Assembly (NCBI RefSeq): GCF_010682065.1
Contig: NZ_JAAGWG010000011.1
Coordinates: 1 to 64,000, forward strand
Length of the DNA: 64,000 nt
DNA from: Blastococcus saxobsidens
Lineage (GTDB): Bacteria; Actinomycetota; Actinomycetes; Mycobacteriales; Geodermatophilaceae
Direction of reading: 5' to 3'
In this document: positions 1 to 64,000 of the stretch, piece by piece
Layout: the number at the start of each line of letters is the position of its first letter
Numbering within the stretch: the stretch's first letter is position 1
Notes under the pieces: generated by a model
Told to the model about the DNA's origin: nothing
The model's input: the letters and a program-made list of their open reading frames with translations, nothing else
The model's database searches: none
Position numbers and translations under genes: made by a program

Positions 1-77
1 TGAACCGGCCCCACCTGGGCATCGGCGGACGCTCACCCATCGACCGCGTCAACAACGCAGCGGGTCAGTACAGCTAG
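1..77 (+). mobile_element. C-terminal tail of an IS481/IS3-like transposase (partial)
   Basis: The window opens inside a reading frame that ends at TAG 75-77. The last 24 residues include RPHLGIGGRSP and finish VNNAAGQYS. This pattern (RPH, then GGR-P, then an asparagine-rich end and GQY) is typical of the C-terminus of IS481-family DDE transposases. The catalytic core lies upstream of the window, so neither activity nor copy length can be judged. The local base composition is less extreme than in the genes that follow. No unambiguous terminal inverted repeat could be fixed; the element edge is probably just downstream of the stop. Confidence 0.6.
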
Positions 78-299
78 GACTACGTGGAACCATAGGCGTC
101 CGTTTCCTCTGCCTGCGGCCGCCGAGAGAACCACCGCAACGACAGCTCCGAGGTACAGGAAGATCGTGCTTGCTGCGACATCGGGGTGAAAGTCCCCATC
201 GGCAGCCCTCTTCACCAGCACGTAGAGGACCACGAACGGGAACGTGATCGTGATCAGGAACAGGACGAGCCGCACGGAGGATCGGAAGGTCACGCCCAT
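33..299 (-). CDS. Small membrane protein, probably truncated by the adjacent insertion element
   Basis: An 88-residue frame with two hydrophobic stretches, roughly residues 8-29 and 43-62, which would make a two-helix membrane protein. No family is recognised. Its last 15 codons read antisense through the transposase tail, so the natural C-terminus was probably replaced when the insertion element landed. There is no convincing ribosome binding site before the ATG. It could be a gene remnant or a non-coding frame; hydrophobicity and isolation are the only support. Confidence 0.35.
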   Translation of the reverse strand: MGVTFRSSVRLVLFLITITFPFVVLYVLVKRAADGDFHPDVAASTIFLYLGAVVAVVLSAAAGRGNGRLWFHVVLAVLTRCVVDAVDG

Positions 300-375
300 C
301 CATCGAGCCGATCGGCCGAAAGGTTAAGCGCGACCAGATCCGTGGGTCCGCTGAGGGGCGATCGACGATCGACCG

Positions 376-999
376 GTGAGCGCGCTCCCGTACCGCTACG
401 ACGTCGAGATCGTGGGGCTGCTGGCCGCGCCGGTGCACCGCTACGACGGCCGGCCCGGGACGACGACGCCGGAGCAGGCGGCCGACCGCCGGGAGCGCCT
501 GGAGATCCGCGGCGGGGTCGGCATCGTGGGCGACCGCTACGCGGGCCGGCCGGCGCACCGGGACGCGCAGGTGACCGTGCTGGCGGCCGAGGCGCTGGAG
601 TCGCTGGCCACCGAGCTGGGCGCCGCCCGCTTCGACCCGCTGCTGGCCCGGCGCAACGTGGTGCTGCGCGGCGCGGAGGTGGAGGCGCTGCGTGGCCGGG
701 AGTTCGCGCTCGACTGCGGGGACGGCGAGGTGCGGCTGCGCGGCGGCCGGCCGGCGAACCCCTGCGCCTGGATGGACGTCGTCCTCGCGCCCGGCGCCCA
801 TCGGGGACTACGCGGGCGCGGCGGCGTGCGCTGCGCGGCGCTCACCGACGGCATCCTGCGCCTGGGGCCGGCCGTCCTCCGCAGCCCCGTGCCGCTCGAC
901 GCCGCCCGGGCCGCGACGGCGGTGCGGCCCGCGCCCCGGCCGCGGGCCGGTGACGGACCCCGGCCCGACACGCCGGGGGGACGCCCGCCCCTGGCGTGA
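376..999 (+). CDS. MOSC domain-containing protein
   Basis: A 207-residue protein starting at GTG. It carries MOSC (molybdenum cofactor sulfurase C-terminal) hallmarks: GDRYAG near residue 52, a central RRNVVLRG, and NPCAWMD containing the conserved cysteine that in this family is proposed to handle sulfur or the molybdopterin ligand. These are followed by HRGLRGRGGVRC. The C-terminus is an Arg/Pro-rich tail of about 35 residues. MOSC proteins act on molybdenum cofactor or in Mo-dependent reductions such as YiiM and mARC. A molybdenum hydroxylase is encoded at 25768-29641, but no direct link is visible. The substrate is unknown. Confidence 0.75.
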   Translation: MSALPYRYDVEIVGLLAAPVHRYDGRPGTTTPEQAADRRERLEIRGGVGIVGDRYAGRPAHRDAQVTVLAAEALESLATELGAARFDPLLARRNVVLRGAEVEALRGREFALDCGDGEVRLRGGRPANPCAWMDVVLAPGAHRGLRGRGGVRCAALTDGILRLGPAVLRSPVPLDAARAATAVRPAPRPRAGDGPRPDTPGGRPPLA

Positions 1000-1075
1000 C
1001 GGTCGTTCCCCCTGCACGATCACAGGGCCGGACCACCGAGCTCCGGAGCATCGGCACGTCCGGAGGAACCCCGTC

Positions 1076-1744
1076 ATGCGCACGCGTCAGCTCACCACCG
1101 CCACCACGGTCGCGGCCACAGTCCTGCTCCTCGGTGCGTGCAGCAGCAGCCCCCTCGAGGGCAAGAACGGCACCGAGGTCGCCGAGGCCGCCGCCGACGC
1201 GCTGGAGAAGGCCGGATCGGTCCACGTCCAGGGCACGATCGAGCAGGGCGGCGAGGAGGGCGAGCTCGACCTGCAGCTGCAGGGCGAGGACTCGGCCGGG
1301 ACGCTGACCATCGACGGCGTCGCGATCGAGCTGGTCACGGCCGGCGGGGAGCAGTTCCTCAAGGCGCCGGACGACTTCTGGGCGTCCTCGGGGCTGCCGG
1401 AGGAGGTCGCGTCCTCGCTCGCGGGCAAGTGGGTCGCCCTCCCCGACGGCGGCGCCGACTTCGCGGAGTTCTCGCTCGCCAGCATCCTGGAGGACCTGCG
1501 GAACCCCAGCAGCGACGTCAAGGACGAGGTCGGGGAGGACGAGGTCGACGGGACCGACGTCGTCGTCGTCGAGCAGGAGGACGGCAGCAAGCTGTTCGTC
1601 GCAGACGAGGACCCGGCCTACCCGCTGCGGCTCACCAGCGTGGGCGACCAGACCGGCACGCTGGACCTCAGCGAGTTCGGCGAGGAGCAGGACATCTCGG
1701 CGCCCGAGGGCGCGGTCGACTTCGGCGAGCTGCTCGGCGGCTGA
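1076..1744 (+). CDS. LppX/LprG-like lipoprotein
   Basis: A 222-residue secreted lipoprotein. The signal peptide has a charged N-terminus, a hydrophobic core and lipobox LGAC with the lipidated cysteine at residue 22. A GGAGGA ribosome site at 1062-1067 supports the ATG. The mature part is acidic, with alternating beta-type segments (GTIEQGG, LTIDGVAIEL, KWVALPDGG), as in the LppX_LprAFG fold, a hydrophobic-pocket protein that carries lipids or glycolipids across the periplasm in mycobacteria. The ligand here is unknown. A MoxR/vWA gene follows 32 bp downstream and may be co-transcribed. Confidence 0.7.
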   Translation: MRTRQLTTATTVAATVLLLGACSSSPLEGKNGTEVAEAAADALEKAGSVHVQGTIEQGGEEGELDLQLQGEDSAGTLTIDGVAIELVTAGGEQFLKAPDDFWASSGLPEEVASSLAGKWVALPDGGADFAEFSLASILEDLRNPSSDVKDEVGEDEVDGTDVVVVEQEDGSKLFVADEDPAYPLRLTSVGDQTGTLDLSEFGEEQDISAPEGAVDFGELLGG

Positions 1745-1776
1745 GCCGGGCCGTCGGCCGTCGGGGAGGAGCGCGG

Positions 1777-3672
1777 GTGGGCATCGGTCCCGGGCCGGTC
1801 GTCGGCCTGACGCGGGAGCGCGAGGTGCTCACCGTCGCGCTCCGCACCAACCGGCACGTCGTCCTCGAGGGCCCGCCCGGCACGGGCAAGTCCACGCTGC
1901 TGCGCGCCGTGGCCGGCGAGACCGGGCACGACGTCGTCTTCGTCGAGGGGAACGCGGAGCTGACCCCGGCCCGCCTGGTCGGGTCCTACGACCCGGCCGC
2001 GGTGATGGCCGGTGGGTACGTGCCCGGGAGCTTCGTAGACGGCCCGCTGCTCACCGCGATGCGCGGGTCCGGCCTGCTCTACCTGGAGGAGCTCAACCGC
2101 ATCCCGGAGGAGACCCTCAACGTCCTCATCACGGTGCTGACCGAGGGCGAGATCGCCGTCCCCCGGCTCGGGACGGTGCGGGCGGCGGCGGGGTTCCGGT
2201 TGATCGCGGCGATGAACCCGTTCGACGCGGTCGGCACCGCCCGGGTGGGCCAGGCGATCGCCGACCGGATGTGCCGGGTGGTGCTCGGCTACCAGGACGA
2301 GGCGGGCGAACGGGCGATCGTCGCGGCGGTCACCGACGGCCACCCCCGGCCGGTCGCGTTGGCGGTGGCGCTGGTCCGGGCGACGCGGGAGCACCGGGAC
2401 CTGCGCACCGGCTCGTCGGTGCGGGGCGCGATCGACCTGGTGCTGCTGCTCGACGGGCTGCTGAGCCTGCGTGGCCTGGAGCGGCTGGAGGACCGCGGCG
2501 CGCGAGAGGCGGCCCGGGACGCCCTGCACGCCGCGCTGTCGGGCCGGGTGCGGGTGACGGAGGGCGTGGAGCGGACCCCGGAGAGCGTCCTGGACGAGAT
2601 CCTGGCGGGCATCTGGCCCTCCGACGGCGTGCCGCCGGACCCGGGGACGTCGTCGGACGGCCCGCCGGGGCCGGCCCCGTCCCCTGCCGGGGGCGGCCCG
2701 GGAAAAGCGGGGGGCCTGCCGCCTGAGGCGGCGGGCCCGGACAGCAGGAGCGGGCAGCGGGAGCGGCCGGGACGGCGCGGCCCCCGTCAGACCGCACGGC
2801 GCGAGCTGCAGCTGCGCCACCCCTCCTTCGACGAGGTCAGCCCCGAGGTGGGGGCGCTCGACGAGGAGGCGTTCGCCGCGGTGATGGGCGCCGACCCGGA
2901 CGCGGCCGCCGCCCTCCTCGCCGACCTCGCCCTGGCCACCGACCGGGAGCTGCGCTCGGCGGCGCGCCGGCTGGCCGCCCGGGTGTTCGTGCAGGTGGGG
3001 CGGGTCGGTGCGGCCCGGGCCCGCGGCACCCGCCGGCTGGCCCCCGCCCGCGGTGGGGACGGCGATCTCGACCTGGAGCGCACGCTGGACCGGTGGAGCG
3101 GGCCGTGGCCGCCGGCGCCGGAGGACGTGGTGGCCCGGCGCTGGGTGGGCGCGCGACGGGCGGTCTGCCTGGTGGTCGACCGGTCGGGCTCGATGAGCGG
3201 CCTGGGCGTGGCGATCGCCGCGGTGGCGGCGGCCGGCGTGGTCCTGGCGGCCGGCGAGCGGCTGGGGACCAGCGTGCTGGCCTTCGCCGACCGGGTGGAG
3301 GTGCTCCAGCAGCACGGCCGGCACCGCGCACCCGAGGACCTGGTGCTGGCCCTGGTGGGGCTGCGCGGCCACGGCCGGACCGACGTCGCCGCTGCGCTGC
3401 GGGCCGCCTCGGCGCAGCTGCGGACGGCGGCGCACGCCGACGAGCGGGTCGTGGTGCTGCTGTCGGACTGCCTGTCGACGGCCGGGGACCCCGCGGAGGC
3501 GGCGCTGGCCGGCATCGACCGGCTGGACGTGCTGTGCCCGCTGCCCGCCGGGGGCGCGGAGGCCGAGGCGCTGGTGGCGTCCCGGGCGCTGGCCGCACGG
3601 GGCGGCGGGTCGGTGGCCGCGGTGCGCTCGCTCGCCGACCTGGGGCCCGCCCTCACCCGCCTGCTGGGCTAG
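1777..3672 (+). CDS. Single-chain MoxR-type AAA ATPase / vWA protein
   Basis: A 631-residue protein; the GTG start is fixed by a strong GGGGAGGA site ending 6 nt upstream. Residues 1-275 are a MoxR/CbbQ-type AAA+ ATPase: Walker A GPPGTGKS at 32-39, a Walker B segment with LEELNRI, and sensor AAMNPFD. Residues about 280-350 form a Pro/Gly/Ser-rich linker. The C-terminal third is a von Willebrand A domain with MIDAS motif DRSGS at 468-472. MoxR ATPases and vWA proteins are normally separate partners, such as CoxD/CoxE or CbbQ/CbbO, that remodel or load metal enzymes. Here both are on one chain. A metal-enzyme maturation role is inferred; the client is unknown. Confidence 0.8.
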   Translation: MGIGPGPVVGLTREREVLTVALRTNRHVVLEGPPGTGKSTLLRAVAGETGHDVVFVEGNAELTPARLVGSYDPAAVMAGGYVPGSFVDGPLLTAMRGSGLLYLEELNRIPEETLNVLITVLTEGEIAVPRLGTVRAAAGFRLIAAMNPFDAVGTARVGQAIADRMCRVVLGYQDEAGERAIVAAVTDGHPRPVALAVALVRATREHRDLRTGSSVRGAIDLVLLLDGLLSLRGLERLEDRGAREAARDALHAALSGRVRVTEGVERTPESVLDEILAGIWPSDGVPPDPGTSSDGPPGPAPSPAGGGPGKAGGLPPEAAGPDSRSGQRERPGRRGPRQTARRELQLRHPSFDEVSPEVGALDEEAFAAVMGADPDAAAALLADLALATDRELRSAARRLAARVFVQVGRVGAARARGTRRLAPARGGDGDLDLERTLDRWSGPWPPAPEDVVARRWVGARRAVCLVVDRSGSMSGLGVAIAAVAAAGVVLAAGERLGTSVLAFADRVEVLQQHGRHRAPEDLVLALVGLRGHGRTDVAAALRAASAQLRTAAHADERVVVLLSDCLSTAGDPAEAALAGIDRLDVLCPLPAGGAEAEALVASRALAARGGGSVAAVRSLADLGPALTRLLG

Positions 3673-3786
3673 CGGGCACCGTCCGGACGACCGAAGTTCC
3701 GCGGTGCGGACCGTTCCGTTCACCTCGCGGGCACCTGCGCCGCGTGAGGTCGCTGGGACTGAAGTTCGCGCTCCCGAAGGACACCC

Positions 3787-6700
3787 GTGCCCACAACCAC
3801 CAGCCGGTTCACCCGTTGGTTCGCCGCTGTCGCGGCCACCGCGACGACGGCCAGCGGCGTCGCCGTCGTGCTCGCCGCTCCCGCGGCCGCAGCCCCGGCC
3901 GACGCCCCGGCCCTGCTCGTCACCGAGATCACGCCGGACAACGTCGGCTACGACGACTTCGAGTTCTTCGAGGTCCACAACGCGACGGCCGCCGACATCG
4001 ACCTGAGCGCCTCCGGCGTCACGCTGGCGTACACGTTCCAGGACACGGCAGCACCGCCGGACGACAAGCCGCTGACCTACCCGGCCGGCACGGTGATCCC
4101 CGCCGGGGCGACCAGCGTGTTCTGGCTCCAGTACCAGACCAGCACCGTGAACACCGCGGCGCGCACGGACGAGGAGTTCCGCCAGCACTTCGCGGCGGCC
4201 GGCGGCGAGGCCGCGGACTACGACCTGGTCCGGGTGACCGGGCAGGCCGGCATGGCCAACAGCGGTGACCGCGGCATCCGCGTCACCGGCCCCCAGGGGC
4301 AGCTGGTGAGCTGGTCGTACTACCCGGCCGGCTCGGTGGGCACCGACCGGTCGGCGACCTTCCGCCTCCCCGAGGACCCGGCCTCGCCCCGCCTGGACCT
4401 GTTCGAGTCGCAGGCCACGCCGACCCCCGGCGTCGTGGCGCCCGAGGCGCTGGAGCGCCCCGTCACCGATCCGGGCACGGACCCCGGCACCGATCCGGGC
4501 ACGGACCCCGGCACCGATCCGGGCACGGACCCCGGCACCGATCCCGGCACGGACCCCGGCACCGATCCCGGCACGGACCCCGGCACGGACCCGAGCACCG
4601 GCGGGGCCCGGCTGCAGATCACCGAGGTGCTCCCGGACTCCAGCAACGTCGGCAGCGCCGACGGCTACGAGTTCATCGAGGTCTACAACGCCACGGCCGA
4701 CCCGATCGACTTCGGGGACCACCTGCTGCGCTACCTCTACCCGCTGGAGGACCTGAGCAACTCGTCGGTGGCGGAGTGGCCCGGGACGCCGCGTGACGTG
4801 ACCGTCGCGCCCGGCGGCACGCTCGTGCTCTGGATCAAGAACGGCCAGAACGACGCGCTCACCGACAGCGACTTCAACCGGCAGTTCGGCTCCAGCCTGA
4901 CGATGGGCCAGGACCTGGTGGAGGTGTTCAGCGCCGGCATGGCCAACGGCTCGCCCCGCGGGCTGGAGATCGTCACCAACACCGGGTTCAGCATCAACCG
5001 GGCCTACTACAACCTCGCCGGCGCCGACGACACCACCGCTAACCAGGGCATCCAGTACGGCACGGACCCCGCCGACCCGAACCGGCAGCGGCTCCTCGGC
5101 CAGGCACCGGCCAGCCCCGGCAGCGTCACGCCGGGGCAGGTGTCGCCCACCCTGGCCGACGTCCCCGACGACGGCTCCGCCCCGGTCGTCGAGGACCGCA
5201 CCGCCGCGCAGATCGACCCCTCCGGTGACTTCGCGATCGACCTCACCGTGACCGACGACGTGCAGGCGCGCACCGTCACGCTGTTCCTCCGCAGCGACGT
5301 CGACGCCGAGTACCAGGCGTTCAACCTCGTCACCGACGGCGAGGACGGCTATCGGCACGTGATCCACGCCGCGGACCTGACCGGCAAGCGGTGGTACCAG
5401 TACTACGTCACCGCCACCGACGGGACGAACACGACCCGCACCGCGATGCGCCAGCTCGACGTCGCCGGCCGGGACACCGCGCCGGTGCGGCTGAACGTGA
5501 CGGAGGGGCAGTTCGTCTCCGGGACGACGGTGGTCTCCGCGGCCGGGGACCGCTATCCGCCGCAGCTGGACCTCGAGATCGACGGCGAGCCCGTTCCCGG
5601 GACCAGCCCGGCGCTGGAGGACGCGCCGCTGTTCGTCTTCGAGGCCAGCGGCGTCAACCAGTTCTTCCGCAACGGGGTCCTCGTGGAGGGCGACGAACTG
5701 CTCATCTTCGAGGACGGGATCCCGGAGGGCTACGAGACGCTGTCCACGCCGGTCCCGCTGACCTACGTGACGCAGGGCGAAGAGCTGGTGGTCAGCGTGT
5801 ACGCCGGCACCAAGGCCGCGCCGGAGGTCGACGAGAACGAGAACAACGACGACTTCACCATCAAGAACCTGCGCCTGGTGCTGCCGGACGGCCGCACGCT
5901 GCGGCCGGCCGGCTACGACGACCCCGACCGGGTCCTGAGCATGGGCGACAGCTCCGGCAAGCTCGACTTCTACGACGCGCGGTTCACCCTGCCCGACGAC
6001 GCGTTCACCGCGGAGTCGGCGGCGTGGGACACCACCGAGGTCCCCGACGGCCCGCACACCGTCGGCGCCACCGACGGCACCGACTCCGTCCAGCGCACGG
6101 TGCAGGTCGACAACACCGCGCCGGCGATCACCAGCACGATGACCGACGGGCGGACCTACCAGGGCGAGTTCACGATCGACGCCCAGGCCACGGACGCCGG
6201 ATCGGGCCTCGGGTCGCTGACGGCCACCCTGGACGGGGAGTCGATCTCCCTGCCCTTCGCGACCTCGTCGGTCACCCTGCCGGCCGGGGAGCACGAGCTG
6301 GTGCTGGAGGCCCGCGACGTCCTCGGCAACACCGAGACCCGCGAGATCACCTTCACCACACCCGTGGAGCAGCCCAACACCGAGCTGTTCTCACCCGCGG
6401 ACGGCGCCGTCGTGGAGACCGACTACGTCGAGCTCACCGCCCGGGTGACCGACCCCAGCGGGGACTCACTCGACGTCGCCTTCAACGAGGGCTACCGCCT
6501 CGACCCGTCCGACGAGGCGGTCGACAGCTGGTCGGGCACCACCCGGATCGCCTCCGGCAGCGACCGCGCCGGCGCCCAGCTGCTGACCGGGAACGACGTC
6601 GCCGCCATGACCGGGGCCGACGGCCTCGACACGTCGATCTCCTCCGAGGACGCCTTCCCGTACCAGATGTTCGACGTCGAGGTGCCGGCCGGCGCGGGTG

Positions 6701-8517
6701 AGGACTACCTGGCCCGGCTGTCCTGGAGCGGCACGGCCAACGCCGACGCCAAGGTCCTCATGTACGTGCTCGACACGGCCACCGGGGCCTGGGAGGAGGT
6801 CGACCGGCACGTCACCATCGGCGCGGGCGCGACGGAGTTCGAGCTCGAGGCGACGGTGCCCGCCGCGGACCACGCCCAGGACGGGACCATCCGGGTGCTG
6901 GTCCAGCACTCGGAGGGCTTCGCCGGTGAGGACCGCTCCACCCGGGAGACCCCGGTGGCGCCCTATCACCCGGAAGACACGCCCCGGTCGTCCTACGACT
7001 TCACCCTGGGCTGGGAGTCCGACACCCAGTACTACAACGAGCAGTACTACGAGCGGCAGCTGGACATCCACGAGTACTTCCTGGACCGCCGGGACGAGCT
7101 GAACCTGCAGTACGTCTTCCACACCGGCGACATCGTCGACGACCACGACCAGGCCTACCAGTGGGAGAACGCGAACCCGGCCTACGCCATGCTCGACGAG
7201 GCAGGGCTGCCCTACGGCGTCCTCGCCGGCAACCACGACGTCGGCCACGAGGTGGCGGACTACACCGAGTTCAGCCGGCACTTCGGCGAGCAGCGGTACG
7301 CGGGCAACCCCTGGTACGGCGAGAGCTACCGGGACAACCGCGGGCACTACGACCTGATCACCGCAGGCGGCATGGACTTCCTCATGCTGTACATGGGCTG
7401 GGCGCCCGGGGACGCGGAGATCGCCTGGATGAACGAGGTCCTGGCGCAGTACCCGGAGCGGGTCGCGGTCCTCAACCTGCACGAGTACATGCTCACCACC
7501 GGCGGGCTCGGCCCCGTGCCGCAGCGGATCTACGACGAGGTCGTGGCGCCCAACGCCAACGTGAAGATGGTCTTCTCCGGCCACTACCACGACGCCTACA
7601 CCCGGATCGACCGCTTCGACGACGACGGGGACGGCACGGCCGAGCGCGCGGTGCACCAGATGCTGTTCGACTACCAGGGCCTGCCGGAGGGTGGCCAGGC
7701 GTTCCTCCGCCTGCTGCACTTCGACAACGAGGGCGAGCGGATGACCGTGCGGACGTTCTCCCCGTACCTGATGAAGTACGGCTCCGACGACCCGACCCTG
7801 GAGCCGGAGCACCAGCAGTTCACGGTCGCCTACGCCGACCTGCAGCTGAACCCCCGGGTCAAGGAGCTGGCCACCGACGCCTTCTCCGTCGACATCCTGA
7901 CCACCCGCTCGATCGCGCAGTTCGAGGACGTGGCCAGCGGCACGGAGCTGACGGCGACCTGGTCGGACCTGCCCGACGAGGAGCACGGGTGGTACGTCAC
8001 CACCAGCGACCCGTACGGCGGCGTGGACCGCTCCGAGGTCCGGCTGTTCACCGTCCGGACGGGCGAGGGACCCGGCGACGGCGAGGGCCCCGGCGACGGC
8101 GAGGGCCCGGGCGGCGGCGAGGGACCCGGCGACGGCGAGGGCCCGGGCGAGGGCGAGGGACCCGGTGACGGCGGGAACCCCGGCGGCGGCGACGGAGAGG
8201 CGCCCGGGGCGCCGGCCGACCCCACGCACCCGACGGACCCCGGTACCCCGCAGGGCCCGGGCACTCCTCCGGGTCCGGGTGCTCCCGAGGGCCCGGCGGG
8301 CCCGGCTGGTGTCCCGCCGGCCGGAGGCGTGCAGGCCCCGAGGGTCGACCGGGCCGACGGCGTGGGAACGCAGCGCTCCGCCGGGACCCCGAGGTCGGGT
8401 GCGCTCGCCTGGACCGGGGCGCCGGTGGCCTCCACGCTCGTCGCGGGCGTGCTGCTGCTCGCCGCGGGCGCGCTGCTCACCGCCGCCGGTTCCCGGGGAC
8501 GGCGCCGTCGCTCCTGA
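3787..8517 (+). CDS. Large cell-wall-anchored lamin-tail-domain / metallophosphatase protein
   Basis: A 1576-residue surface protein starting at GTG after a GAAGGA site. Order of parts: an export signal ending near AAAAPADAP (about residue 38); a first lamin-tail domain beginning LLVTEITPD; a TDPG repeat linker (about 226-270); a second lamin-tail domain beginning LQITEVLPD; several beta-rich or Ig-like segments; a calcineurin-like phosphoesterase from about residue 1070 with SDTQ, GDIVDD (about 1114), GNHD (about 1148) and GHYH (about 1265); a Gly/Glu/Pro-rich wall-spanning linker; then LAWTG at 1540-1544, a membrane helix and an RGRRRRS tail. LAxTG is the preferred motif of actinobacterial class E sortases. 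Cell-wall attachment and extracellular phosphodiesterase or nuclease-like activity are inferred; the substrate is unknown. Confidence 0.85.
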   Translation: MPTTTSRFTRWFAAVAATATTASGVAVVLAAPAAAAPADAPALLVTEITPDNVGYDDFEFFEVHNATAADIDLSASGVTLAYTFQDTAAPPDDKPLTYPAGTVIPAGATSVFWLQYQTSTVNTAARTDEEFRQHFAAAGGEAADYDLVRVTGQAGMANSGDRGIRVTGPQGQLVSWSYYPAGSVGTDRSATFRLPEDPASPRLDLFESQATPTPGVVAPEALERPVTDPGTDPGTDPGTDPGTDPGTDPGTDPGTDPGTDPGTDPGTDPSTGGARLQITEVLPDSSNVGSADGYEFIEVYNATADPIDFGDHLLRYLYPLEDLSNSSVAEWPGTPRDVTVAPGGTLVLWIKNGQNDALTDSDFNRQFGSSLTMGQDLVEVFSAGMANGSPRGLEIVTNTGFSINRAYYNLAGADDTTANQGIQYGTDPADPNRQRLLGQAPASPGSVTPGQVSPTLADVPDDGSAPVVEDRTAAQIDPSGDFAIDLTVTDDVQARTVTLFLRSDVDAEYQAFNLVTDGEDGYRHVIHAADLTGKRWYQYYVTATDGTNTTRTAMRQLDVAGRDTAPVRLNVTEGQFVSGTTVVSAAGDRYPPQLDLEIDGEPVPGTSPALEDAPLFVFEASGVNQFFRNGVLVEGDELLIFEDGIPEGYETLSTPVPLTYVTQGEELVVSVYAGTKAAPEVDENENNDDFTIKNLRLVLPDGRTLRPAGYDDPDRVLSMGDSSGKLDFYDARFTLPDDAFTAESAAWDTTEVPDGPHTVGATDGTDSVQRTVQVDNTAPAITSTMTDGRTYQGEFTIDAQATDAGSGLGSLTATLDGESISLPFATSSVTLPAGEHELVLEARDVLGNTETREITFTTPVEQPNTELFSPADGAVVETDYVELTARVTDPSGDSLDVAFNEGYRLDPSDEAVDSWSGTTRIASGSDRAGAQLLTGNDVAAMTGADGLDTSISSEDAFPYQMFDVEVPAGAGEDYLARLSWSGTANADAKVLMYVLDTATGAWEEVDRHVTIGAGATEFELEATVPAADHAQDGTIRVLVQHSEGFAGEDRSTRETPVAPYHPEDTPRSSYDFTLGWESDTQYYNEQYYERQLDIHEYFLDRRDELNLQYVFHTGDIVDDHDQAYQWENANPAYAMLDEAGLPYGVLAGNHDVGHEVADYTEFSRHFGEQRYAGNPWYGESYRDNRGHYDLITAGGMDFLMLYMGWAPGDAEIAWMNEVLAQYPERVAVLNLHEYMLTTGGLGPVPQRIYDEVVAPNANVKMVFSGHYHDAYTRIDRFDDDGDGTAERAVHQMLFDYQGLPEGGQAFLRLLHFDNEGERMTVRTFSPYLMKYGSDDPTLEPEHQQFTVAYADLQLNPRVKELATDAFSVDILTTRSIAQFEDVASGTELTATWSDLPDEEHGWYVTTSDPYGGVDRSEVRLFTVRTGEGPGDGEGPGDGEGPGGGEGPGDGEGPGEGEGPGDGGNPGGGDGEAPGAPADPTHPTDPGTPQGPGTPPGPGAPEGPAGPAGVPPAGGVQAPRVDRADGVGTQRSAGTPRSGALAWTGAPVASTLVAGVLLLAAGALLTAAGSRGRRRRS
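4464..4595 (+). repeat. In-frame 12-bp tandem repeat encoding (TDPG)n
   Basis: Ten TDPG units and a final TDPS unit link the two lamin-tail domains. Codon choice alternates (gat-ccg / gac-ccc), giving a 24-bp period at the DNA level. Such arrays can change length by slippage without breaking the frame. Confidence 0.9.
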
Positions 8518-8528
8518 CCCACGGCGCC

Positions 8529-8607
8529 GCGACGCCCCGGCCGGCACCTGCCCGGCCGGGGCGTCGCGCGGGGCTCTGCCGGGCGGTGGTGCCGCCCGGC
8601 AGGGCCC
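8529..8607. terminator. Two back-to-back hairpins between convergent genes
   Basis: Arms 8529-8544 and 8552-8567 form a perfect 16-bp stem with a 7-nt loop. Arms 8571-8586 and 8592-8607 form a second 16-bp stem with one G-U pair and a 5-nt loop. They fill the space between the surface-protein gene (+) and the alcohol dehydrogenase gene (-). There is no U-tract, as is usual for actinobacterial terminators. A bidirectional terminator is the simplest reading. Confidence 0.8.
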
Positions 8608-9735
8608 TCAGCGGTCGGCGTCGGTGTAGACGATCATCCCGCGGATGTTCTTGCCGTCGCGCATGTCCTGGTAGCCCTGGTTGACGTCCTCCAGCGAGTA
8701 CTTCGTCGTCACCAGCTCGTCGAGCTTCAGCTGGCCCTCCTGGTAGAGCGAGAGCAGCTCCGGGATGGCGTTGCGCGGGGCCAGGCCGCCGAAGATGGCG
8801 CCCTGCAGGTCCTTCTGCAGGAGGGTGAGCTCGAAGAGGCTGAGCGTCACGTCGACGTTGGCGTAGTTGCCCATGCCGGTGACGACGGCGCGGCCGCCCT
8901 TGCCGGTGACGCTGAGCGCCGCGGCGATGTCCTCGCCCTGGATGTCGCCGACGGTGATGATCGTCTTCTCCGCCATCCGGCCCCAGGTGAGCTCGTTGAT
9001 GGCCGGGGCGGCCTCCTCCATGGTCGCGAAGGTGTGCGTGGCGCCGAGGTCCATGGCCCACTCGCGCTTCCGCGCCACGGGCTCGACGACCATGACCCGC
9101 TTGGCACCGGCCGCGGCCGCGCCCTGGACGGCGTTCATGCCCACACCGCCGGCACCCATGACCACGACGTTCTCGCCGGGGCGCACGTCGGCGACCTTGG
9201 TGGCCGAACCCCAGCCGGTGGTGACGCCGCAGCCGACGAGCGCGGCGACCTCCAGCGGGATGTCCGGCTCGATCCGCACCACGGATGCCTGGTGCACGGT
9301 GATGTAGGGCGAGAAGGTGCCGAGCAGGCACATCGGGACGACGTCCTTGCCCTTGGCCTGGACCCGGTAGGTGCCGTCGGAGATCGCCATGCCGGTGAGC
9401 AGGTTCGCGCCGAGGTCGCAGAGGTTCTGCTGGCCGCGCGAACAGGGCGGGCACTGCCCGCAGGCGGGGATGAACGCCGTGACGACGTGGTCGCCCTCCT
9501 TGAGCCCGGTCACGCCCGGCCCGACCTTGGTGACGACGCCGGCGCCCTCGTGCCCGCCGATCACCGGGTAGGAGGCGACCGGGGTGCCGCCGGTGACCAG
9601 GTGCTCGTCGCTGTGGCACAGCCCGGAGGCGGCGAGCTGGACCTGCACCTCGCCCGCGCGCGGATCACCCAGCTCGATCTCCTCGATCGACCATTCCTCG
9701 CCCACGCCCCACAAGATCGCGCCCTTGGTCTTCAA
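8608..9735 (-). CDS. NDMA-dependent (mycofactocin-linked) zinc alcohol dehydrogenase
   Basis: A 375-residue medium-chain dehydrogenase. The start is TTG, supported by GGAGAGGAA a few bases upstream; no ATG fits. Catalytic-zinc ligands lie in GLCHSDEH and GGHEGAG, structural-zinc cysteines in CGQCPPCSRGQQNLC, and the Rossmann motif GAGGVGMNA in the middle. Overall features match the NDMA-dependent alcohol dehydrogenase family. Its members hold NAD(H) tightly and need an external electron carrier, and their genomic distribution follows mycofactocin. The mycofactocin genes begin 3 kb away, so this is a likely client enzyme oxidising a primary alcohol. The actual alcohol is not evident from sequence. 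Confidence 0.85.
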   Translation of the reverse strand: MKTKGAILWGVGEEWSIEEIELGDPRAGEVQVQLAASGLCHSDEHLVTGGTPVASYPVIGGHEGAGVVTKVGPGVTGLKEGDHVVTAFIPACGQCPPCSRGQQNLCDLGANLLTGMAISDGTYRVQAKGKDVVPMCLLGTFSPYITVHQASVVRIEPDIPLEVAALVGCGVTTGWGSATKVADVRPGENVVVMGAGGVGMNAVQGAAAAGAKRVMVVEPVARKREWAMDLGATHTFATMEEAAPAINELTWGRMAEKTIITVGDIQGEDIAAALSVTGKGGRAVVTGMGNYANVDVTLSLFELTLLQKDLQGAIFGGLAPRNAIPELLSLYQEGQLKLDELVTTKYSLEDVNQGYQDMRDGKNIRGMIVYTDADR

Positions 9736-9777
9736 TCGAGTTCCTCTCCGTCAGTCCCGCACCGTCGCGGGTTCGGC

Positions 9778-9789
9778 CACACGCGTGTG
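9778..9789. promoter_or_regulatory. Perfect 12-bp palindrome upstream of the NDMA-type alcohol dehydrogenase
   Basis: CACACGCGTGTG lies about 42 bp before the TTG start. A possible -35 TTGACG sits on the minus strand near 9826-9831, with a weak -10 about 17 nt on, which would place the palindrome at or just after the transcription start. It is a candidate operator. It does not match the palindrome found at mftA and mftD. Confidence 0.4.
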
Positions 9790-9879
9790 CCCTGGCTCAC
9801 AGACTGCTGAGCGGGGGGAGGCCCGTCAACATCTCGGCGTCGGTCGGAGCCGCCGCGCCCGTGCCGCACACTGGGTTCC

Positions 9880-11319
9880 GTGTCCGGTGCCCCGGTGGTC
9901 GTGGTCGGCGCCGGGCCGGTGGGGCTGACGGCGGCGCTGCTGCTCGCGCGCCGCGGGCTCCGGGTTCTCGTCCTGGAGCGGCACGCCGAGCCCTATCCGC
10001 TGCCCCGGGCGGTGCACCTCGACGACGAGGTGTTCCGCGTGCTCCAGGACGCCGGGGTGGCCGGGTCGCTGGCTCCGCACACCCGCCCCATGGCCGGGCT
10101 GCGGCTGCTCGACGGGGCGCACCGGGTGCTGGCGGAGTTCCGCCGCGCCCCGGACGCCGGGGCGAACGGCTGGCCCCAGGGATCGTTCGTGCACCAGCCG
10201 GACCTGGAGGCGGCGCTCACCGCCGCCGCCACGGCGGAGCCGGGGATCGAGCTGCGCCGCGGCGTCGAGGTCACCGGGCTGCGGCACGACGACGGCGGGG
10301 TCGCGGTGGCCGCCCGCGACCGGGCGACGGGGGAGGACCGGTCCGTCCGGGGTGCGGCGGTGCTCGGCTGCGACGGCGCGGGCAGCACCGTGCGGGAGCT
10401 CATCGGCGCCCGGATGCGCGACCTCGGCCGGGCCGACCGCTGGCTGGTCCTCGACGTCCGCTCGGACCGGCCGCTGGAGCTGTGGCCGGGGGTGCACCAG
10501 GTGTGCGACCCGCGCCGGCCGTCGACCTACATGCCGGTGACCGGCGACCGGTACCGCTGGGAGTTCCGGCTGCAGCCGGGGGAGACCGCGGCCGACCTCG
10601 CCGGCTCGGACCGGCTGGCGGAGCTGCTGGCGCCGGTGGTGCCCGCCGACGGCCTGGAGGTGCTGCGGGCGGTCGAGTACACCTACCGGGCCCAGGTCGC
10701 CGACCGCTGGCGCGACGGGCGGGTCCTGCTGGCCGGGGACGCCGCGCACCTCAGCCCGCCGTTCGTCGGTCAGGGGCTGGGGCTGGGGCTCCGGGACGCC
10801 CACCAGCTGGCCTGGAAGCTGGCCGCGGTCCTGGCGGGGGAGGCCGGCGACGAGCTGCTGGACACCCACCGGGCCGAACGCGAGCCGCACGCCCGCGCGC
10901 TGATCCGGGTGGCGCTGCTCCTGGGCGCGCTGATGACCGGGGGCGGGCGGGGCGGCGCCGTCGTCCGCCGGGCCGTGCTCGCCGTCGTCCGGCGGATCCC
11001 GGCGGTCGCCCGGCTCGCCACCGACAGCCGCACCCCGCCGCTGCGCCGCGGGCCGCTGGTGGAGCGGCGCGGCCGGACCGGCCGGCGGCTCGCGGGCACC
11101 CTCCTTCCCCAGCCGGACGTGCTGGTCGAGGGGCGGCCGTGCCGGCTGGACGACGTCCTGGGTGACGGCGAGGCGCGGCTGACCGCGGACCTCCGGCTGC
11201 ACCGCGCGGACGGGACGACGGTGCAGCTGGTCGACCCCGGCGGCACGCTGCGCCGCTGGCTCGGGCCGGCCACGCAGGTGTGCATCCGCCCCGACCGGAT
11301 CGTCCGCGCCGCCCGTTAG
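9880..11319 (+). CDS. FAD-dependent aromatic-type monooxygenase
   Basis: A 479-residue flavoprotein of the PHBH/MhpA class. The N-terminal dinucleotide motif is VVGAGPVGL at about residues 8-16, the DG motif is CDGAGSTVREL at about 165, and the FAD ribityl motif is LLAGDAAHLSPPFVGQG at about 285, followed by GLRDAHQLAWKL. The C-terminal part, after RRGPLVERRG, resembles the thioredoxin-like tail of these enzymes. They hydroxylate phenolic rings using NAD(P)H and O2. No aromatic-degradation genes are adjacent, so the substrate cannot be named. The GTG start has no clear ribosome site and transcription may be leaderless. It is divergent from the alcohol dehydrogenase, with a shared 144-bp spacer. 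Confidence 0.8.
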   Translation: MSGAPVVVVGAGPVGLTAALLLARRGLRVLVLERHAEPYPLPRAVHLDDEVFRVLQDAGVAGSLAPHTRPMAGLRLLDGAHRVLAEFRRAPDAGANGWPQGSFVHQPDLEAALTAAATAEPGIELRRGVEVTGLRHDDGGVAVAARDRATGEDRSVRGAAVLGCDGAGSTVRELIGARMRDLGRADRWLVLDVRSDRPLELWPGVHQVCDPRRPSTYMPVTGDRYRWEFRLQPGETAADLAGSDRLAELLAPVVPADGLEVLRAVEYTYRAQVADRWRDGRVLLAGDAAHLSPPFVGQGLGLGLRDAHQLAWKLAAVLAGEAGDELLDTHRAEREPHARALIRVALLLGALMTGGGRGGAVVRRAVLAVVRRIPAVARLATDSRTPPLRRGPLVERRGRTGRRLAGTLLPQPDVLVEGRPCRLDDVLGDGEARLTADLRLHRADGTTVQLVDPGGTLRRWLGPATQVCIRPDRIVRAAR

Positions 11320-11383
11320 CCCGATCGGTTCCGGTCGGGCTCCCGGGGTGGTCCCCGCGGCTGCCGCCCGGGATCCTCGTCCG

Positions 11384-11932
11384 GTGAACGAGTGGCTGGC
11401 GGGGGCGTCGCGCGCGCAGCTCGCCCTGGTCATGGGGCTCTTCTGCGGGATCGGCGGGGCACTGGGCGTCGTCGTCATCGCGGGCGAGGGCTGGGCCGGC
11501 GCCCTCCCTGCGGCCATCGGTGCCGGGCTGGGCGGCGGACTGATCGGCGCGACGCTGCTGCACGGACAGCTCCGGCGCCGGGCCGAGGCGCTCGGGCCGC
11601 TGCCGGCGGCGACCCGGCGGGCCGCCGAGCGGGCGTCGCTCCGGGGGCCGGTGCCCGAGGACCCCGGGACCCGGGCGGCCGCCCATGCGCTGGCGCGGAC
11701 GGCGCTGGCCGAGCACCGCCGTCGCCGGGTGGTCGGGATCGTCAGCGCGCTGTTCGTCCTCGCCATGCTGGTCTTCCTCGCCGTCCAGGCGTCGCCGTGG
11801 TGGTGGGCCGGGGTCGCGGCGGCCATCGGGCTGCTGGTGCACGGCTGGGTCGTCCTGCCGAGGAGGCTGGAACGCCGGGCCGAACTGCTCCAGCCGTCAT
11901 CGGGCGGGCCCGACGGGGGTCGGGACGGCTGA
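11384..11932 (+). CDS. Four-helix membrane protein of unknown function
   Basis: About 182 residues from GTG; an in-frame start at 11348 would add 12 residues. There are two hydrophobic pairs: residues about 12-34 and 38-58 near the N-terminus, and about 118-138 and 142-160 near the C-terminus. A charged cytosolic loop rich in Arg and Ala separates them. The C-terminus is hydrophilic (SSGGPDGGRDG). No family is recognised. It lies 65 bp after the monooxygenase and 18 bp before a small conserved-looking ORF. Confidence 0.6.
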   Translation: MNEWLAGASRAQLALVMGLFCGIGGALGVVVIAGEGWAGALPAAIGAGLGGGLIGATLLHGQLRRRAEALGPLPAATRRAAERASLRGPVPEDPGTRAAAHALARTALAEHRRRRVVGIVSALFVLAMLVFLAVQASPWWWAGVAAAIGLLVHGWVVLPRRLERRAELLQPSSGGPDGGRDG

Positions 11933-11950
11933 CCGGGGTACCGACCGGCC

Positions 11951-12169
11951 ATGAACATCGACAAGGACCAGATCCTGCAGCTCCTGCGCTCCCAGGGTGA
12001 CGACGCGAAGGCCCAGCAGGCCGACCAGGAACTGCCCGGTCAGGTGGACACCGACCGCGACGCGGGGCTGCTGTCCAAGCTCGGCATCGACCCGATGGAC
12101 CTGGTGAAGAAGCTCGGCGGCGGCGGTGGTCTCGGAGGCGCCCTCGGTGGGCTGCTCGGCAAGGGCTGA
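11951..12169 (+). CDS. Small glycine-tailed protein of unknown function
   Basis: 72 residues. The N-terminal half is polar and predicted helical (DKDQILQLLRSQGDDAKAQQ); the middle reads LLSKLGIDPMDLVKKLG; the end is a Gly/Leu-rich stretch (GGGGGLGGALGG). Similar short proteins occur in actinobacteria without an assigned role. There are no cysteines or metal ligands. Clean codon usage and the tight position between neighbours support a real gene. Confidence 0.55.
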   Translation: MNIDKDQILQLLRSQGDDAKAQQADQELPGQVDTDRDAGLLSKLGIDPMDLVKKLGGGGGLGGALGGLLGKG

Positions 12170-12184
12170 GGTGCCGGCGGCCGG

Positions 12185-12613
12185 CTAGCTCTTCGGTCGG
12201 CCGATCCCGATCGCGTAGAGCGTCCCCAGGACTGCGCCCGGCGGGGCCGCGACGTACAGCCACCACGGGTGGATGCCGCCGACGGTGAGCTCGAGGATGC
12301 CCCAGACGACCAGGTTCACCAGGCTGATGCAGAGCCAGATGATGAGGAGCACCTTCATCGCGGTGCCGGCGTCGTCGTCGCTGAACGCCCTGCGCGGTCC
12401 GGGCGGCGGGGGCAGCGCCGGCAGGTCCGCGGTGACCCGCTGCAGGTCGCCGCGGGTGCGGGCCGCCCACACCGCCTGGACCCGCTCGTCGAACTCCTGC
12501 AGGTCCAGCTGTCCCGCGTCGTGCGCGCGCTGCAGCCCGGCCTGCACGCTCGACCGCTCGGCGTCGGAGACCCGCAGATCCGCGGGGCGCACCGGTTCGT
12601 TCACGCCCGGCAT
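12185..12613 (-). CDS. DUF1707 / two-transmembrane protein
   Basis: 142 residues. The N-terminus (about 6-60) matches DUF1707: RVSDAERSSVQAGLQRAH followed by GQLDLQEFDERVQAVWAARTR. In actinobacteria this module often precedes membrane or SHOCT-like segments and may bind or regulate partners at the membrane. Residues about 85-107 and 115-136 are hydrophobic helices. It converges with the small gene at 11951 and its start lies 17 bp past the 3' end of mftD on the same strand, so read-through from mftD is possible. Confidence 0.75.
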   Translation of the reverse strand: MPGVNEPVRPADLRVSDAERSSVQAGLQRAHDAGQLDLQEFDERVQAVWAARTRGDLQRVTADLPALPPPPGPRRAFSDDDAGTAMKVLLIIWLCISLVNLVVWGILELTVGGIHPWWLYVAAPPGAVLGTLYAIGIGRPKS

Positions 12614-12629
12614 CCTGCCAGGACGGGGG

Positions 12630-13835
12630 CTAGGACTCCTCGCTCGCGCGCGCGACCGCGGTCTCGCCCAGGCGCTGCTCGAAGCCGGACGGGACCACGA
12701 GGTCGTCCCGGCACAGGTCGGTGACGTTCGGCCGGCCGAGGCCGACCATCGCCGAGCCGAGGCCGTCGCGCATCAGGTCCAGCACGTTCTCCACGCCGGC
12801 CTGCCCGTTGGCCGCGAGGCCCCACAGGTAGGCGCGGCCGATCATCACGGCCCTGGCGCCCAGGGCCAGTGCCTTGGCGACGTCGCCACCGCGGCGGATG
12901 CCGCCGTCGAGCAGCACCTCGATCTGGTCGCCGACCGCCTCGGCGACGGCGGGCAGCGCCCGGATGGACGCCGGCGTGCCGTCGAGGTTGTTGCCGCCGT
13001 GGTTGGAGACCGAGATCGCGGTGACGCCGGCGTCCACGGCGCGCTTGGCGTCGTCGACCCGCATGACGCCCTTGAGCATGAACGGGCCGTCCCACTGCGA
13101 GCGCAGCCAGGCGACGTCCTCCCAGGTGGGCATCGGGGAGTTCATCCACATGCCGTAGGCGCCGAAGAAGGTGGGCGCCGGCTCGCCGGGGGTGGCGACC
13201 ATGTTCGGGACGGTGAGGTCGGGCAGCTGCCTGGTCTTCGCGAAGTCCCACAGCCAGCCCGGCTTGAGCGCCACCTGCGGGGCGTAGCGGCGCACCGCCT
13301 CGAAGTTGACCTTCTCGGGGATGAACGGGCTGCCCCAGTCGCGGCCGTAGGCGAAGGACCAGTCGAGGGTGGCGATCAGGCCGACGGCGCCGGCCCGCCT
13401 GGCCCGCTCCATGCGGGCGAGCATCTCCTCGCGGCTGCCGACCCAGTAGACCTGGAAGAAGGTCTGCGGGTTGGCCGCGACGACCTCCTCGATCGGCTTG
13501 CTGGCGAAGGAGGACAGGCCCATGGCCACCCCGCGGGCCGCGGCGGCGCGCGCGACGGCGACCTCCCCGTCGGGGTGCACGGCCTGGACGCCGGTCGGGC
13601 TGATCATCACCGGCATCGACATCTGCTGGCCCATGACCGTGACGCCCATGTTGCGCTCGTTGGCCAGGCCCGCGGTGTGCGGCGCGAAGCCGATCTCGCC
13701 GAAGGCGGTGGTGTTGTCCTCGACGGTCAGGCCGCGCTCGGAGCCGGCGACCAGTGCGCCGTACACGCCCTTGGGCAGCCGTCGCTTCGCGCGGCGCTGC
13801 GCCTCGGCCACCGTCTCGAACCACGCGTTCGCCAT
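12630..13835 (-). CDS. mftD: Mycofactocin biosynthesis FMN-dependent oxidase MftD
   Basis: A 401-residue lactate-oxidase-fold FMN enzyme. The ATG before ANAWFETVAEAQRRAKRRLP is chosen because this is the family's usual N-terminus and GGGAGA precedes it. Visible motifs: SPTGVQAVHPDGE, LSSFASKPIEEV, the active-site SVSNHGGNNLDG near residue 275, and LLDGGIRRGGDVAKAL with GRAYLWGLA at the phosphate site. MftD oxidatively deaminates the AHDP intermediate to premycofactocin, creating the alpha-keto amide that is the redox centre. Unlike many loci, mftD here is on the opposite strand to mftABC, downstream of mftR. A palindrome identical in arms to that at mftA covers its upstream region. Confidence 0.92.
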   Translation of the reverse strand: MANAWFETVAEAQRRAKRRLPKGVYGALVAGSERGLTVEDNTTAFGEIGFAPHTAGLANERNMGVTVMGQQMSMPVMISPTGVQAVHPDGEVAVARAAAARGVAMGLSSFASKPIEEVVAANPQTFFQVYWVGSREEMLARMERARRAGAVGLIATLDWSFAYGRDWGSPFIPEKVNFEAVRRYAPQVALKPGWLWDFAKTRQLPDLTVPNMVATPGEPAPTFFGAYGMWMNSPMPTWEDVAWLRSQWDGPFMLKGVMRVDDAKRAVDAGVTAISVSNHGGNNLDGTPASIRALPAVAEAVGDQIEVLLDGGIRRGGDVAKALALGARAVMIGRAYLWGLAANGQAGVENVLDLMRDGLGSAMVGLGRPNVTDLCRDDLVVPSGFEQRLGETAVARASEES

Positions 13836-13870
13836 GCCGGTCTCCCGTCGTCCGCCCCGCCGGAGCAGCG

Positions 13871-13891
13871 GTGGCACTCAGTGCCACAGTA
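13871..13891 (-). promoter_or_regulatory. mftD promoter -10 box with overlapping palindromic operator
   Basis: On the minus strand a TACTGT -10 box (13891-13886) is followed immediately by a perfect 17-bp palindrome, 13871-13887, with arms GTGGCACT / AGTGCCAC around one base. The core TGGCAC-N3-GTGCCA is the same as at the mftA promoter. A bound repressor would cover the transcription start of mftD. No good -35 hexamer is visible. MftR as the binder is inferred from gene context. Confidence 0.7.
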
Positions 13892-13928
13892 GCGGGACTG
13901 CGGAGACGCACGCCACAGCCTGGGCGGC

Positions 13929-14513
13929 TCAGCCCCTCAGGCTGGGGAATCCGGCGGCCAGCTCGTCGAACGTGCGGCGCAGCTGGTCCCCGAGGGCGGT
14001 GCGCTCGTCGGCCAGCCAGGCGGCGAAGGCGGTGGTGGCGGCCGCCCGGGTGCTGGCGGCGACCAGCCGCGGCAGCAGGCCGGCAGGGTCGTCCGCCGTG
14101 CTGCGCGCGACGTGCTCGGCGACGACGCGGTCGATCTCGGCGTACCGCAGCTGGGAGTGGGCCTGCAGCGCCGGCTCGGTGAGGATCAGCCGCATCCGCT
14201 GCCGGAGCGCCGGCAGGTCGTCGTCCCGGTAGTCGTTGACCTCGGCGTAGGCGGCGCAGACGGTGGCCAGCACCGGTCGTCCGCCGTCGGCCGAGTGCAG
14301 CAGCCGGTCCAGCCGCTCGACGTGCGCGGCGAAGTCGCCCCAGACGGCGTCGGCCTTCGCCGGGTAGTAGCGGAAGAACGTGCGGCGGCTGATGCCGGCG
14401 GCGTCGGCCACCTCGTCGGCGGTGACCGCGTCGAAGCCACGGGAGGTGAAGAGCTCGAGAGCCGCTCGCTCCACGCGGTCCCGCGCGGCCTCGCCGGTCG
14501 CGGTCTGCGTCAT
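13929..14513 (-). CDS. mftR: TetR-family mycofactocin regulator MftR
   Basis: 194 residues from the ATG before TQTATGEAARDRV; longer in-frame starts would add an unlikely Arg-rich leader. The N-terminal helix-turn-helix reads DAVTADEVADAAGISRRTFFRYYPAKADAVWGDF at about residues 27-60, written here only to fix the position; FRYYPAKA is typical of MftR-type TetR proteins. The C-terminal domain binds a ligand; in mycobacteria MftR responds to long-chain acyl-CoA. It is divergent from mftA across a 128-bp spacer that holds one palindromic operator, with another 41 bp beyond its 3' end before mftD. Autoregulation and control of both arms are inferred. Confidence 0.87.
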   Translation of the reverse strand: MTQTATGEAARDRVERAALELFTSRGFDAVTADEVADAAGISRRTFFRYYPAKADAVWGDFAAHVERLDRLLHSADGGRPVLATVCAAYAEVNDYRDDDLPALRQRMRLILTEPALQAHSQLRYAEIDRVVAEHVARSTADDPAGLLPRLVAASTRAAATTAFAAWLADERTALGDQLRRTFDELAAGFPSLRG

Positions 14514-14572
14514 GCGCCCATCCTGCCGGGCGGCGGCGGGTGCGCGATGCTTTCCGCATCCGACCGGGCTGC

Positions 14573-14601
14573 TTGCTCCTGGCACTGGGTGCCACTAGCC
14601 T
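14573..14601 (+). promoter_or_regulatory. mftA promoter with operator between -35 and -10
   Basis: TTGCTC (14573-14578) and TAGCCT (14596-14601) are separated by exactly 17 bp. The spacer contains TGGCAC-TGG-GTGCCA (14580-14594), a 15-bp palindrome whose arms equal those at the mftD promoter. This is the classic geometry for repression by a dimeric TetR protein. The promoter assignment rests on motif spacing only. Confidence 0.75.
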
Positions 14602-14641
14602 CGGCCCGACCAGTCAGTGACCTCGCTCACCAGGAGTGCAG

Positions 14642-14764
14642 ATGCCCGAGCAGACCGCCGCCGTGGACACCGCCGCCGTCGAGGCCCCCGCGGCCGAGGA
14701 GGCCCTGGTCGAGGAGTCGCTGGTCGAGGAGGTCTCGATCGACGGCATGTGCGGCGTCTACTGA
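14642..14764 (+). CDS. mftA: Mycofactocin precursor peptide MftA
   Basis: A 40-residue ribosomally made precursor. The ATG follows AGGAG (14632-14636) by 5 nt. The leader is acidic, with Glu/Ala/Val repeats and LVEESLVEEVS. It ends in the invariant core IDGMCGVY, whose terminal Val-Tyr pair is decarboxylated and crosslinked by MftC and then released by MftE to become the cofactor. The leader, here extended at its N-terminus by an Ala-rich stretch compared with mycobacterial MftA, is bound by MftB. mftB starts 13 bp downstream. Confidence 0.97.
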   Translation: MPEQTAAVDTAAVEAPAAEEALVEESLVEEVSIDGMCGVY

Positions 14765-14777
14765 GTCGCAGGCTCCG

Positions 14778-15071
14778 ATGACCGCTCCGGTGGCCGCCGT
14801 GTTCGACCCGGCGCTGCCCTGGCAGAAGGCCCGGTCGGTCGCCCTGCGGCCGGAGCCGTTCGGCGCGCTGGTCTACCACTTCGGCAACCGGAAGCTCTCC
14901 TTCCTGAAGTCGAAGATGCTGGTCGCAGTCGTGACCTCGCTGGCCGAGCACCCCAGCGCCGAGGCGACGCTGGTCGCCTGCGGCGTGCCGGAGACCCAGC
15001 GCTCCAGCTACCTGAAGGCGCTCGCCGACCTCGCCCGCTCGCAGATGATCGAACTCCGGAGCGCCTCATGA
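14778..15071 (+). CDS. mftB: Mycofactocin precursor-binding chaperone MftB
   Basis: A 97-residue RiPP recognition element protein. It binds the MftA leader and presents the core to the radical SAM enzyme. The sequence has the family pattern: ALRPEPFGALVYHFGNRKLSFL at about residues 22-43 (given only to mark the strand-loop-strand), then a winged-helix-like C-terminal half ending in LARSQMIEL. The ATG is placed by spacing from mftA. Its stop overlaps the start of mftC (ATGA), implying translational coupling and roughly equal dosage with MftC. Confidence 0.93.
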   Translation: MTAPVAAVFDPALPWQKARSVALRPEPFGALVYHFGNRKLSFLKSKMLVAVVTSLAEHPSAEATLVACGVPETQRSSYLKALADLARSQMIELRSAS

Positions 15072-16303
15072 CCGCCGTCCTGCCGTCCCGACCCACCGCC
15101 CCCCAGCGTCCCGTCGGCGGCCGGCTGATCGACCAGTTCGAGTACGGGCTGGACGCCCCGATCTGCCTGACATGGGAGCTCACCTACGCCTGCAACCTGG
15201 CGTGCGCGCACTGCCTGTCCTCCTCCGGCCGGCGCGACCCGCGCGAGCTGTCCACCGCCGAGGCCGAGGCGGTCATCGACGAGCTGCAGCGGATGCAGGT
15301 GTTCTACGTCAACGTCGGCGGCGGCGAGCCGACCGTGCGGCCGGACTTCTGGCACCTGCTCGACTACGCCATCGGCCACGACGTCGGCGTCAAGTTCTCC
15401 ACCAACGGCATCAAGCTGGACAAGACCCGCGCCGCCCAGCTGGCCCGCACCGACTACGTCGACGTGCAGATCTCCCTGGACGGCGCCACTGCCGAGGTGA
15501 ACGACCGGGTGCGCGGCACCGGCTCCTACGCCACGGCCATCCGTGCCCTGGAGAACCTGGCCGAGGCCGGGATGAAGGACTTCAAGGTCTCCGTCGTCGT
15601 CACCCGCGAGAACGCCGGGCAGCTCGACGCGTTCAAGGCGCTCACCGACTCCTTCGGCGCCCAGCTGCGGATCACCCGGCTGCGGCCGTCCGGCCGCGGG
15701 GCGGACGTCTGGGACGAGCTGCACCCGACCATGGCCCAGCAGAAGGACCTGTACCAGTGGCTGCTCGCCAACGGCGACGGCGTGCTGACCGGAGACTCGT
15801 TCTTCCACCTGTCCGCGTTCGGCGAGGCGCTTCCGGGCCTCAACCTGTGCGGCGCGGGGCGCGTGGTCTGCCTGATCGACCCGGTGGGCGACGTCTACGC
15901 GTGCCCGTTCGCGATCCACGAGAACTTCCTCGCCGGCAACGTGCGCGACGAGGGCGGCTTCCAGCGGGTGTGGCAGTCCTCGGAGCTGTTCGCCGACCTG
16001 CGCAACCCGCAGACCGGCGGCGCCTGCACCAAGTGCGCGCACTTCGACGCCTGCCGCGGCGGCTGCATGGCGGCCAAGTTCTTCACCGGCCTGCCGCTGG
16101 ACGGCCCCGATCCCGAGTGCGTGCAGGGCTACGGGGAGACCGCCCTGGCTGCCCGGGACCTGGAGCTGGTCACCCCGCGCAGCCACATCGACCACTCGCA
16201 CACCGGCCCCGTCCGCGGCCAGCCGACGCTGCTGGGCATGCCCGCCGTCCCGCCCGCGAAGATCTGCGACGAGTCCCCGCTGGCGGGCTTCCCGGGGGCC
16301 TGA
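15068..16303 (+). CDS. mftC: Mycofactocin radical SAM maturase MftC
   Basis: A 411-residue radical SAM/SPASM enzyme. The 4Fe-4S cluster that cleaves SAM is bound by C42, C46 and C49 in TYACNLACAHC. GGGEPTV supplies the SAM-binding glycine motif. The C-terminal SPASM region holds auxiliary-cluster cysteines: CGAGRVVC, DVYACPF, then CTKCAHFDACRGGC and a final PDPEC. MftC performs two steps on the Val-Tyr end of MftA: oxidative decarboxylation of tyrosine, then redox-neutral C-C crosslinking to valine. The length is normal for the family. It is translationally coupled to mftB. Confidence 0.96.
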   Translation: MTAVLPSRPTAPQRPVGGRLIDQFEYGLDAPICLTWELTYACNLACAHCLSSSGRRDPRELSTAEAEAVIDELQRMQVFYVNVGGGEPTVRPDFWHLLDYAIGHDVGVKFSTNGIKLDKTRAAQLARTDYVDVQISLDGATAEVNDRVRGTGSYATAIRALENLAEAGMKDFKVSVVVTRENAGQLDAFKALTDSFGAQLRITRLRPSGRGADVWDELHPTMAQQKDLYQWLLANGDGVLTGDSFFHLSAFGEALPGLNLCGAGRVVCLIDPVGDVYACPFAIHENFLAGNVRDEGGFQRVWQSSELFADLRNPQTGGACTKCAHFDACRGGCMAAKFFTGLPLDGPDPECVQGYGETALAARDLELVTPRSHIDHSHTGPVRGQPTLLGMPAVPPAKICDESPLAGFPGA

Positions 16304-16349
16304 CCTTCCCACCCGTTGGGGGGAGGGCCGGGTTTCGGGGCTGGGGCCG

Positions 16350-18209
16350 GTGCCACGGGGCACCGATGCCCCCGGTGTGATCCCCGAACTCCGGACCCGG
16401 CTGGCGCGGCTGCTCCCCGAGGGCCGCCGGCTGCCCGACGAGGTCTGGGAGCGCCGGCACCAGGCCATCGTCCGGCTCTCCCTCGCCGCCGCCGTGGCCC
16501 TCGTACTGCTGGCCTGGCTCTGGGGGTTCGACCAGCCGGTCGCGGCCGGCGTCCTCGCCGTGGTCGCGGGGCCGCTGGCGTTCGCCGTCCCGGAGCGCGT
16601 GCCGCGGGCCGGGCGGGCCGCCGCCACCACCGTCAGCCTCATGGCCGGGTCGGCGGCGCTGGTGCACCTGTGGGGCGGGGTCACCGAGGCCCACTTCGCG
16701 TTCTTCGTGATGATCGGCGTCGTCTCGCTGTACCAGGACTGGGTGCCCTTCGGCATCGCGGTCGTGGTGGTGGCGCTGCACCACGGCGTCGTCGGCACGC
16801 TCTTCCCGCACGAGGTGTTCGGCCACTCCGGGGAGCACGACCCGTGGCTGTGGGCGGCGATCCACGCCGGGTTCGTGCTCGCGGCCAGCCTCGCGCACCT
16901 GTCGGCCTGGCGGCTCAACGAGGACCAGGTGGTCAGCGACCGGCTGACCGGACTGGCCAACCGCACGCTGCTGGACGAGGTGCTCGAGCGCTCGCTGCGG
17001 CGCGAGGAGGCGGTCAGCCTGCTGCTGCTCGACCTCGACGACTTCAAGGACGTCAACGACAGCCGGGGCCACGCGGTCGGTGACGAGCTGCTGCTCGCCT
17101 TCGCCGAGCGGCTGCGCGGCTGCGTGCGCCCGGGCGACGTCGTGGCCCGCACCGCCGGCGACGAGTTCGCCGTCGTCGTTCTCGGCGACACCGAGTCCGC
17201 GCGGGCCGTCGGCGAGCGCGTGCTCCGCTCGCTGGCCGCCCCCGTGCTCGTCGACGGCGGCCCGGTCACCGTGCACGCCAGCATCGGCGTGGCCGGCCCG
17301 ACCGACGAGGGCACCGCCGGCGCCGTGCTGCGCAACGCCGACCTGGCCGTGCACCTGGCGAAGGCCCAGGGCAAGAACCGGCTGGTCGTCTACGCCGACG
17401 GCATGGCCGCGGCCGCGCGCCGGCGCGCCGAGCTCCAGCAGGACCTCCTGTGCGCCGTCGACGGCGAGCAGCTGGAGGTCCACTACCAGCCCACCGTCCA
17501 GCTCTCCGACGGGAGCACGACCGGCTTCGAGGCGCTGGTCCGGTGGCAGCACCCCCGGCACGGCATGGTGTCGCCCGCCGAGTTCATCCCGCTGGCCGAG
17601 GAGACCGGCGCGGTGACCGGCATCGGGCGCTGGGTGCTGCACGAGGCCGTCCGGCAGGGCGCCGCCTGGTCCCGGGAGAGCGGCCGCCCGCTGCGCATGG
17701 CGGTGAACCTCTCGCCGCGCCAGCTCTCCGACACGGACATGACGGCCGAGGTCCGGGCGGCGCTGGACGCCAGTGGTTTCCCGGCGGAGCAGCTCACGCT
17801 GGAGGTGACCGAGGGCGTCCTGGTGCGCGACGTCGACCGCGTCGTGGAGCAGCTGGAGGAGCTGCGCGCCCTGGGCGTCCGCGTGGCGATCGACGACTTC
17901 GGGACCGGCTTCTCCGGGCTCTCCTACCTGCGCCGGCTGCCCGCCGACATCATCAAGATCGACCGCAGCTTCATCAGCGACCTGCCCGCCGGGCGCTCGG
18001 CGGCCACCCTCATCGCCTCGATCGTCGAGCTCGCCCGCACGCTGGGCCTCGACGTCGTCGCCGAGGGCGTCGAGACCGACGAGCAGCGCGAGGTGCTCAA
18101 GGCGATGGAGTGCGGCTCCGCCCAGGGGTACTTCTTCTCCCGGCCCGAGCCGGCCGGGCGCGCGGGCGCCCGGCTCGGCCTGGCGGCGGGAGCGGTGCCG
18201 GTCGGCTAG
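16350..18209 (+). CDS. Membrane-bound GGDEF-EAL cyclic-di-GMP enzyme
   Basis: About 619 residues; a second in-frame GTG at 16377 is equally possible. About five or six hydrophobic segments fill residues 45-185, likely a sensor module. The GGDEF domain (about 190-360) has the signature TAGDEF rather than GGDEF. The first glycine is replaced by alanine, so cyclase activity is uncertain although metal-binding DLDDFKDVND is intact. The EAL domain (about 365-605) is complete: FEALVRW, NLSPRQL, IDDFGTG, KIDRSFI, EGVET and QGYFFSRP, so it should hydrolyse c-di-GMP. It sits directly after mftC. Its 3' end overlaps the convergent PNPOx-like gene by 4 bp. Confidence 0.88.
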   Translation: MPRGTDAPGVIPELRTRLARLLPEGRRLPDEVWERRHQAIVRLSLAAAVALVLLAWLWGFDQPVAAGVLAVVAGPLAFAVPERVPRAGRAAATTVSLMAGSAALVHLWGGVTEAHFAFFVMIGVVSLYQDWVPFGIAVVVVALHHGVVGTLFPHEVFGHSGEHDPWLWAAIHAGFVLAASLAHLSAWRLNEDQVVSDRLTGLANRTLLDEVLERSLRREEAVSLLLLDLDDFKDVNDSRGHAVGDELLLAFAERLRGCVRPGDVVARTAGDEFAVVVLGDTESARAVGERVLRSLAAPVLVDGGPVTVHASIGVAGPTDEGTAGAVLRNADLAVHLAKAQGKNRLVVYADGMAAAARRRAELQQDLLCAVDGEQLEVHYQPTVQLSDGSTTGFEALVRWQHPRHGMVSPAEFIPLAEETGAVTGIGRWVLHEAVRQGAAWSRESGRPLRMAVNLSPRQLSDTDMTAEVRAALDASGFPAEQLTLEVTEGVLVRDVDRVVEQLEELRALGVRVAIDDFGTGFSGLSYLRRLPADIIKIDRSFISDLPAGRSAATLIASIVELARTLGLDVVAEGVETDEQREVLKAMECGSAQGYFFSRPEPAGRAGARLGLAAGAVPVG

Positions 18210-18685
18210 AGCTCGACCTTCTCGTTCTCGCCGGAGTCGATGCGCTCGCCGGTCGCCTTGGCCTTCACGAAGCTGAACGCCGTGGCCAGCCGGCCGCCGG
18301 GGGTGTCCCAGTACTCCGCCGAGTCGCCGTCGACCTTGATCAGGACGACGTCGGGGTCCTCGGGGCCGTTCGGGAACCACGCCTCGACGCCGCCGTTCCA
18401 CAGCTCCTTCTTCTTCGCGAGGTCGTCGACCACCACCGCGTGCCCGGTGAGCGACACCCAGGTGCCGCCGGAGCCGACCCCCACGTTCACCTGCGGCTGG
18501 GCGGCGATGTGCGCCACCGGGTGCGAGCTGCGCTCGGCGAAGAACCACAGGTCGCCGTCGAACTCCACCTCCTGCAGCGTCATGGGCCGGCTGGTCAGCT
18601 TGCCGCCGGGGGCGATGGTGGTGAGGAAGCCGAAGCGCTCACCCTTGATCAGCTCGGCGACCTTGCGCGTGTCCTCTGCACTCAT
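18206..18685 (-). CDS. PNPOx-like (general stress protein 26 type) flavin or F420 protein
   Basis: 159 residues of the split-barrel pyridoxamine-phosphate-oxidase-like fold: FGFLTTIAPGGKLTSRPMT near the N-terminus, LWFFAERSSHPVAHI, then GTWVSLTGHAVVVDD and a C-terminal AFSFVKAKATGE. These proteins bind FMN, FAD or F420; the GSP26 group is linked to stress responses and its reaction is often unknown. The start follows a GGGGAGG site. It is tail-to-tail with the GGDEF-EAL gene, the two stop codons overlapping. Confidence 0.78.
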   Translation of the reverse strand: MSAEDTRKVAELIKGERFGFLTTIAPGGKLTSRPMTLQEVEFDGDLWFFAERSSHPVAHIAAQPQVNVGVGSGGTWVSLTGHAVVVDDLAKKKELWNGGVEAWFPNGPEDPDVVLIKVDGDSAEYWDTPGGRLATAFSFVKAKATGERIDSGENEKVEL

Positions 18686-18722
18686 GCCCTCCCCGTGCCC
18701 ACCGGCGGCACCGCCGACACGC

Positions 18723-19100
18723 TCACCCCGCGTCGAGGTACCGCCAGGCGCCGACCTCGCGCACGAACCGGCTCACCTCGTGCTGGTCCCCGGTCCCGTC
18801 CTCCGACCGCCAGTGCGCCCGGAACTCGACGGTGCCCTCCTGCTCGAGCAGTCCGCCCCCGGCGGTGCGCAGGACGTCGAGGCCGGTCCAGCGCACCCCC
18901 GCGTCGAGCTCGAGCGACGGCGGCCTGGTCGTGGAGTGCCAGGTGGCCAGCAGGTATGCCGTGTCGCCGACGGCGAAGGCGCTGTACCGGGACCGCATGA
19001 GCTGCTCGGCGGTCGCCGCCGGCGTCGAGCAGTCGTGGCGCGGACCGCAGCACTCGTCGTAGGGCAGGCCGGTACCGCACGGGCAGCGTCGGGGAGCCAT
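18723..19100 (-). CDS. YchJ-like SEC-C motif protein
   Basis: 125 residues. The N-terminus carries the zinc-binding SEC-C motif CPCGTGLPYDECCG at residues 6-19. It is followed by the YchJ/UPF0225 region with AEQLMRSRYSAFAVGD and LLATWHSTTRP, then an NTF2-like beta sheet (VEFRAHWR, EVSRFVREVGAWRYLD). The molecular role of YchJ proteins is not established. It is divergent from mftE with only 24 bp between the two start codons, so their promoters must overlap. Confidence 0.82.
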   Translation of the reverse strand: MAPRRCPCGTGLPYDECCGPRHDCSTPAATAEQLMRSRYSAFAVGDTAYLLATWHSTTRPPSLELDAGVRWTGLDVLRTAGGGLLEQEGTVEFRAHWRSEDGTGDQHEVSRFVREVGAWRYLDAG

Positions 19101-19112
19101 GGCGCCAGTCTC

Positions 19113-19127
19113 TACGCTGCGCCGGTG
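19113..19127 (+). promoter_or_regulatory. Probable leaderless promoter of mftE
   Basis: TACGCT (19113-19118) lies 6 nt before the GTG start of mftE. This is the spacing at which transcription would begin at or next to the start codon. No ribosome site is present in the 24-bp gap to the divergent gene, which favours leaderless translation. Confidence 0.5.
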
Positions 19128-19820
19128 AACCTCCTCGGTGGCACCACCTGGCAGGAGATCCCCGAGCGGCCGCTGCTCGTGGTCCCGCTCGGCGCGGTGG
19201 AGCAGCACGGCCCGCACCTGCCGCTGGCCACCGACACCCGCACGGCGGAGACGGTGGCCCGGGCCGCGGCGCCCGGGATGGACGGTGCGCTGCTGGCCCC
19301 GGCGATCGCCTACGGGGCCAGCGGGGAGCACGAGGGCTTCCCCGGCACGGTCTCGATCGGCACCGAGGCGCTCACGATGTTGTTGGTGGAGTACGGGCGC
19401 TCGGCGTGCCGCTGGGCGGGGCGGCTGCTGGTCGTCAACGGCCACGGCGGCAACTTCTCCGCGCTGCGGGCGGCGGTGCCGCAGCTGCGCGCGGAGGGGC
19501 GGGACGTCGCCTGGTGGCCGTGCGCCGTCCCCGGTGGGGACGCCCACGCCGGACGGGTGGAGACATCACTGATGTTGCACGTGGAACCCGGTGGGGTCCG
19601 GGAGGAGCTGGCCGAGCCGGGGGAGACGGCGCCGCTGCGGGAGCTGCTGCCCCGGATGCGGGCCGAGGGCGTGCGGGCGGTCAGCCCCAACGGGGTGCTC
19701 GGCGACCCGGCCGGCGCGTCGGCGGACGAAGGGGCGGAGCTGGTCGCGGACCTGGCCGGACGGCTGGTCGCGGCGGTGCGGGAGTGGCGGGTGGACCCCG
19801 CCGGGCGGCTCCTGGAGTGA
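19125..19820 (+). CDS. mftE: Mycofactocin precursor peptide peptidase MftE
   Basis: A 231-residue creatininase-family metallopeptidase. Metal-binding motifs are GAVEQHGPHLPLATDT near residue 23, SGEHEGFPGT near 65 and VNGHGGN near 105, plus a C-terminal SPNGVLGDP. MftE removes the two crosslinked C-terminal residues from modified MftA, releasing AHDP for MftD. The length fits the family. In most genomes mftE follows mftD; here it is about 2.8 kb downstream of mftC behind unrelated genes, on the same strand as mftABC, and probably has its own leaderless promoter. Confidence 0.93.
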   Translation: MNLLGGTTWQEIPERPLLVVPLGAVEQHGPHLPLATDTRTAETVARAAAPGMDGALLAPAIAYGASGEHEGFPGTVSIGTEALTMLLVEYGRSACRWAGRLLVVNGHGGNFSALRAAVPQLRAEGRDVAWWPCAVPGGDAHAGRVETSLMLHVEPGGVREELAEPGETAPLRELLPRMRAEGVRAVSPNGVLGDPAGASADEGAELVADLAGRLVAAVREWRVDPAGRLLE

Positions 19821-19842
19821 GCGCCCGGCGGGGTCCGGCGGG

Positions 19843-20841
19843 TCAGGCCAGGGCCTCGGCGAACAGCGGGACCGCGTTCTCCAGCGCGTAGCGGATGCTG
19901 GGCGCCGTGCCGATGGAGAAGGCGTTCGCCAGGGCCTGGTCCTCCAGGACGACGGCCCGGCCGTCGCGCACCGAGGGCAGCCCCTGCCACAGCGGGTTCG
20001 AGGTGTACTCCGCCGCCTCCACGTAGATCGGGAAGGCGACGGTGAGCCCGGCGTCGAGGAGCGGCACCTGCTCCTCGCTCACCGGCACGTAGAAGCTGTC
20101 GGTCGCCAGCTCCTGGATGGCCGGCTTGTTCACGAAGCCGAGCTCCTCCATGAAGTCGACGCGGGTGTCGCCCTGCACGTATGCGGTGAAGCCGTCGGCG
20201 GTGAACGCGGCGACGGCGACCTCGGTGCCCGCGAACTCGGGGTGCGCGGACGCGGCGTCCTCGAAGGCCTGGGCGACCTCGGTGGCGATCTCCTCGGCCT
20301 CGCCGGTCCTGCCCAGCGCCTGACCGACCAGCTCCAGCTGCTGGTCCCAGGTGGTCTGGTAGGGGTCGACGCCCTCGGGCATGCCGACGGTCGGGGCGAT
20401 CTTGTTGAGCAGGTCGTAGCGCTCCTGCGTGCCGTCGGACTTGGTGTCCAGGATCAGGTCCGGCTCGAGGGCGGCGATCGTCTCGAAGCTGGGCTCCGTG
20501 GTCCCGATGAGCTCCGGCGCCTCGTCGTACAGCCCCTCGGCCCAGGGGCCCACGCCCTCGCCGCCGAAGGCGAGCCAGTCGCTGGCGCCGACCGGCTGGA
20601 CGCCGAGGGCCAGCGCCGTCTCGGCATCGCCCCAGCCCAGCGCCACGACCCGGGTCGGCTCCTCGTCGATCTCCACGTCCCCGAAGGCGGTGCTCACCGT
20701 CACGGGGAAGGCGCCCGAGGAGCTGCCGCCACCGTCCCCACCGGCGGTGCTGTCGGTGTCCTCGTCGGCACCGCAGCCGGTGAGGACGAGGGCGGTGGCC
20801 GCGAGCGCGGCCGCGGCGCGGAGGGTGGGGCGGGCGGTCAT
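19843..20841 (-). CDS. Iron-siderophore ABC transporter substrate-binding lipoprotein
   Basis: A 332-residue FepB/FhuD-type lipoprotein. The ATG before TARPTLRAA follows a GAGGAGC site. Lipobox LTGC puts the lipidated cysteine at residue 23, followed by an Asp/Gly/Ser linker. The periplasmic-binding domain contains RVVALGWGDAETALALG and EPDLILDTKSDG, the usual helical-backbone BtuF-like layout. It should bind ferric siderophore at the outer face of the membrane. No permease or ATPase gene is adjacent, so it must use a system elsewhere, possibly the one at 62517-64000. An IdeR/DmdR-like box overlaps its promoter region. Confidence 0.87.
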   Translation of the reverse strand: MTARPTLRAAAALAATALVLTGCGADEDTDSTAGGDGGGSSSGAFPVTVSTAFGDVEIDEEPTRVVALGWGDAETALALGVQPVGASDWLAFGGEGVGPWAEGLYDEAPELIGTTEPSFETIAALEPDLILDTKSDGTQERYDLLNKIAPTVGMPEGVDPYQTTWDQQLELVGQALGRTGEAEEIATEVAQAFEDAASAHPEFAGTEVAVAAFTADGFTAYVQGDTRVDFMEELGFVNKPAIQELATDSFYVPVSEEQVPLLDAGLTVAFPIYVEAAEYTSNPLWQGLPSVRDGRAVVLEDQALANAFSIGTAPSIRYALENAVPLFAEALA

Positions 20842-20860
20842 GACTGCTCCTCGGTAGAAC

Positions 20861-20879
20861 TCAGGTAAGGCTGACCTAA
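20861..20879. promoter_or_regulatory. IdeR/DmdR-like iron box
   Basis: The 19-bp site (minus strand TTAGGTCAGCCTTACCTGA) matches the consensus TTAGGTTAGGCTAACCTAA at 15 of 19 positions and retains dyad symmetry. It lies 19 bp upstream of the lipoprotein ATG. It implies repression by an iron-bound DtxR-family regulator when iron is sufficient. Confidence 0.85.
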
Positions 20880-20926
20880 CCATGCGTCCGGAAGGCCGGC
20901 GCGGGCGGGGCCGCCGCAGCCGTCGC

Positions 20927-20932
20927 TAGGGT
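20927..20932 (+). promoter_or_regulatory. Candidate -10 box for the isochorismatase-mftF unit
   Basis: TAGGGT lies about 50 bp before the isochorismatase ATG, leaving room for a short leader with the GAGGAG ribosome site. It is about 48 bp from the iron box on the opposite side. No clear -35 is visible. Confidence 0.4.
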
Positions 20933-20982
20933 GCCGGGAGCGTGTCGCCGCGGGGTGCGACGGGGAACGAGGAGTGGCATCG

Positions 20983-21537
20983 ATGAGCGGCGGGCCGGCA
21001 CCGCAGGAGGGCTGGCTGGTCGTCGTCGACCTGCAGGACGTGTTCCGCGACGAGGACTCGCCGTGGACCGCTCCCCGGTTCGACGAGGTGCGCCCCCGGA
21101 TCCGTCGGCTGGTCGGGGCGTTCGGCGAGCGCGTCGTCTGGACCCGGTTCATCGCGCCCGGCGAGCCCGTCGGGGCGTGGCAGGACTACTACGAGCAGTA
21201 CGACTTCGCGTTGCAGCCCCCGGACGCCGAGATGTACCGGCTGGTGGAGGACCCGGGCGCGCACCCGGTGGTCGATGCGACGACCTTCGGCAAGTGGGGG
21301 CCGGACCTCGCCGCGGTGGTCGGGCAGGGGCCCCTGACGGTCGTCGGCGTGGCCACGGAGTGCTGCGTGCTCTCCACCGTGCTGCCCGCCGCGGACGCGG
21401 GGATCGCGGTCCGGGTGGTCACCGACGCCTGCGCCGGCGCCGGAGACGAGGAGCACGAGCGGGCGCTGCAGGTCATGGGCGGCTATGCACCGCTGGTGAC
21501 CTTCGCGACCACCGCCGAGGTCCTGGGCGGCGCGTGA
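20983..21537 (+). CDS. Isochorismatase-like cysteine hydrolase
   Basis: 184 residues from the ATG that follows GAGGAG (20969-20974) with 8 nt spacing. The catalytic triad of the family is present: Asp in LVVVDLQDVF (about residue 18), Lys in TFGKWGPD (about 105), and the nucleophilic Cys in GVATECCVLSTVL (about 126). Family members hydrolyse isochorismate, nicotinamide, ureidomalonate-like amides and similar compounds, and the substrate cannot be told from motifs. The stop overlaps the mftF GTG (GTGA), so the two are translationally coupled. It is divergent from an iron-regulated siderophore-binding gene. Confidence 0.85.
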   Translation: MSGGPAPQEGWLVVVDLQDVFRDEDSPWTAPRFDEVRPRIRRLVGAFGERVVWTRFIAPGEPVGAWQDYYEQYDFALQPPDAEMYRLVEDPGAHPVVDATTFGKWGPDLAAVVGQGPLTVVGVATECCVLSTVLPAADAGIAVRVVTDACAGAGDEEHERALQVMGGYAPLVTFATTAEVLGGA

Positions 21538-22943
21538 CCGTCCCGGCTCCCGGCGCGGGGCGGCTGCCCGACGGGTTCGCCGTCCGGCTGGACCCGCGCA
21601 CCCGCCGTCGCGACGGCGGCGCGACCCTGCTCGGCGGTTCGCCGCTGCGGCTGCTGCGGCTGGCGCCGCGGGCCCGGACGCTCCTGGCCGGGGACCGGCT
21701 CGCCGTGCGCGACGCCGTCTCGGCCCAGCTGGCCGCCCGGCTGCTCGACGCCGGGCTGGCGCACCCGGAGCCCGGGCCGTCCCCGGAGCCCGACGTCACG
21801 GTGGTCGTCCCGGTCCGCGACCGGCCCGCCGCGCTCGCCCGGTTGCTCGCCGCGCTCGCCGGGGACCCGGCGACCGCCGCGCTCCCGGTGGTCGTGGTGG
21901 ACGACGGCTCGGCGGAGCCGGTCGCCTCGGCCGGTGCCGCGCGCGTCGTCCGCCATCCCGTCCCCCGGGGACCGGCCGCCGCCCGCAACAGCGGGCTGGC
22001 CGCGGCGACGACGGCGTTCGTCGCCTTCCTCGACTCCGACTGCGTGCCGCGGCCGGGCTGGCTGGACGCGTTGCTGCCGCACCTGGCCGATCCGTCGCTG
22101 GCCGCGGTCGCGCCGCGGATCGTGCCGCTGCCCGGCGCGCGGCGCGGCTGGGTGAGCCCGTACGAGGACCTGGCCTCGGCGCTGGACATGGGGCCGCGGC
22201 CGGCGGCGGTGCGCCCCTCGTCGGCGGTCTCCTACGTCCCCAGCGCGGCCCTGCTGGTGCGCCGCGCGGCCGTGGGCAGCGGCTTCGACGAGGCGATGCG
22301 GGTCGCCGAGGACGTCGACCTCGTGTGGCGGCTGACGGCGGCCGGCTGGCGGGTCCGCTACGAACCGGCGGCCGAGGTGGCGCACGAGCACCCCGCCGCC
22401 CTCGCGGAGTGGCTCCGGCGGCGCGCCTTCTACGGCACCGGCGCCGCGCTCCTGGCGCAGCGGCACGGGGCCGCGGTGTCCCCGCTGGTGATCGCTCCGG
22501 AGACCGGCCTCACCTGGGCGCTGCTGCTGGCCGGCGGGCGGCCGGGCCGGTTGGCCGCCCTCGGGCTGCTCGGCGCCACCGCGGTCCGGCTGACCCGGCG
22601 GCTCCGCCGTCCCGGTGAGCGCGCGCCGGTGGGTCTGGCGGCGGCGCTCACCGCCCGGGGGCTGGTCGCCTCCGGCCGGTCGCTGGCCGGGACCGCCACC
22701 CGGCACCACTGGCCGTTGTCGCTGGTCGCCGCGGTGGTCTCCCGCCGGGCCCGCCGCGGGCTGGGAGCCGTCGCGCTGGCCGACGGGCTGCTCACCTGGT
22801 GGCCGCGGCGTGGCCGGATCGGACCGGTCCGTCACACGGTGGCGCGTCGGCTCGAGGACCTCGCGTACGGCGGCGGGCTCTGGCTGGGCGTCCTGCGCGC
22901 CCGCGACGTCCGCGCCCTCCTGCCGGTCCGCCCGCCCAGCTGA
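21534..22943 (+). CDS. mftF: Mycofactocin glycosyltransferase MftF
   Basis: A 469-residue GT2-family enzyme. The N-terminal lead-in LPDGFAVRLDPRTRRRDGG and LLGGSPLRLLRLAPRA is characteristic of MftF. The GT-A core follows: VTVVVPVRDRP, VVVDDGS, RGPAAARNSG, FLDSDCVP (the DxD-type metal site) and VAEDVDLVWRLTAAGW. The C-terminal third is Arg-rich with hydrophobic segments, suggesting membrane association. MftF adds a beta-1,4-linked oligoglucose chain to mycofactocin, which keeps the cofactor in the cell and makes the form used by dehydrogenases. It is co-translated with the isochorismatase-like hydrolase rather than with other mft genes. Confidence 0.93.
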   Translation: MTVPAPGAGRLPDGFAVRLDPRTRRRDGGATLLGGSPLRLLRLAPRARTLLAGDRLAVRDAVSAQLAARLLDAGLAHPEPGPSPEPDVTVVVPVRDRPAALARLLAALAGDPATAALPVVVVDDGSAEPVASAGAARVVRHPVPRGPAAARNSGLAAATTAFVAFLDSDCVPRPGWLDALLPHLADPSLAAVAPRIVPLPGARRGWVSPYEDLASALDMGPRPAAVRPSSAVSYVPSAALLVRRAAVGSGFDEAMRVAEDVDLVWRLTAAGWRVRYEPAAEVAHEHPAALAEWLRRRAFYGTGAALLAQRHGAAVSPLVIAPETGLTWALLLAGGRPGRLAALGLLGATAVRLTRRLRRPGERAPVGLAAALTARGLVASGRSLAGTATRHHWPLSLVAAVVSRRARRGLGAVALADGLLTWWPRRGRIGPVRHTVARRLEDLAYGGGLWLGVLRARDVRALLPVRPPS

Positions 22944-23070
22944 ACGTCCGGTGAACGGTGATTGGTCCGGGCAACCATCGGGAATGCCCGGGTCCGGCGG
23001 CGCCTTGTCGCCTCTCGTACTGCGGTCGGACCAGCGTCGGTCGGGCTCCACCTCGCTCGACGGGACACTC

Positions 23071-24342
23071 ATGACCACCACCCAGGACCGCCCGGTCGCC
23101 CCAGCAGCCGCTGCGCCCACGTCGGCGCAGCGCCCCGGGGCAGCCCGGACCGCGCTCACGCTCGGCGCCTTCGTCGCCATCGGGCCGCTCACCATCGACA
23201 TGTACCTGCCGGCGCTGCCGGCGATCACCGAGGACCTGCTCACCACCTCGGCCACCGTGCAGCTGACGCTGACCGGCACCCTGGTCGGCCTGGCGCTCGG
23301 GCAGCTGGTGCTCGGCCCGCTGTCGGACGCCTACGGCCGCCGCGGCCCCCTGCTGGCGGGCACGGCGCTGCACGTGCTGGCGTCGCTGCTGATCCTGGTG
23401 GCCCCCAGCATCGCCGTCCTCGGCGCGCTGCGCCTGCTGCAGGGCGTCGGTGCGGCCGCGGGCGCGGTCATCGCGCTGGCCGTGGTGCGCGACCTCTACA
23501 CCGGACGGGCCGCGGCCACGATGCTCTCCCGGCTCTTCCTCGTGCTCGGGGCGGCGCCGGTGCTCGCCCCGACGATCGGCGGCGAGCTGCTGCGGTTCAC
23601 CGACTGGCGCGGCGTCTTCGTGGTGCTCGCCGGCTACGGGCTGCTCATGCTTGTCGTCGGCTGGGCCACGCTGCGGGAGACCCTGCCGCCCGAGCGCCGG
23701 AGCAGCACCGGCGTCCGCGGCACGCTGCGCACCTACCGCGGGCTGATGCACGACCGCGTCTACGTCGGGCTGGTGCTCGTGGCGGGCCTGACCATGGCCG
23801 GTCTGTTCAGCTACGTGTCCGGCTCCTCCTTCGTCTACCAGGACCAGTTCGGCCTCGACGAGCAGCAGTTCGGGCTGCTCTTCGGCGCCGGCGCGTTCTG
23901 GCTCATCGCCGCCACCCAGCTCAACCCGCTCCTGCTCCGTCGCTGGTCGCCGCAGCAGCTGCTCGTGGCCGGCACGGTCCTGGGCGCTCTGGCCGGTGCC
24001 GCGCTCGTCGTCCTGGCAGGCACGGAGACCGGCGGCCTGCCCGCCGTGACCGGCGCGCTCTGGGTGGTGCTGTTCGCCTGCGGGCTCGCCCTGCCCAACG
24101 CCCCCGCGCTCGCGCTCTCCCGCCACGGCGAGGCCGCCGGCAGCGCCGCGGCCCTGCTGGGCGCGATCCAGTTCGGCGTCGGGGCGGTGGTCTCGCCGGT
24201 CGTCGGCCTGCTGGGCAACGACGCCGTCGCGATCGGCCTGGTCGTGGTGACGGCGCTGGTGCTGGCGATCGTCGTGCTCGTCACCGTCGTCCGCCCCTGG
24301 CAGCTCCCGGCCGTGGACGAGGTCCCGGCGGTCGGGCACTGA
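23071..24342 (+). CDS. Bcr/CflA-type MFS drug exporter
   Basis: 423 residues with 12 predicted membrane helices. DHA1/Bcr signatures: IDMYLPALPAI at the end of helix 1 and GPLSDAYGRRGPLL in loop 2-3, followed by LRLLQGVGAAAGAV in helix 4, the antiporter motif C region. It likely exports hydrophobic compounds by proton antiport. The ATG has no strong ribosome site. It lies 127 bp after mftF and 19 bp before a second, unrelated MFS gene. Confidence 0.85.
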   Translation: MTTTQDRPVAPAAAAPTSAQRPGAARTALTLGAFVAIGPLTIDMYLPALPAITEDLLTTSATVQLTLTGTLVGLALGQLVLGPLSDAYGRRGPLLAGTALHVLASLLILVAPSIAVLGALRLLQGVGAAAGAVIALAVVRDLYTGRAAATMLSRLFLVLGAAPVLAPTIGGELLRFTDWRGVFVVLAGYGLLMLVVGWATLRETLPPERRSSTGVRGTLRTYRGLMHDRVYVGLVLVAGLTMAGLFSYVSGSSFVYQDQFGLDEQQFGLLFGAGAFWLIAATQLNPLLLRRWSPQQLLVAGTVLGALAGAALVVLAGTETGGLPAVTGALWVVLFACGLALPNAPALALSRHGEAAGSAAALLGAIQFGVGAVVSPVVGLLGNDAVAIGLVVVTALVLAIVVLVTVVRPWQLPAVDEVPAVGH

Positions 24343-24361
24343 CGCCGCGCAGCGGCCGGGA

Positions 24362-25654
24362 ATGCTTCGGCCGGCTCAGGACTTCGCACCCGGAGTGACC
24401 GCGCTGCCCCTCGCCGAACGTCCTCCGCTGGCCCGGGGGCGGCTCGTGGCCGCCGTCGTCGCCCTGGCGCTCGGCGGTTTCGCGATCGGCACCACCGAGT
24501 TCGTGACGATGGGGCTGCTGCCGGACATCGCCGAGGGTGTGGGCATCGACATCCCGACCGCCGGGCACGTCATCTCGTTCTACGCGCTGGGCGTCGTCGT
24601 CGGTGCGCCGGTCATCGCGGCGCTGGGGACGCGGCTGCCCCGCCGTGCCCTGCTGCTGGGCCTGATGGCCGCCTTCATCGTCGGCAACGCGCTCACCGCG
24701 CTCGCCCCCGGCTACGGCTCGCTGCTGGCCGCCCGGTTCCTCGCCGGCGTCCCGCACGGCGCCTACTTCGGGGTCGCCTCTCTGGTCGCCGCGTCGCTGG
24801 TCGCCCCGCACCTGCGCGGCCGAGCCGTGAGCTCGGTGATGCTGGGTCTGGCCATCGCCAACGTGGCCGGCGTCCCCGCCGCCACGTGGCTGGGCCAGGA
24901 GTTCGGGTGGCGCAGCGCCTACTGGGCCGTGGTGGTGATCGGGGCCCTCACGATCGCCGCGATCAGCGCCGTCGTCCCCGGGGCGCCGGGGAACCGCGCG
25001 GCCACCGTGCGCTCGGAGCTGGGCGCGCTGCGCCGTCCGCAGGTGTTGCTCACGCTCGTGGTCGGGGTCGTCGGGTTCGGCGGCATGTTCGCCGTCTACA
25101 GCTATGTCGCGCCACTGGTCACCGAGGTCACCGGCATGTCCCGCGGCACCATCCCCTGGGTGCTGTTCGCGTTCGGCCTGGGCGGCGTGGTCGGGACGGC
25201 GCTCGGCGGTCGGCTCGCCGATCTCGCGCTGTTCCGCTCGCTGGTGGGCACCATGGTCGCCACCGGTGTGCTGCTCGCGCTGGTGCCCCTGGCGGCCCGC
25301 ACGCCGGTCACCATCGTCGCGCTGATCTTCACCGTCGGTGCGGCTGCCTCGGCCCTCGTGGTCTGCCTCCAGATCCGGCTCATGCAGGTCGCCGGCGAGG
25401 CGCAGATGCTGGGCGCCGCGCTGAACCACTCGGCGCTCAACGCGGCCAACGCGCTGGGCGCCTGGCTCGGTGGGCTGGTCATCGCCGCGGGGCTCGGCTA
25501 CACGGCTCCGGGCATGGTCGGCGCCGGTCTGGCCGCCCTCGGTCTGGTCGCCCTCACCGCCTCGGCGGTGCTGCGCCGGCGGGAGCTGCGGGCGCTCGCC
25601 GACGCCCATCCCGCGCCGACGGCGGCCCCGGTGGAGGTCCCGGCCGCCCGCTGA
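24362..25654 (+). CDS. AraJ-type MFS exporter
   Basis: 430 residues with 12 predicted helices. GGFAIGTTEFVTMGLLPDIA in helix 1, the charged loop 2-3 GTRLPRRALL and ARFLAGVPHGAYFGVA in helix 4 are typical of the AraJ/YdhP group (DHA1). Members export sugars, nucleosides or drugs, and the substrate is not predictable. The ATG chosen leaves a 25-residue cytosolic N-terminus; later in-frame GTG starts are possible. It is followed by the cox-type operon after about 110 bp. Confidence 0.82.
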   Translation: MLRPAQDFAPGVTALPLAERPPLARGRLVAAVVALALGGFAIGTTEFVTMGLLPDIAEGVGIDIPTAGHVISFYALGVVVGAPVIAALGTRLPRRALLLGLMAAFIVGNALTALAPGYGSLLAARFLAGVPHGAYFGVASLVAASLVAPHLRGRAVSSVMLGLAIANVAGVPAATWLGQEFGWRSAYWAVVVIGALTIAAISAVVPGAPGNRAATVRSELGALRRPQVLLTLVVGVVGFGGMFAVYSYVAPLVTEVTGMSRGTIPWVLFAFGLGGVVGTALGGRLADLALFRSLVGTMVATGVLLALVPLAARTPVTIVALIFTVGAAASALVVCLQIRLMQVAGEAQMLGAALNHSALNAANALGAWLGGLVIAAGLGYTAPGMVGAGLAALGLVALTASAVLRRRELRALADAHPAPTAAPVEVPAAR

Positions 25655-25671
25655 GACCTCCCGCGCAGTTG

Positions 25672-25691
25672 GGAGTGGCCTGAGTCACTCC
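25672..25691. promoter_or_regulatory. Inverted repeat upstream of the cox-type operon
   Basis: Arms GGAGTG and CACTCC flank an 8-bp spacer, about 76 bp before the coxS-like ATG. It could be an operator. No matching -35/-10 pair was found close by, and 6-bp arms can arise by chance at this GC content. Confidence 0.3.
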
Positions 25692-25767
25692 TCTGGGTGC
25701 AGACTCCGGATCGGGCCCACGGTTCACCGCGGGCGCTCTCGATCCCTGCAAACCAGGCGGAGGACGC

Positions 25768-26307
25768 ATGACCCCGATCACCGTGCGCGTGGACGGCGCT
25801 GCATACACCGACGACGTCGAACCGCGGACCCTGCTGGTGCACTACCTGCGCGAACAGGTCGGCAAGGTCGGCACGGTCGTCGGCTGCGACACCAGCAACT
25901 GCGGCGCCTGCACCGTGCACCTCGACGGCGAGGCGGTGAAGAGCTGCACGGTACTGGCCGTGCAGGCCGACGGCTGCGAGGTCACCACCATCGAGGGCGT
26001 GGGCCAGGACGGCCTGCACCCGGTCCAGAAGGCGTTCCACGAGATGCACGGGCTGCAGTGCGGCTACTGCACGCCGGGGATGATCATGGCCTCGATCGAC
26101 CTGCTCCAGGACAACCCGGACCCGAGCGACGACGAGGTGCGCGAGGGCATCGAGGGCAACCTCTGCCGCTGCACCGGCTACCAGAACATCGTCCGCGCCG
26201 TCCGGTCCGCAGCCGCCGAGATGCGCGGTGGCGGGGACGGGAACGGGCACGTCTCGCCGGCCGTCGTCGACACCGCGGCCGCCCCGCACGTGGCGGTCCA
26301 GGCATGA
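25768..26307 (+). CDS. Molybdenum hydroxylase small [2Fe-2S] subunit (CoxS-like)
   Basis: 179 residues; GGAGGA precedes the ATG. Two clusters are visible: the plant-type site with [16 protein letters not shown], and the C-terminal four-helix site CGYCTPG plus CRCTGYQNI. It passes electrons from the molybdenum subunit to FAD in the xanthine oxidase family. The C-terminus extends about 25 residues past the usual end with a Gly/Val/Ala tail. It overlaps the next gene by 4 bp (ATGA). Confidence 0.92.
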
Positions 26308-28787
26308 CCGCCGTCGAGGACCGCGCCGGCCTCCCGTCCGACGAACCCGCGGCACCCGAGATCGGCAAGGCGCGGCGGCGCAAGGAGGACGCCCGGCTGA
26401 TCACCGGGAAGACCACCTGGACCGACAACATGGTCCTGCCCGGGATGCTGCACCTGGCCGTCGTCCGCTCACCCGTCGCCCACGCGCGGATCACCCACGT
26501 CGACGTCAGCGCCGTACGGGAGGCCCCCGGGGTCATCGCCGTCTACACCGGCCAGGATTTCGCCGAGGAGCAGGGCTCGCTGCCCTGCGCGTGGCCGGTC
26601 ACGCCGGACATGGTCAACCCCGGTCACCCCTCGATCGCCGTCGACCAGGTCAACCACGTCGGCGAGGCCGTCGCGGTGATCGTGGCGCGCACCAAGGCCG
26701 CCGCGCAGGACGCCGTCGAGCTCGCCGACGTCGACTACGAGCCGCTGCCGGTGGTCCTGGACATGGAGCGGGCGGTCGCCGAGGGCGCCGACCTGGTCCA
26801 CGACCACCTGGAGTCCAACACCAGCTACCACTTCGTCTTCGACGCCGGCGAGATGGGCACCGGCTCGGACACCGACCAGGCGTTCGCCGACGCCGACGTC
26901 GTCGTCAGCCGCCGGTTCGTCCAGCAGCGGCTCATCCCGGCGTTCATGGAGCCGCGCTCGGTCGTGGTCCAGCCGCAGGGCGACAACTACACGATGTGGT
27001 CGGCGACCCAGATCCCGCACATCCTGCGGGTGATGGCCGCGATGGTCACCGGCATCCCCGAGCACAAGCTGCGCGTCGTCGCCCCCGACGTCGGCGGCGG
27101 GTTCGGCGGGAAGCTGCAGGTCAACCCGGAGGAGATCCTCTGCCTGCTGATCGCGCGGCGGCTCGGCAAGCCGGTCAAGTGGACCGAGACCCGCAGCGAG
27201 TCGCTGATGACCGCCCACCACGGCCGCGACCAGATCCAGTTCGTGGACGTCGCGGCGGACCGGGAGGGCAACGTCAAGGGGCTGCGCGTCCGGCTGCTGG
27301 CCGACATGGGCGCCTACCTGCGCCTCATCACGCCCGGCGTCCCGGCCCTGGGCGCGTTCATGTACCCGGGCATCTACAAGTTCCCCGCCTACCGCTTCGA
27401 GTGCGACGGCGTCTTCACCAACAAGGTGCCCACCGACGCCTACCGCGGCGCCGGGCGGCCGGAGGCGACGTTCGCGATCGAGCGGATCATGGACGAGCTC
27501 GCCGTCGAGCTGGGCATGGACCCGCTGGAGCTGCGGCGCAGGAACTGGATCGACGCCGCGGAGTTCCCGTTCACCACCGTGGCGGGGCTGGCCTACGACA
27601 GCGGTGACTACGAGACCGCCACCCAGCAGGCGCTGGAGCTGCTCGGGTACGACGAGCTGCGCGCCGAGCAGCAGCGCCGGCGCGAGTCGAACGACCCGGT
27701 GCAGCTGGGCATCGGCTTCTCCACCTTCACCGAGATGTGCGGCCTGGCCCCCTCCCGGGTGCTCGGCTCGCTGTCCTTCGGCGCCGGCGGCTGGGAGCAC
27801 GCGGCCATCCGGATGCTGCCCACCGGCAAGGTCGAGGTGGTCACCGGCTCGACCCCGCACGGCCAGGGCCACGAGACGGCGTGGAGCCAGCTGGTCGCCG
27901 ACTCCCTCGGCGTCCCGTTCGAGGACGTCGAGGTGCTGCACGGCGACACCGCGATCAGCTCCCGCGGTCTGGACACCTACGGCTCCCGGTCCCTGGTGGT
28001 CGGCGGCTCGGCGGTGGTCAAGGCGGCGGACAAGGTGATCGCCAAGGCGCGGAAGATCGCCGCCCACCTGCTGGAGGCCAGCGAGGACGACCTGGACTTC
28101 GCGGGCGGGAAGTTCTCGGTGCGCGGGACGCCGGGCACCGGGCTCGGCATCCAGGAGATCGCGCTGGCGATCTTCGCGGCGCACGACTACCCGGAGGGGA
28201 TCGAGCCCTCGATCGACGCCGAGGCGACCTTCGACCCGGAGAACTTCTCCTTCCCGCACGGCACGCACCTGTGCGCGATGGAGGTGGACACCGAGACCGG
28301 GTTCGTCAAGATCCGCAAGTACGCCTGCGTCGACGACGTCGGCACGATCGTGAACCCGCTGATCGTGGAGGGGCAGGTGCACGGCGGCCTGGCCCAGGGC
28401 ATCGCCCAGGCGCTGTACGAGGAGGCCGTCTACGACGACGACGGCAACCTCACCACCGGCACCTTCGTCGACTACCTGGTGCCGGCGGCCTCCGACCTGC
28501 CGCACTTCGACACCGGGAACACGGTGCACGCCGCACCGGGCAACCCGATCGGCGCCAAGGGCGTGGGCGAGGCGGGCTGCATCGCCTCCACCCCGGCCGT
28601 GGTGAACGCCGCGCTGGACGCCGTCCGGCACCTGGGCGTGACCGACATCCGCATGCCGCTGACCCCGGAACGGGTCTGGCGGGCGCTCCACGACGGTGGG
28701 GACGGCGGCGAACGCGCCACCGCCCGCACCAACGCCCAGGCCGCCGACTCCACCGAGGGGCCGTCCATGACCGGAGGTGCCCTGTGA
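26304..28787 (+). CDS. Molybdenum hydroxylase large subunit (form II CoxL-like)
   Basis: 827 residues of the xanthine-oxidase family that bind Mo-molybdopterin cytosine dinucleotide. VGGGFGGK (about 270) and GQGHETAW mark cofactor contacts; GVGEAG carries the catalytic glutamate at 756. The active-site loop reads AYRGAGR at 379-385, the form II signature, not the AYxCSFR of true form I carbon monoxide dehydrogenases. It therefore lacks the cysteine that holds copper in CO dehydrogenase. Oxidation of another substrate, such as an aldehyde, N-heterocycle or other aromatic, is more likely. Gene order S-L-M with overlapping stops and starts indicates one operon. Confidence 0.92.
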
Positions 28788-29641
28788 TCCCCGCGCCGTT
28801 CTCCTACGCCCGGCCCACCACGGTGGAGGAGGCGTTGCAGGCGATCGCCGAGGGCGGCGAGGACGTCAAGGTCCTCGCCGGCGGGCAGTCGCTCATCCCC
28901 GTCATGCGCCTGCGGCTGGCCGCGCCCGAGACCGTCGTCGACCTGGGCCGGGTGGACGGGCTGCGCGGCGTCCGGGACGACGGCGACGCGATCGTGATCG
29001 GGGCGATGACGACGCACTCCGACGTCCTCTCCGACCCGCTGATCGCCGAGCACGCCCCGCTCATCGCCGAGGCGACCGGCACCGTGGCCGACCGGCAGGT
29101 GCGCCACCGCGGCACGTTCGGCGGCGCCCTGGTGCACGCCGACCCGGCCGGCGACCTGCCGGCCGTGGCCCTGGCGCTGGACGCCGAGTTCGTGATCGTC
29201 GGCCCGGGCGGCCGGCGCACCGTGCCGGCGGCCGAGTTCTTCGTCGACTACCTCACGACGGCGGTCGAGGAGGGGGAGCTGCTGGTGGAGGTGCGGGTGC
29301 CGAAGCTCGCCGGCTCCTGGGGCATGCGGTACGAGAAGTTCAACCGCGTGGCGCAGGCCTGGTCGATCGTCGCGGTGGCCGCCGTCGTGCGCCGGGAGAA
29401 CGGCCGGATCGCCGAGGCGCGGGTGGGGCTGACCAACATGGGGCCGACGCCGTTGCGGGCGCGGCAGGTGGAGGAAGCACTGGCGGGTGCCGAGGCCACG
29501 GCCGAGGCGGTGGCGGCGGCTGCGGAGCGCGCGGCCGAGGGCACCGAGCCGAGCAGCGACCTGAACGCGCAGGCCGACTACCGGCAACACCTGGCGACGG
29601 TCCTGACGCGCCGGGCGGTGACGGCCGCCGCCGGGCTGTAG
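28784..29641 (+). CDS. Molybdenum hydroxylase FAD subunit (CoxM-like)
   Basis: 285 residues from a GTG overlapping the large-subunit stop (GTGA). FAD-binding motifs of the family are AGGQSLIPVM near residue 32, IGAMTTHSDV near 76, and the segment with RHRGTFGGALVHADPAGDLP near 107-126. The C-terminal CoxM domain reads FNRVAQAWSIVAVAA. It receives electrons from the [2Fe-2S] subunit and gives them to an acceptor such as quinone. A nested hairpin lies in the 90-bp gap before the CoxG-like gene. Confidence 0.92.
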   Translation: MIPAPFSYARPTTVEEALQAIAEGGEDVKVLAGGQSLIPVMRLRLAAPETVVDLGRVDGLRGVRDDGDAIVIGAMTTHSDVLSDPLIAEHAPLIAEATGTVADRQVRHRGTFGGALVHADPAGDLPAVALALDAEFVIVGPGGRRTVPAAEFFVDYLTTAVEEGELLVEVRVPKLAGSWGMRYEKFNRVAQAWSIVAVAAVVRRENGRIAEARVGLTNMGPTPLRARQVEEALAGAEATAEAVAAAAERAAEGTEPSSDLNAQADYRQHLATVLTRRAVTAAAGL

Positions 29642-29650
29642 CTTGAAGGA

Positions 29651-29701
29651 CCCCCGTGCCCCCCGGCACTCGCAGGCTCGTGCCGGGGCCCTGCACGGGG
29701 G
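29651..29701 (+). terminator. Nested perfect hairpin between the CoxM-like and CoxG-like genes
   Basis: The outer stem 29651-29659 / 29693-29701 (9 bp) encloses an inner stem 29661-29669 / 29680-29688 (9 bp), both perfect, around a 10-nt loop. It begins 9 nt after the coxM stop. It could be a terminator that lowers CoxG expression, an mRNA-stabilising structure or a processing site. There is no U-tract. Confidence 0.65.
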
Positions 29702-29731
29702 CCGTTCCAGGACGTCACCAGGAGGTCGGCC

Positions 29732-30874
29732 GTGCAGCTGGAGAACTCGTTCACCGTCCCGGTCCCCGTCGACGAGGCGTGGCGGGTGCTGCTCGACATC
29801 GAGCGGATCGCTCCCTGCATGCCCGGCGCCGCGCTGGACTCCGTGGACGGTGACGACTTCACCGGCCGCGTCAAGGTCAAGCTGGGTCCGATCAACCTGA
29901 CCTACCAGGGCAAGGCCTCGTTCATCGAGAAGGACGAGGCCGCGCACCGGGCCGTGATCGACGCGCGCGGCAAGGACCAGCGGGGCAACGGGACGGCGGC
30001 CGCGACGGTGACCGCGGTGCTCCAGGCGGAGGGTTCGGTGACGCGGGTCGACGTCCTCACCGACCTGAACATCACCGGCCGGCCGGCGCAGTTCGGCCGG
30101 GGCGTGATGACCGACGTCGGCAACAAGCTGCTCGGCCAGTTCGCCGACAAGCTCGCCGCCCAGCTCGGGGAGGGCGACGCCCAGGGCGACGCCGAGCGGG
30201 CGAGTGCCGCGGCGTCGGAGGGCCCGCTGCAGAAGGCGGCGGCGACGGCGTCCGGAGCGGTGGAGGAGATCGCCGCGTCCGCGGAGCAGGCCGCGGGGGA
30301 GGGGACGGCGGCGAAGAAGGCGGCCGCCGCCACGAAGAAGGCCGCGGCGGCGACGACCGACAAGGTCACCGCATCCGACGACGGCGACGCCGCGAAGGCC
30401 GGCAAGGCCCCGGCGAAGGCGGCGGCCGAGAAGTCCGCACCCGCCAAGGCCGCGCCCGCCAAGGCTGCCGCGGCGAAGGCTGCGCCGGCCAAGGCTGTGC
30501 CGGCCAAGAAGGCGTCTGCGCCGGCGAGCGCCGACACCGCGCCCGCGAGCACCGACACGGCGCCGGCGAGCACGGACAGCGCGCCGGCGAGCAAGGACAC
30601 CGCGCCGGCCGGCAAGGCGCCGAGCGCGCCGCCGAAGGGCCCGACGGCCCCGCCCGGGCGGCCCGCGACCGGGGCGCCGCTGCGCAGCGTGCCCTCCGCC
30701 GGTCCGGCGTCCGCGCCGTCTGCGGCGCGTCCGAAGCCGGCCGAGCCCGAGCCGATCGACCTGCTCGAGATCGCCGGTGGCGCGGCGCTGACCCGCTACG
30801 CCGCGCCGGCCGCGGGAGTTGCCGTCATCATCGCGGTGGTCCTGCTCGTGCGCCGCCGCCGTTCCCGCCACTGA
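29732..30874 (+). CDS. CoxG-like SRPBCC protein with Ala/Lys-rich linker and C-terminal anchor
   Basis: 380 residues; the GTG follows AGGAGG by 7 nt. Residues 1-150 form a CoxG/SRPBCC domain: NSFTVPVPVDEAWRVLLD, PCMPGA, DVLTDLNITGRPAQFGRGVM. Residues about 160-335 are a low-complexity, histone-H1-like stretch of Ala, Lys, Pro and repeated PAST/SADTAP units. A single helix (about 352-372) ends in RRRRSRH, placing the domain in the cytosol on a long tether. CoxG helps attach CO dehydrogenase to the membrane and has been implicated in menaquinone delivery. A comparable job for this form II enzyme is inferred. Confidence 0.82.
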   Translation: MQLENSFTVPVPVDEAWRVLLDIERIAPCMPGAALDSVDGDDFTGRVKVKLGPINLTYQGKASFIEKDEAAHRAVIDARGKDQRGNGTAAATVTAVLQAEGSVTRVDVLTDLNITGRPAQFGRGVMTDVGNKLLGQFADKLAAQLGEGDAQGDAERASAAASEGPLQKAAATASGAVEEIAASAEQAAGEGTAAKKAAAATKKAAAATTDKVTASDDGDAAKAGKAPAKAAAEKSAPAKAAPAKAAAAKAAPAKAVPAKKASAPASADTAPASTDTAPASTDSAPASKDTAPAGKAPSAPPKGPTAPPGRPATGAPLRSVPSAGPASAPSAARPKPAEPEPIDLLEIAGGAALTRYAAPAAGVAVIIAVVLLVRRRRSRH

Positions 30875-30881
30875 ACCTGCC

Positions 30882-31066
30882 GGCGGTGCGCCCGCACAGC
30901 CACGGGTCCCTCCCTCTCGCCGGCGCCACGCCTGCGACGGCGGTGCGCCTGCGCCGCCACGGGTCCCTCCCTCCCTCTCGCCGGCGCCACGCCTGAACCG
31001 GCGGTGCGCCTGCGCCGCCGTCGGGCCTCTGGTGCCGGCCGGTCCGCCTGTGCCGTCGCTGAACCG
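30882..31066. repeat. Imperfect tandem repeat, 57-61 bp unit, three copies
   Basis: Copy 1 is 30882-30938 and copy 2 is 30939-30999, nearly identical apart from an extra CTCC and a few changes. Copy 3 begins at 31000 with the same opening (GGCGGTGCGC) and diverges after about 20 bp. A further eroded start follows near 31067. The units begin 7 bp after the CoxG-like stop codon and end near the CCTGA array. Part of the 343-bp intergenic region 30875-31217; no gene was recognised in it. Confidence 0.8.
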
Positions 31067-31086
31067 CCGCGATGCCTGCATCCATG

Positions 31087-31130
31087 CTGACCTGACCTGA
31101 CCTGACCTGACCTGACCTGACCTGACCTGA
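31087..31130. repeat. Pentanucleotide array (CCTGA)n
   Basis: A partial unit CTGA is followed by eight perfect CCTGA copies. It stands 87 bp upstream of the DUF222/HNH start. A perfect simple repeat of this length is unusual in a GC-rich actinobacterial genome and may vary in copy number. Confidence 0.9.
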
Positions 31131-31217
31131 ACTGCCGGCCGATCACACTCGACGAGGTCCGCACGGTCCTGGTCAGGTGCCAGAGAACTGTCGTACCCCC
31201 CGACTACCTTCGATCAT

Positions 31218-32969
31218 GTGTTCGAGGGCGGTGGATTCGGCGTCGGGGTGACGGTCAACAGCCTCGCCGCCGACCCGTGGCCGGGCACCGTGCCGGCGGG
31301 GGTGGTGGTGCGGCCGACGCGGCTGGGTGAGCTGATGCCGGTGGCTGCCCGTAGTGCTGCGGAGATCGCTGTGGAGCTGCAGCGGATCGAGCAGGTGGAG
31401 GGGCAGCTGGCCGCCTACCGCGCCGAGCTGGTGGCGCAGCTGGCGGTCCGCCGCCCCGATTCCGCAGACCGGCAGCTGGGTGAACCGGGTGCCGCCTCCC
31501 CGGACTGGGTGGCGGGGCCGGGCCGGGAGCCGGTGGCGGGGGTGAGCGAGTTCTTCGCCGACGAGCTCGCGATGGTGCTGAACTGCTCGCGCACGGCGGC
31601 CACGAAGCTGGCCGATGCCTCGATGCTGCTCGCCACGCATCTGCGCGGGACGTGGGAGGCGTTGGCCGACGGCCGGCTGGACTGGCCGCGGGCCCGCGCT
31701 CTGGTCGCCGAGCTCACCGAGCCGGCCGGGGAGGTGGAGCCGGCGGTGCTCGCGCAGGTGGAGGCCGCGGTGCTACCTCGGGCCAGGCGGCTGACCATCC
31801 GTGGGCTGCAGGCCGCTGCGCGGGCGGAATTGCTGCGCCGGGACGCCGCGGCCTCGGATCGGCGACGCAGGCGGGCGCAGCAGGGCGCCGACGTGACGAT
31901 GCGCCCGCTGCCCGACGGCATGGCGGAGCTGTCGGTGTTCCTGCCCCAGCGCATGGCCGCCGCCATCCGGGACACCGTGGACGGCTACGCCCGCCTCGCC
32001 AAGGCCGACGGTGACGAGCACCGGATCGGGCAGCTGCGGGTCGGTGCGCTCTACGACCTGGTCACCCGCCCCTGGGACACCTCCCGGCCGCCGGTGACCG
32101 CGCACCTCACCGTGCTCGCCCCGCTGCCCACCCTGCGCGCCGCCGCGGCCGGCCACGACGCCTGCGCGGTCGCCCACCTGCCGCTGCCCCACCTGCCCGC
32201 CGACCTGCCCGCCGACCCGCCCGCCGACCCCGACCGTGGCCTGGACCCGGCGAGGCGCAGCGACCACGCCTGCGCCGGCGGCCCTGTCGGCGGCCCTGGC
32301 TGCGGCGAGGTGGCGCCGGGCGACCTCGACGGGCAACCGATCACCGCCGCCCACCTGCGTGAGCTGCTCGAAGAGCTCGACGCCCTGTGCCCCGGCGGGC
32401 TGCAGGCCCCGGCCGGCGGCCGTCTGGACATCGCCCTCACCGACCCGGTCAGCGGCGCGCTGCGGGCCGCCGTCACCCGCACCGAACTGGAACGCCTGGC
32501 CCGCCGCGGCTGCCCCGACCACCCCGGCGGTGACTGCGGCTGCCCGCTGCTGGACCGGCCCCCGCCGACCGACCGCTACCGACCCTCCGCCGCGCAGCAC
32601 CGCTTCATCTGCGTCCGGGACCGGACGTGCCGGCACCCCGGCTGCCGCAACCGCGCCGCCTGGGCGGACCTGGACCACGTCGTCCCGCACTCCGACGGCG
32701 AGGACACCGCCTGCGAGAACCTGTGCTGCCTGTGCCGCCGCCACCACCGGCTCAAGACCTTCGCCGCCGGCTGGTCCTTCACCATGACCGACGACGGCGT
32801 CCTCACCGTCACCACCCCCAGCGGCGTCACCCGCGTCACCCGACCACCGGGCATGGACGTTGTTGCACGTGGAACGGTCTCGGTCCGGCGACCGGCCTAC
32901 GCCGGGCTGTTCGAGGGTTCCGACGCGGGGGCGGATGCCTGCCCCGCGGACGACCCGCCGCCCTTCTGA
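31218..32969 (+). CDS. DUF222 / HNH endonuclease domain protein (13E12 repeat family)
   Basis: 583 residues starting at GTG. The N-terminal half is DUF222 (13E12-like), Ala/Leu-rich helices with FFADELAMVLNCSRTAATKLADA and GRLDWPRARAL. A Pro/Asp-rich variable linker lies around 300-350. The C-terminal HNH motif has zinc-finger cysteines and catalytic residues: CRHPGCRNRAAWADLDHVVP and CENLCCLCRRHHRLK at about 485-525. These proteins are multicopy in Geodermatophilaceae and mycobacteria and are thought to move or diversify with the genome, but their biological role is not settled. It is preceded by the tandem-repeat region. Confidence 0.88.
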   Translation: MFEGGGFGVGVTVNSLAADPWPGTVPAGVVVRPTRLGELMPVAARSAAEIAVELQRIEQVEGQLAAYRAELVAQLAVRRPDSADRQLGEPGAASPDWVAGPGREPVAGVSEFFADELAMVLNCSRTAATKLADASMLLATHLRGTWEALADGRLDWPRARALVAELTEPAGEVEPAVLAQVEAAVLPRARRLTIRGLQAAARAELLRRDAAASDRRRRRAQQGADVTMRPLPDGMAELSVFLPQRMAAAIRDTVDGYARLAKADGDEHRIGQLRVGALYDLVTRPWDTSRPPVTAHLTVLAPLPTLRAAAAGHDACAVAHLPLPHLPADLPADPPADPDRGLDPARRSDHACAGGPVGGPGCGEVAPGDLDGQPITAAHLRELLEELDALCPGGLQAPAGGRLDIALTDPVSGALRAAVTRTELERLARRGCPDHPGGDCGCPLLDRPPPTDRYRPSAAQHRFICVRDRTCRHPGCRNRAAWADLDHVVPHSDGEDTACENLCCLCRRHHRLKTFAAGWSFTMTDDGVLTVTTPSGVTRVTRPPGMDVVARGTVSVRRPAYAGLFEGSDAGADACPADDPPPF

Positions 32970-32980
32970 GGTGATCGGCG

Positions 32981-33610
32981 TCAGCGCGAGAGGACCTCGG
33001 TGAGCCAGGACATCGCCGCTGCCGCGGCGAGGTGGGGGTTCTTCTTGAGCGAGTGGTCGCCGGGCACCGCGTACACCGACGCGCCCGCGTGCTCGGCCAG
33101 CGCGGCGGCGACGTGCTCGGGCCGGCCGAAGGCGTCGGTCTCCCCCTGCACCACCAGCAGCGGCACCGAGACGGCGGTCAGCTCCGGCGCGCGGCTCTTC
33201 TCCGGCTTGCCCGGCGGGTGCAGCGGGAACGCCAGGGTCAGCACGCCCGCGGCGCCCTGCTCGGCGGCGGTCCGGCAGGCCACCCGCGCCCCGGCGCTGC
33301 GCCCGCCCAGCACCAGCCGGCCGGGCAGCCGGTCCAGCACCCGCAGCCGGTCCAGCACCGCGTGCCAGGCCTCGTCCAGCCGCGGTGGCGCCGGCGCGAT
33401 GCGCTTGCCCGCCACCCGCCACGGCTGGTCCACCCGGTGCACCAGCCAGCCGGCGTCGGCGGCCTCCGCCGCGAGCGCCGCCAGGTCCACGGATTCCGAG
33501 CCGCCACCGGCGCCATGGCCGAGCACCAGCGTGCCGGCGCGCCCGTCGCCTGCGCTGGTCACCCGGGCCGGGCCGTGCGGGGTGTCGACGAGGAGAGGTT
33601 CCGCGCTCAT
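32981..33610 (-). CDS. Alpha/beta hydrolase of the KANL3/Tex30 type
   Basis: 209 residues. The N-terminal strand carries LVLGHGAGGGS (oxyanion region), the nucleophile elbow is LGGRSAGARVA (Ser at about 98), the acid is near VVQGETDAFGRP and the histidine in VPGDHSLK. The layout matches the small dienelactone-hydrolase-like family (KANL3/Tex30). Substrate unknown. Its ATG overlaps the stop of the upstream HAD gene, so the two form a unit. Confidence 0.82.
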   Translation of the reverse strand: MSAEPLLVDTPHGPARVTSAGDGRAGTLVLGHGAGGGSESVDLAALAAEAADAGWLVHRVDQPWRVAGKRIAPAPPRLDEAWHAVLDRLRVLDRLPGRLVLGGRSAGARVACRTAAEQGAAGVLTLAFPLHPPGKPEKSRAPELTAVSVPLLVVQGETDAFGRPEHVAAALAEHAGASVYAVPGDHSLKKNPHLAAAAAMSWLTEVLSR

Positions 33611-34275
33611 GCCGGCAGCGCGAGCAGAGCGTCGACCGCACCCGCCAGATCCGGCGCCTGCACGTGCGGGGCGTCGTACACGGCCGGGTAGGTCCGCTCG
33701 CTGCGCGGGAACCATGCGCCCGTCAGGCCCGCCCGCTGCGCCCCCAGCACGTCCCAGCCGTGCGCCGCCATCAGCGCCATCCGGTCCGGCGCCAGCCCGC
33801 AGACGCCCGCCGCCCACAGGTACGCCTCGCGGTTCGGCTTCCACGCGCGGACGACCTCGCTGGACAGGCTCCGCTCCACCAGCGGGGTGATGCCGCCCCG
33901 CTCCAGCCCCGCCTCGGCGATACCGGGGGAGCCGTGCGACAAGGTCACCACCCGCACACCCGCCTCCACCAGCCGCCGCAGCGCCGGTTCCACGTCCGGA
34001 TGCGGGGACAGCTCGCGGAACGTGTCGGCGATCGAGCCGCGCGTCTCCGCGGGCAGCTCCGTCTCCTGCGCCAGCGACGCGTCGAACGCGTCCCGGAACG
34101 TGCACCAGGAGCCCACGGCGGCAGCGGCGAAGCCGGTGAGCAGCGTACGGGCGAACACGGTGCCCAGCAGCGACCCCGGCTGCCCGGCCTCGATCAGCGC
34201 CGCCCGCACGGGGGCCAGGTCCAGCAGCGTCTCGTTGACGTCGAAGGCGACGACGTGCGGCCGGGTGCGGGTCAT
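33607..34275 (-). CDS. Type II haloacid dehalogenase-like HAD hydrolase
   Basis: 222 residues. HAD motif I is VVAFDVNETLLDL with nucleophile Asp11, motif II is TLSHGSP, motif III Lys is in RAWKPNREAY, and motif IV is MALMAAHGWDVLGAQRAG. The FDVNETLLD form is typical of L-2-haloacid dehalogenase-like enzymes, but many members have other substrates. A gap of only 4 bp separates its start from the DedA stop. It is likely co-transcribed with DedA upstream and the hydrolase downstream. Confidence 0.85.
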   Translation of the reverse strand: MTRTRPHVVAFDVNETLLDLAPVRAALIEAGQPGSLLGTVFARTLLTGFAAAAVGSWCTFRDAFDASLAQETELPAETRGSIADTFRELSPHPDVEPALRRLVEAGVRVVTLSHGSPGIAEAGLERGGITPLVERSLSSEVVRAWKPNREAYLWAAGVCGLAPDRMALMAAHGWDVLGAQRAGLTGAWFPRSERTYPAVYDAPHVQAPDLAGAVDALLALPA

Positions 34276-34279
34276 CCCG

Positions 34280-34975
34280 TCATGCTGCCGGGCGGCCCGG
34301 ATCCTCGCCCGGCGATACCGGGCTGGGCGCGACCGTCCCCGCCCGCCGGTGCCGGCGCACGTCGCGGACGTGCTTGAGGATCAGGTAACCGATCCCCAGC
34401 ACGACGGCGGCGATGATCGCGTAGTCGACGTACTTGAGGTTGTCCTCGATGAAGTTGCCGGCGAGCACCCCGAGGCTGACCAGCACGGTGTTCCAGATCA
34501 GGCTGCCCGCGGCGGAGTAGACGATGAACTGCCAGAACGGCATCCGCACGACGCCCGCGGGCACCGAGATGAAGCTGCGGACGATCGGCACCATCCGGCC
34601 GAAGAAGACCGCCGCGCGGCCGTGCCGGGCGAACCACTCGAACGTGCGGTCGACGTCCTCGGTCTTCACCAGCGGCAGCCGGTCGAGGAAGAGGTGCGCC
34701 CGTCGGGGCCCCAGTGCCCGGCCCACGTAGTAGAAGAAGATCGCGCCGATGACCGAGCCGAGCGTGGCGAACAGGACCACCGCGACGGCGTTCATCTCGC
34801 CCTGCCGGATCAGCACGCCGGCCAGGCCGAGCACCGCCTCACTCGGGATCGGCGGGATGACCGTCTCCAGCAGGATGCTCAGCCCCACGCCGACGGGACC
34901 GAGGGTCTCGACCAGGTCGAGCAGGAAACCGGTGATCCCGCCCTCGTCGGAGGAGGCGGCGGCGAGGAGGTCCAT
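34280..34975 (-). CDS. DedA family membrane protein
   Basis: 231 residues from the ATG before DLLAAASSDEG; a start three codons earlier is possible. Family motifs: ETVIPPIPSEAVLGLAG near residue 40, FYYVGRALG near 85, and FFGRMVPIVRSFISVPAGVVRMP near 125-147 containing the conserved Arg pair. There are about five membrane segments and a basic C-terminus. DedA proteins act as lipid scramblases or flippases, for example of undecaprenyl phosphate, coupled to proton motive force. It is divergent from the amidohydrolase. Confidence 0.9.
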   Translation of the reverse strand: MDLLAAASSDEGGITGFLLDLVETLGPVGVGLSILLETVIPPIPSEAVLGLAGVLIRQGEMNAVAVVLFATLGSVIGAIFFYYVGRALGPRRAHLFLDRLPLVKTEDVDRTFEWFARHGRAAVFFGRMVPIVRSFISVPAGVVRMPFWQFIVYSAAGSLIWNTVLVSLGVLAGNFIEDNLKYVDYAIIAAVVLGIGYLILKHVRDVRRHRRAGTVAPSPVSPGEDPGRPAA

Positions 34976-35033
34976 GCCGCCCACGGTATCGGCGGCCCGG
35001 TCGCGCCGCCGCGACGCCGCAGTCGCGCGGCAC

Positions 35034-35050
35034 TAGCGTCGGCAGGTATG
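35034..35050 (+). promoter_or_regulatory. Probable leaderless promoter of the amidohydrolase
   Basis: TAGCGT (35034-35039) ends 8 nt before the ATG, the usual -10 to start distance in leaderless actinobacterial genes. The same TAGCGTCGGC string appears before the class V aminotransferase start (minus strand, 52851-52860). Confidence 0.5.
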
Positions 35051-36346
35051 CGCCAGCGCTTCACCGCCCGGGCCGCCGTTCTCGGTGACCGCGCGGGAAC
35101 CGTCGTCCCTCGAGCCGTGGTGGACGTCGCCGACGGCCTCATCACCTGGGTCGGTCCGGCCGCCGAGGCGCCACCGGCCGGTGGCGCGGAGCTGGTCGAG
35201 CTCCCCGGCGTCCTCACCCCCGGACTGGTCAACGCCCACTCGCACGCCGCCATGGTGCTGTTCCGCGGCCAGGGGGAGGGGCTGCCGCTGGATCGCTGGC
35301 TGCAGGAGGTGATGTGGCCGCGGGAGGCCCGGCTCACCCCGGAGGACGTCGAGGTCGCCATGACCGCGGCGTCGGCGGAGATGCTCGGCAACGGCATCAC
35401 CACCAGCGTCGAGATGTACTTCCAGCCGGAGCGGATCGCCGCCGCCGTCGGGACCACCGGTGCGCGGGCGATCATCGCCACGCCGCTGCTCCCGTTGCCC
35501 GGCATGCCGCCGATGGAGGAGCAGCTGCGGGCCGCCGTCGCCCTGGCCGCCGGCGCGCCCGACGACGGCACCGTCGAGTACGGCCTGGGCCCGCACGCCG
35601 CCTACACCGTCCCCCTCCCGCTCCTCGCCGACGCCGCGCGCGCCGCCCGGGAGCACGGCCTGCTCCTGCACCTGCACGTCGCGGAGACCGCCACCGAGGG
35701 CGAGGACCTGCTCGCCGCGCACGGGTTGTCGGTGCCGGCGCTGCTCGCCTCCCACGACGTCCTCGGCGGCCGGGTGCTCGCCGCGCACTGCGTGCACATG
35801 GACGACGCCGACCAGGAGCTCTGGCGGGAGTACGACGTCGCCGTCGCGCACTGCCCGGCCAGCAACGCCAAGCTCGCCAGCGGCGTCGCGCCGCTGCGCC
35901 CGATGCTCGACCGTGGCATCCGGGTGGGCCTGGGCACCGACGGGCCGGCGTCCAACGACTCCCTCGACCTGTTCGCCGACCTGCGCCTGGCCGCCGGCAT
36001 GGCGCGGCTGCGCGAGCGGTCGGCCACGGCGCTCACCGCGGCGGAGGCGTTCTGGCTCGCCACCGGCGCAGCCGCCGACGCGATCGGCCGCCCCGACCTG
36101 GGGCAGCTCGAGGCAGGTCGCCGGGCCGACCTGGTGCACGTCGACACCCGCGACCTGGTCTTCGAGCCGGTCGGCGACGTCGGCGACGTGCTGGCGCACC
36201 TGGTCTGGTCCGGCGCCGGGCGGCACGTGCGCGACGTCTGGGTCGGCGGCCGGCCGGTCGTCCGCGACGGCGCCCCGGTGCACGTGGACGTCGCCGCGCT
36301 GCGGGTGGACGTCGCCGAGCGCGCCGCCCGCCTGGCCGCCGGCTGA
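35048..36346 (+). CDS. Amidohydrolase, TRZ/ATZ/MtaD-type deaminase
   Basis: 432 residues of the metal-dependent amidohydrolase superfamily. Zinc motif NAHSHAAM near residue 62, HLHVAET near 207, HCVHMDD near 243 and the catalytic GTDGPASNDSLDLF near 298. The two ends form the small beta sandwich (ELPGVLTPGLVN; RRADLVHVDTRDLVF). The family deaminates purines, S-adenosylhomocysteine, 5-methylthioadenosine, guanine derivatives or s-triazines. SNDSLDLF is common in the SAH/MTA or 5'-deoxyadenosine deaminase branch. A radical SAM enzyme (MftC) produces 5'-deoxyadenosine in this organism, but that link is only speculative. Confidence 0.82.
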   Translation: MRQRFTARAAVLGDRAGTVVPRAVVDVADGLITWVGPAAEAPPAGGAELVELPGVLTPGLVNAHSHAAMVLFRGQGEGLPLDRWLQEVMWPREARLTPEDVEVAMTAASAEMLGNGITTSVEMYFQPERIAAAVGTTGARAIIATPLLPLPGMPPMEEQLRAAVALAAGAPDDGTVEYGLGPHAAYTVPLPLLADAARAAREHGLLLHLHVAETATEGEDLLAAHGLSVPALLASHDVLGGRVLAAHCVHMDDADQELWREYDVAVAHCPASNAKLASGVAPLRPMLDRGIRVGLGTDGPASNDSLDLFADLRLAAGMARLRERSATALTAAEAFWLATGAAADAIGRPDLGQLEAGRRADLVHVDTRDLVFEPVGDVGDVLAHLVWSGAGRHVRDVWVGGRPVVRDGAPVHVDVAALRVDVAERAARLAAG

Positions 36347-36348
36347 CC

Positions 36349-36825
36349 TCAGCCGGCCTCGACCTGCAGGGCGTCGTCGGACCAGGTGTAGAGCCGGTCG
36401 TCGAGCACGACGGTCACCCAGCCCTCGCAGAGCTGGGCCGCCTCGCCGAGGTCGGGCCAGTTCCCGCCCCCGTCGAACGGCATGCCGACCTGCGAGAGGT
36501 CGACGCAGTCGGCCGGCGGTCGCGCCCCCTCGTCCAGCGTCATGTGCGCCCGCACGCTGCCCGCGTCGTCGCCGGAGGCGTTCCCGGGCCGGACGACGGT
36601 GACGTCGTGCCCGACCGAGCGGGTCCAGCCGGGGACGTCGGCGCGGGGCGCGTCGGCGGCGTCGGCGTGGTCGGAGGTCTCGGTGTGGCCCTGCAGCTCC
36701 GCGAGCATCGCGCCCGGTCCGTCCACCCCCGCGGGCATCGTCACCGCGAGCCCGGCGAGCGCCGTCGCGCCGACCGCCACCACCGCGCCGGCGGCTCCCA
36801 GCACCTTCGTCGTCCAGCTGCTCAC
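36349..36825 (-). CDS. Secreted protein of unknown function
   Basis: 158 residues from GTG, fixed by GAGGAG 6 nt upstream. The signal or anchor region SSWTTKVLGAAGAVVAVGATALAG is followed by an Asp/Ala/Glu-rich stretch. A folded part holds two cysteines (ADCVDLSQVG and AQLCEGW), possibly a disulfide, and ends VVLDDRLYTWSDDALQVEAG. No family is recognised. The stop is 2 bp from the end of the convergent amidohydrolase gene. Confidence 0.6.
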   Translation of the reverse strand: MSSWTTKVLGAAGAVVAVGATALAGLAVTMPAGVDGPGAMLAELQGHTETSDHADAADAPRADVPGWTRSVGHDVTVVRPGNASGDDAGSVRAHMTLDEGARPPADCVDLSQVGMPFDGGGNWPDLGEAAQLCEGWVTVVLDDRLYTWSDDALQVEAG

Positions 36826-36940
36826 CGTGCGCTCCTCGTCGTCCGGCCACCGCTGCGGTGGCGGTACGAGCATCGGCCGGACCGGTCTCCCCGGGCGTCG
36901 GCCGCCGGGATGATCTCCGGCTCCACCCCAGGTCGGAGGC

Positions 36941-37011
36941 TTGTTCAACCAAGGGGTTGACCATCGGCACAGTTCGGCGCTACCTTCTTGTTCAACCGCA
37001 AGGTTGAACAA
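36941..37011 (+). promoter_or_regulatory. ArsR promoter with two matching inverted-repeat operators
   Basis: Site 2 (36988-37011) is TTGTTCAACC-GCAA-GGTTGAACAA, a perfect 10-bp dyad just before the ribosome site. Site 1 (36941-36964) has the same left arm and 4-bp spacer with a partly degenerate right arm. A promoter TTGACC (36957-36962) / TACCTT (36981-36986) with an 18-bp gap lies across them, so site 1 overlaps the -35 and site 2 the transcription start. Autorepression by the ArsR protein is the clear inference. Confidence 0.8.
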
Positions 37012-37024
37012 CGAGGAGGACGAC

Positions 37025-37405
37025 GTGCCGGCTGATCCGCTCTCCCGGGTGTTCTCGGCGCTGGCCGACCCCACCCGGCGGGACATGGTCGCGCGACTGG
37101 CGACCGGTGACGCCACGGTGAGCGAGCTCGCCGCCCCCTTCGACGTCAGTCTCCAGGCCGTCTCCAAGCACCTCAAGGTGCTGGAGGACGCCGGCCTGGT
37201 GAGCCGCAGCCGGGAGGCCCAACGCCGCCCGGTGCACCTGGAGGCAGAGGTCTTCGACCTCATGACGAAGTGGATCGAGCGCTACCGCCGTCAGGCGGAG
37301 GAGCGCTACCGCCGCCTGGACGACGTCCTGCGATCGATGCCGGATCGAGCAGCTCCCCACCCGCCCGCCGATGACCCCCCACCCCCGGAAGGACCGCAGC
37401 CATGA
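37025..37405 (+). CDS. ArsR-family transcriptional regulator
   Basis: 126 residues from GTG with a GAGGAGG site. Winged-helix pattern: VFSALADPTRRDMVARL (residues 8-24), VSELAAPFDVSLQAVSKHLKVLEDAGLV with the recognition helix. There is no CxC metal site, so it belongs to the metal-independent group commonly paired with AHSA1/SRPBCC genes. The C-terminus is an unstructured Pro-rich tail. It overlaps the next gene by 4 bp and has two operators upstream. Confidence 0.9.
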   Translation: MPADPLSRVFSALADPTRRDMVARLATGDATVSELAAPFDVSLQAVSKHLKVLEDAGLVSRSREAQRRPVHLEAEVFDLMTKWIERYRRQAEERYRRLDDVLRSMPDRAAPHPPADDPPPPEGPQP

Positions 37406-37890
37406 CCAGCACCACGCACCGCGAGACCCAGATCGTCGTCGACCCCGACGTCCCGCTCGTGCGGATCGTCCGCGAGTTCGACGCCCCGCCCGAGAGGGTG
37501 TTCCGCGCGCACGTCGACCCGGAGCTCTTCGCGCAGTGGACCGGGCCGAAGGGCATGGACATCCGGATCGACCGGCACGACTGCCGCACCGGCGGCTCCT
37601 ACCGCTACGTCATGTCGCAGGACGGCGAGGACTACGCCTTCAACGGCGTCTTCCACGAGGTCCGCGCGAACGAGCTCATCGTCCAGACGTTCGCCTTCGA
37701 GGGCATGCCGGACGACGTCGCCCTGGAGCGGCTCGTGCTGGAGGACCTCGGGAACGGGCGGACAAGGCTCACCTCGACGTCGCTGGTCGACTCGTTCGAG
37801 GGGCGCGACGGCTTCGTCGCCAGCGGCATGGAGGTCGGCGTGAACGAGGGCTACGAGAAGCTCGACGACCTCCTCGCCCGCGGGCTCTGA
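37402..37890 (+). CDS. SRPBCC (AHSA1-type) protein
   Basis: 162 residues. The helix-grip fold signature is VRIVREFDAPPERVFRAHVDPELFAQW with the family motif GPKGM; further marks are GGSYRYVM and FNGVFHEVRANE. The C-terminal helix contains GMEVGVNEGYEKLDDLL. Such proteins bind a hydrophobic ligand; in ArsR-linked operons the ligand is usually unknown. It is translationally coupled to ArsR and 10 bp before a VOC protein, a common three-gene arrangement. Confidence 0.88.
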   Translation: MTSTTHRETQIVVDPDVPLVRIVREFDAPPERVFRAHVDPELFAQWTGPKGMDIRIDRHDCRTGGSYRYVMSQDGEDYAFNGVFHEVRANELIVQTFAFEGMPDDVALERLVLEDLGNGRTRLTSTSLVDSFEGRDGFVASGMEVGVNEGYEKLDDLLARGL

Positions 37891-37900
37891 GGAGGCGCTC

Positions 37901-38293
37901 GTGGACATGAAGCTCGAACTCGTCCCCGTCCCGGTCACCGACGTCGACCGTGCCAAGGCCTTCTACGCCGACAAGCTGGGCTTCTCCGTCGACGTGGACG
38001 TGCGCCCGGCCGACGGTGTGCGGGTGGTGCAGCTGACCCCGCCGGGATCGGCCTGCTCGATCGCCCTGGGCACCGGCCTGCCCGCCTGGGAGGCGCCGCC
38101 CGGGTCCGTCCGGGGGCTGCACCTGGTCGTCGACGACATCGACGCGGCCCGCGCCGAGCTGATCGGCCGGGGCGTGGACGTCGGCGCCGTCGAGGACGTC
38201 GGCGGCGGGGTCAAGTACGCCGGCTTCGCCGACCCCGACGGCAACACCCTGACCCTGCAGCTGATGCCGTGGCGCACCGGGGACGCGTTCTAG
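37901..38293 (+). CDS. VOC (glyoxalase/bleomycin-resistance-like) protein
   Basis: 130 residues; GTG follows GAGGAGG, and an ATG two codons later is also possible. Two beta-alpha-beta3 modules: VPVTDVDRAKAFYADKLGFSVDVDV and LHLVVDDIDAARAELIGRGVDVG, ending KYAGFADPDGNTLTLQ with the conserved metal-site Glu position occupied by Gln. That replacement is common in non-glyoxalase members. Possible roles are dioxygenase, lyase or ligand sequestration. Third gene of the ArsR-controlled operon. Confidence 0.85.
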   Translation: MDMKLELVPVPVTDVDRAKAFYADKLGFSVDVDVRPADGVRVVQLTPPGSACSIALGTGLPAWEAPPGSVRGLHLVVDDIDAARAELIGRGVDVGAVEDVGGGVKYAGFADPDGNTLTLQLMPWRTGDAF

Positions 38294-38300
38294 CCCCTCG

Positions 38301-39116
38301 TCAGGCGCGCAGCGAGATCGTCTCCCCGCGGTAGGCGGGTCGCACGGTGCCGGGCAGCCGGCGCCGTGCGACCTCGGCGACGAAGTCGCCCAGCGGCGAG
38401 GCGAACCGGTCGTAGTCGTCGTAGTGCACCGGGACGGTCACCGGCGGCTTCAGCAGCTCCACCAGGTCCGCGCCCTGCCGGCCGTCCATCGTGACCGTGA
38501 GCCCGAGCGCCTTGGTGCCGCCCAGGTGCGGGATGACGACGTCGAGCGGCCCGCACCGCTCCAGCACCTCGCCCAGGAACGGCCGGAACAGCGTGTCGCC
38601 GCTGATGTAGCCGCGCCAGCTCACCTCGCCGTCGCGGACCAGCTCCAGCACGCTGCCCATCACCTGCGGCAGCACCCGGGCCAGCGGTCCGGGCCCGTGG
38701 ACCCCGGGCACGGAGGTGACCCGGAGCGTCTCCGCGCCGCGGGTGAACACGTGCGTGTCCCAGGCGCGCAGCTCGGCGGTGCCGGTGAACCCGCGGTCGG
38801 ACAGGCACTTCGCCGCCTCCGGAGTGGTGACCACCGGTGTCTCCTTGGGCAGGGTGCGCGTGGCGATGCGGTCCCAGTGGTCGCCGTGCATGTGCGACAG
38901 CAGGATGCCGTCGAGCTCCGGCAGCTGCGCGGGCACGAGTGCGGGGTCGGTGAGCCGCTTGCTGCGCAGGCCGTAGCCCAGCCGGGCGCGCTGCCCGCGG
39001 TGCAGGAAGTTCGGGTCGGTCAGCAGCGTGAAGCCGCCGATCCGCAGCAGCATCGTCGCGGTGCCGCCGAAGGTCATCGTCACGTCGTCCGCGGGCCGCC
39101 GGTCCAGGTCTGCCAT
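38301..39116 (-). CDS. Metallo-beta-lactamase fold hydrolase (UlaG-like)
   Basis: 271 residues. The zinc motif is LLSHMHGDHWD at about residue 72; further ligands are likely in VPGVHGPGP (His), YISGDTLF (Asp) and VPVHYDDYDRF (His). The start of the fold TMTFGGTATMLLRIGGFTLLTDPNF is typical of the UlaG / N-acyl-phosphatidylethanolamine phospholipase-like group. The substrate is unknown. The ATG lacks a strong ribosome site. It is divergent from tldD. Confidence 0.85.
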   Translation of the reverse strand: MADLDRRPADDVTMTFGGTATMLLRIGGFTLLTDPNFLHRGQRARLGYGLRSKRLTDPALVPAQLPELDGILLSHMHGDHWDRIATRTLPKETPVVTTPEAAKCLSDRGFTGTAELRAWDTHVFTRGAETLRVTSVPGVHGPGPLARVLPQVMGSVLELVRDGEVSWRGYISGDTLFRPFLGEVLERCGPLDVVIPHLGGTKALGLTVTMDGRQGADLVELLKPPVTVPVHYDDYDRFASPLGDFVAEVARRRLPGTVRPAYRGETISLRA

Positions 39117-39179
39117 GTGCAGGCGCTTACCCGGCCCGTACCGCCTCACCCCTGCCCCGACGCTGGTAGACAGGAGGCC

Positions 39180-40694
39180 GTGCCAGCACCCCGCGCCATC
39201 GACGAGGCGTTCCTCGCGCTGCCGCTGTCCGCGCTCACCGACGCCGCCCTCACCCGGGCGGTCGACCTCGGCTGCGAGCACGCCGATCTCCGCGTGGAGC
39301 GCATCCGCACCCAGGCCATCAGCCTCCGCGACGCCCGGCCCGAGGCGTTCACCCACGGGGAGGACCTCGGCCTCGCCGTCCGCGTGGTGCACGAGGGCAC
39401 CTGGGGGTTCGCCGCCGGCGTCGTCCTCACCGCCGCCGAGGCCGTGCGCCTGGCGGAGGAGGCGGTCGCCGTCGCCCAGGTCGCGGCGGCGCTGAACCGC
39501 GACCGGGTGGAGCTGGCCCCGGAGCCGGTCCACGCCGACGTCGAGTACGTGTCGGCCTACGACGTCGACCCGTTCTCCGTCCAGGACGCCGACAAGACCG
39601 CCCTGCTCGCCGAGTTCTCCGAGCAGCTGCTGGCCGCCGACGGTGTCGAGCACGTGCAGGCGAGCTGCCTCCTGGTCAAGGAGCAGAAGTACTACGCCGA
39701 CACCGCCGGCACCCGCACCCGCCAGCAGCGCGTCCGGCTGCACCCCGAGATCACGGCGCTGGCCGTCGACCGCACCACCGGCTCGTTCGAGAGCATGCGC
39801 ACCCTCGCCCCACCGGCCGGCCGCGGCTGGGAGTACCTCACCGGCACCGGCTGGAACTGGGCCGCGGAACTCGCCGAGCTGCCCGAGCTGCTGCGCGAGA
39901 AGACCAAGGCGCCCTCGGTGCAGGCCGGCCGCTACGACCTCGTCGTCGACCCGTCCAACCTGTGGCTGACCATCCACGAGTCCATCGGCCACGCCACCGA
40001 GCTGGACCGGGCCCTGGGCTACGAGGCCGCCTACGCCGGCACCTCCTTCGCCACCGTCGACAAGCTGGGCACGCTGCAGTACGGCTCGCCGCTGCTCAAC
40101 GTCACCGGCGACCGGACGGCGCTGCACGGCCTGTCCACGATCGGCTGGGACGACGAGGGCGTCGCCGGGCAGCAGTGGGACATCGTGCGGGACGGCGTCC
40201 TCGTGGGCTACCAGGTGGACCGCAACATGGCCCGGCTGCAGGGCATGGGCCGCTCCAACGGCTGCGCCTACGCCGACTCGCCCGGTCACGTCCCCGTGCA
40301 GCGGATGGCCAACGTGTCGCTGCGCCCCAGCCCCGACGGCCCGAGCACGCAGGAGATCATCGGCGGGGTCGAACGCGGCATCTACGTCGTCGGCGACAAG
40401 AGCTGGTCGATCGACATGCAGCGTTACAACTTCCAGTTCACCGGGCAGCGCTTCTACCGGATCGAGAACGGCCGGCTGGCCGGGCAGCTGCGCGACGTCG
40501 CCTACCAGGCCACGACGACGGACTTCTGGGGCTCGATGCGCGTCGTCGGCGGCCCGGAGACCTACGTCCTGGGCGGCGCCTTCAACTGCGGCAAGGCCCA
40601 GCCGGGGCAGACCGCGGCGGTCAGCCACGGCTGCCCGACCGCCCTGTTCGAGGGCGTCAACATCCTGAACACCGTCGAGGAGGCCGGGCGATGA
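39180..40694 (+). CDS. tldD: TldD metalloprotease subunit
   Basis: 504 residues; GTG follows AGGAGG (39172-39177). The zinc-binding HESIGHATE (HExxxH) lies at about residue 267; GTLQYGSPLLNVTGD, GWDDEGVAG and the C-terminal PTALFEGVNIL agree with TldD. With TldE it forms a heterodimer that degrades unfolded peptides and in some bacteria removes leader peptides from RiPPs such as microcin B17. A role in this organism's mycofactocin is unlikely, since MftE supplies that cleavage. Stop and start overlap with tldE. Confidence 0.92.
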   Translation: MPAPRAIDEAFLALPLSALTDAALTRAVDLGCEHADLRVERIRTQAISLRDARPEAFTHGEDLGLAVRVVHEGTWGFAAGVVLTAAEAVRLAEEAVAVAQVAAALNRDRVELAPEPVHADVEYVSAYDVDPFSVQDADKTALLAEFSEQLLAADGVEHVQASCLLVKEQKYYADTAGTRTRQQRVRLHPEITALAVDRTTGSFESMRTLAPPAGRGWEYLTGTGWNWAAELAELPELLREKTKAPSVQAGRYDLVVDPSNLWLTIHESIGHATELDRALGYEAAYAGTSFATVDKLGTLQYGSPLLNVTGDRTALHGLSTIGWDDEGVAGQQWDIVRDGVLVGYQVDRNMARLQGMGRSNGCAYADSPGHVPVQRMANVSLRPSPDGPSTQEIIGGVERGIYVVGDKSWSIDMQRYNFQFTGQRFYRIENGRLAGQLRDVAYQATTTDFWGSMRVVGGPETYVLGGAFNCGKAQPGQTAAVSHGCPTALFEGVNILNTVEEAGR

Positions 40695-42079
40695 GCGCTC
40701 AGCGCGCCCAGGACCTGGTGGAGCAGGCGCTGGCCGCCTCCACGGCCGACGGGCAGGTCACCTTCGTCGTCGAGGGCTCCGAGGCGAACCTGCGGTGGGC
40801 GGCCAACAGCCTGACCACCAACGGCGCCATGCGCTCCCGGCAGGTCGTCGTCGTCTCGTTCGTCGACGGCGGTGCCGGCATGGCCGCGGGCACGGTGACC
40901 CGCTCGGGCACGCCGGAGATCGCCGACCTCGTCGCGGCCAGCGAGCAGGCCGCCCGCGACGCCGGCCCGGCCGAGGACGCGATGCCGCTGGTGGGGGAGA
41001 CCCCAGCGGATCCGGGCGACTGGGACGCCGACCCCGCGGAGACCTCCATCGGCGTCTTCGCCGACTTCGCGCCGGCGCTGGGGCAGGCCTTCGGCGAGGC
41101 GGCCGACCGGGGCGAGCTGCTCTTCGGCTTCGCCGAGCACCAGATGGCCACCACCTACCTGGGCAGCTCCACCGGTCTGCGGCTGCGCCACGACCAGCCC
41201 ACCGGCCGGGTGGAGCTCAACGGCAAGACCCCGGACTTCGGGCGCTCCGTGTGGGCCGGCACCAGCACGCGGGACTTCGGTGACGTCTCGGTGGCCGGCC
41301 TCGCCGCCGAGGTGGAGCGCAAGATGGGCTGGTCGAAGCGGCGGATCGACCTGCCGGCGGGGCGCTACGAGACGCTGCTGCCGCCCTCGGCGGTCAGCGA
41401 CCTGATGATCTACCTCTACTGGACGATGGAGGCCCGGGACGCCGACGAGGGCCGCAACGTCTTCGCCCGGCCCGGCGGCGGCAACCGCATCGGTGACCGG
41501 CTCGCCGCCCTGCCGCTGACGCTGCGCAGCGACCCGCGGTACCCGGGGCTGGAGGCCGCGCCGTTCCAGGTGGTCGGCGCCTCCTCGGGCGCGGCCTCGG
41601 TGTTCGACAACGGCATGGCCACCCCCGCGGTGAACTGGATCGAGAACGGCGTCCTCGCCAACCTGGTGCGGCCGCGCGCCTGGGCCCTGAAGACGACCGC
41701 GCCGGCCACGGCCGCCGTCGACAACCTGGTCCTCGAGGACCCGGCGGCGACCGCCACCCAGGAGGAGATGCTGGCCGCCACCGAGCGCGGCCTGCTGCTG
41801 ACGACGCTCTGGTACATCCGCGAGGTCGACCCGCAGACCCTGCTGCTCACCGGGCTGACCCGTGACGGCGTCTTCCTGGTGGAGAACGGCGAGGTGACCG
41901 GGGCGGTGAACAACTTCCGGTTCAACGAGTCGCCGGTCGACCTCCTCGGCCGCGCCGTGCAGGCCGGGCGCACCGAGCGGACGTTGCCTCGGGAGTGGAA
42001 CGACTGGTTCACGCGGACGGCGATGCCGACCCTGCGGGTGCCGGACTTCAACATGAGCAGCGTCAGCCCCGCCAGCTGA
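40691..42079 (+). CDS. pmbA: TldE/PmbA subunit
   Basis: 462 residues. It lacks an HExxxH motif, as expected of the non-catalytic partner. Family features: the N-terminal beta strand pair (VTFVVEGSEANLRWAANSL), TTYLGSSTGLRLRHDQP, LPAGRYETLLPPSAVSDLMIY, and the C-terminal DGVFLVENGEVTGAVNNFRFNESP, a well-conserved end. It is translationally coupled to tldD (ATGA). A 225-bp gap with no recognised gene follows; it contains an AT-richer stretch near 42098-42112 but no convincing promoter pair. Confidence 0.92.
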   Translation: MSAQRAQDLVEQALAASTADGQVTFVVEGSEANLRWAANSLTTNGAMRSRQVVVVSFVDGGAGMAAGTVTRSGTPEIADLVAASEQAARDAGPAEDAMPLVGETPADPGDWDADPAETSIGVFADFAPALGQAFGEAADRGELLFGFAEHQMATTYLGSSTGLRLRHDQPTGRVELNGKTPDFGRSVWAGTSTRDFGDVSVAGLAAEVERKMGWSKRRIDLPAGRYETLLPPSAVSDLMIYLYWTMEARDADEGRNVFARPGGGNRIGDRLAALPLTLRSDPRYPGLEAAPFQVVGASSGAASVFDNGMATPAVNWIENGVLANLVRPRAWALKTTAPATAAVDNLVLEDPAATATQEEMLAATERGLLLTTLWYIREVDPQTLLLTGLTRDGVFLVENGEVTGAVNNFRFNESPVDLLGRAVQAGRTERTLPREWNDWFTRTAMPTLRVPDFNMSSVSPAS

Positions 42080-42304
42080 GGGTCGGCGCGCCGCCAGTTC
42101 GATAACAATTGCGCCAAGTGGATCACTGCACCCTGGCGGAAAGTGACGGCGACGACTCGTGGTCACCGCATTACGCTCGGTGGTGGAACACGAGCAAGAG
42201 TTCGCTTTACCCGAGGCCCGGTCCTGCCGAAACCTCCTGTAGCTCGGAAAGTTCCGCAGACCGCACGCAGGTCCCCTTCCCGGGGCCGTCGAGGGGAGGA
42301 CTCC

Positions 42305-42607
42305 GTGAGCAGGAGTCGCAAGCCGTCCGTCTTCCAGGTGGGCAAGGTCCGCGACGACGGGCACACCGTCGTCATCTCCGGCTGGGGTCTCGGACTCTGT
42401 GCCGCGGCCTGCGCCTGCCACCGCCACCCGTCCGCCGGTCACCTGGCCATCGCCGAGGACCAGGCCGGCGGCTCCATCGGTCTGGTCAGCTTCCGCGAGG
42501 ACGGCTGCGACTGCTGCGAGCCGTGGACCTCCGAGGAACTCTCGGCGATCCTGCGCGACTTCCAGGCCGTGTCCGGCCTGGAGGTCCAGGAGCCCCTCGC
42601 CGGCTGA
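42305..42607 (+). CDS. Small cysteine-rich protein of unknown function
   Basis: 100 residues from GTG after GGGGAGGA. Six cysteines fall in two clusters, LCAAACACHRH (about residues 31-41) and GCDCCEPW (about 66-73), with two histidines nearby, an arrangement able to bind zinc or an iron-sulfur cluster. It has no signal peptide, so it is probably cytosolic. No family is recognised. A strong hairpin follows 9 bp after the stop, marking it as the end of a transcript. Confidence 0.6.
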   Translation: MSRSRKPSVFQVGKVRDDGHTVVISGWGLGLCAAACACHRHPSAGHLAIAEDQAGGSIGLVSFREDGCDCCEPWTSEELSAILRDFQAVSGLEVQEPLAG

Positions 42608-42616
42608 GAACGACCC

Positions 42617-42650
42617 CGGCTCCGTCCCCGCGTGTGCGGGGGCGGAGCCG
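42617..42650 (+). terminator. Strong hairpin after the cysteine-rich gene
   Basis: Arms 42617-42631 and 42636-42650 pair over 15 bp with one T-G pair and a GTGT loop. No U-tract. It stands between two same-strand genes, so a terminator separating the transcripts is likely. Confidence 0.8.
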
Positions 42651-42668
42651 CCGGGTAAGGACGTCCCC

Positions 42669-43148
42669 ATGGTGGGACGCGCTGCCCTGCGGGGCGCTCT
42701 GGCCGGCCTGGCCGGCGTCGCGGTGATGACGCTCGGCGAGAAGGTCGAGCAGGCGGTGACCGGCCGCCCGGACAGCTATGTCCCCGCGCGCACGCTCACC
42801 GCCCTCACCACCGGACGGCGGCTGCCGGAAACGTCGCGGCCGCCGGTCCGCAACCACCTCATGCACTGGGGCACCGGCGCCGCCGTCGGTGCCCTCCGTG
42901 GCATCTGGGCCGCGACCGGCCTGCGCGGCTGGCGGGCGTCGCTGTGGCACGCCTCCGTCCGGCTCGCCACCGACCAGACCCTGGAGAACGCCACCGGCGT
43001 CGGCGCGCCCCCCTGGACCTGGTCCCGGCGCGACCTGGTCGTCGACGTCGGCCACAAGGTCGTCTACTCCCTGGTCACCGGCGCCGTCGCCGACCGGCTG
43101 GTACCGCTCGCCCCCGACCGGGACGCCGCAGGCACCGCCCCCGCGTGA
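42669..43148 (+). CDS. Hypothetical membrane-associated protein
   Basis: 159 residues; AAGGA precedes the ATG. The N-terminal hydrophobic segment (GRAALRGALAGLAGVAVMTLGEKVEQ) and a second one near HWGTGAAVGALRGIWAATGLRGW suggest membrane contact, followed by SLVTGAVADRLVPLA. It resembles the small DUF1440-type proteins of actinobacteria in outline only. A 159-bp spacer to the NlpC/P60 gene follows, with no gene and no recognised cyclic-di-AMP riboswitch. Confidence 0.55.
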   Translation: MVGRAALRGALAGLAGVAVMTLGEKVEQAVTGRPDSYVPARTLTALTTGRRLPETSRPPVRNHLMHWGTGAAVGALRGIWAATGLRGWRASLWHASVRLATDQTLENATGVGAPPWTWSRRDLVVDVGHKVVYSLVTGAVADRLVPLAPDRDAAGTAPA

Positions 43149-43307
43149 CGGGTGGTGCACCGTGGGGCGGATGTGACGGGCGGGGTGCGCTCCCGGCCCC
43201 CGGCCCGCGCGCCGCCCACTACTTGTCGATACCGGCTCCCTACCGTCCGTGCTGACGCGCATGGTTGAAGCCCCCTTCCCCGGGCTCGGCGCGGGTGATC
43301 GGAGGCC

Positions 43308-44339
43308 ATGGTGCAGTCGCAGCTCAGGACCACCCGTCGCCGTTCGCGCGCCGTCCTGGCGGCCGCCGCCGTCGTGACCGCCGCGACGGCCGTGCTCAGC
43401 CCCATGTCCGCGACCGCGGCCCCCGGCTCCGCCGCGGAGGCCGCGACGCTGATGGCCGAGGCCGCCCAGCAGCTGACCCAGGTCGAGGCGCAGGTCCACG
43501 AGGCCGAGGAGATCGTCGCCGCTCAGCAGGAGGCCGCCGCGACCGCCCAGGCCCAGGCCCAGGCCGCCCGCGACGCACTCGCGGTGCACGAGCCGCAGAT
43601 CCGCGCGATCGTGCAGAGCAGCTTCACCGAGAAGACCCAGTCCCGCGTGGCGGCGTTCCTCACCAGCGACTCCGCGGACGACCTCGTCCAGCAGATGACG
43701 ACGCTGGACATGATCGCCACCCACACCAACACGGTCATCTCCGCCGCCGCGGCCGCGCGAGCCGCAGCCGAGGAGGCGCAGCTGGTGGCTGACCAGGCCG
43801 CCGCCACCGCACGGGCCGGGCTCGACCAGCTCAAGGCCCAGGAGGCCGAGGTGGAGCGCCGGGCAGCCCAGTACCAGTCGGACTACGCCCGGCTGTCCGC
43901 GGCGGAACAGGACCGCGTCTCCAACCTCGTCTCCGGCCCGAAGCTGCGGGCGCCGTCGGTGGACGAACTGCCCGTCGCGCCGGGCAGCGCCGCGGCGACC
44001 GCCATCCAGGTCGCGCTGTCCAAGGTCGGCTCGCCCTACCGTCGGGGGGCCACCGGTCCCGATGCCTTCGACTGCTCCGGGCTCATGGCCTACGCCTACG
44101 CCGCCGCGGGCGTCACCCTGCCGTCCCGCACCAGCGCCGGCCTGTCCAAGATGGGCCCGCCGCTCTCCCGCGGCGAGCTGCAGCCCGGCGACCTGGTCTT
44201 CTACTACTCACCGATCAGCCACGTCGCCCTCTACATCGGTGACGGGATGATCGTCCACGCCCGCACCTACGGGACCCCGCTGTCGGTCACCACCGTCGAC
44301 CAGGGCGGCTTCCGGTTCGGCGTCCGGCCCACCGGCTGA
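43308..44339 (+). CDS. Secreted NlpC/P60 peptidoglycan endopeptidase
   Basis: 343 residues, RipA-like. The start is unusual: GGAGG is only 2 nt before the ATG, so the GTG at 43311 may be used instead. An export signal ends near SATAAPGS (about 38). Residues 40-200 form a long Ala/Gln/Glu-rich coiled coil (QVEAQVHEAEEIVAAQQEAA). The catalytic domain has Cys256 in FDCSGLM, His in ISHVALYIGDG and a third residue in IVHARTYG. It should cleave stem-peptide bonds in peptidoglycan during growth or division. Its last 132 bp are overlapped antisense by the YdeI-like gene. Confidence 0.9.
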   Translation: MVQSQLRTTRRRSRAVLAAAAVVTAATAVLSPMSATAAPGSAAEAATLMAEAAQQLTQVEAQVHEAEEIVAAQQEAAATAQAQAQAARDALAVHEPQIRAIVQSSFTEKTQSRVAAFLTSDSADDLVQQMTTLDMIATHTNTVISAAAAARAAAEEAQLVADQAAATARAGLDQLKAQEAEVERRAAQYQSDYARLSAAEQDRVSNLVSGPKLRAPSVDELPVAPGSAAATAIQVALSKVGSPYRRGATGPDAFDCSGLMAYAYAAAGVTLPSRTSAGLSKMGPPLSRGELQPGDLVFYYSPISHVALYIGDGMIVHARTYGTPLSVTTVDQGGFRFGVRPTG

Positions 44340-44912
44340 GCCGGCCGGGCCACCCGCCAGCGACTGCACGGCCGCGGCGATCCGCTTCGCGCGGGTGCCC
44401 GGGGTCGCCGCGGTCTGCACCCGCCACAGCACCGAGTACCGGTCGCCGCTGGTCAGCCCGTCGAACACCGCCCGGGCACCGGGTGCGGCGTCCAGGGCCG
44501 CCGCCAGGTCGTCGGGCACCGTGATGGTCGCCGGACCGGCGTAGGCGCGCTCCCACCGGCCGTCGGCCTTCGCCGCCTCCACCGCCGCCAGGCCCGCCGG
44601 CCGCATCCTGCCGTGCGCGGTCAGCCGTGCCACCGTCTCGACGTTCTTCAGCGACCACACGCTGCGCGGCCGCCGCGGGGTGATCCGCTGCAGGTACCAG
44701 GAATCGTCCAGCCGGTTGGCCCGGCCGTCGATCCAGCCGAAGCACAGCAGGACCTCCACCATCCCGGCCCAGTCGACCGAGGGGATCCCCGAACTCTTCT
44801 TGGCGATCCGCACGTACAACCCGGCGGCGCTGTCGTGGTGCTCCTCGAGCCATGCCTCGAGAGCGGCCTGGTCGGCGAACGCCAGCACCGGCAGGTCCGT
44901 GGGTTCCGTCAC
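44208..44912 (-). CDS. YdeI/OmpD-associated family protein
   Basis: 234 residues from GTG (AGGA upstream). Typical YdeI features: AALEAWLEEHHDSAAGLYVRIAKK, VEVLLCFGWIDGRANRLDDSWYLQRITPRRPRSVWS (marked for position only, about 50-88), and a C-terminal AAATPGTRAKRI. The family is widespread and its function uncertain. The usual protein ends about residue 190; here the frame continues about 44 residues through the 3' end of the NlpC gene in antisense. That tail is probably non-functional, from a lost stop codon. Confidence 0.82.
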   Translation of the reverse strand: MTEPTDLPVLAFADQAALEAWLEEHHDSAAGLYVRIAKKSSGIPSVDWAGMVEVLLCFGWIDGRANRLDDSWYLQRITPRRPRSVWSLKNVETVARLTAHGRMRPAGLAAVEAAKADGRWERAYAGPATITVPDDLAAALDAAPGARAVFDGLTSGDRYSVLWRVQTAATPGTRAKRIAAAVQSLAGGPAGSAGGPDAEPEAALVDGGDRQRGPVGAGVDDHPVTDVEGDVADR

Positions 44913-45019
44913 GCCGCCATCCTGCGCGAGGGGGGTGACGGTTTCGACGGTCGACGTCGCGGCTACCGGGCGTCGGGGTGGCCGCCCGTCCAGAGGTGCG
45001 GCCGAGGAGAGGGGACAGC

Positions 45020-45740
45020 GTGGGCGACCGGGGACCGGGACCGGCGGTGGTGTGGCTGGTCCGGCACGGGGAGAGCGTCGGGAACCTCGCCGATGCCCGG
45101 GCCCATGCCGACGGCGCCGGGCGCCTGGAACTCGACGTCCGCGATCCCGACGTCCCGCTCTCGGACACCGGCCGGTCGCAGGCCGAGGCGCTGGGCCGCC
45201 ATCTCGCCTCCCTGCCCGCGGACCAGCGACCCACGGCCGTCCTCACCTCGCCGTTCGCCCGCGCCCTGAGCACCGCGCAGCTGGCCGTCGCGGGGCTGGA
45301 CCTACCCCTGCGCGCCGACGAGCGGCTGCGCGAGCGCGACTTCGGGGCCTTCGACGGCATGACCGGGGCCGGGATCCGGGAGCAGTTCCCCGACGAGGCG
45401 CGCCGGCGGGACCTGCTGGGCAAGTTCTACTACCGCCCGCCGGGCGGCGAGAGCTGGGCCGACGTGGCCCAGCGCATCCGCAGCCTGCTGGCCACCGAGG
45501 CGCTCCGGCACGACGGCGACCGGCTGCTCGTCGTCGCCCACCAGGCGGTCGTGATGGTGTTCCGCTACGTCCTGGAGGGGCTCACCGAGCAGGAACTGCT
45601 CGACGTCGATGCGCGCGAGCAGGTCGCCAACGCCTCCCTCACCCGGTACGAGGCCGACGACGACGGCACGCTGCACCTGCACTCGTACAACGCCGTGGAC
45701 CACCTGGTCGCCCGGTCCCAGGACGTCACCGAGGAGCCCG

Positions 45741-45760
<20 letters not shown>
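45020..45760 (+). CDS. Histidine phosphatase (phosphoglycerate mutase-like) protein
   Basis: 246 residues from GTG, which follows GAGGAGAGGGG. The catalytic phospho-histidine motif LVRHGES is at residues 13-19, with Arg in SPFARAL, the acid in ERDFGAFDGM and the second histidine in VVAHQAVVMV. It resembles 2,3-diphosphoglycerate-dependent mutases and broad phosphatases. The substrate is unknown. Its end overlaps the nnrD start by 20 bp, suggesting joint translation. Confidence 0.87.
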
Positions 45761-48048
<2,288 letters not shown>

Positions 48049-48053
48049 GCCGG

Positions 48054-48725
48054 TCAGGCGGTCAGCGGCGGGGCGGCGACCGACTCCCCGGCCGCCGCGG
48101 TGAACAGCGCCGCCGCCTCGGGGTCGGCGGGGAGCTCCTCCCCGCCGGCCGCGAAGAGCCGCTCGAGGAAGGTGCGGACGGCGGGCCCGTCGACCGCGTC
48201 GGCGCCGCGCAGCAGCTCCGGGGCGGCGTGCAGGGCGAGCAGCAGCAGGTGCGGCACCCGGGGGGCGCCAGGGCGCAGCGCCGGCTGGACGTAGGGCAGG
48301 TCGAGCCGCCGCGCACCGCGGCGGGCGTAGAACCGCAGCCGCGCGAGCGGGTCCCCCCGGCCGGGGGACGCGGCGTGGTGCCCGGGCTCCTCGACCTCGG
48401 CGAGCACCAGGCAGGGGTCGTGGCGAGCGGTCCACCGGGCGATCGCGGCGTCCAGCAGTCGGCCGCCGTGCCCGGCGGACCGGGCGTCGGCCCGGGCGGC
48501 CAGGTAGGACAGCAGCACGACGCCCGCGTCCGGGAAGAACTCCGCCACGGCGACCGCGAGGTGCCCACCCCGGTCGCGGAGCGCGAGCACCTCGGCCGTC
48601 CCCGCGGCCACCGACCGGACCAGCTCGTCGGCGTCCACCAGCTCCTCGGGCGGGAACGCGGGAACCAGCAGGCCGGCGTGCACGGCCCGCAGCTCAGCCG
48701 GATCGGTCAGCACGGCGGGTCGCAC
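48054..48725 (-). CDS. GNAT-family N-acetyltransferase-like protein
   Basis: 223 residues; GTG is chosen because AGGAGG stands 6 nt upstream (an ATG at 48743 is also in frame). A GNAT core is visible: LVPAFPPEEL at the N-terminus, VAEFFPDAGVVLLSYLAARADARSAGHGGRLLDAAI containing the acetyl-CoA loop (ARSAGHGG), and FYARRGARRLDLPYVQPAL. The C-terminal extension of about 60 residues is Ala/Glu-rich. Substrate unknown. It overlaps the 3' end of the 760-residue gene by 19 bp. Confidence 0.7.
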   Translation of the reverse strand: MRPAVLTDPAELRAVHAGLLVPAFPPEELVDADELVRSVAAGTAEVLALRDRGGHLAVAVAEFFPDAGVVLLSYLAARADARSAGHGGRLLDAAIARWTARHDPCLVLAEVEEPGHHAASPGRGDPLARLRFYARRGARRLDLPYVQPALRPGAPRVPHLLLLALHAAPELLRGADAVDGPAVRTFLERLFAAGGEELPADPEAAALFTAAAGESVAAPPLTA

Positions 48726-50989
48726 CGGGCACCTCCTGCGCATCGGTCGGTTGCGGTCAGCCGGTGGGTGATCGCGCCGGTGGCGGCCGCGGTGAGCAGC
48801 GCGAAGCCGGCCAGCAGGGCCGACCGCCAGCCGGTGAGGGCGTACCCCGCCTGCAGCAGGGAGAAGATGCCCGAGATGCCGACCGCGGCGACCGCGGCGA
48901 GCAGGATGTCCATCCGCCGCCGGCCCCGTGCCTCGTCGTCCGCCTGCCGGGCCCGGGCGGTCGCCTCCTGCTCGCGCCGCCGGTCCTCGGCCAGCTCCTG
49001 GCGCCGCCGCACCGAGCTGTCGATGAGCGCCCAGGCGCGGTCGCCCACGACGTCCTCGACCGTGCCCACGAAGTCCGCCCGCGCCCGGTCGAAGCCGGCG
49101 GCGGCCAGCAGGTGGTCCAGCGTCGTCCGCATCACCGGGGAGGTCACCAGCGACGGGGCGGTGATGAACATCAGGCGCAGCCGGGCGGCCATCACGAACA
49201 GCTGCATGGCGTGCTGGGCGGCCTCGAGGTCCCGCTGGGTGCCGTCGAGGAACGGCAGGTCCCAGGCCCCCTCGGCCGGCCGTCGCGCGATCTCCTCCTG
49301 CAGTCGTTCCATCTCCCGGTTGATCCGGTAGTAGTGGTCGGCGAGCTCCACCTGCCAGCCGGCGAACAGGCCGTCCAGCGTGGCCACGAACTCGGCTGCC
49401 TCCTGCACCGCGTCCACCATGTAGCTCGGCGCCCTCGGGCAGGCCAGCGCAGTGGTGTTGGCGGTGCGCAGCACCAGCCCTTCGACCATCCCCGGGGCGT
49501 CGATGGCGGTGGCGGCGTCGGGCCGGTAGCCGGCCCACTCGGCGATCGCGCTGACGCCGTGCCGCACCGGGTGGCCGAGCAGGGCGCCGCCCACCAGCGC
49601 CCGCAGCCGCTCCGGGTCCTCCACGGGCACCGGGGGCCGGCCCGGTACGAGTGCTTCGGCCCGCTCGACGCGGGTGAGCACGTGGTAGGCGCCGGCGCGG
49701 GTGCTCACCGCCACCGAGTCCTCCCGCGTGTGCTCGGCGAACTGGCCGCAGAGGTCCGCGCAGATCGCCGCCGCCAGATCGCTGAGCCGGCCCCATTCCA
49801 GCCCCGGGAGGCCGTCGGCGGGCACCAGCGGCGTCCCGAGCTCGCGCAGGTCCGCCGCCTCGGGCGCGGCTCGGACCTGGGCCGCGTACAGCGCCTGCGG
49901 GCCCGCCTCGCTCAGCGGGGCGACGATGCGGACGCAATGGTTGCCCAGCTCGGTCAGGCGCACCTCCACCCGCAACCGGTGCGGCTCCCCGAGGTCGGCG
50001 TCGGGCAGGAGCACGTCGGGCAGGACCAGCGCGGCGCCGGCGTACTGCCGGCCCAGCGGGTCGTTGCCCTTCCAGACGTCGTTGAGCGGCAGCTCCCGCT
50101 CGACCCCGGTCACCGGCATCCCGGCCAGGGTCCAGCGGGCGCCCGTGCCGCGCACGGCGCGCACGGCGGCCCCGGGCGTCACCCCGCGCAGGCCGAAGGG
50201 GTAGAGGTGGACGACGCTGCCGGCGGCCACCCGCAGCGCCGGGGCCTGCGCGTCGCGCAGCGCCTCCAGCGACGCCCGGTGCGCGCGGAGCTCCCCCCGG
50301 GCGACGTCGTCCGCGGCGAACCGGGCCTCGGCGCGGGCCAGGACGGCGACGGCGTCGGCCAGGACGTCGTCCCCCGCCGCCGGGTACCCGCTGACCGCCC
50401 GGGCCGCGATGGCGACGGCCCGGTAGTAGTCCGCCTCGGCGTCGGCGACCTCGGCGGTGTGCTCGCTCAGCGGGTCGCCGGCCCGGTCGGAGCACAGGGC
50501 GGCGACCTCGGCAGCCACGGTGGCCGTCGCGGCGGCGTGCTCGGCCAGCACGACCAGGCTGCCCGAGGCCGCCGCGGCCTCGACGAGCATCTCCCGGCCG
50601 ACCAGCGCGAGCAGCGCCCACTCGCCCTCGGCTGCGCCGCCGTCGGCCGGGCGGGCGGCCAGCGCGGTGTCGATGACCGCCTGGACCGGGCCGTGCTCCC
50701 AGGAGACCTCCCAGGCGGCCTCGCAGTCCGCCCGCAGGCAGAGCGCGAGCAGCCCGCCGGCGGTCCGCTCGCCGGCCGTCAGGCGCACCGCGGTCCGGAG
50801 CGCGTCGGCCGCGGCGGCGGAGAGGCCGCCGTCGGCGCGGTCGGCGTTCCACCGGCCGAGGCCGCCGAGTGCGGCCAGCTGGTCGCGGGGCATGCCGGCC
50901 GAGGTGACGACCTCGCCGAGCCAGGCCCGCGCGGGGGCGGTGTCCCCGTCGTCGAGCGGCTCCAGCAGGTCGCCGGCCAGGCTGGTCAT
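48707..50989 (-). CDS. Large protein of unknown function with C-terminal membrane hairpin
   Basis: 760 residues. No family was recognised. Residues 1-240 are Ala-rich helical, TPR-like in texture, with GGLLALCLRADCEAAWEVSWE. Residues about 255-400 are beta-rich: VVHLYPFGLRGVTPG, RWTLAGMPVTGVERELPLND, VWKGNDPLGRQYAGAALVLPDV, RLRVEVRLTELGNHCVRIV. Residues 520-690 are helical with a charged coiled coil (RRRQELAEDRRREQEATARARQA). Two close helices at about 694-716 and 721-740 follow, giving a CorA-like long-helix plus two-helix end but without a GMN motif. It is probably a membrane-tethered cytosolic sensor or effector, by shape only. A GNAT gene overlaps its 3' end. Confidence 0.6.
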   Translation of the reverse strand: MTSLAGDLLEPLDDGDTAPARAWLGEVVTSAGMPRDQLAALGGLGRWNADRADGGLSAAAADALRTAVRLTAGERTAGGLLALCLRADCEAAWEVSWEHGPVQAVIDTALAARPADGGAAEGEWALLALVGREMLVEAAAASGSLVVLAEHAAATATVAAEVAALCSDRAGDPLSEHTAEVADAEADYYRAVAIAARAVSGYPAAGDDVLADAVAVLARAEARFAADDVARGELRAHRASLEALRDAQAPALRVAAGSVVHLYPFGLRGVTPGAAVRAVRGTGARWTLAGMPVTGVERELPLNDVWKGNDPLGRQYAGAALVLPDVLLPDADLGEPHRLRVEVRLTELGNHCVRIVAPLSEAGPQALYAAQVRAAPEAADLRELGTPLVPADGLPGLEWGRLSDLAAAICADLCGQFAEHTREDSVAVSTRAGAYHVLTRVERAEALVPGRPPVPVEDPERLRALVGGALLGHPVRHGVSAIAEWAGYRPDAATAIDAPGMVEGLVLRTANTTALACPRAPSYMVDAVQEAAEFVATLDGLFAGWQVELADHYYRINREMERLQEEIARRPAEGAWDLPFLDGTQRDLEAAQHAMQLFVMAARLRLMFITAPSLVTSPVMRTTLDHLLAAAGFDRARADFVGTVEDVVGDRAWALIDSSVRRRQELAEDRRREQEATARARQADDEARGRRRMDILLAAVAAVGISGIFSLLQAGYALTGWRSALLAGFALLTAAATGAITHRLTATDRCAGGARCDPPC

Positions 50990-51106
50990 CGCGAAGGTCC
51001 ACCGTTCTCGTGCAGGTCAGCGGATGCTATGCCGCGGCTCCGGCCGGTCCGGCCTCCCGCGCGGGGAGGGTGGCCGGAACCCCGCCGGCTGTGCTGTGGT
51101 GGGTGG

Positions 51107-51640
51107 GTGAGCGACGCATTTCTCGGTGCCCTGGAGTTCGGCTCCCCGCAGATCGACGACGAGGCCTTCGTGGCGCCCACGGCGGTCGTGGTCGGGGCGG
51201 TGACGATGGGGCCGCGCTCGAGCATCTGGTACGGCGCGGTGGCCCGGGCCGACGCCGAGGTGATCGAGATCGGTGCGGACTCCAACATCCAGGACGGCTG
51301 CACGCTGCACTCCGACCCCGGCTTCCCGCTGGTCGTCGGCGAGCGGGTGTCCGTCGGCCACCGGGTGGTGCTGCACGGCGCCCGCATCGACGACGACGTG
51401 CTGGTCGGCATGGGCAGCATCGTCATGAACGGCGCGCACATCGGCTCGGGCTCGATCGTGGCCGCCGGCGCCGTCGTCACCCAGGGCAAGGTCTTCCCGC
51501 CCCGCTCGCTCATCGCCGGGGTCCCGGCGAAGGTGCTGCGCGAGGCCACCGACGACGACCAGCTGCACATCCAGGGCAACGCGATCAGCTACACCGACCG
51601 GCTGGACGCAGCCCGGCAGGTGCGCCGGCTGGAGGGCTGA
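51107..51640 (+). CDS. Gamma carbonic anhydrase-like hexapeptide protein
   Basis: 177 residues of left-handed beta-helix repeats. Metal-site pattern: IQDGCTLHSDPGFP with the first His, VGHRVVLHGARI with the other two, and RSSIWYGAVARAD at the start of the helix. It belongs to the PaaY/YrdA/CaiE group, where activity is sometimes absent. The GTG start is not strongly supported. It is convergent with the class V aminotransferase gene. Confidence 0.88.
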   Translation: MSDAFLGALEFGSPQIDDEAFVAPTAVVVGAVTMGPRSSIWYGAVARADAEVIEIGADSNIQDGCTLHSDPGFPLVVGERVSVGHRVVLHGARIDDDVLVGMGSIVMNGAHIGSGSIVAAGAVVTQGKVFPPRSLIAGVPAKVLREATDDDQLHIQGNAISYTDRLDAARQVRRLEG

Positions 51641-51646
51641 CGTCGC

Positions 51647-52846
51647 TCAGCCGGCGAGCCACTCGCGCAGGCCGGTGAGCAGCCGGTCGACGTCGTCGTC
51701 GTCGCTGTAGGGGGCCAGGCCGACCCGCAGCCCGCCGGGATCGCCGAGCCCGAGCCACCGGCTCGCCTCGATCGCGTAGAAGGAGCCGGCCGGTGCGTTG
51801 ACGCCCCGGCCGGCGAGGAACCGGTAGGCCTCCGCGGCATCGCGACCCTCGAACGTGAGCAGCAGCGTCGGGGTGCGCTCGGCGGCCCGCGACCACAGCC
51901 GGACGCCGGGCAGCTGCGCGAGCCCGGCCTCCAGGCGCTCGCGGAGCCGGTCCTCGTGCTCCTCGATCGCGGTCATCGCCGCGACCAGCCGCTCCCGGCG
52001 GGACCCGGCGCCCCCCAGGTCGGCGAGGAAGCCGACGGCCGCCGTCGTCCCGGCCAGCAGCTCGTAGGGCAGCGTGCCCAGCTCGAAGCGCTCGGGCACG
52101 GCTTCCGACGACGGCAGCAGCTTGCCCGGCCGCAGGCCGGCCAGCAGCGCGGGATCGGCGGCCAGGACGCCGCAGTGCGGGCCGAGGAACTTGTACGGCG
52201 AGCACAGGTACACGTCGGCGCCCAGGGCCGGGACGTCGACCGGCGCGTGCGCGGTCAGGTGCACGCCGTCGACGACGAGCAGCGCCCCGACCGCGTGCAC
52301 CCGCTCGGCGATCGCCGGGAGCGGCGGGCGGGTGCCGATCAGGTTGGACGCCCCGGTCACCGCGACCACCCGGGTGCGGTCGCTGAGCACCGCGGCGACG
52401 TCGTCGGCGGTCAGCTCGCCGGTGGCCGGGTCGAAGGCCGCCCACCGCACCGTCGCCCCGGCCGCCTCCGCGGCCAGCACCCACGGGCGGATGTTCGCGT
52501 CGTGGTCGAGCCGGGTGACGACCACCTCGTCCCCGGGCCCCCAGCCCGCCGCCATCGTGCGGGCCAGGTCGAAGGTGAGCGCGGTGGCGCTGCGCCCGAA
52601 CACGACGCCGCCGGCGTCGACGCCCAGCAGGTCGGCCATCGCCGCCCGCGCCGCGAGCACCGTGGCGTCGGCCGTCCGCTCGGCCTCGGTGACCGAGCCG
52701 CGGTTGCTGATCGGTGCGGTCAGGGTCGCGGCGACCGCCTGGGCGACGGCGGTGGGCACCTGCGTGCCGCCGGGACCGTCGAAGTGCGCGGTGCCGCTGC
52801 TCAGGGAGGGGAAGCAGGCGCGGAGGGCGGCGACGTCGAGGCTCAC
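51647..52846 (-). CDS. Class V aminotransferase / cysteine desulfurase-like (VC1184 subfamily)
   Basis: 399 residues. PLP-binding lysine in CSPYKFLGPHCG (about 215); other marks are AHFDGPGGTQVP, SNRGSVTEAERT, VVTRLDHDANIRPW and VVDGVHLTAHAPVD. It fits the cysteine desulfurase-like VC1184 subfamily, whose reaction is not defined. It is last in the metY-metX-led unit, 11 bp after the aldolase-like gene. A TAGCGT box 8 nt before its GTG suggests an extra internal leaderless promoter. Confidence 0.85.
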   Translation of the reverse strand: MSLDVAALRACFPSLSSGTAHFDGPGGTQVPTAVAQAVAATLTAPISNRGSVTEAERTADATVLAARAAMADLLGVDAGGVVFGRSATALTFDLARTMAAGWGPGDEVVVTRLDHDANIRPWVLAAEAAGATVRWAAFDPATGELTADDVAAVLSDRTRVVAVTGASNLIGTRPPLPAIAERVHAVGALLVVDGVHLTAHAPVDVPALGADVYLCSPYKFLGPHCGVLAADPALLAGLRPGKLLPSSEAVPERFELGTLPYELLAGTTAAVGFLADLGGAGSRRERLVAAMTAIEEHEDRLRERLEAGLAQLPGVRLWSRAAERTPTLLLTFEGRDAAEAYRFLAGRGVNAPAGSFYAIEASRWLGLGDPGGLRVGLAPYSDDDDVDRLLTGLREWLAG

Positions 52847-52857
52847 GGCCGCCGACG

Positions 52858-53925
52858 CTAGCCGCGGCCTGCCAGCGCGGCGATCGCGGCCCGGATGTCG
52901 GCGACGCCGAGGGCCAGCGTCGCGTCGCCCACCGGCAGCTCCACCCGCACGACGGCGGGGTCGCCGGTGGGCATCGCCTGCGGCCAGGTCCACAGCCCGT
53001 CCTCGGCGAGGGTGCGGGCCGCGGCGGTGAAGGCCTCCGGGGTCGTGCGCAGCAGCAGGTGCAGCATCGGCGTCTGCGGCGGGTCGGGGACGACGGTGAC
53101 GCCCGGCAGGTCGCGGACGGCGTCGGCCACCTCGCGGGCACGCGCCAGGTAGGCCGGCATCAGCGGCAGCCGGCGGCGCAGCGAGGTCAGCGCCGACGCC
53201 GCACCGGGCCACATCCCGAACAGCGTGCCGCCCAGCCGGCGCCGCCACTCCCGGACCTGCGCGACGACGTCGTCCGGCCCGGCCAGGCAGCACCCGGCCA
53301 GGGCGCCGATGCCCTTGTAGAAGCTCACGTAGGCGGTGTCGAACAGCCCGGCGATCTCGGCGGGGGTGCGGTCGTAGCCGGCGGAGGCCTCCCACAGCCG
53401 GGCGCCGTCCAGGTGCGCGGCCGCGCCCCGCTGCCGGGCCCAGGCGACCTGCTCCACCAGGTCGTCCCAGGGCGGGAGCCGGCCGCCCAGGTCGCGCTGC
53501 GGCAGCTCCACCAGCAGCGCGGCCGGCTGCTCGGCGACGGCGTCGAGGTCGGCCCGCAGCAGCGGCCGGTACCGGTTGCCCACCGGGCGCAGGACCATGC
53601 CGTGCAGCCGCTCGAACGCCTGCTCCTCGTGCCGGATCAGGTGGCTCTCCGGGTGGCAGACCACGGTGCGCCGGCCGCGGGCGTCGGCGTGCACCCGCAG
53701 CGCCGCCTGCTGGGCCATCACGCCGCTGGGCAGGTACACCGCCGCGGGCATGCCGAGCAGCTCGGCGACCTCGGCCTCCAGCTCTGCGACGACACCGCCG
53801 TCGCCGTACCGGTCGGGGGCGGAGCCGGGCGGGATCGTGGCCAGCAGCTGGTCGGCCCGCCACTCACCGTGCCCGGTCAGCGAGCGGTCGCAGCCGGCGC
53901 GCAGGGCGGTGAGGTCGTCGTCCAC
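52858..53925 (-). CDS. Threonine aldolase-like beta-eliminating lyase
   Basis: 355 residues from GTG, 5 bp after the metX stop. The PLP site is SFYKGIGALAG (Lys at about 205); DRYGDGGVVAELEAEVAELLG, YLPSGVMAQQAALRVH and HLDGARLWEASAGY are typical of the beta-eliminating lyase / low-specificity threonine aldolase fold. It might cleave threonine, allo-threonine or a phenylserine-like compound to glycine. Its place in a methionine operon suggests amino-acid interconversion, but that is inference. Confidence 0.82.
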   Translation of the reverse strand: MDDDLTALRAGCDRSLTGHGEWRADQLLATIPPGSAPDRYGDGGVVAELEAEVAELLGMPAAVYLPSGVMAQQAALRVHADARGRRTVVCHPESHLIRHEEQAFERLHGMVLRPVGNRYRPLLRADLDAVAEQPAALLVELPQRDLGGRLPPWDDLVEQVAWARQRGAAAHLDGARLWEASAGYDRTPAEIAGLFDTAYVSFYKGIGALAGCCLAGPDDVVAQVREWRRRLGGTLFGMWPGAASALTSLRRRLPLMPAYLARAREVADAVRDLPGVTVVPDPPQTPMLHLLLRTTPEAFTAAARTLAEDGLWTWPQAMPTGDPAVVRVELPVGDATLALGVADIRAAIAALAGRG

Positions 53926-53930
53926 GCCGG

Positions 53931-55013
53931 TCAGCCTGCCCCGTCGAGCAGTTCGCGCAGCAGGGCCCCGACGGCGTCGGCCTCCAGGAGGAAGCCGTCG
54001 TGGCCGTAGGGGGAGGAGATGAGCCGCAGCGGGACGCCGAGTGCGTCGGCCACCCGCTGCTGCTGCTCCGGCGGGTACAGCCGGTCGGTGTCCACCCCGG
54101 CCACCAGCGCGCGGGTCGTGACCCCGGCCAGGGCCGCCTCGACACCGCCCCGGCCGCGGCCGACGTCCCAGCTGTTCATCGCCTCGGTCAGCACCACGTA
54201 GCTGCCGGCGTCGAACCGGCCGGACAGCTTGTCGGCGTGGTGGTCGAGGTAGGAGGCCACGGCGTACCGGCCGTCGGCCTGCACCGTGCTGCCGAAGCGG
54301 GCCTCCAGCTCCAGCCCGCTGCGGTAGGTCAGGTGCGCGATGCGCCGGGCCACGCCCAGGCCGTCGACCGGCGGGTCGTCGAGCGGGTAGTCCCCGCCCC
54401 GCCAGCGCGGATCGGCCCGGACGGCGGCCTGCTGGGTGGTCTGGGTGCCGATCTGGTCGGCGGAGGCGACGGCGGCCGAGGCGAGGAAGAACAGCGCGTC
54501 GACCCGCTCGGGCTCGGCGACCGCCCACTCCAGCGCCCGCATGCCGCCCATCGAGCCGCCCACGACCGCGGCCCAGCGGTCGATGCCGAGCGCGTCGGCC
54601 AGCGCGACCTCGACACGCACCTGGTCGCCGACCGTCACCTCGGGGAAGCGGGCGCCCCAGTGCCCGCCGTCCGGGGCGCGCGACGACGGGCCGGTCGTCC
54701 CCTGGCAGCCGCCGAGCACGTTGGCGCAGACGACGAACCACCGGTCGGTGTCCAGCGCCTCCCCTGGGCCGACCAGGCCGCTCCACCAGCCCGCGGTCGC
54801 ATGACCGGGTCCGGCGTCGCCGACGACGTGGCTGTCCCCGGTGAGCGCGTGCTCGACGAGGACGGCGTTCGAGGCGTCCGGGGCGAGCGTCCCCCACGTC
54901 TCGTAGGCGACGCGGATGCCGGGCAGGCTGCCGCCGCGCTCCAGCGGGAAGGTGCCGGGCAGGTCGAGGAAGAGCCGGTCGCCGACCGGATCCCCCTCGG
55001 CCCACCCGGCCAC
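53931..55013 (-). CDS. metX: Homoserine O-acetyltransferase
   Basis: 360 residues, alpha/beta-hydrolase fold. The nucleophile is Ser in VVGGSMGGMRALEW (about 151); GWWSGLVGPGEALDTDRWFVVCANVLGGCQGTTGPSS marks the family (about 74-110, mentioned for position); the acid and base lie in AGVDTDRLYPP and SPYGHDGFLLEAD. It acetylates homoserine with acetyl-CoA in the first committed step toward methionine. MetX and succinyl-specific forms can be confused, but actinobacterial MetX is normally acetyl-specific. Starts 1 bp after the metY stop. Confidence 0.93.
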   Translation of the reverse strand: MAGWAEGDPVGDRLFLDLPGTFPLERGGSLPGIRVAYETWGTLAPDASNAVLVEHALTGDSHVVGDAGPGHATAGWWSGLVGPGEALDTDRWFVVCANVLGGCQGTTGPSSRAPDGGHWGARFPEVTVGDQVRVEVALADALGIDRWAAVVGGSMGGMRALEWAVAEPERVDALFFLASAAVASADQIGTQTTQQAAVRADPRWRGGDYPLDDPPVDGLGVARRIAHLTYRSGLELEARFGSTVQADGRYAVASYLDHHADKLSGRFDAGSYVVLTEAMNSWDVGRGRGGVEAALAGVTTRALVAGVDTDRLYPPEQQQRVADALGVPLRLISSPYGHDGFLLEADAVGALLRELLDGAG

Positions 55014-55014
55014 G

Positions 55015-56307
55015 TCAGGCGGTCTTCGCCGCGCGGAAACCGGCCTCGAGGTCGGCGATGATGTCCTCGATGCCCTCCAGGCCGACGGCCAGCCGCACCA
55101 GGCCCGGGGTGACGCCGGTGGTGAGCTGCTCCTCGGGGGTCAGCTGCGAGTGCGTCGTCGAGGCCGGGTGGATCACCAGGCTGCGCACGTCTCCGATGTT
55201 GGCGACGTGGCTGTGCAGCTCGAGCGCCTCGACGAACTTCTGGCCGGCCTCGCGCCCGCCGTGCAGCTCGAAGGTCAGCACCGCGCCGGCGCCCTTGGGG
55301 GCGTACTTCTGCTGGGCGGCGTGCCACGGGGAGGACTCCAGCGCCGGGTAGTTGACCCGGTCGACCTCGTCGTGCGCCTGGAGGAACTCGGCCACGCGGG
55401 TGGCGTTCTGGACGTGCCGCTCCATGCGCAGCGACAGGGTCTCGATGCCCTGGACGACGAGGAAGGCGTTGAACGGGCTGATGGCCGGGCCGAGGTCGCG
55501 GAGCAGCTGCACCCGGGCCTTGAGCGCGAAGGCCGGCGCACCGAGGTCGGCGTAGACCACCCCGTGGTACGTCGGGTCCGGGGTGGTGAACATCGGGTGC
55601 CGGCCGCCGGTCCAGTCGAACCGCCCGCCGTCGACGATGATCCCGGCGATGGCCGTGCCGTGGCCGCCCAGGTACTTGGTGGCGGAGTGGACGACGACGT
55701 CGGCACCGAACTCGAAGGGCCGGATGAGGAACGGCGTCGCGATGGTGTTGTCCACGATCAGCGGGACGCCGTTGCGGTGCGCGACCGCCGAGACGGACTC
55801 GATGTCGAGGATGTCGCCCTTGGGGTTGCCGATCGTCTCGGCGTAGAACGCCCGGGTGTTCTCCTGCACGAGTGCCTGCCAGGCCTCCGGGTCGTCCGGG
55901 TTCTCCACGAAGGAGACCGTGATGCCCATCTTCGGCAGCGAGTGGTGCAGCAGGTTGTAGGTGCCGCCGTACAGCGACGCCGACGCCACGACGTGGTCGC
56001 CGGACTCGGCGAGGTTCAGGATCGACAGCGTCGTCGCCGACTGGCCGCTGGACACCGCCAGCGCGGCCACGCCGCCCTCGAGGGAGGCCACGCGCTGCTC
56101 CAGCGCGTCCTGCGTCGGGTTCATGATCCGCGTGTAGATGTTGCCCATCTCGGCCAGCGCGAACAGGTCCGCGGCGTGCTGGCTGTCGCGGAACTGGTAG
56201 GCGGTGGTGGCGTAGATGGGCAGCGCCCGGGCGCCGGTCGTCGGGTCGGGGCTCGTGCCGGCGTGGATCTGCCGGGTCTCGAAGCTCCAGGCCTGGGGGT
56301 CGGTCAT
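55015..56307 (-). CDS. metY: O-acetylhomoserine sulfhydrylase
   Basis: 430 residues from the ATG preceded by GAGGAGACGG; an earlier in-frame start would lack that site. A Cys/Met-metabolism PLP enzyme: AYQFRDSQHAADLFAL and YTRIMNPTQDALEQRVASLEGG near the N-terminus; the PLP lysine in VVHSATKYLGGHGTAI (about 205); the C-terminal SLVIHPASTTHSQL. It makes homocysteine directly from O-acetylhomoserine and sulfide, bypassing cystathionine. First gene of a four-gene unit controlled by the upstream SAM riboswitch. Confidence 0.94.
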   Translation of the reverse strand: MTDPQAWSFETRQIHAGTSPDPTTGARALPIYATTAYQFRDSQHAADLFALAEMGNIYTRIMNPTQDALEQRVASLEGGVAALAVSSGQSATTLSILNLAESGDHVVASASLYGGTYNLLHHSLPKMGITVSFVENPDDPEAWQALVQENTRAFYAETIGNPKGDILDIESVSAVAHRNGVPLIVDNTIATPFLIRPFEFGADVVVHSATKYLGGHGTAIAGIIVDGGRFDWTGGRHPMFTTPDPTYHGVVYADLGAPAFALKARVQLLRDLGPAISPFNAFLVVQGIETLSLRMERHVQNATRVAEFLQAHDEVDRVNYPALESSPWHAAQQKYAPKGAGAVLTFELHGGREAGQKFVEALELHSHVANIGDVRSLVIHPASTTHSQLTPEEQLTTGVTPGLVRLAVGLEGIEDIIADLEAGFRAAKTA

Positions 56308-56388
56308 GCGCCGTCTCCTCATCGCTCACGGGAGATCCCGCGGCGCGCAGGAGCTCCGTCCTTGCCGGGCGGCGGTCGCCGTCCAGCC

Positions 56389-56469
56389 GGCTCTTCCCCT
56401 GGAGCACCTCAGACGGAGTTGAGGTTGCCGGGCAGCCAGCCAGGTGCTTCGCGCTGCCTCTCAGGAGCC
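56389..56469 (-). promoter_or_regulatory. S-box-like SAM riboswitch upstream of metY
   Basis: On the minus strand, closing stem P1 is GGCTC (56469-56465) with GAGCC (56393-56389). Inside, a CCTGAGAGG stretch resembles the conserved K-turn side, and CTGCCCGGCAACC with GAGGTGCTCC matches the SAM-I/SAM-IV core that binds S-adenosylmethionine. It ends about 80 nt before the metY ATG. In actinobacteria such elements turn off methionine genes when SAM is plentiful. Whether it is closer to SAM-I or SAM-IV was not resolved. Confidence 0.8.
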
Positions 56470-56555
56470 AGGCGGAATCTTAGGGGATCGGTGTCCCACG
56501 TGAAACATCCGTCCCACGGATCGGTCGCCGTGGCCGCCAGGGGAGGCTGGGGTCC

Positions 56556-57584
56556 GTGCGCGCGCTCCTCTTCGAGTCCTTCGGTGGTCCGCTCTCGGTG
56601 CGGGACGTCCCCGACCCCGAGCCGCGGCCGGGCGGCGTCGTGGTCCGGGTGGGCGCCAGCGGCATCTGCCGGAGCGACTGGCACGCCTGGCAGGGGCACG
56701 ACGCCGACGTCGTCCTGCCGCACGTGCCCGGGCACGAGCTGGCCGGCACGGTGGCGGCGGTGGGCGACGGCGTCGGAAACTGGCGGGTCGGTGACCGGGT
56801 GACCGTCCCCTTCGTGAACGCGTGCGGTCGCTGCGCGCAGTGCGCCGCCGGGGAGCACCAGGTGTGCGCCCGGCAGACCCAGCCCGGCTTCACCCACTGG
56901 GGCTCGTTCGCCGAGCTCGTCGCCCTCGACGCCGCGGACGTGAACCTGGTCGCGGTGCCCGAGGAGCTCGACCTCGCCACGGCGGCGGCCCTGGGCTGCC
57001 GCTATGCCACCGCCTTCCGGGCGGTCGTCCGGATCGGCCGGGTGCGGGCGGGGGAGTGGGTCGCCGTGCACGGCTGCGGCGGGGTCGGCCTCTCCGCCGT
57101 CCAGATCGCGGCGGCCGCCGGCGCCCGCGTCGTCGCCGTCGACGTCGCTCCCGATGCGCTGGCACTGGCCCGCGCTCTCGGCGCCGAGCACGCCGTGGAC
57201 GGCGCGGGCGACGTGCCGGCCGCCGTTCTCGAGCTGACCGGCGGCGGGGCGCACCTCTCCCTCGACGCGCTGGGTGCCCCGGTCACCTGCGCCAACTCCG
57301 TCCTGAGCCTGCGTCCACGCGGGCGTCACGTGCAGGTGGGGCTGCTGCCGCCGGAGCAGGGACGGGCCGACGTGCCGATGGCGCGGGTCGTCGCCCTGGA
57401 GCTGGAGGTCCTGGGCAGCCATGGCATGGCTGCACACGCCTATCCGGAGCTGCTCGGGCTGATCGCCGCCGGCCGGCTCGACCCGCGGCCGCTGATCACC
57501 CGCGAGCTCCCGCTCGGCGAGGCCGGTGCAGCCCTCGCCGAGGTGGGACGGCGGCCCGGCATCGCCGTCGTGACGTCGTTCTGA
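56556..57584 (+). CDS. Zinc-dependent medium-chain alcohol dehydrogenase
   Basis: 342 residues from GTG with GGGAGG upstream. The catalytic-zinc region has GICRSDWHAW and PHVPGHELAG; structural-zinc cysteines are in ACGRCAQCAAGEHQVC; the NAD site is HGCGGVGLSAVQIA. It belongs to the MDR family, closest in style to the zinc-binding alcohol/sorbitol dehydrogenase-like group, and not to the NDMA type at 8608. Substrate unknown. Divergent from the metY unit, with the riboswitch and the two promoters in the 248-bp spacer. Confidence 0.85.
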   Translation: MRALLFESFGGPLSVRDVPDPEPRPGGVVVRVGASGICRSDWHAWQGHDADVVLPHVPGHELAGTVAAVGDGVGNWRVGDRVTVPFVNACGRCAQCAAGEHQVCARQTQPGFTHWGSFAELVALDAADVNLVAVPEELDLATAAALGCRYATAFRAVVRIGRVRAGEWVAVHGCGGVGLSAVQIAAAAGARVVAVDVAPDALALARALGAEHAVDGAGDVPAAVLELTGGGAHLSLDALGAPVTCANSVLSLRPRGRHVQVGLLPPEQGRADVPMARVVALELEVLGSHGMAAHAYPELLGLIAAGRLDPRPLITRELPLGEAGAALAEVGRRPGIAVVTSF

Positions 57585-57592
57585 GCCGTCGC

Positions 57593-58093
57593 TCAGCCCG
57601 TCGGGGAGTCCGGAACGGTCTCGTCGGTGGTGTCCTCGGCCGGTGCCGACGGCGTCGTGCCCGCCGTCGGCTCCGGGGTCGTGGACGTCGCCGGGGCGCT
57701 GGTGCGGCTCGGGGACGTCGTCGCCGGCGCGCTGGTCGTCGGGCGCGGGGCGGTGGTGGTCGGTGCCGGTTCGGTCTCCGCCGGCTCCGTCTCCTCGGGG
57801 AGGCCGGGCACCACGGGGGCGTTGACGTCGGCGGGTTCGCTGGGCGTCCGTGGAGTGCCGTCCGTCGGCGGGCGGACGTTGAGCCAGAGCGCGAAGACCG
57901 CCACGAACAGCACGCCGAGGACGACCGTGGAGGTGCGGGCGCGCCCCAGGTGGTGGGGCACCGCGGACCACCAGCGGTTGCGGGGGGCGACGTCGGGGGT
58001 CGTGCTGTCCGCCCCGGCGGGAGCGGTGCTCACCGAGGGGCCGGCGGGCGCGTCCGGCGTCGTCGGGGTGCGGTCCTGGGCCGGCTCGGTCAT
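57593..58093 (-). CDS. Membrane-anchored Thr/Pro/Ser-rich protein
   Basis: 166 residues. A disordered cytosolic N-terminus is followed by one helix (about 55-73, STVVLGVLFVAVFALWLNV). An extracellular tail of about 90 residues is rich in Thr, Pro, Ser, Ala and Glu (TTTAPRPTTSAPATTSPS), which could be O-glycosylated. No domain is recognised. Its ATG overlaps the mscS stop (ATGA), so it may act with the channel. Confidence 0.7.
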   Translation of the reverse strand: MTEPAQDRTPTTPDAPAGPSVSTAPAGADSTTPDVAPRNRWWSAVPHHLGRARTSTVVLGVLFVAVFALWLNVRPPTDGTPRTPSEPADVNAPVVPGLPEETEPAETEPAPTTTAPRPTTSAPATTSPSRTSAPATSTTPEPTAGTTPSAPAEDTTDETVPDSPTG

Positions 58094-58983
58094 CGGATCC
58101 CCTCCTGCACCGTGGTGGCGTCGTCCTCGTCCTGGGTGGTGGTCGGCTGCGGCACCTGCATGCCCTGGCTGCGGAAGGCCTGGACCACCCGGGCGCGCAG
58201 GTCGCGGCCCACCTCGAACTGCTTGCCGGGCAGCGTGCGCGCGACGACGCGCACGTTGACCTCGTCCAGGCCGAGCGTCTCCACGCCCATGACGGTGGGC
58301 GGGTCCAGCAGCAGCGGGCGCATCGCCGGGTCGCGGAACGCCTCCCGCCCGACCTGGCGGAGGATCTCGTTGGCCCGGTTGACGTCCACGCTGGTCGGCA
58401 CCGGCACGTCGACGACGGCGCGGGCCCAGTCGCGGGACAGGTTCACGACCTTGACGATCTGCCCGTTGGGCACCGTGACGACCTCGCCGTCGGGGGAGCG
58501 GACGCGGGTCACCCGGAGCGTGACGTCCTCCACCGTGCCGGTGGCCGGGTCGCCGCCGCCGACCACCTGGATGGAGACGACGTCGCCGAAGCCGTACTGC
58601 CGCTCGGTGATGATGAAGAAGCCGGCCAGCACGTCGCCGACGATGCGCTGGGCGCCGAAGCCCAGCCCGACGCCGAGCACCGTGGCCGGGGCGACCAGGC
58701 CGGTGATCGGCACGCCGATCCGGTCGAGCACGAAGAACACCGCGATCGAGTAGATGAGCACGATCGCCGCCCAGGTGAGCACCTGGGTGAGCGAGTGCCG
58801 GTGCTTCGCGGCCTCGGAGCGCACGAGGGCGTCGCCGCCGGTGGAGTTGCGGTCGATCCGGTCGGTGACCCGCGTGCCGGCCCAGGAGACGAACCGCGCC
58901 AGCAACACGGACCCGAGGATGATCAGCACCACCTCGAGACCGCGGCCGGACAGCCAGTCGAGCACGTCTCTCAATGCGGCCAC
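58090..58983 (-). CDS. MscS-type mechanosensitive channel
   Basis: 297 residues. Three hydrophobic segments at about 15-33, 68-88 and 92-115. The pore-lining third helix is followed by the family signature VLGVGLGFGAQRIVGDVLAGFFIITERQYGFGDVV (about 103-137), then a beta domain with VTVPNGQIVKVVNLSRDWARA. It opens under membrane tension to release solutes during osmotic downshock. The C-terminal tail is Gln/Thr/Asp-rich. Confidence 0.92.
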   Translation of the reverse strand: MAALRDVLDWLSGRGLEVVLIILGSVLLARFVSWAGTRVTDRIDRNSTGGDALVRSEAAKHRHSLTQVLTWAAIVLIYSIAVFFVLDRIGVPITGLVAPATVLGVGLGFGAQRIVGDVLAGFFIITERQYGFGDVVSIQVVGGGDPATGTVEDVTLRVTRVRSPDGEVVTVPNGQIVKVVNLSRDWARAVVDVPVPTSVDVNRANEILRQVGREAFRDPAMRPLLLDPPTVMGVETLGLDEVNVRVVARTLPGKQFEVGRDLRARVVQAFRSQGMQVPQPTTTQDEDDATTVQEGIR

Positions 58984-59085
58984 GGGCGAAGCACTCCGAT
59001 CGTCGGGGGAAGAGTCGACCCCTCCACCCTCCCCGAAGCCCGCCGTCCGGTGCCAGTGGGACCCGCGGGTTCCGGGCGAGATGGG

Positions 59086-59895
59086 TCACGCCAGTGGGCG
59101 CGGCTCCACGAACAGCGACTGGCTGGACCGGCCGATCGTGCCGGCCTCGTCGAAGAGCTCCGCGAAGCACTGCGCGGCGCCCGTCCCGCCCAGGACCGTC
59201 CGGGCCGCCATGCCCAGCCACTCGCCGCGCGGCGGGCGGTGCAGCGCCACGCCGAGGTCCACGTTGGCGAAGGTCGCGGTGTTCCAGTCCAGTGCCGCGG
59301 AGATGCCGCTGGCCGCGTCGGTCATCACCAGCAGGTGCTGCAGCGGGGTCATCGGCTCGCCGGCCACCAGTTCGCAGCCGGTCCGCGTCCATGCCGTCGC
59401 CGGGCCGGGGGAGTTGAAGCTGCCCGCGGCGAAGCGCCATTCCAGCGCGCGGTGGTAGGCGACCTCGGTGGTGAAGAACGCCGGCACCTCCGGGCGGCTG
59501 TCCGCCGGGCCCCGGGGAGCGGGACCTGGCCCGGCCTCCTGGGCGACGGCGGCGGCCGGGTCGTCGGGGCGGGTGCGCATCCGCCAGGCGGACAGCCGCA
59601 TCAGCGGCCGCTCGTCGACCTCCAGCACGGTCTCCACCAGCTCCACCCGGCGGCCGGGGCGGACGACGGAGGAGCGCAGCCGCACCGGGCCCACCGGCAC
59701 GGGGCCGAAGATGTCGTAGGCCAGCCGCACGGTCTGCCCACCCTCGATGCCGCTGCACCGCTCGGCCTCGCGCAGCAGCAGCGCTGCCGGCGGGCCGGCG
59801 TGCTGCAGCCCGACGTCCCACGGCCCGATGGTCAGGGCGGTGGCGGTGAACGCGCCGTCGCCGGAGGGGAGGTAGAGGGCAGCGGGCAGCTCCAT
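59086..59895 (-). CDS. TesB-like acyl-CoA thioesterase-family protein
   Basis: 269 residues from the ATG before ELPAALYLPS. Double-hotdog layout: TALTIGPWDVGLQHAGPPAALLLREAERC in the first half, and a second half with TPLQHLLVMTDAASGISAALDWNTATFANVDLGVALHRPPRGEWLGM (positions about 180-230), the pattern of the TesB/TE-II-like group in actinobacteria. It should hydrolyse or bind acyl-CoA esters. Specificity is unknown. Confidence 0.78.
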   Translation of the reverse strand: MELPAALYLPSGDGAFTATALTIGPWDVGLQHAGPPAALLLREAERCSGIEGGQTVRLAYDIFGPVPVGPVRLRSSVVRPGRRVELVETVLEVDERPLMRLSAWRMRTRPDDPAAAVAQEAGPGPAPRGPADSRPEVPAFFTTEVAYHRALEWRFAAGSFNSPGPATAWTRTGCELVAGEPMTPLQHLLVMTDAASGISAALDWNTATFANVDLGVALHRPPRGEWLGMAARTVLGGTGAAQCFAELFDEAGTIGRSSQSLFVEPRPLA

Positions 59896-59917
59896 CCCGG
59901 CAGTCTGGCGAGCGGGG

Positions 59918-60286
59918 TCAGTCCCCGGTCCGCCGGGTCTCCCAGACGGCGTAGCCGGTCCAGCCGGCGGCGGCAACCGCCACCAGCGCCCAGATCCAGC
60001 GCTGCTCGGCCGCGGTGGAGAGCACCAGCAGCACCGACACCACCAGGGCTGACCCGGCGACCGGTGCAGAGCGGGCGAGGGTGCCGGCCGTGCCGGGCCC
60101 GGGGACGGCGACGAACACGACGACCGCAGCGACGAGCAGGAAGGCGCACAGCGCGGCCAGGACCCCGGCGGTCACCCCGGCCCCGCCGGGCAGGCCGACA
60201 GCACCGAGGCCGCCGAGGACGGCGCCCATGGCGAGCACGAGCAGCGTGCGGCGACGGCGGTCGGACCACGGCGGTCGATCCGGCAC
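59918..60286 (-). CDS. Four-helix membrane protein of unknown function
   Basis: 122 residues from GTG, preferred because GAGGAGGG lies a few bases upstream; an ATG at 60313 would add nine residues but has the ribosome site jammed against it. Four hydrophobic segments spread from about 14 to 112, with short loops and a charged C-terminal WETRRTGD. No family recognised. Divergent from the EamA exporter. Confidence 0.6.
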   Translation of the reverse strand: MPDRPPWSDRRRRTLLVLAMGAVLGGLGAVGLPGGAGVTAGVLAALCAFLLVAAVVVFVAVPGPGTAGTLARSAPVAGSALVVSVLLVLSTAAEQRWIWALVAVAAAGWTGYAVWETRRTGD

Positions 60287-60374
60287 GGGCTCCCTCCTCG
60301 GGTCGGGCTCCATCTCCGTTGTACCGGGCGCGCCTGGGAACCGTCCGGTAGGGGTCTAGGTGACGGTTGCCCGC

Positions 60375-60389
60375 TACAGTGCCGCTGTG
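60375..60389 (+). promoter_or_regulatory. Probable leaderless promoter of the EamA exporter
   Basis: TACAGT (60375-60380) ends 6 nt before the GTG at 60387. This decides the start: the in-frame GTG at 60360 lies upstream of the -10 and would not be in the transcript. Confidence 0.55.
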
Positions 60390-61358
60390 AGCTCCGCCGT
60401 CCGCCCAGGCCTCGGGTATGCCTTCACGCTGGCGTCCGCGGGGTTCTTCGCGGTCAACGGCACGGTCTCCACGCTGGCGCTGGAGGCCGGGATCCCGCCC
60501 ACCCGGCTGACGGCGCTGCGCTGCACCGGCGCGGCGGTCCTGCTGGTCGCGTTCCTGGCCACGACCTCGCCCCGCCGGCTGCGGGTACGGGCGCGGGAGC
60601 TGCCGTTGCTCGCGGTCTTCGGCGTGGTGGGCGTGGCGCTGACCCAGTTCCTCTACTACGTGGCGATCGGGCGGCTGCCGGTCGGCATCGCGCTGGTCTT
60701 CGAGATGACCGCGCCGGTGTGGATCGCCCTCTACGTGTGGCTCGTGCGCCGGGAGGCCGTGCGCGGCCGGTTGTGGTTCGCGCTGCTGCTCTCGCTCGGC
60801 GGGCTGGTCCTGGTGGCCCAGGTCTGGCAGGGCGGCGGCTCGCTGGACGGCATCGGCGTCGCCGCGGCGCTCGCCGCGGCCCTCTGCCTGGCGACGTACT
60901 ACCTGCTGGGGGAGCGGGGCACGGTGGGCCGCGACCCGGTCACGCTGACCTGCTGGAGCTTCGTGGCGGCGGCGCTGTTCTGGGCGGTCGCGGCGCCGTG
61001 GTGGGCCTTCGACGCCGCGGTGCTCGGCGAGCAGGTGCCGGTGTCGGTGGGCGACGTCCGCCTGCCGCTGTGGCTGCTGATCGGGTGGATCGTCGTGCTC
61101 GGCGCGGTGGTGCCGTTCTGGCTCTCCATCTCCGCGCTGCGACACCTGCCGCCCACCACCGCGGGCCTGGTCGCCACGGTGGAGCCGGTGTTCGCCTCCG
61201 TCGTCGCCTGGTTGTGGCTGGAGCAGGTGCTCACCGGTTGGCAGGTGGCCGGCGGGCTCGTCGTCCTGACCGGGATCGCCCTGGCGCAGACGGCCCGGAC
61301 GGCGCGGCCGGCGTCGGCCGCGCCGCTGCCGGAGACCCCGGCCCCGCTGTCGACGTGA
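60387..61358 (+). CDS. EamA (DMT superfamily) transporter
   Basis: 323 residues with 10 predicted helices in two EamA repeats. SAGFFAVNGTVSTLALEAGIPPTRLTALR starts repeat 1; FLYYVAIGRLPVGIALVFEMTAPVWIAL ends it; repeat 2 ends with SISALRHLPPTTAGLVATVEPVFASVVAWLWLEQVLTGWQV, the signature of RhaT/EamA exporters. It likely exports amino acids or related metabolites. The end of the gene is 70 bp from the iron-binding lipoprotein stop on the other strand. Confidence 0.87.
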   Translation: MSSAVRPGLGYAFTLASAGFFAVNGTVSTLALEAGIPPTRLTALRCTGAAVLLVAFLATTSPRRLRVRARELPLLAVFGVVGVALTQFLYYVAIGRLPVGIALVFEMTAPVWIALYVWLVRREAVRGRLWFALLLSLGGLVLVAQVWQGGGSLDGIGVAAALAAALCLATYYLLGERGTVGRDPVTLTCWSFVAAALFWAVAAPWWAFDAAVLGEQVPVSVGDVRLPLWLLIGWIVVLGAVVPFWLSISALRHLPPTTAGLVATVEPVFASVVAWLWLEQVLTGWQVAGGLVVLTGIALAQTARTARPASAAPLPETPAPLST

Positions 61359-61429
61359 CGGCGGGGCCGGAGGCCTCGTTCAGAGGCTCGCCGCGAGCGT
61401 GCGAGCGGTGAGGAGAACGGGGTCCATTT

Positions 61430-62434
61430 TCAGGCGGTGACGTCCTCGGCCTGCTCGAGGTGGCCGGCCAGCTCCGCCATGTAGGCGGCCTGCGCGACGT
61501 AGTCCGGGCCGATGTACTTCCACGGGTGGAGCTGCCCGGCCTGGACGGCGGGGAGCAGCGCGGCGGTGGGCTGCGCGGCGATCTCCTCGGGGGTCATGCT
61601 GAACCGCAGCGAGTAGAGCAGCACGTCGCTCGGGTGGTTCGGGACCTCTTCCCAGCCGACGGAGTTCCAGAAGTAGCCGTCGCCGCCCGGGTCGACGAAG
61701 TCCACGCCGAGGTCGGCGTACATCGCCAGCTGCGGGTCGTCCTGCGCCTTGGCCATCCACCAGCCGTCGGCCTGGGTGGCGAACACCGGCAGGACGCTGA
61801 CCCCGTTCGACGCCGCCTGGGAGAGCTGCTCCGCCGCCGCTTCGAAGTCGGCGCGCGCCTCGGCGACCTCGCCGCCCTCGGTGTCGACGCCCAGGGCGTC
61901 GGCCAGGTCGACGACGCGCTCGATGACGTCGGCGGCCGATCCGCGGTAGGCGATGTGGATGATCGGCGCGATCTCGGCGACCTGCTCCTGCTGCGCCAGG
62001 TCGTTGAACCCGTACCCGGGTGTGCCCTCGGGGATCTCGCCGGTGGAGTCGGTCGGGTAGATGGTGGTGACGATGACGTCGGGGTCGGCGGCGGCCAGCG
62101 CCTCCAGGTCGATCTCGCCGTAGGCGCTGCCGACGATCGCCACGTCGTCGAGGTCGCGGCCCTCGAAGGCGACGTCGTCCTCGGCCGAGGTCTGGCCGAA
62201 GGTGGCCACCGGCTCGATGCCGTAGTTCCACAGCGACGCGGTCAGGTCGTTGAGGCCGGCGATCCGCTCGGGCGCCTCGTCCAGCTCCACGGTCCGGCCC
62301 AGGTCGTCGGTGAACTCCCAGCCGCCCTCGGCGGACGGCTCGTCGGCGGCGTCGGGGCCACCGCAGGCGGCGAGACCGACGGTCACGCCCAGAACGAGGA
62401 GGCCGCCGAGGAGGCGGCGAGAGGTGCGGTGCAA
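61430..62434 (-). CDS. Iron-siderophore ABC transporter substrate-binding lipoprotein
   Basis: 334 residues from TTG at 62434, chosen because GAGGGAG lies 5 nt upstream and it gives a clean 23-residue signal. Upstream ATG codons at 62461 and 62467 would add a proline-rich leader. Lipobox LAAC, lipidated Cys24. The FepB-like domain includes RIAGLNDLTASLWNYG and AAADPDVIVTTIYPTDSTG. It is downstream of the ABC permease and ATPase genes on the same strand, separated by an iron box, so it has its own iron-repressed promoter. Confidence 0.88.
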   Translation of the reverse strand: MHRTSRRLLGGLLVLGVTVGLAACGGPDAADEPSAEGGWEFTDDLGRTVELDEAPERIAGLNDLTASLWNYGIEPVATFGQTSAEDDVAFEGRDLDDVAIVGSAYGEIDLEALAAADPDVIVTTIYPTDSTGEIPEGTPGYGFNDLAQQEQVAEIAPIIHIAYRGSAADVIERVVDLADALGVDTEGGEVAEARADFEAAAEQLSQAASNGVSVLPVFATQADGWWMAKAQDDPQLAMYADLGVDFVDPGGDGYFWNSVGWEEVPNHPSDVLLYSLRFSMTPEEIAAQPTAALLPAVQAGQLHPWKYIGPDYVAQAAYMAELAGHLEQAEDVTA

Positions 62435-62479
62435 CGGAACTCCCTCGGGAAGGGGATGCATGATCATCCCGGTCGCGAG

Positions 62480-62498
62480 GAAGGTTAGCCTGCCCTAA
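62480..62498. promoter_or_regulatory. IdeR/DmdR-like iron box
   Basis: The 19-bp site matches the consensus (read as TTAGGTTAGCCTAACCTAA) at 15 of 19 positions, with both CCTAA and AGGTTAGCC halves intact. It lies between the ATPase stop and the lipoprotein start, where it would repress the lipoprotein gene under iron-replete conditions. Confidence 0.85.
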
Positions 62499-62516
62499 CT
62501 CCGGACCACCAGGGGG

Positions 62517-63347
62517 TCAGCGCAGCCGGCGCACCGGGACGACCATGGGGGTGCCGGCCACCGGGTCGGGCAGCACGCGCGCCTCGAGGTCGAACACGTC
62601 GGCCAGCAGCTGCTCGGTGAGCACCTCGGCCGGCGTCCCCGACGCCACCAGCGCGCCGTCCTTCATCGCCACCAGGCGCTTGGCGTAGCGGGCCGCGAGG
62701 TTGAGGTCGTGCAGCACCACGACGACCGTCCGGCCCCGCTCGGCGTGCAGCCGGCCGACCAGGTCCAGGACGTCGATCTGGTGCGACAGGTCCAGGTAGG
62801 TCGTGGGCTCGTCCAGCAGCAGCAGGTCGGTGCCCTGCGCCAGCGCCATGGAGATCCAGGCCCGCTGCCGCTGACCGCCGGACAGGGCGTCCACCGGCCG
62901 CTCGGCCAGGTCGGACATGTCGGTCCAGGCCAGCGCCTCGGCGACCACGGCCTCGTCGTCCCGCGACCACTGGCGCAGCCAGGTCTGGTGCGGGTGCCGG
63001 CCGCGGGCCACGAGGTCGCCCACGGTCAGACCCTCCGGCGCCACCGGCGTCTGCGGCAGCAGGCCCAGCACCTTGGCCACCTCGCGGGTCGGCGTGCGGG
63101 CGATCGAGCGGCCGTCGAGCAGCACCTGGCCGGCCGTGGGGCGCAGCAGCCGGCCCAGCGCCCGCAGGAGCGTGGACTTGCCGCAGCCGTTGGGGCCGAC
63201 GATGGCGGTGAAGGAGCCCTCGGTGAGCTCGAGATCGAGGTCGTCGACCACCACGCGGTCGTCGTAGGCCAGGCGCACGTGCTCGGCGGCCAGCCGCACC
63301 GGTGCGGTGGAGGTGGCGGGGGGCGCGAGTTCGGTCTCGATGGTCAC
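62517..63347 (-). CDS. Iron-siderophore ABC transporter ATPase (FecE/FepC-like)
   Basis: 276 residues. Walker A is GPNGCGKST (about 51-59), the Q-loop is LPQTPVAPEGLTV, the signature is LSGGQRQRAWI, Walker B is LLLLDEPTTYLDL, and the H-loop is VLHDLNLAARYA. The THYLDLSHQ-like wording of the D-loop is characteristic of iron-chelate importers. Hydrolyses ATP on the inner face with the FecCD permease encoded 13 bp upstream. The C-terminal tail has PDPVAGTPMVVP, typical of the family. Confidence 0.94.
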   Translation of the reverse strand: MTIETELAPPATSTAPVRLAAEHVRLAYDDRVVVDDLDLELTEGSFTAIVGPNGCGKSTLLRALGRLLRPTAGQVLLDGRSIARTPTREVAKVLGLLPQTPVAPEGLTVGDLVARGRHPHQTWLRQWSRDDEAVVAEALAWTDMSDLAERPVDALSGGQRQRAWISMALAQGTDLLLLDEPTTYLDLSHQIDVLDLVGRLHAERGRTVVVVLHDLNLAARYAKRLVAMKDGALVASGTPAEVLTEQLLADVFDLEARVLPDPVAGTPMVVPVRRLR

Positions 63348-63360
63348 GGTCGTGTCGTCC

Positions 63361-64000
63361 TCAAGTGTTCCGCCGCCTTCCGCGGACCAGGAGCCAGAGC
63401 AGGTAGGGGGCGCCGATGACGGCGGTCAGGATGCCGACGGGCAGCGCCTCGGGGAGCACGGTGCGGGTGACCAGGTCGGCGCCGACGACGAGCAGGGCGC
63501 CGAGCAGGCCCGACGCCAGCAGCGGCGGCCGGGCGCCCCCGGTGAGCCGCACCGCGATCTGCGGGACGACGAGCGCGACGAAGGTGATGGGCCCGGCGGC
63601 GGAGACGGCGAACGCGACCAGCCCGACGGCGAGCAGCACCACGGCGGTCTGCGTGGGTGCCAGCCGCACGCCCAGCCCGCGGGCGGTGTCGTCGCCGAAC
63701 TGCAGCACCGCGAGCAGCCGGCTCGTGGCGAGGGCCAGCGGCAGCAGCACCATCAGGGCGAGAGCGAGCGGGAGAGCGTCGTCCCAGGTGGTGGCGTTGA
63801 GCGAGCCGGTGATCCAGACGTAGGCCGACGCCGCGTCGTAGATCTCGGCGTTCGTGAGCAGCCAGTCGGTGAGCGCGGTGCCGACCGACCACAGCGCGAT
63901 GCCGATCAGCACCAGCCGGTACCCGTCCACGCCCGCGCGCCAGGTGAGCGCGAACAGCAGGAACCCGGTGGTGAGCGCCCCGAGCAGCGCGGCCAGCGGC
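63361..64000 (-). CDS. Iron-siderophore ABC transporter permease (FecCD), partial
   Basis: The 3' part of a FecCD-type permease: the frame stays open past the window end, so at least 212 residues are present and the start is missing. Several membrane helices are seen, with YVWITGSLNATTWDDALPLAL, FGDDTARGLGVRLAPTQTAVVLLAVGLVAFAVSAAGPITFVALVVPQIA (about 60 residues before the end) and the C-terminal LPVGILTAVIGAPYLLWLLVRGRRR, which is the classic end of this family. Couples to the ATPase 13 bp downstream; a second permease gene probably lies beyond the window. Confidence 0.92.
   Translation of the reverse strand, partial: PLAALLGALTTGFLLFALTWRAGVDGYRLVLIGIALWSVGTALTDWLLTNAEIYDAASAYVWITGSLNATTWDDALPLALALMVLLPLALATSRLLAVLQFGDDTARGLGVRLAPTQTAVVLLAVGLVAFAVSAAGPITFVALVVPQIAVRLTGGARPPLLASGLLGALLVVGADLVTRTVLPEALPVGILTAVIGAPYLLWLLVRGRRRNT

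Follow-up and report, generated by a model that had tools for sequence, protein, structure and literature searches.

Conserved palindromes before mftA and mftD point to joint control by the TetR-type regulator MftR in Blastococcus saxobsidens and related Geodermatophilaceae

The closest described system is that of M. smegmatis, where a DNase footprint of MftR before mftA protects TCCATTCTGGCACTCGATGCCATATAT, a stretch that contains TGGCACTCGATGCCA (PMC8728441). According to the same article, transcripts of every mft biosynthetic gene dropped when MftR was overexpressed, and long-chain acyl-CoAs bind the protein, which leads to release and induction. The published operator, Omft, is given as T-N2-GGCA-N5-TGCC-N2-A, and single replacements are reported not to impede binding (data not shown in the article). 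The mycofactocin cluster paper (PMC3023750) describes TIGR03968 as a putative regulator related to TetR, and its main text uses neither the word promoter nor the word operator.

The window analysed here is a stretch of 64,000 nucleotides from Blastococcus saxobsidens. From the mycofactocin cluster set out in PMC3023750, families TIGR03962, TIGR03964 to TIGR03969 and TIGR03989 are present in the window, and TIGR03971 is present in relatives (Table 1). The window resembles the MftR-Omft pair of M. smegmatis in the type of regulator, in the core GGCA-N5-TGCC and in having a site immediately before mftA. However, a single protected region is reported there, whereas the window has a second putative operator on a separate mftD promoter. 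Moreover, the outer T and A of the published Omft are both replaced at the mftA operator, O_A (C and T), and the mftD operator, O_D, retains one of the two (G and A). Because the outer bases differ and single replacements were reported as tolerated, we class O_A and O_D as a variant of Omft. Directly upstream of mftF, an ORF at 20974-21537 gave weak matches to isochorismatase-type families.

Table 1. Genes, putative operators and predicted promoter boxes of the Blastococcus window.
Feature	Coordinates	Strand	Evidence and remarks
NDMA-dependent (mycofactocin-type) alcohol dehydrogenase	8608..9735	-	TIGR03989 600.8 bits; no operator upstream (<=2 mismatches)
mftD, pre-mycofactocin synthase	12630..13835	-	TIGR03966 689.5 bits (cut-off 470.85)
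O_D operator, TGGCACTCAGTGCCA	13872..13886		36 bp before mftD ATG; exact motif match and family conservation
Predicted mftD -10, TACTGT	13886..13891	-	Final base shared with the operator (its base 1)
mftR, TetR-type regulator	13929..14513	-	ATG at 14513; TIGR03968 221 bits
Predicted mftA -35, TTGCTC	14573..14578	+	Sequence and conserved TTG
O_A operator, TGGCACTGGGTGCCA	14580..14594		Between mftA -35 and -10, in the divergent mftR-mftA gap
Predicted mftA -10, TAGCCT	14596..14601	+	17 bp from -35
mftA, precursor peptide, C-terminal IDGMCGVY	14642..14764	+	TIGR03969 48.3 bits; PF23709 52.7 bits
mftB	14778..15071	+	TIGR03967 108.9 bits
mftC, radical SAM maturase	15068..16303	+	TIGR03962 647.6 bits
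mftE (approximate start)	19134..19820	+	TIGR03964 336.6 bits; no operator-like site upstream
mftF (matched part only; true start upstream)	21582..22943	+	TIGR03965 513.8 bits; no operator-like site upstream

The window MftR falls 3.9 bits short of the curated TIGR03968 cut-off of 224.9, against 34 bits for the next family. Two more MftRs of the Geodermatophilaceae also lie just under this cut-off (224.3 bits in G023 and 223.3 for one of those in G105). The Pfam domains TetR_N (PF00440, 48 bits, cut-off 24) and TetR_C_14, the 'MftR C-terminal domain' (PF17754, 104.1 bits, cut-off 22.7), are both found, and the gene is divergent from and adjoins mftA, as expected of MftR. By sequence alone, its closest solved relatives are PDB 2RAE and 8X0A, the former named as the MftR of Rhodococcus jostii RHA1 in PMC8728441. 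Residues were matched to those of the M. smegmatis protein through the motif offset seen in a Mycobacteriaceae locus rather than through an alignment of that protein itself. On this numbering, all 126 MftR rows, of which 109 are distinct, have Arg44, the equivalent of the tested Arg48, and 120 have Arg43. Helix-turn-helix residues important in M. smegmatis are kept or near, window Arg25 corresponding to Arg29 and window Glu34 to Asp38. Asp12 aligns with Asp16 and His64 with His68, Asp being scarce at position 12 (11/126 rows), whereas Ser67, a residue tested for oleoyl-CoA binding in M. smegmatis, is replaced by Ala63; acyl-CoA is therefore at most a candidate effector here.

A scan of the window found TGGCAC-N3-GTGCCA exactly at O_A and O_D, and in the whole 4.09-Mb genome these two sites, before mftA and before mftD, are the only exact ones; a reversed control pattern had zero exact matches in the genome. 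The first-pass annotation had claimed that this core occurs twice in the region, with mftR between the copies, and both statements hold, as does the 17-bp spacing of the mftA boxes around O_A, which can be read directly. It had also placed the mftD site at 13871-13887, abutting the TACTGT box. The site and the box are real, but the core is 15 bp long and the -10 overlaps it by one base; the flanking G13871 and C13887 lengthen the palindrome to 17 bp. With up to three mismatches, the window gave 27 matches against a shuffle mean of 51, i.e. fewer than the shuffles, so only the exact pair stands out. At one mismatch or fewer, four further sites were found in the genome and there was no enrichment (6 forward matches vs 19 for the control). 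A match at 19139 with two mismatches falls within the mftE coding sequence, not upstream of it. The window motif scan found no site before mftE, mftF or the alcohol dehydrogenase, and all three were rejected as regulon members. A further inverted repeat in the mftR-mftA gap, GATGC-N5-GCATC at 14546-14560, was dropped, being near the operator in 2/57 family loci.

At the level of the genus, 23 Blastococcus genomes contained 49 TGRCAC-N3-GTGYCA sites, of which 45 were at mftA or mftD and 4 elsewhere; the reversed control gave 9. The palindrome is thus not frequent at unrelated loci in Blastococcus, the outcome that had been named as damaging to the model, but additional sites were found in other genera. 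There, 81 exact sites were found in 27 genomes (reversed control 10), which is more than the mft genes, and these have been partly classified.

The mftD site was then followed through the family. Genes over the TIGR03966 cut-off were present in 101/112 Geodermatophilaceae genomes as 115 copies, and the census took in every one of these, none skipped or doubled. A perfect TGRCAC-N3-GTGYCA lies within 250 bp upstream of 97 of the 115 copies, while the chance level, for a site with up to one mismatch, was 24/14,420 random 250-bp pieces. The remaining 18 copies had at least three mismatches, and as none had one or two, the site is all-or-none in the family. Nine of these 18 are second paralogues in genomes whose other copy is sited (G011, G023, G039, G040, G053, G058, G080, G088, G105). 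The other nine are in G027, G028, G066, G070-G074 and G094, in which no MftR was found. The second paralogues without operator are at loci L087, L159, L169, L188, L198, L390, L394, L396 and L397.

Of the sited copies, 40 were fetched together with mftR or mftC, for 35 neither gene was present in a locus of 6 kb or more, and the other 22 came from shorter pieces. The neighbourhoods of displaced mftD fall into several groups with no genes in common between them, two each in Geodermatophilus and Modestobacter and one each in Klenkia, Goekera and Trujillonella; single genes of the two Modestobacter groups recur beside copies of other families. Most mftD sites read TGGCACT-S-AGTGCCA, with seven of seven arm pairs matched in 67/97 vs 7/55 at mftA, and they are more symmetric than the mftA sites (Mann-Whitney, 1e-12, ignoring relatedness). 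If more symmetric sites bind more strongly, repression would be tighter at mftD than at mftA, and MftD may be the step under the strictest control and the last to be released. In six Geodermatophilus mftA sites (L100, L102, L105, L107, L110, L113) the last operator base is T, not A (GTGYCT).

A generic scan for sigma-70 consensus promoters and terminators found nothing in 13500-15000. Despite this, both predicted boxes, at mftA and at mftD, are conserved in relatives. At mftA, the operator lies between TTGNNN and TANNNT in 57/57 distinct Geodermatophilaceae sites, a smaller set that takes in only mftA loci with a site (<=1 mismatch; 4/59 family mftA loci are without one), with copies having less than 200 bp upstream or the same start sequence left out and mftA starts estimated by script. 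The spacer in this set is N17 (40) or N18 (17), and the TTG occupies one of two neighbouring registers in all 57. At mftD, 63/97 sited family copies have a TANNNT box in which the final T doubles as operator base 1, and 34/97 lack it; in an earlier, smaller set it was found in 57/78, and no other scanned register had it. The placing of the operators on promoters, which had been proposed for this one locus, is therefore a conserved overlap, and the promoter model is supported because the boxes are conserved around the operators in relatives. As mftR and mftD are co-directional in the window, mftD could also be transcribed by read-through.

Sites and regulator were also found to come and go together. 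Fifteen Geodermatophilaceae genomes were searched whole for MftR. The six with MftR (TIGR03968 224.3-247.9 bits) all have a sited mftD, and the nine without it (best match 34.9-94 bits) have none, where three of the nine are 70-81% complete, making absence less sure there, and seven were searched after their mftD had proved unsited. In eight of these nine, TGRCAC-N3-GTGYCA occurs nowhere in the genome; the ninth, G071, has a single site, on a different contig from its mftC and mftD. Across mftC loci, MftR and an mftA operator occurred together in 99, MftR only in 3, the operator only in 9 and neither in 11 (Fisher, 3e-8), with an MftR profile built from the same loci and covering the fetched pieces, and a chance level at the looser site threshold of 271/4,352 random pieces. 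In G015 (L079), of the genus Blastococcus, MftR is present and the mftA site has decayed.

Outside the family, 40 regions, chosen among 43 order-level mftD loci for their spread over families, were taken together with the best 80 of a longer list. Copies were called detached when no mft gene on the same strand ended within 900 bp upstream, and the counts of in-run and detached copies come from smaller sets, without copies having less than 200 bp upstream or the same start sequence. Among the matches listed, a site (<=1 mismatch) was found in 0/69 mftD copies standing in a run behind mftC, mftD, mftE or mftF; one of the 69 is in the Geodermatophilaceae and one has two mismatches upstream. For detached mftD outside the family the figure is 14/28, again among the matches listed. 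Sited detached copies include those of Amycolatopsis, Pseudonocardia, Saccharopolyspora, Herbiconiux, Compostimonas and Acidiferrimicrobium, and MftR was over cut-off in 7/7 checked genomes with a sited detached copy. The 14 unsited detached copies include L264, which has a site with two mismatches. In the six genomes checked for these, MftR was over cut-off in G241, G308, G132 and G123, matched more weakly in G335 (175.8 bits) and was not seen above 77 bits in G149. Some copies are detached by definition and still in order behind mftC, namely L261 and L355 (unsited) and L324 and L347 (sited). On these genomic comparisons, the rule that a displaced mftD carries an operator is firm in the Geodermatophilaceae and only partial outside.

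Taken together, these data make it highly probable that both palindromes are operators of one trans-acting TetR-type repressor, MftR, by which the mftA and mftD promoters would be switched together. The first-pass annotation is supported in this, and the case is stronger than it first stated: one regulator on both arms is strongly supported by the confinement of almost all genus sites to mft genes, the conserved promoter overlap, the operator kept by displaced mftD and the joint absence of sites and MftR. The regulator can be named on more than proximity because the M. smegmatis MftR footprint contains TGGCACTCGATGCCA (PMC8728441). MftR would be encoded by the gene between the two operators. 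A dimer at O_A would fill the spacer between the mftA -35 and -10 and so exclude RNA polymerase from the mftABC promoter; as O_A is also 66 bp before mftR, autoregulation is possible. A dimer at O_D would sit over the last part of the -10 and over the presumed mftD start, blocking that promoter. Two oppositely facing promoters would in this way be switched jointly by one protein acting in trans, and we infer both binding and repression by MftR in Blastococcus.

The sites found in other genera bear on whether another TetR-family protein could be the main binder, the core being a TetR-type operator recognised by several regulators. Sites before NDMA-type alcohol dehydrogenases of Modestobacter and Geodermatophilus were rejected as MftR targets, as in 10/10 fetched loci (L104, L112, L115, L172-L177, L183) a TetR gene of one other type, with a different recognition helix, is nearby; the L059 site likewise adjoins another TetR gene. 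In L184 (2481-3149, minus strand, 207 bits) and L109 (6479-7225, plus strand, 191 bits), a gene with a match to the MftR profile built in the present analysis adjoins a palindrome outside the mft cluster, and these genes are possibly MftR paralogues with operators of their own. The L184 site belongs to a set preceding genes for mycofactocin-coupled SDR enzymes, with four loci in Klenkia (L184-L187) and one in Geodermatophilus (L167), where the SDR calls rest on the TIGR03971 cut-off for L167, L184 and L185 and on similarity for L186 and L187. It has an mftA-like promoter, TTGCCC-18-TAACGT, with the MftR-like gene on its other side, and its binder could be that paralogue; the other four SDR-site loci (L167, L185-L187) had no match to the MftR profile. 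For the mft sites themselves, however, a different main binder is very improbable: in Blastococcus the palindrome is almost confined to mft genes, it is missing where MftR is missing, and the published footprint belongs to MftR (PMC8728441). A palindrome TGGCACGGGGTGCCA recurs in Modestobacter (L178-L181), within a longer palindrome in 3/4 of the loci and not near mft genes.

MftR might also bind both sites and activate, or act both ways, as position alone is no proof of sign and there are activators that bind between the two promoter boxes. Promoters of the MerR type have an over-long spacer, but that of mftA is a normal 17-18 bp. Overexpressed MftR moreover lowers the mft biosynthetic transcripts in M. 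smegmatis (PMC8728441), and we regard activation as very improbable. That the inverted repeats are RNA hairpins of a leader or attenuator, rather than protein sites, is hardly credible. At mftD, the repeat and the beginning of the transcript would overlap, as such a reading needs, but the mftA copy is upstream of its own -10 and would lie outside a transcript started there. Furthermore, sequence and promoter register are conserved, not pairing alone, and the generic scan of 13500-15000 found no terminator-like site.

Within the open-licence literature searched, an MftR operator was found only in PMC8728441, and no report was found of an operator on a detached mftD. MftR and its mftA operator are thus already known from mycobacteria; what appears to be new, within these searches, is that mftD has a putative operator of its own, together with the way this site behaves across the family. 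More tentatively, and with somewhat less than even confidence, MftR may govern a scattered regulon rather than one operon, the operator staying with mftD wherever it lies and, in some genera, standing before mycofactocin-using enzymes, so that the cofactor would be induced jointly with the enzymes that use it. The two-operator model itself makes a traceable regulon of a repressor that had been described at a single promoter in mycobacteria. An operator that is kept by a relocated mftD and missing where the repressor is missing provides natural evidence of MftR acting in trans, and the motif may be used to find co-regulated mycofactocin-dependent enzymes, which bears on when bacteria need mycofactocin, a redox cofactor.
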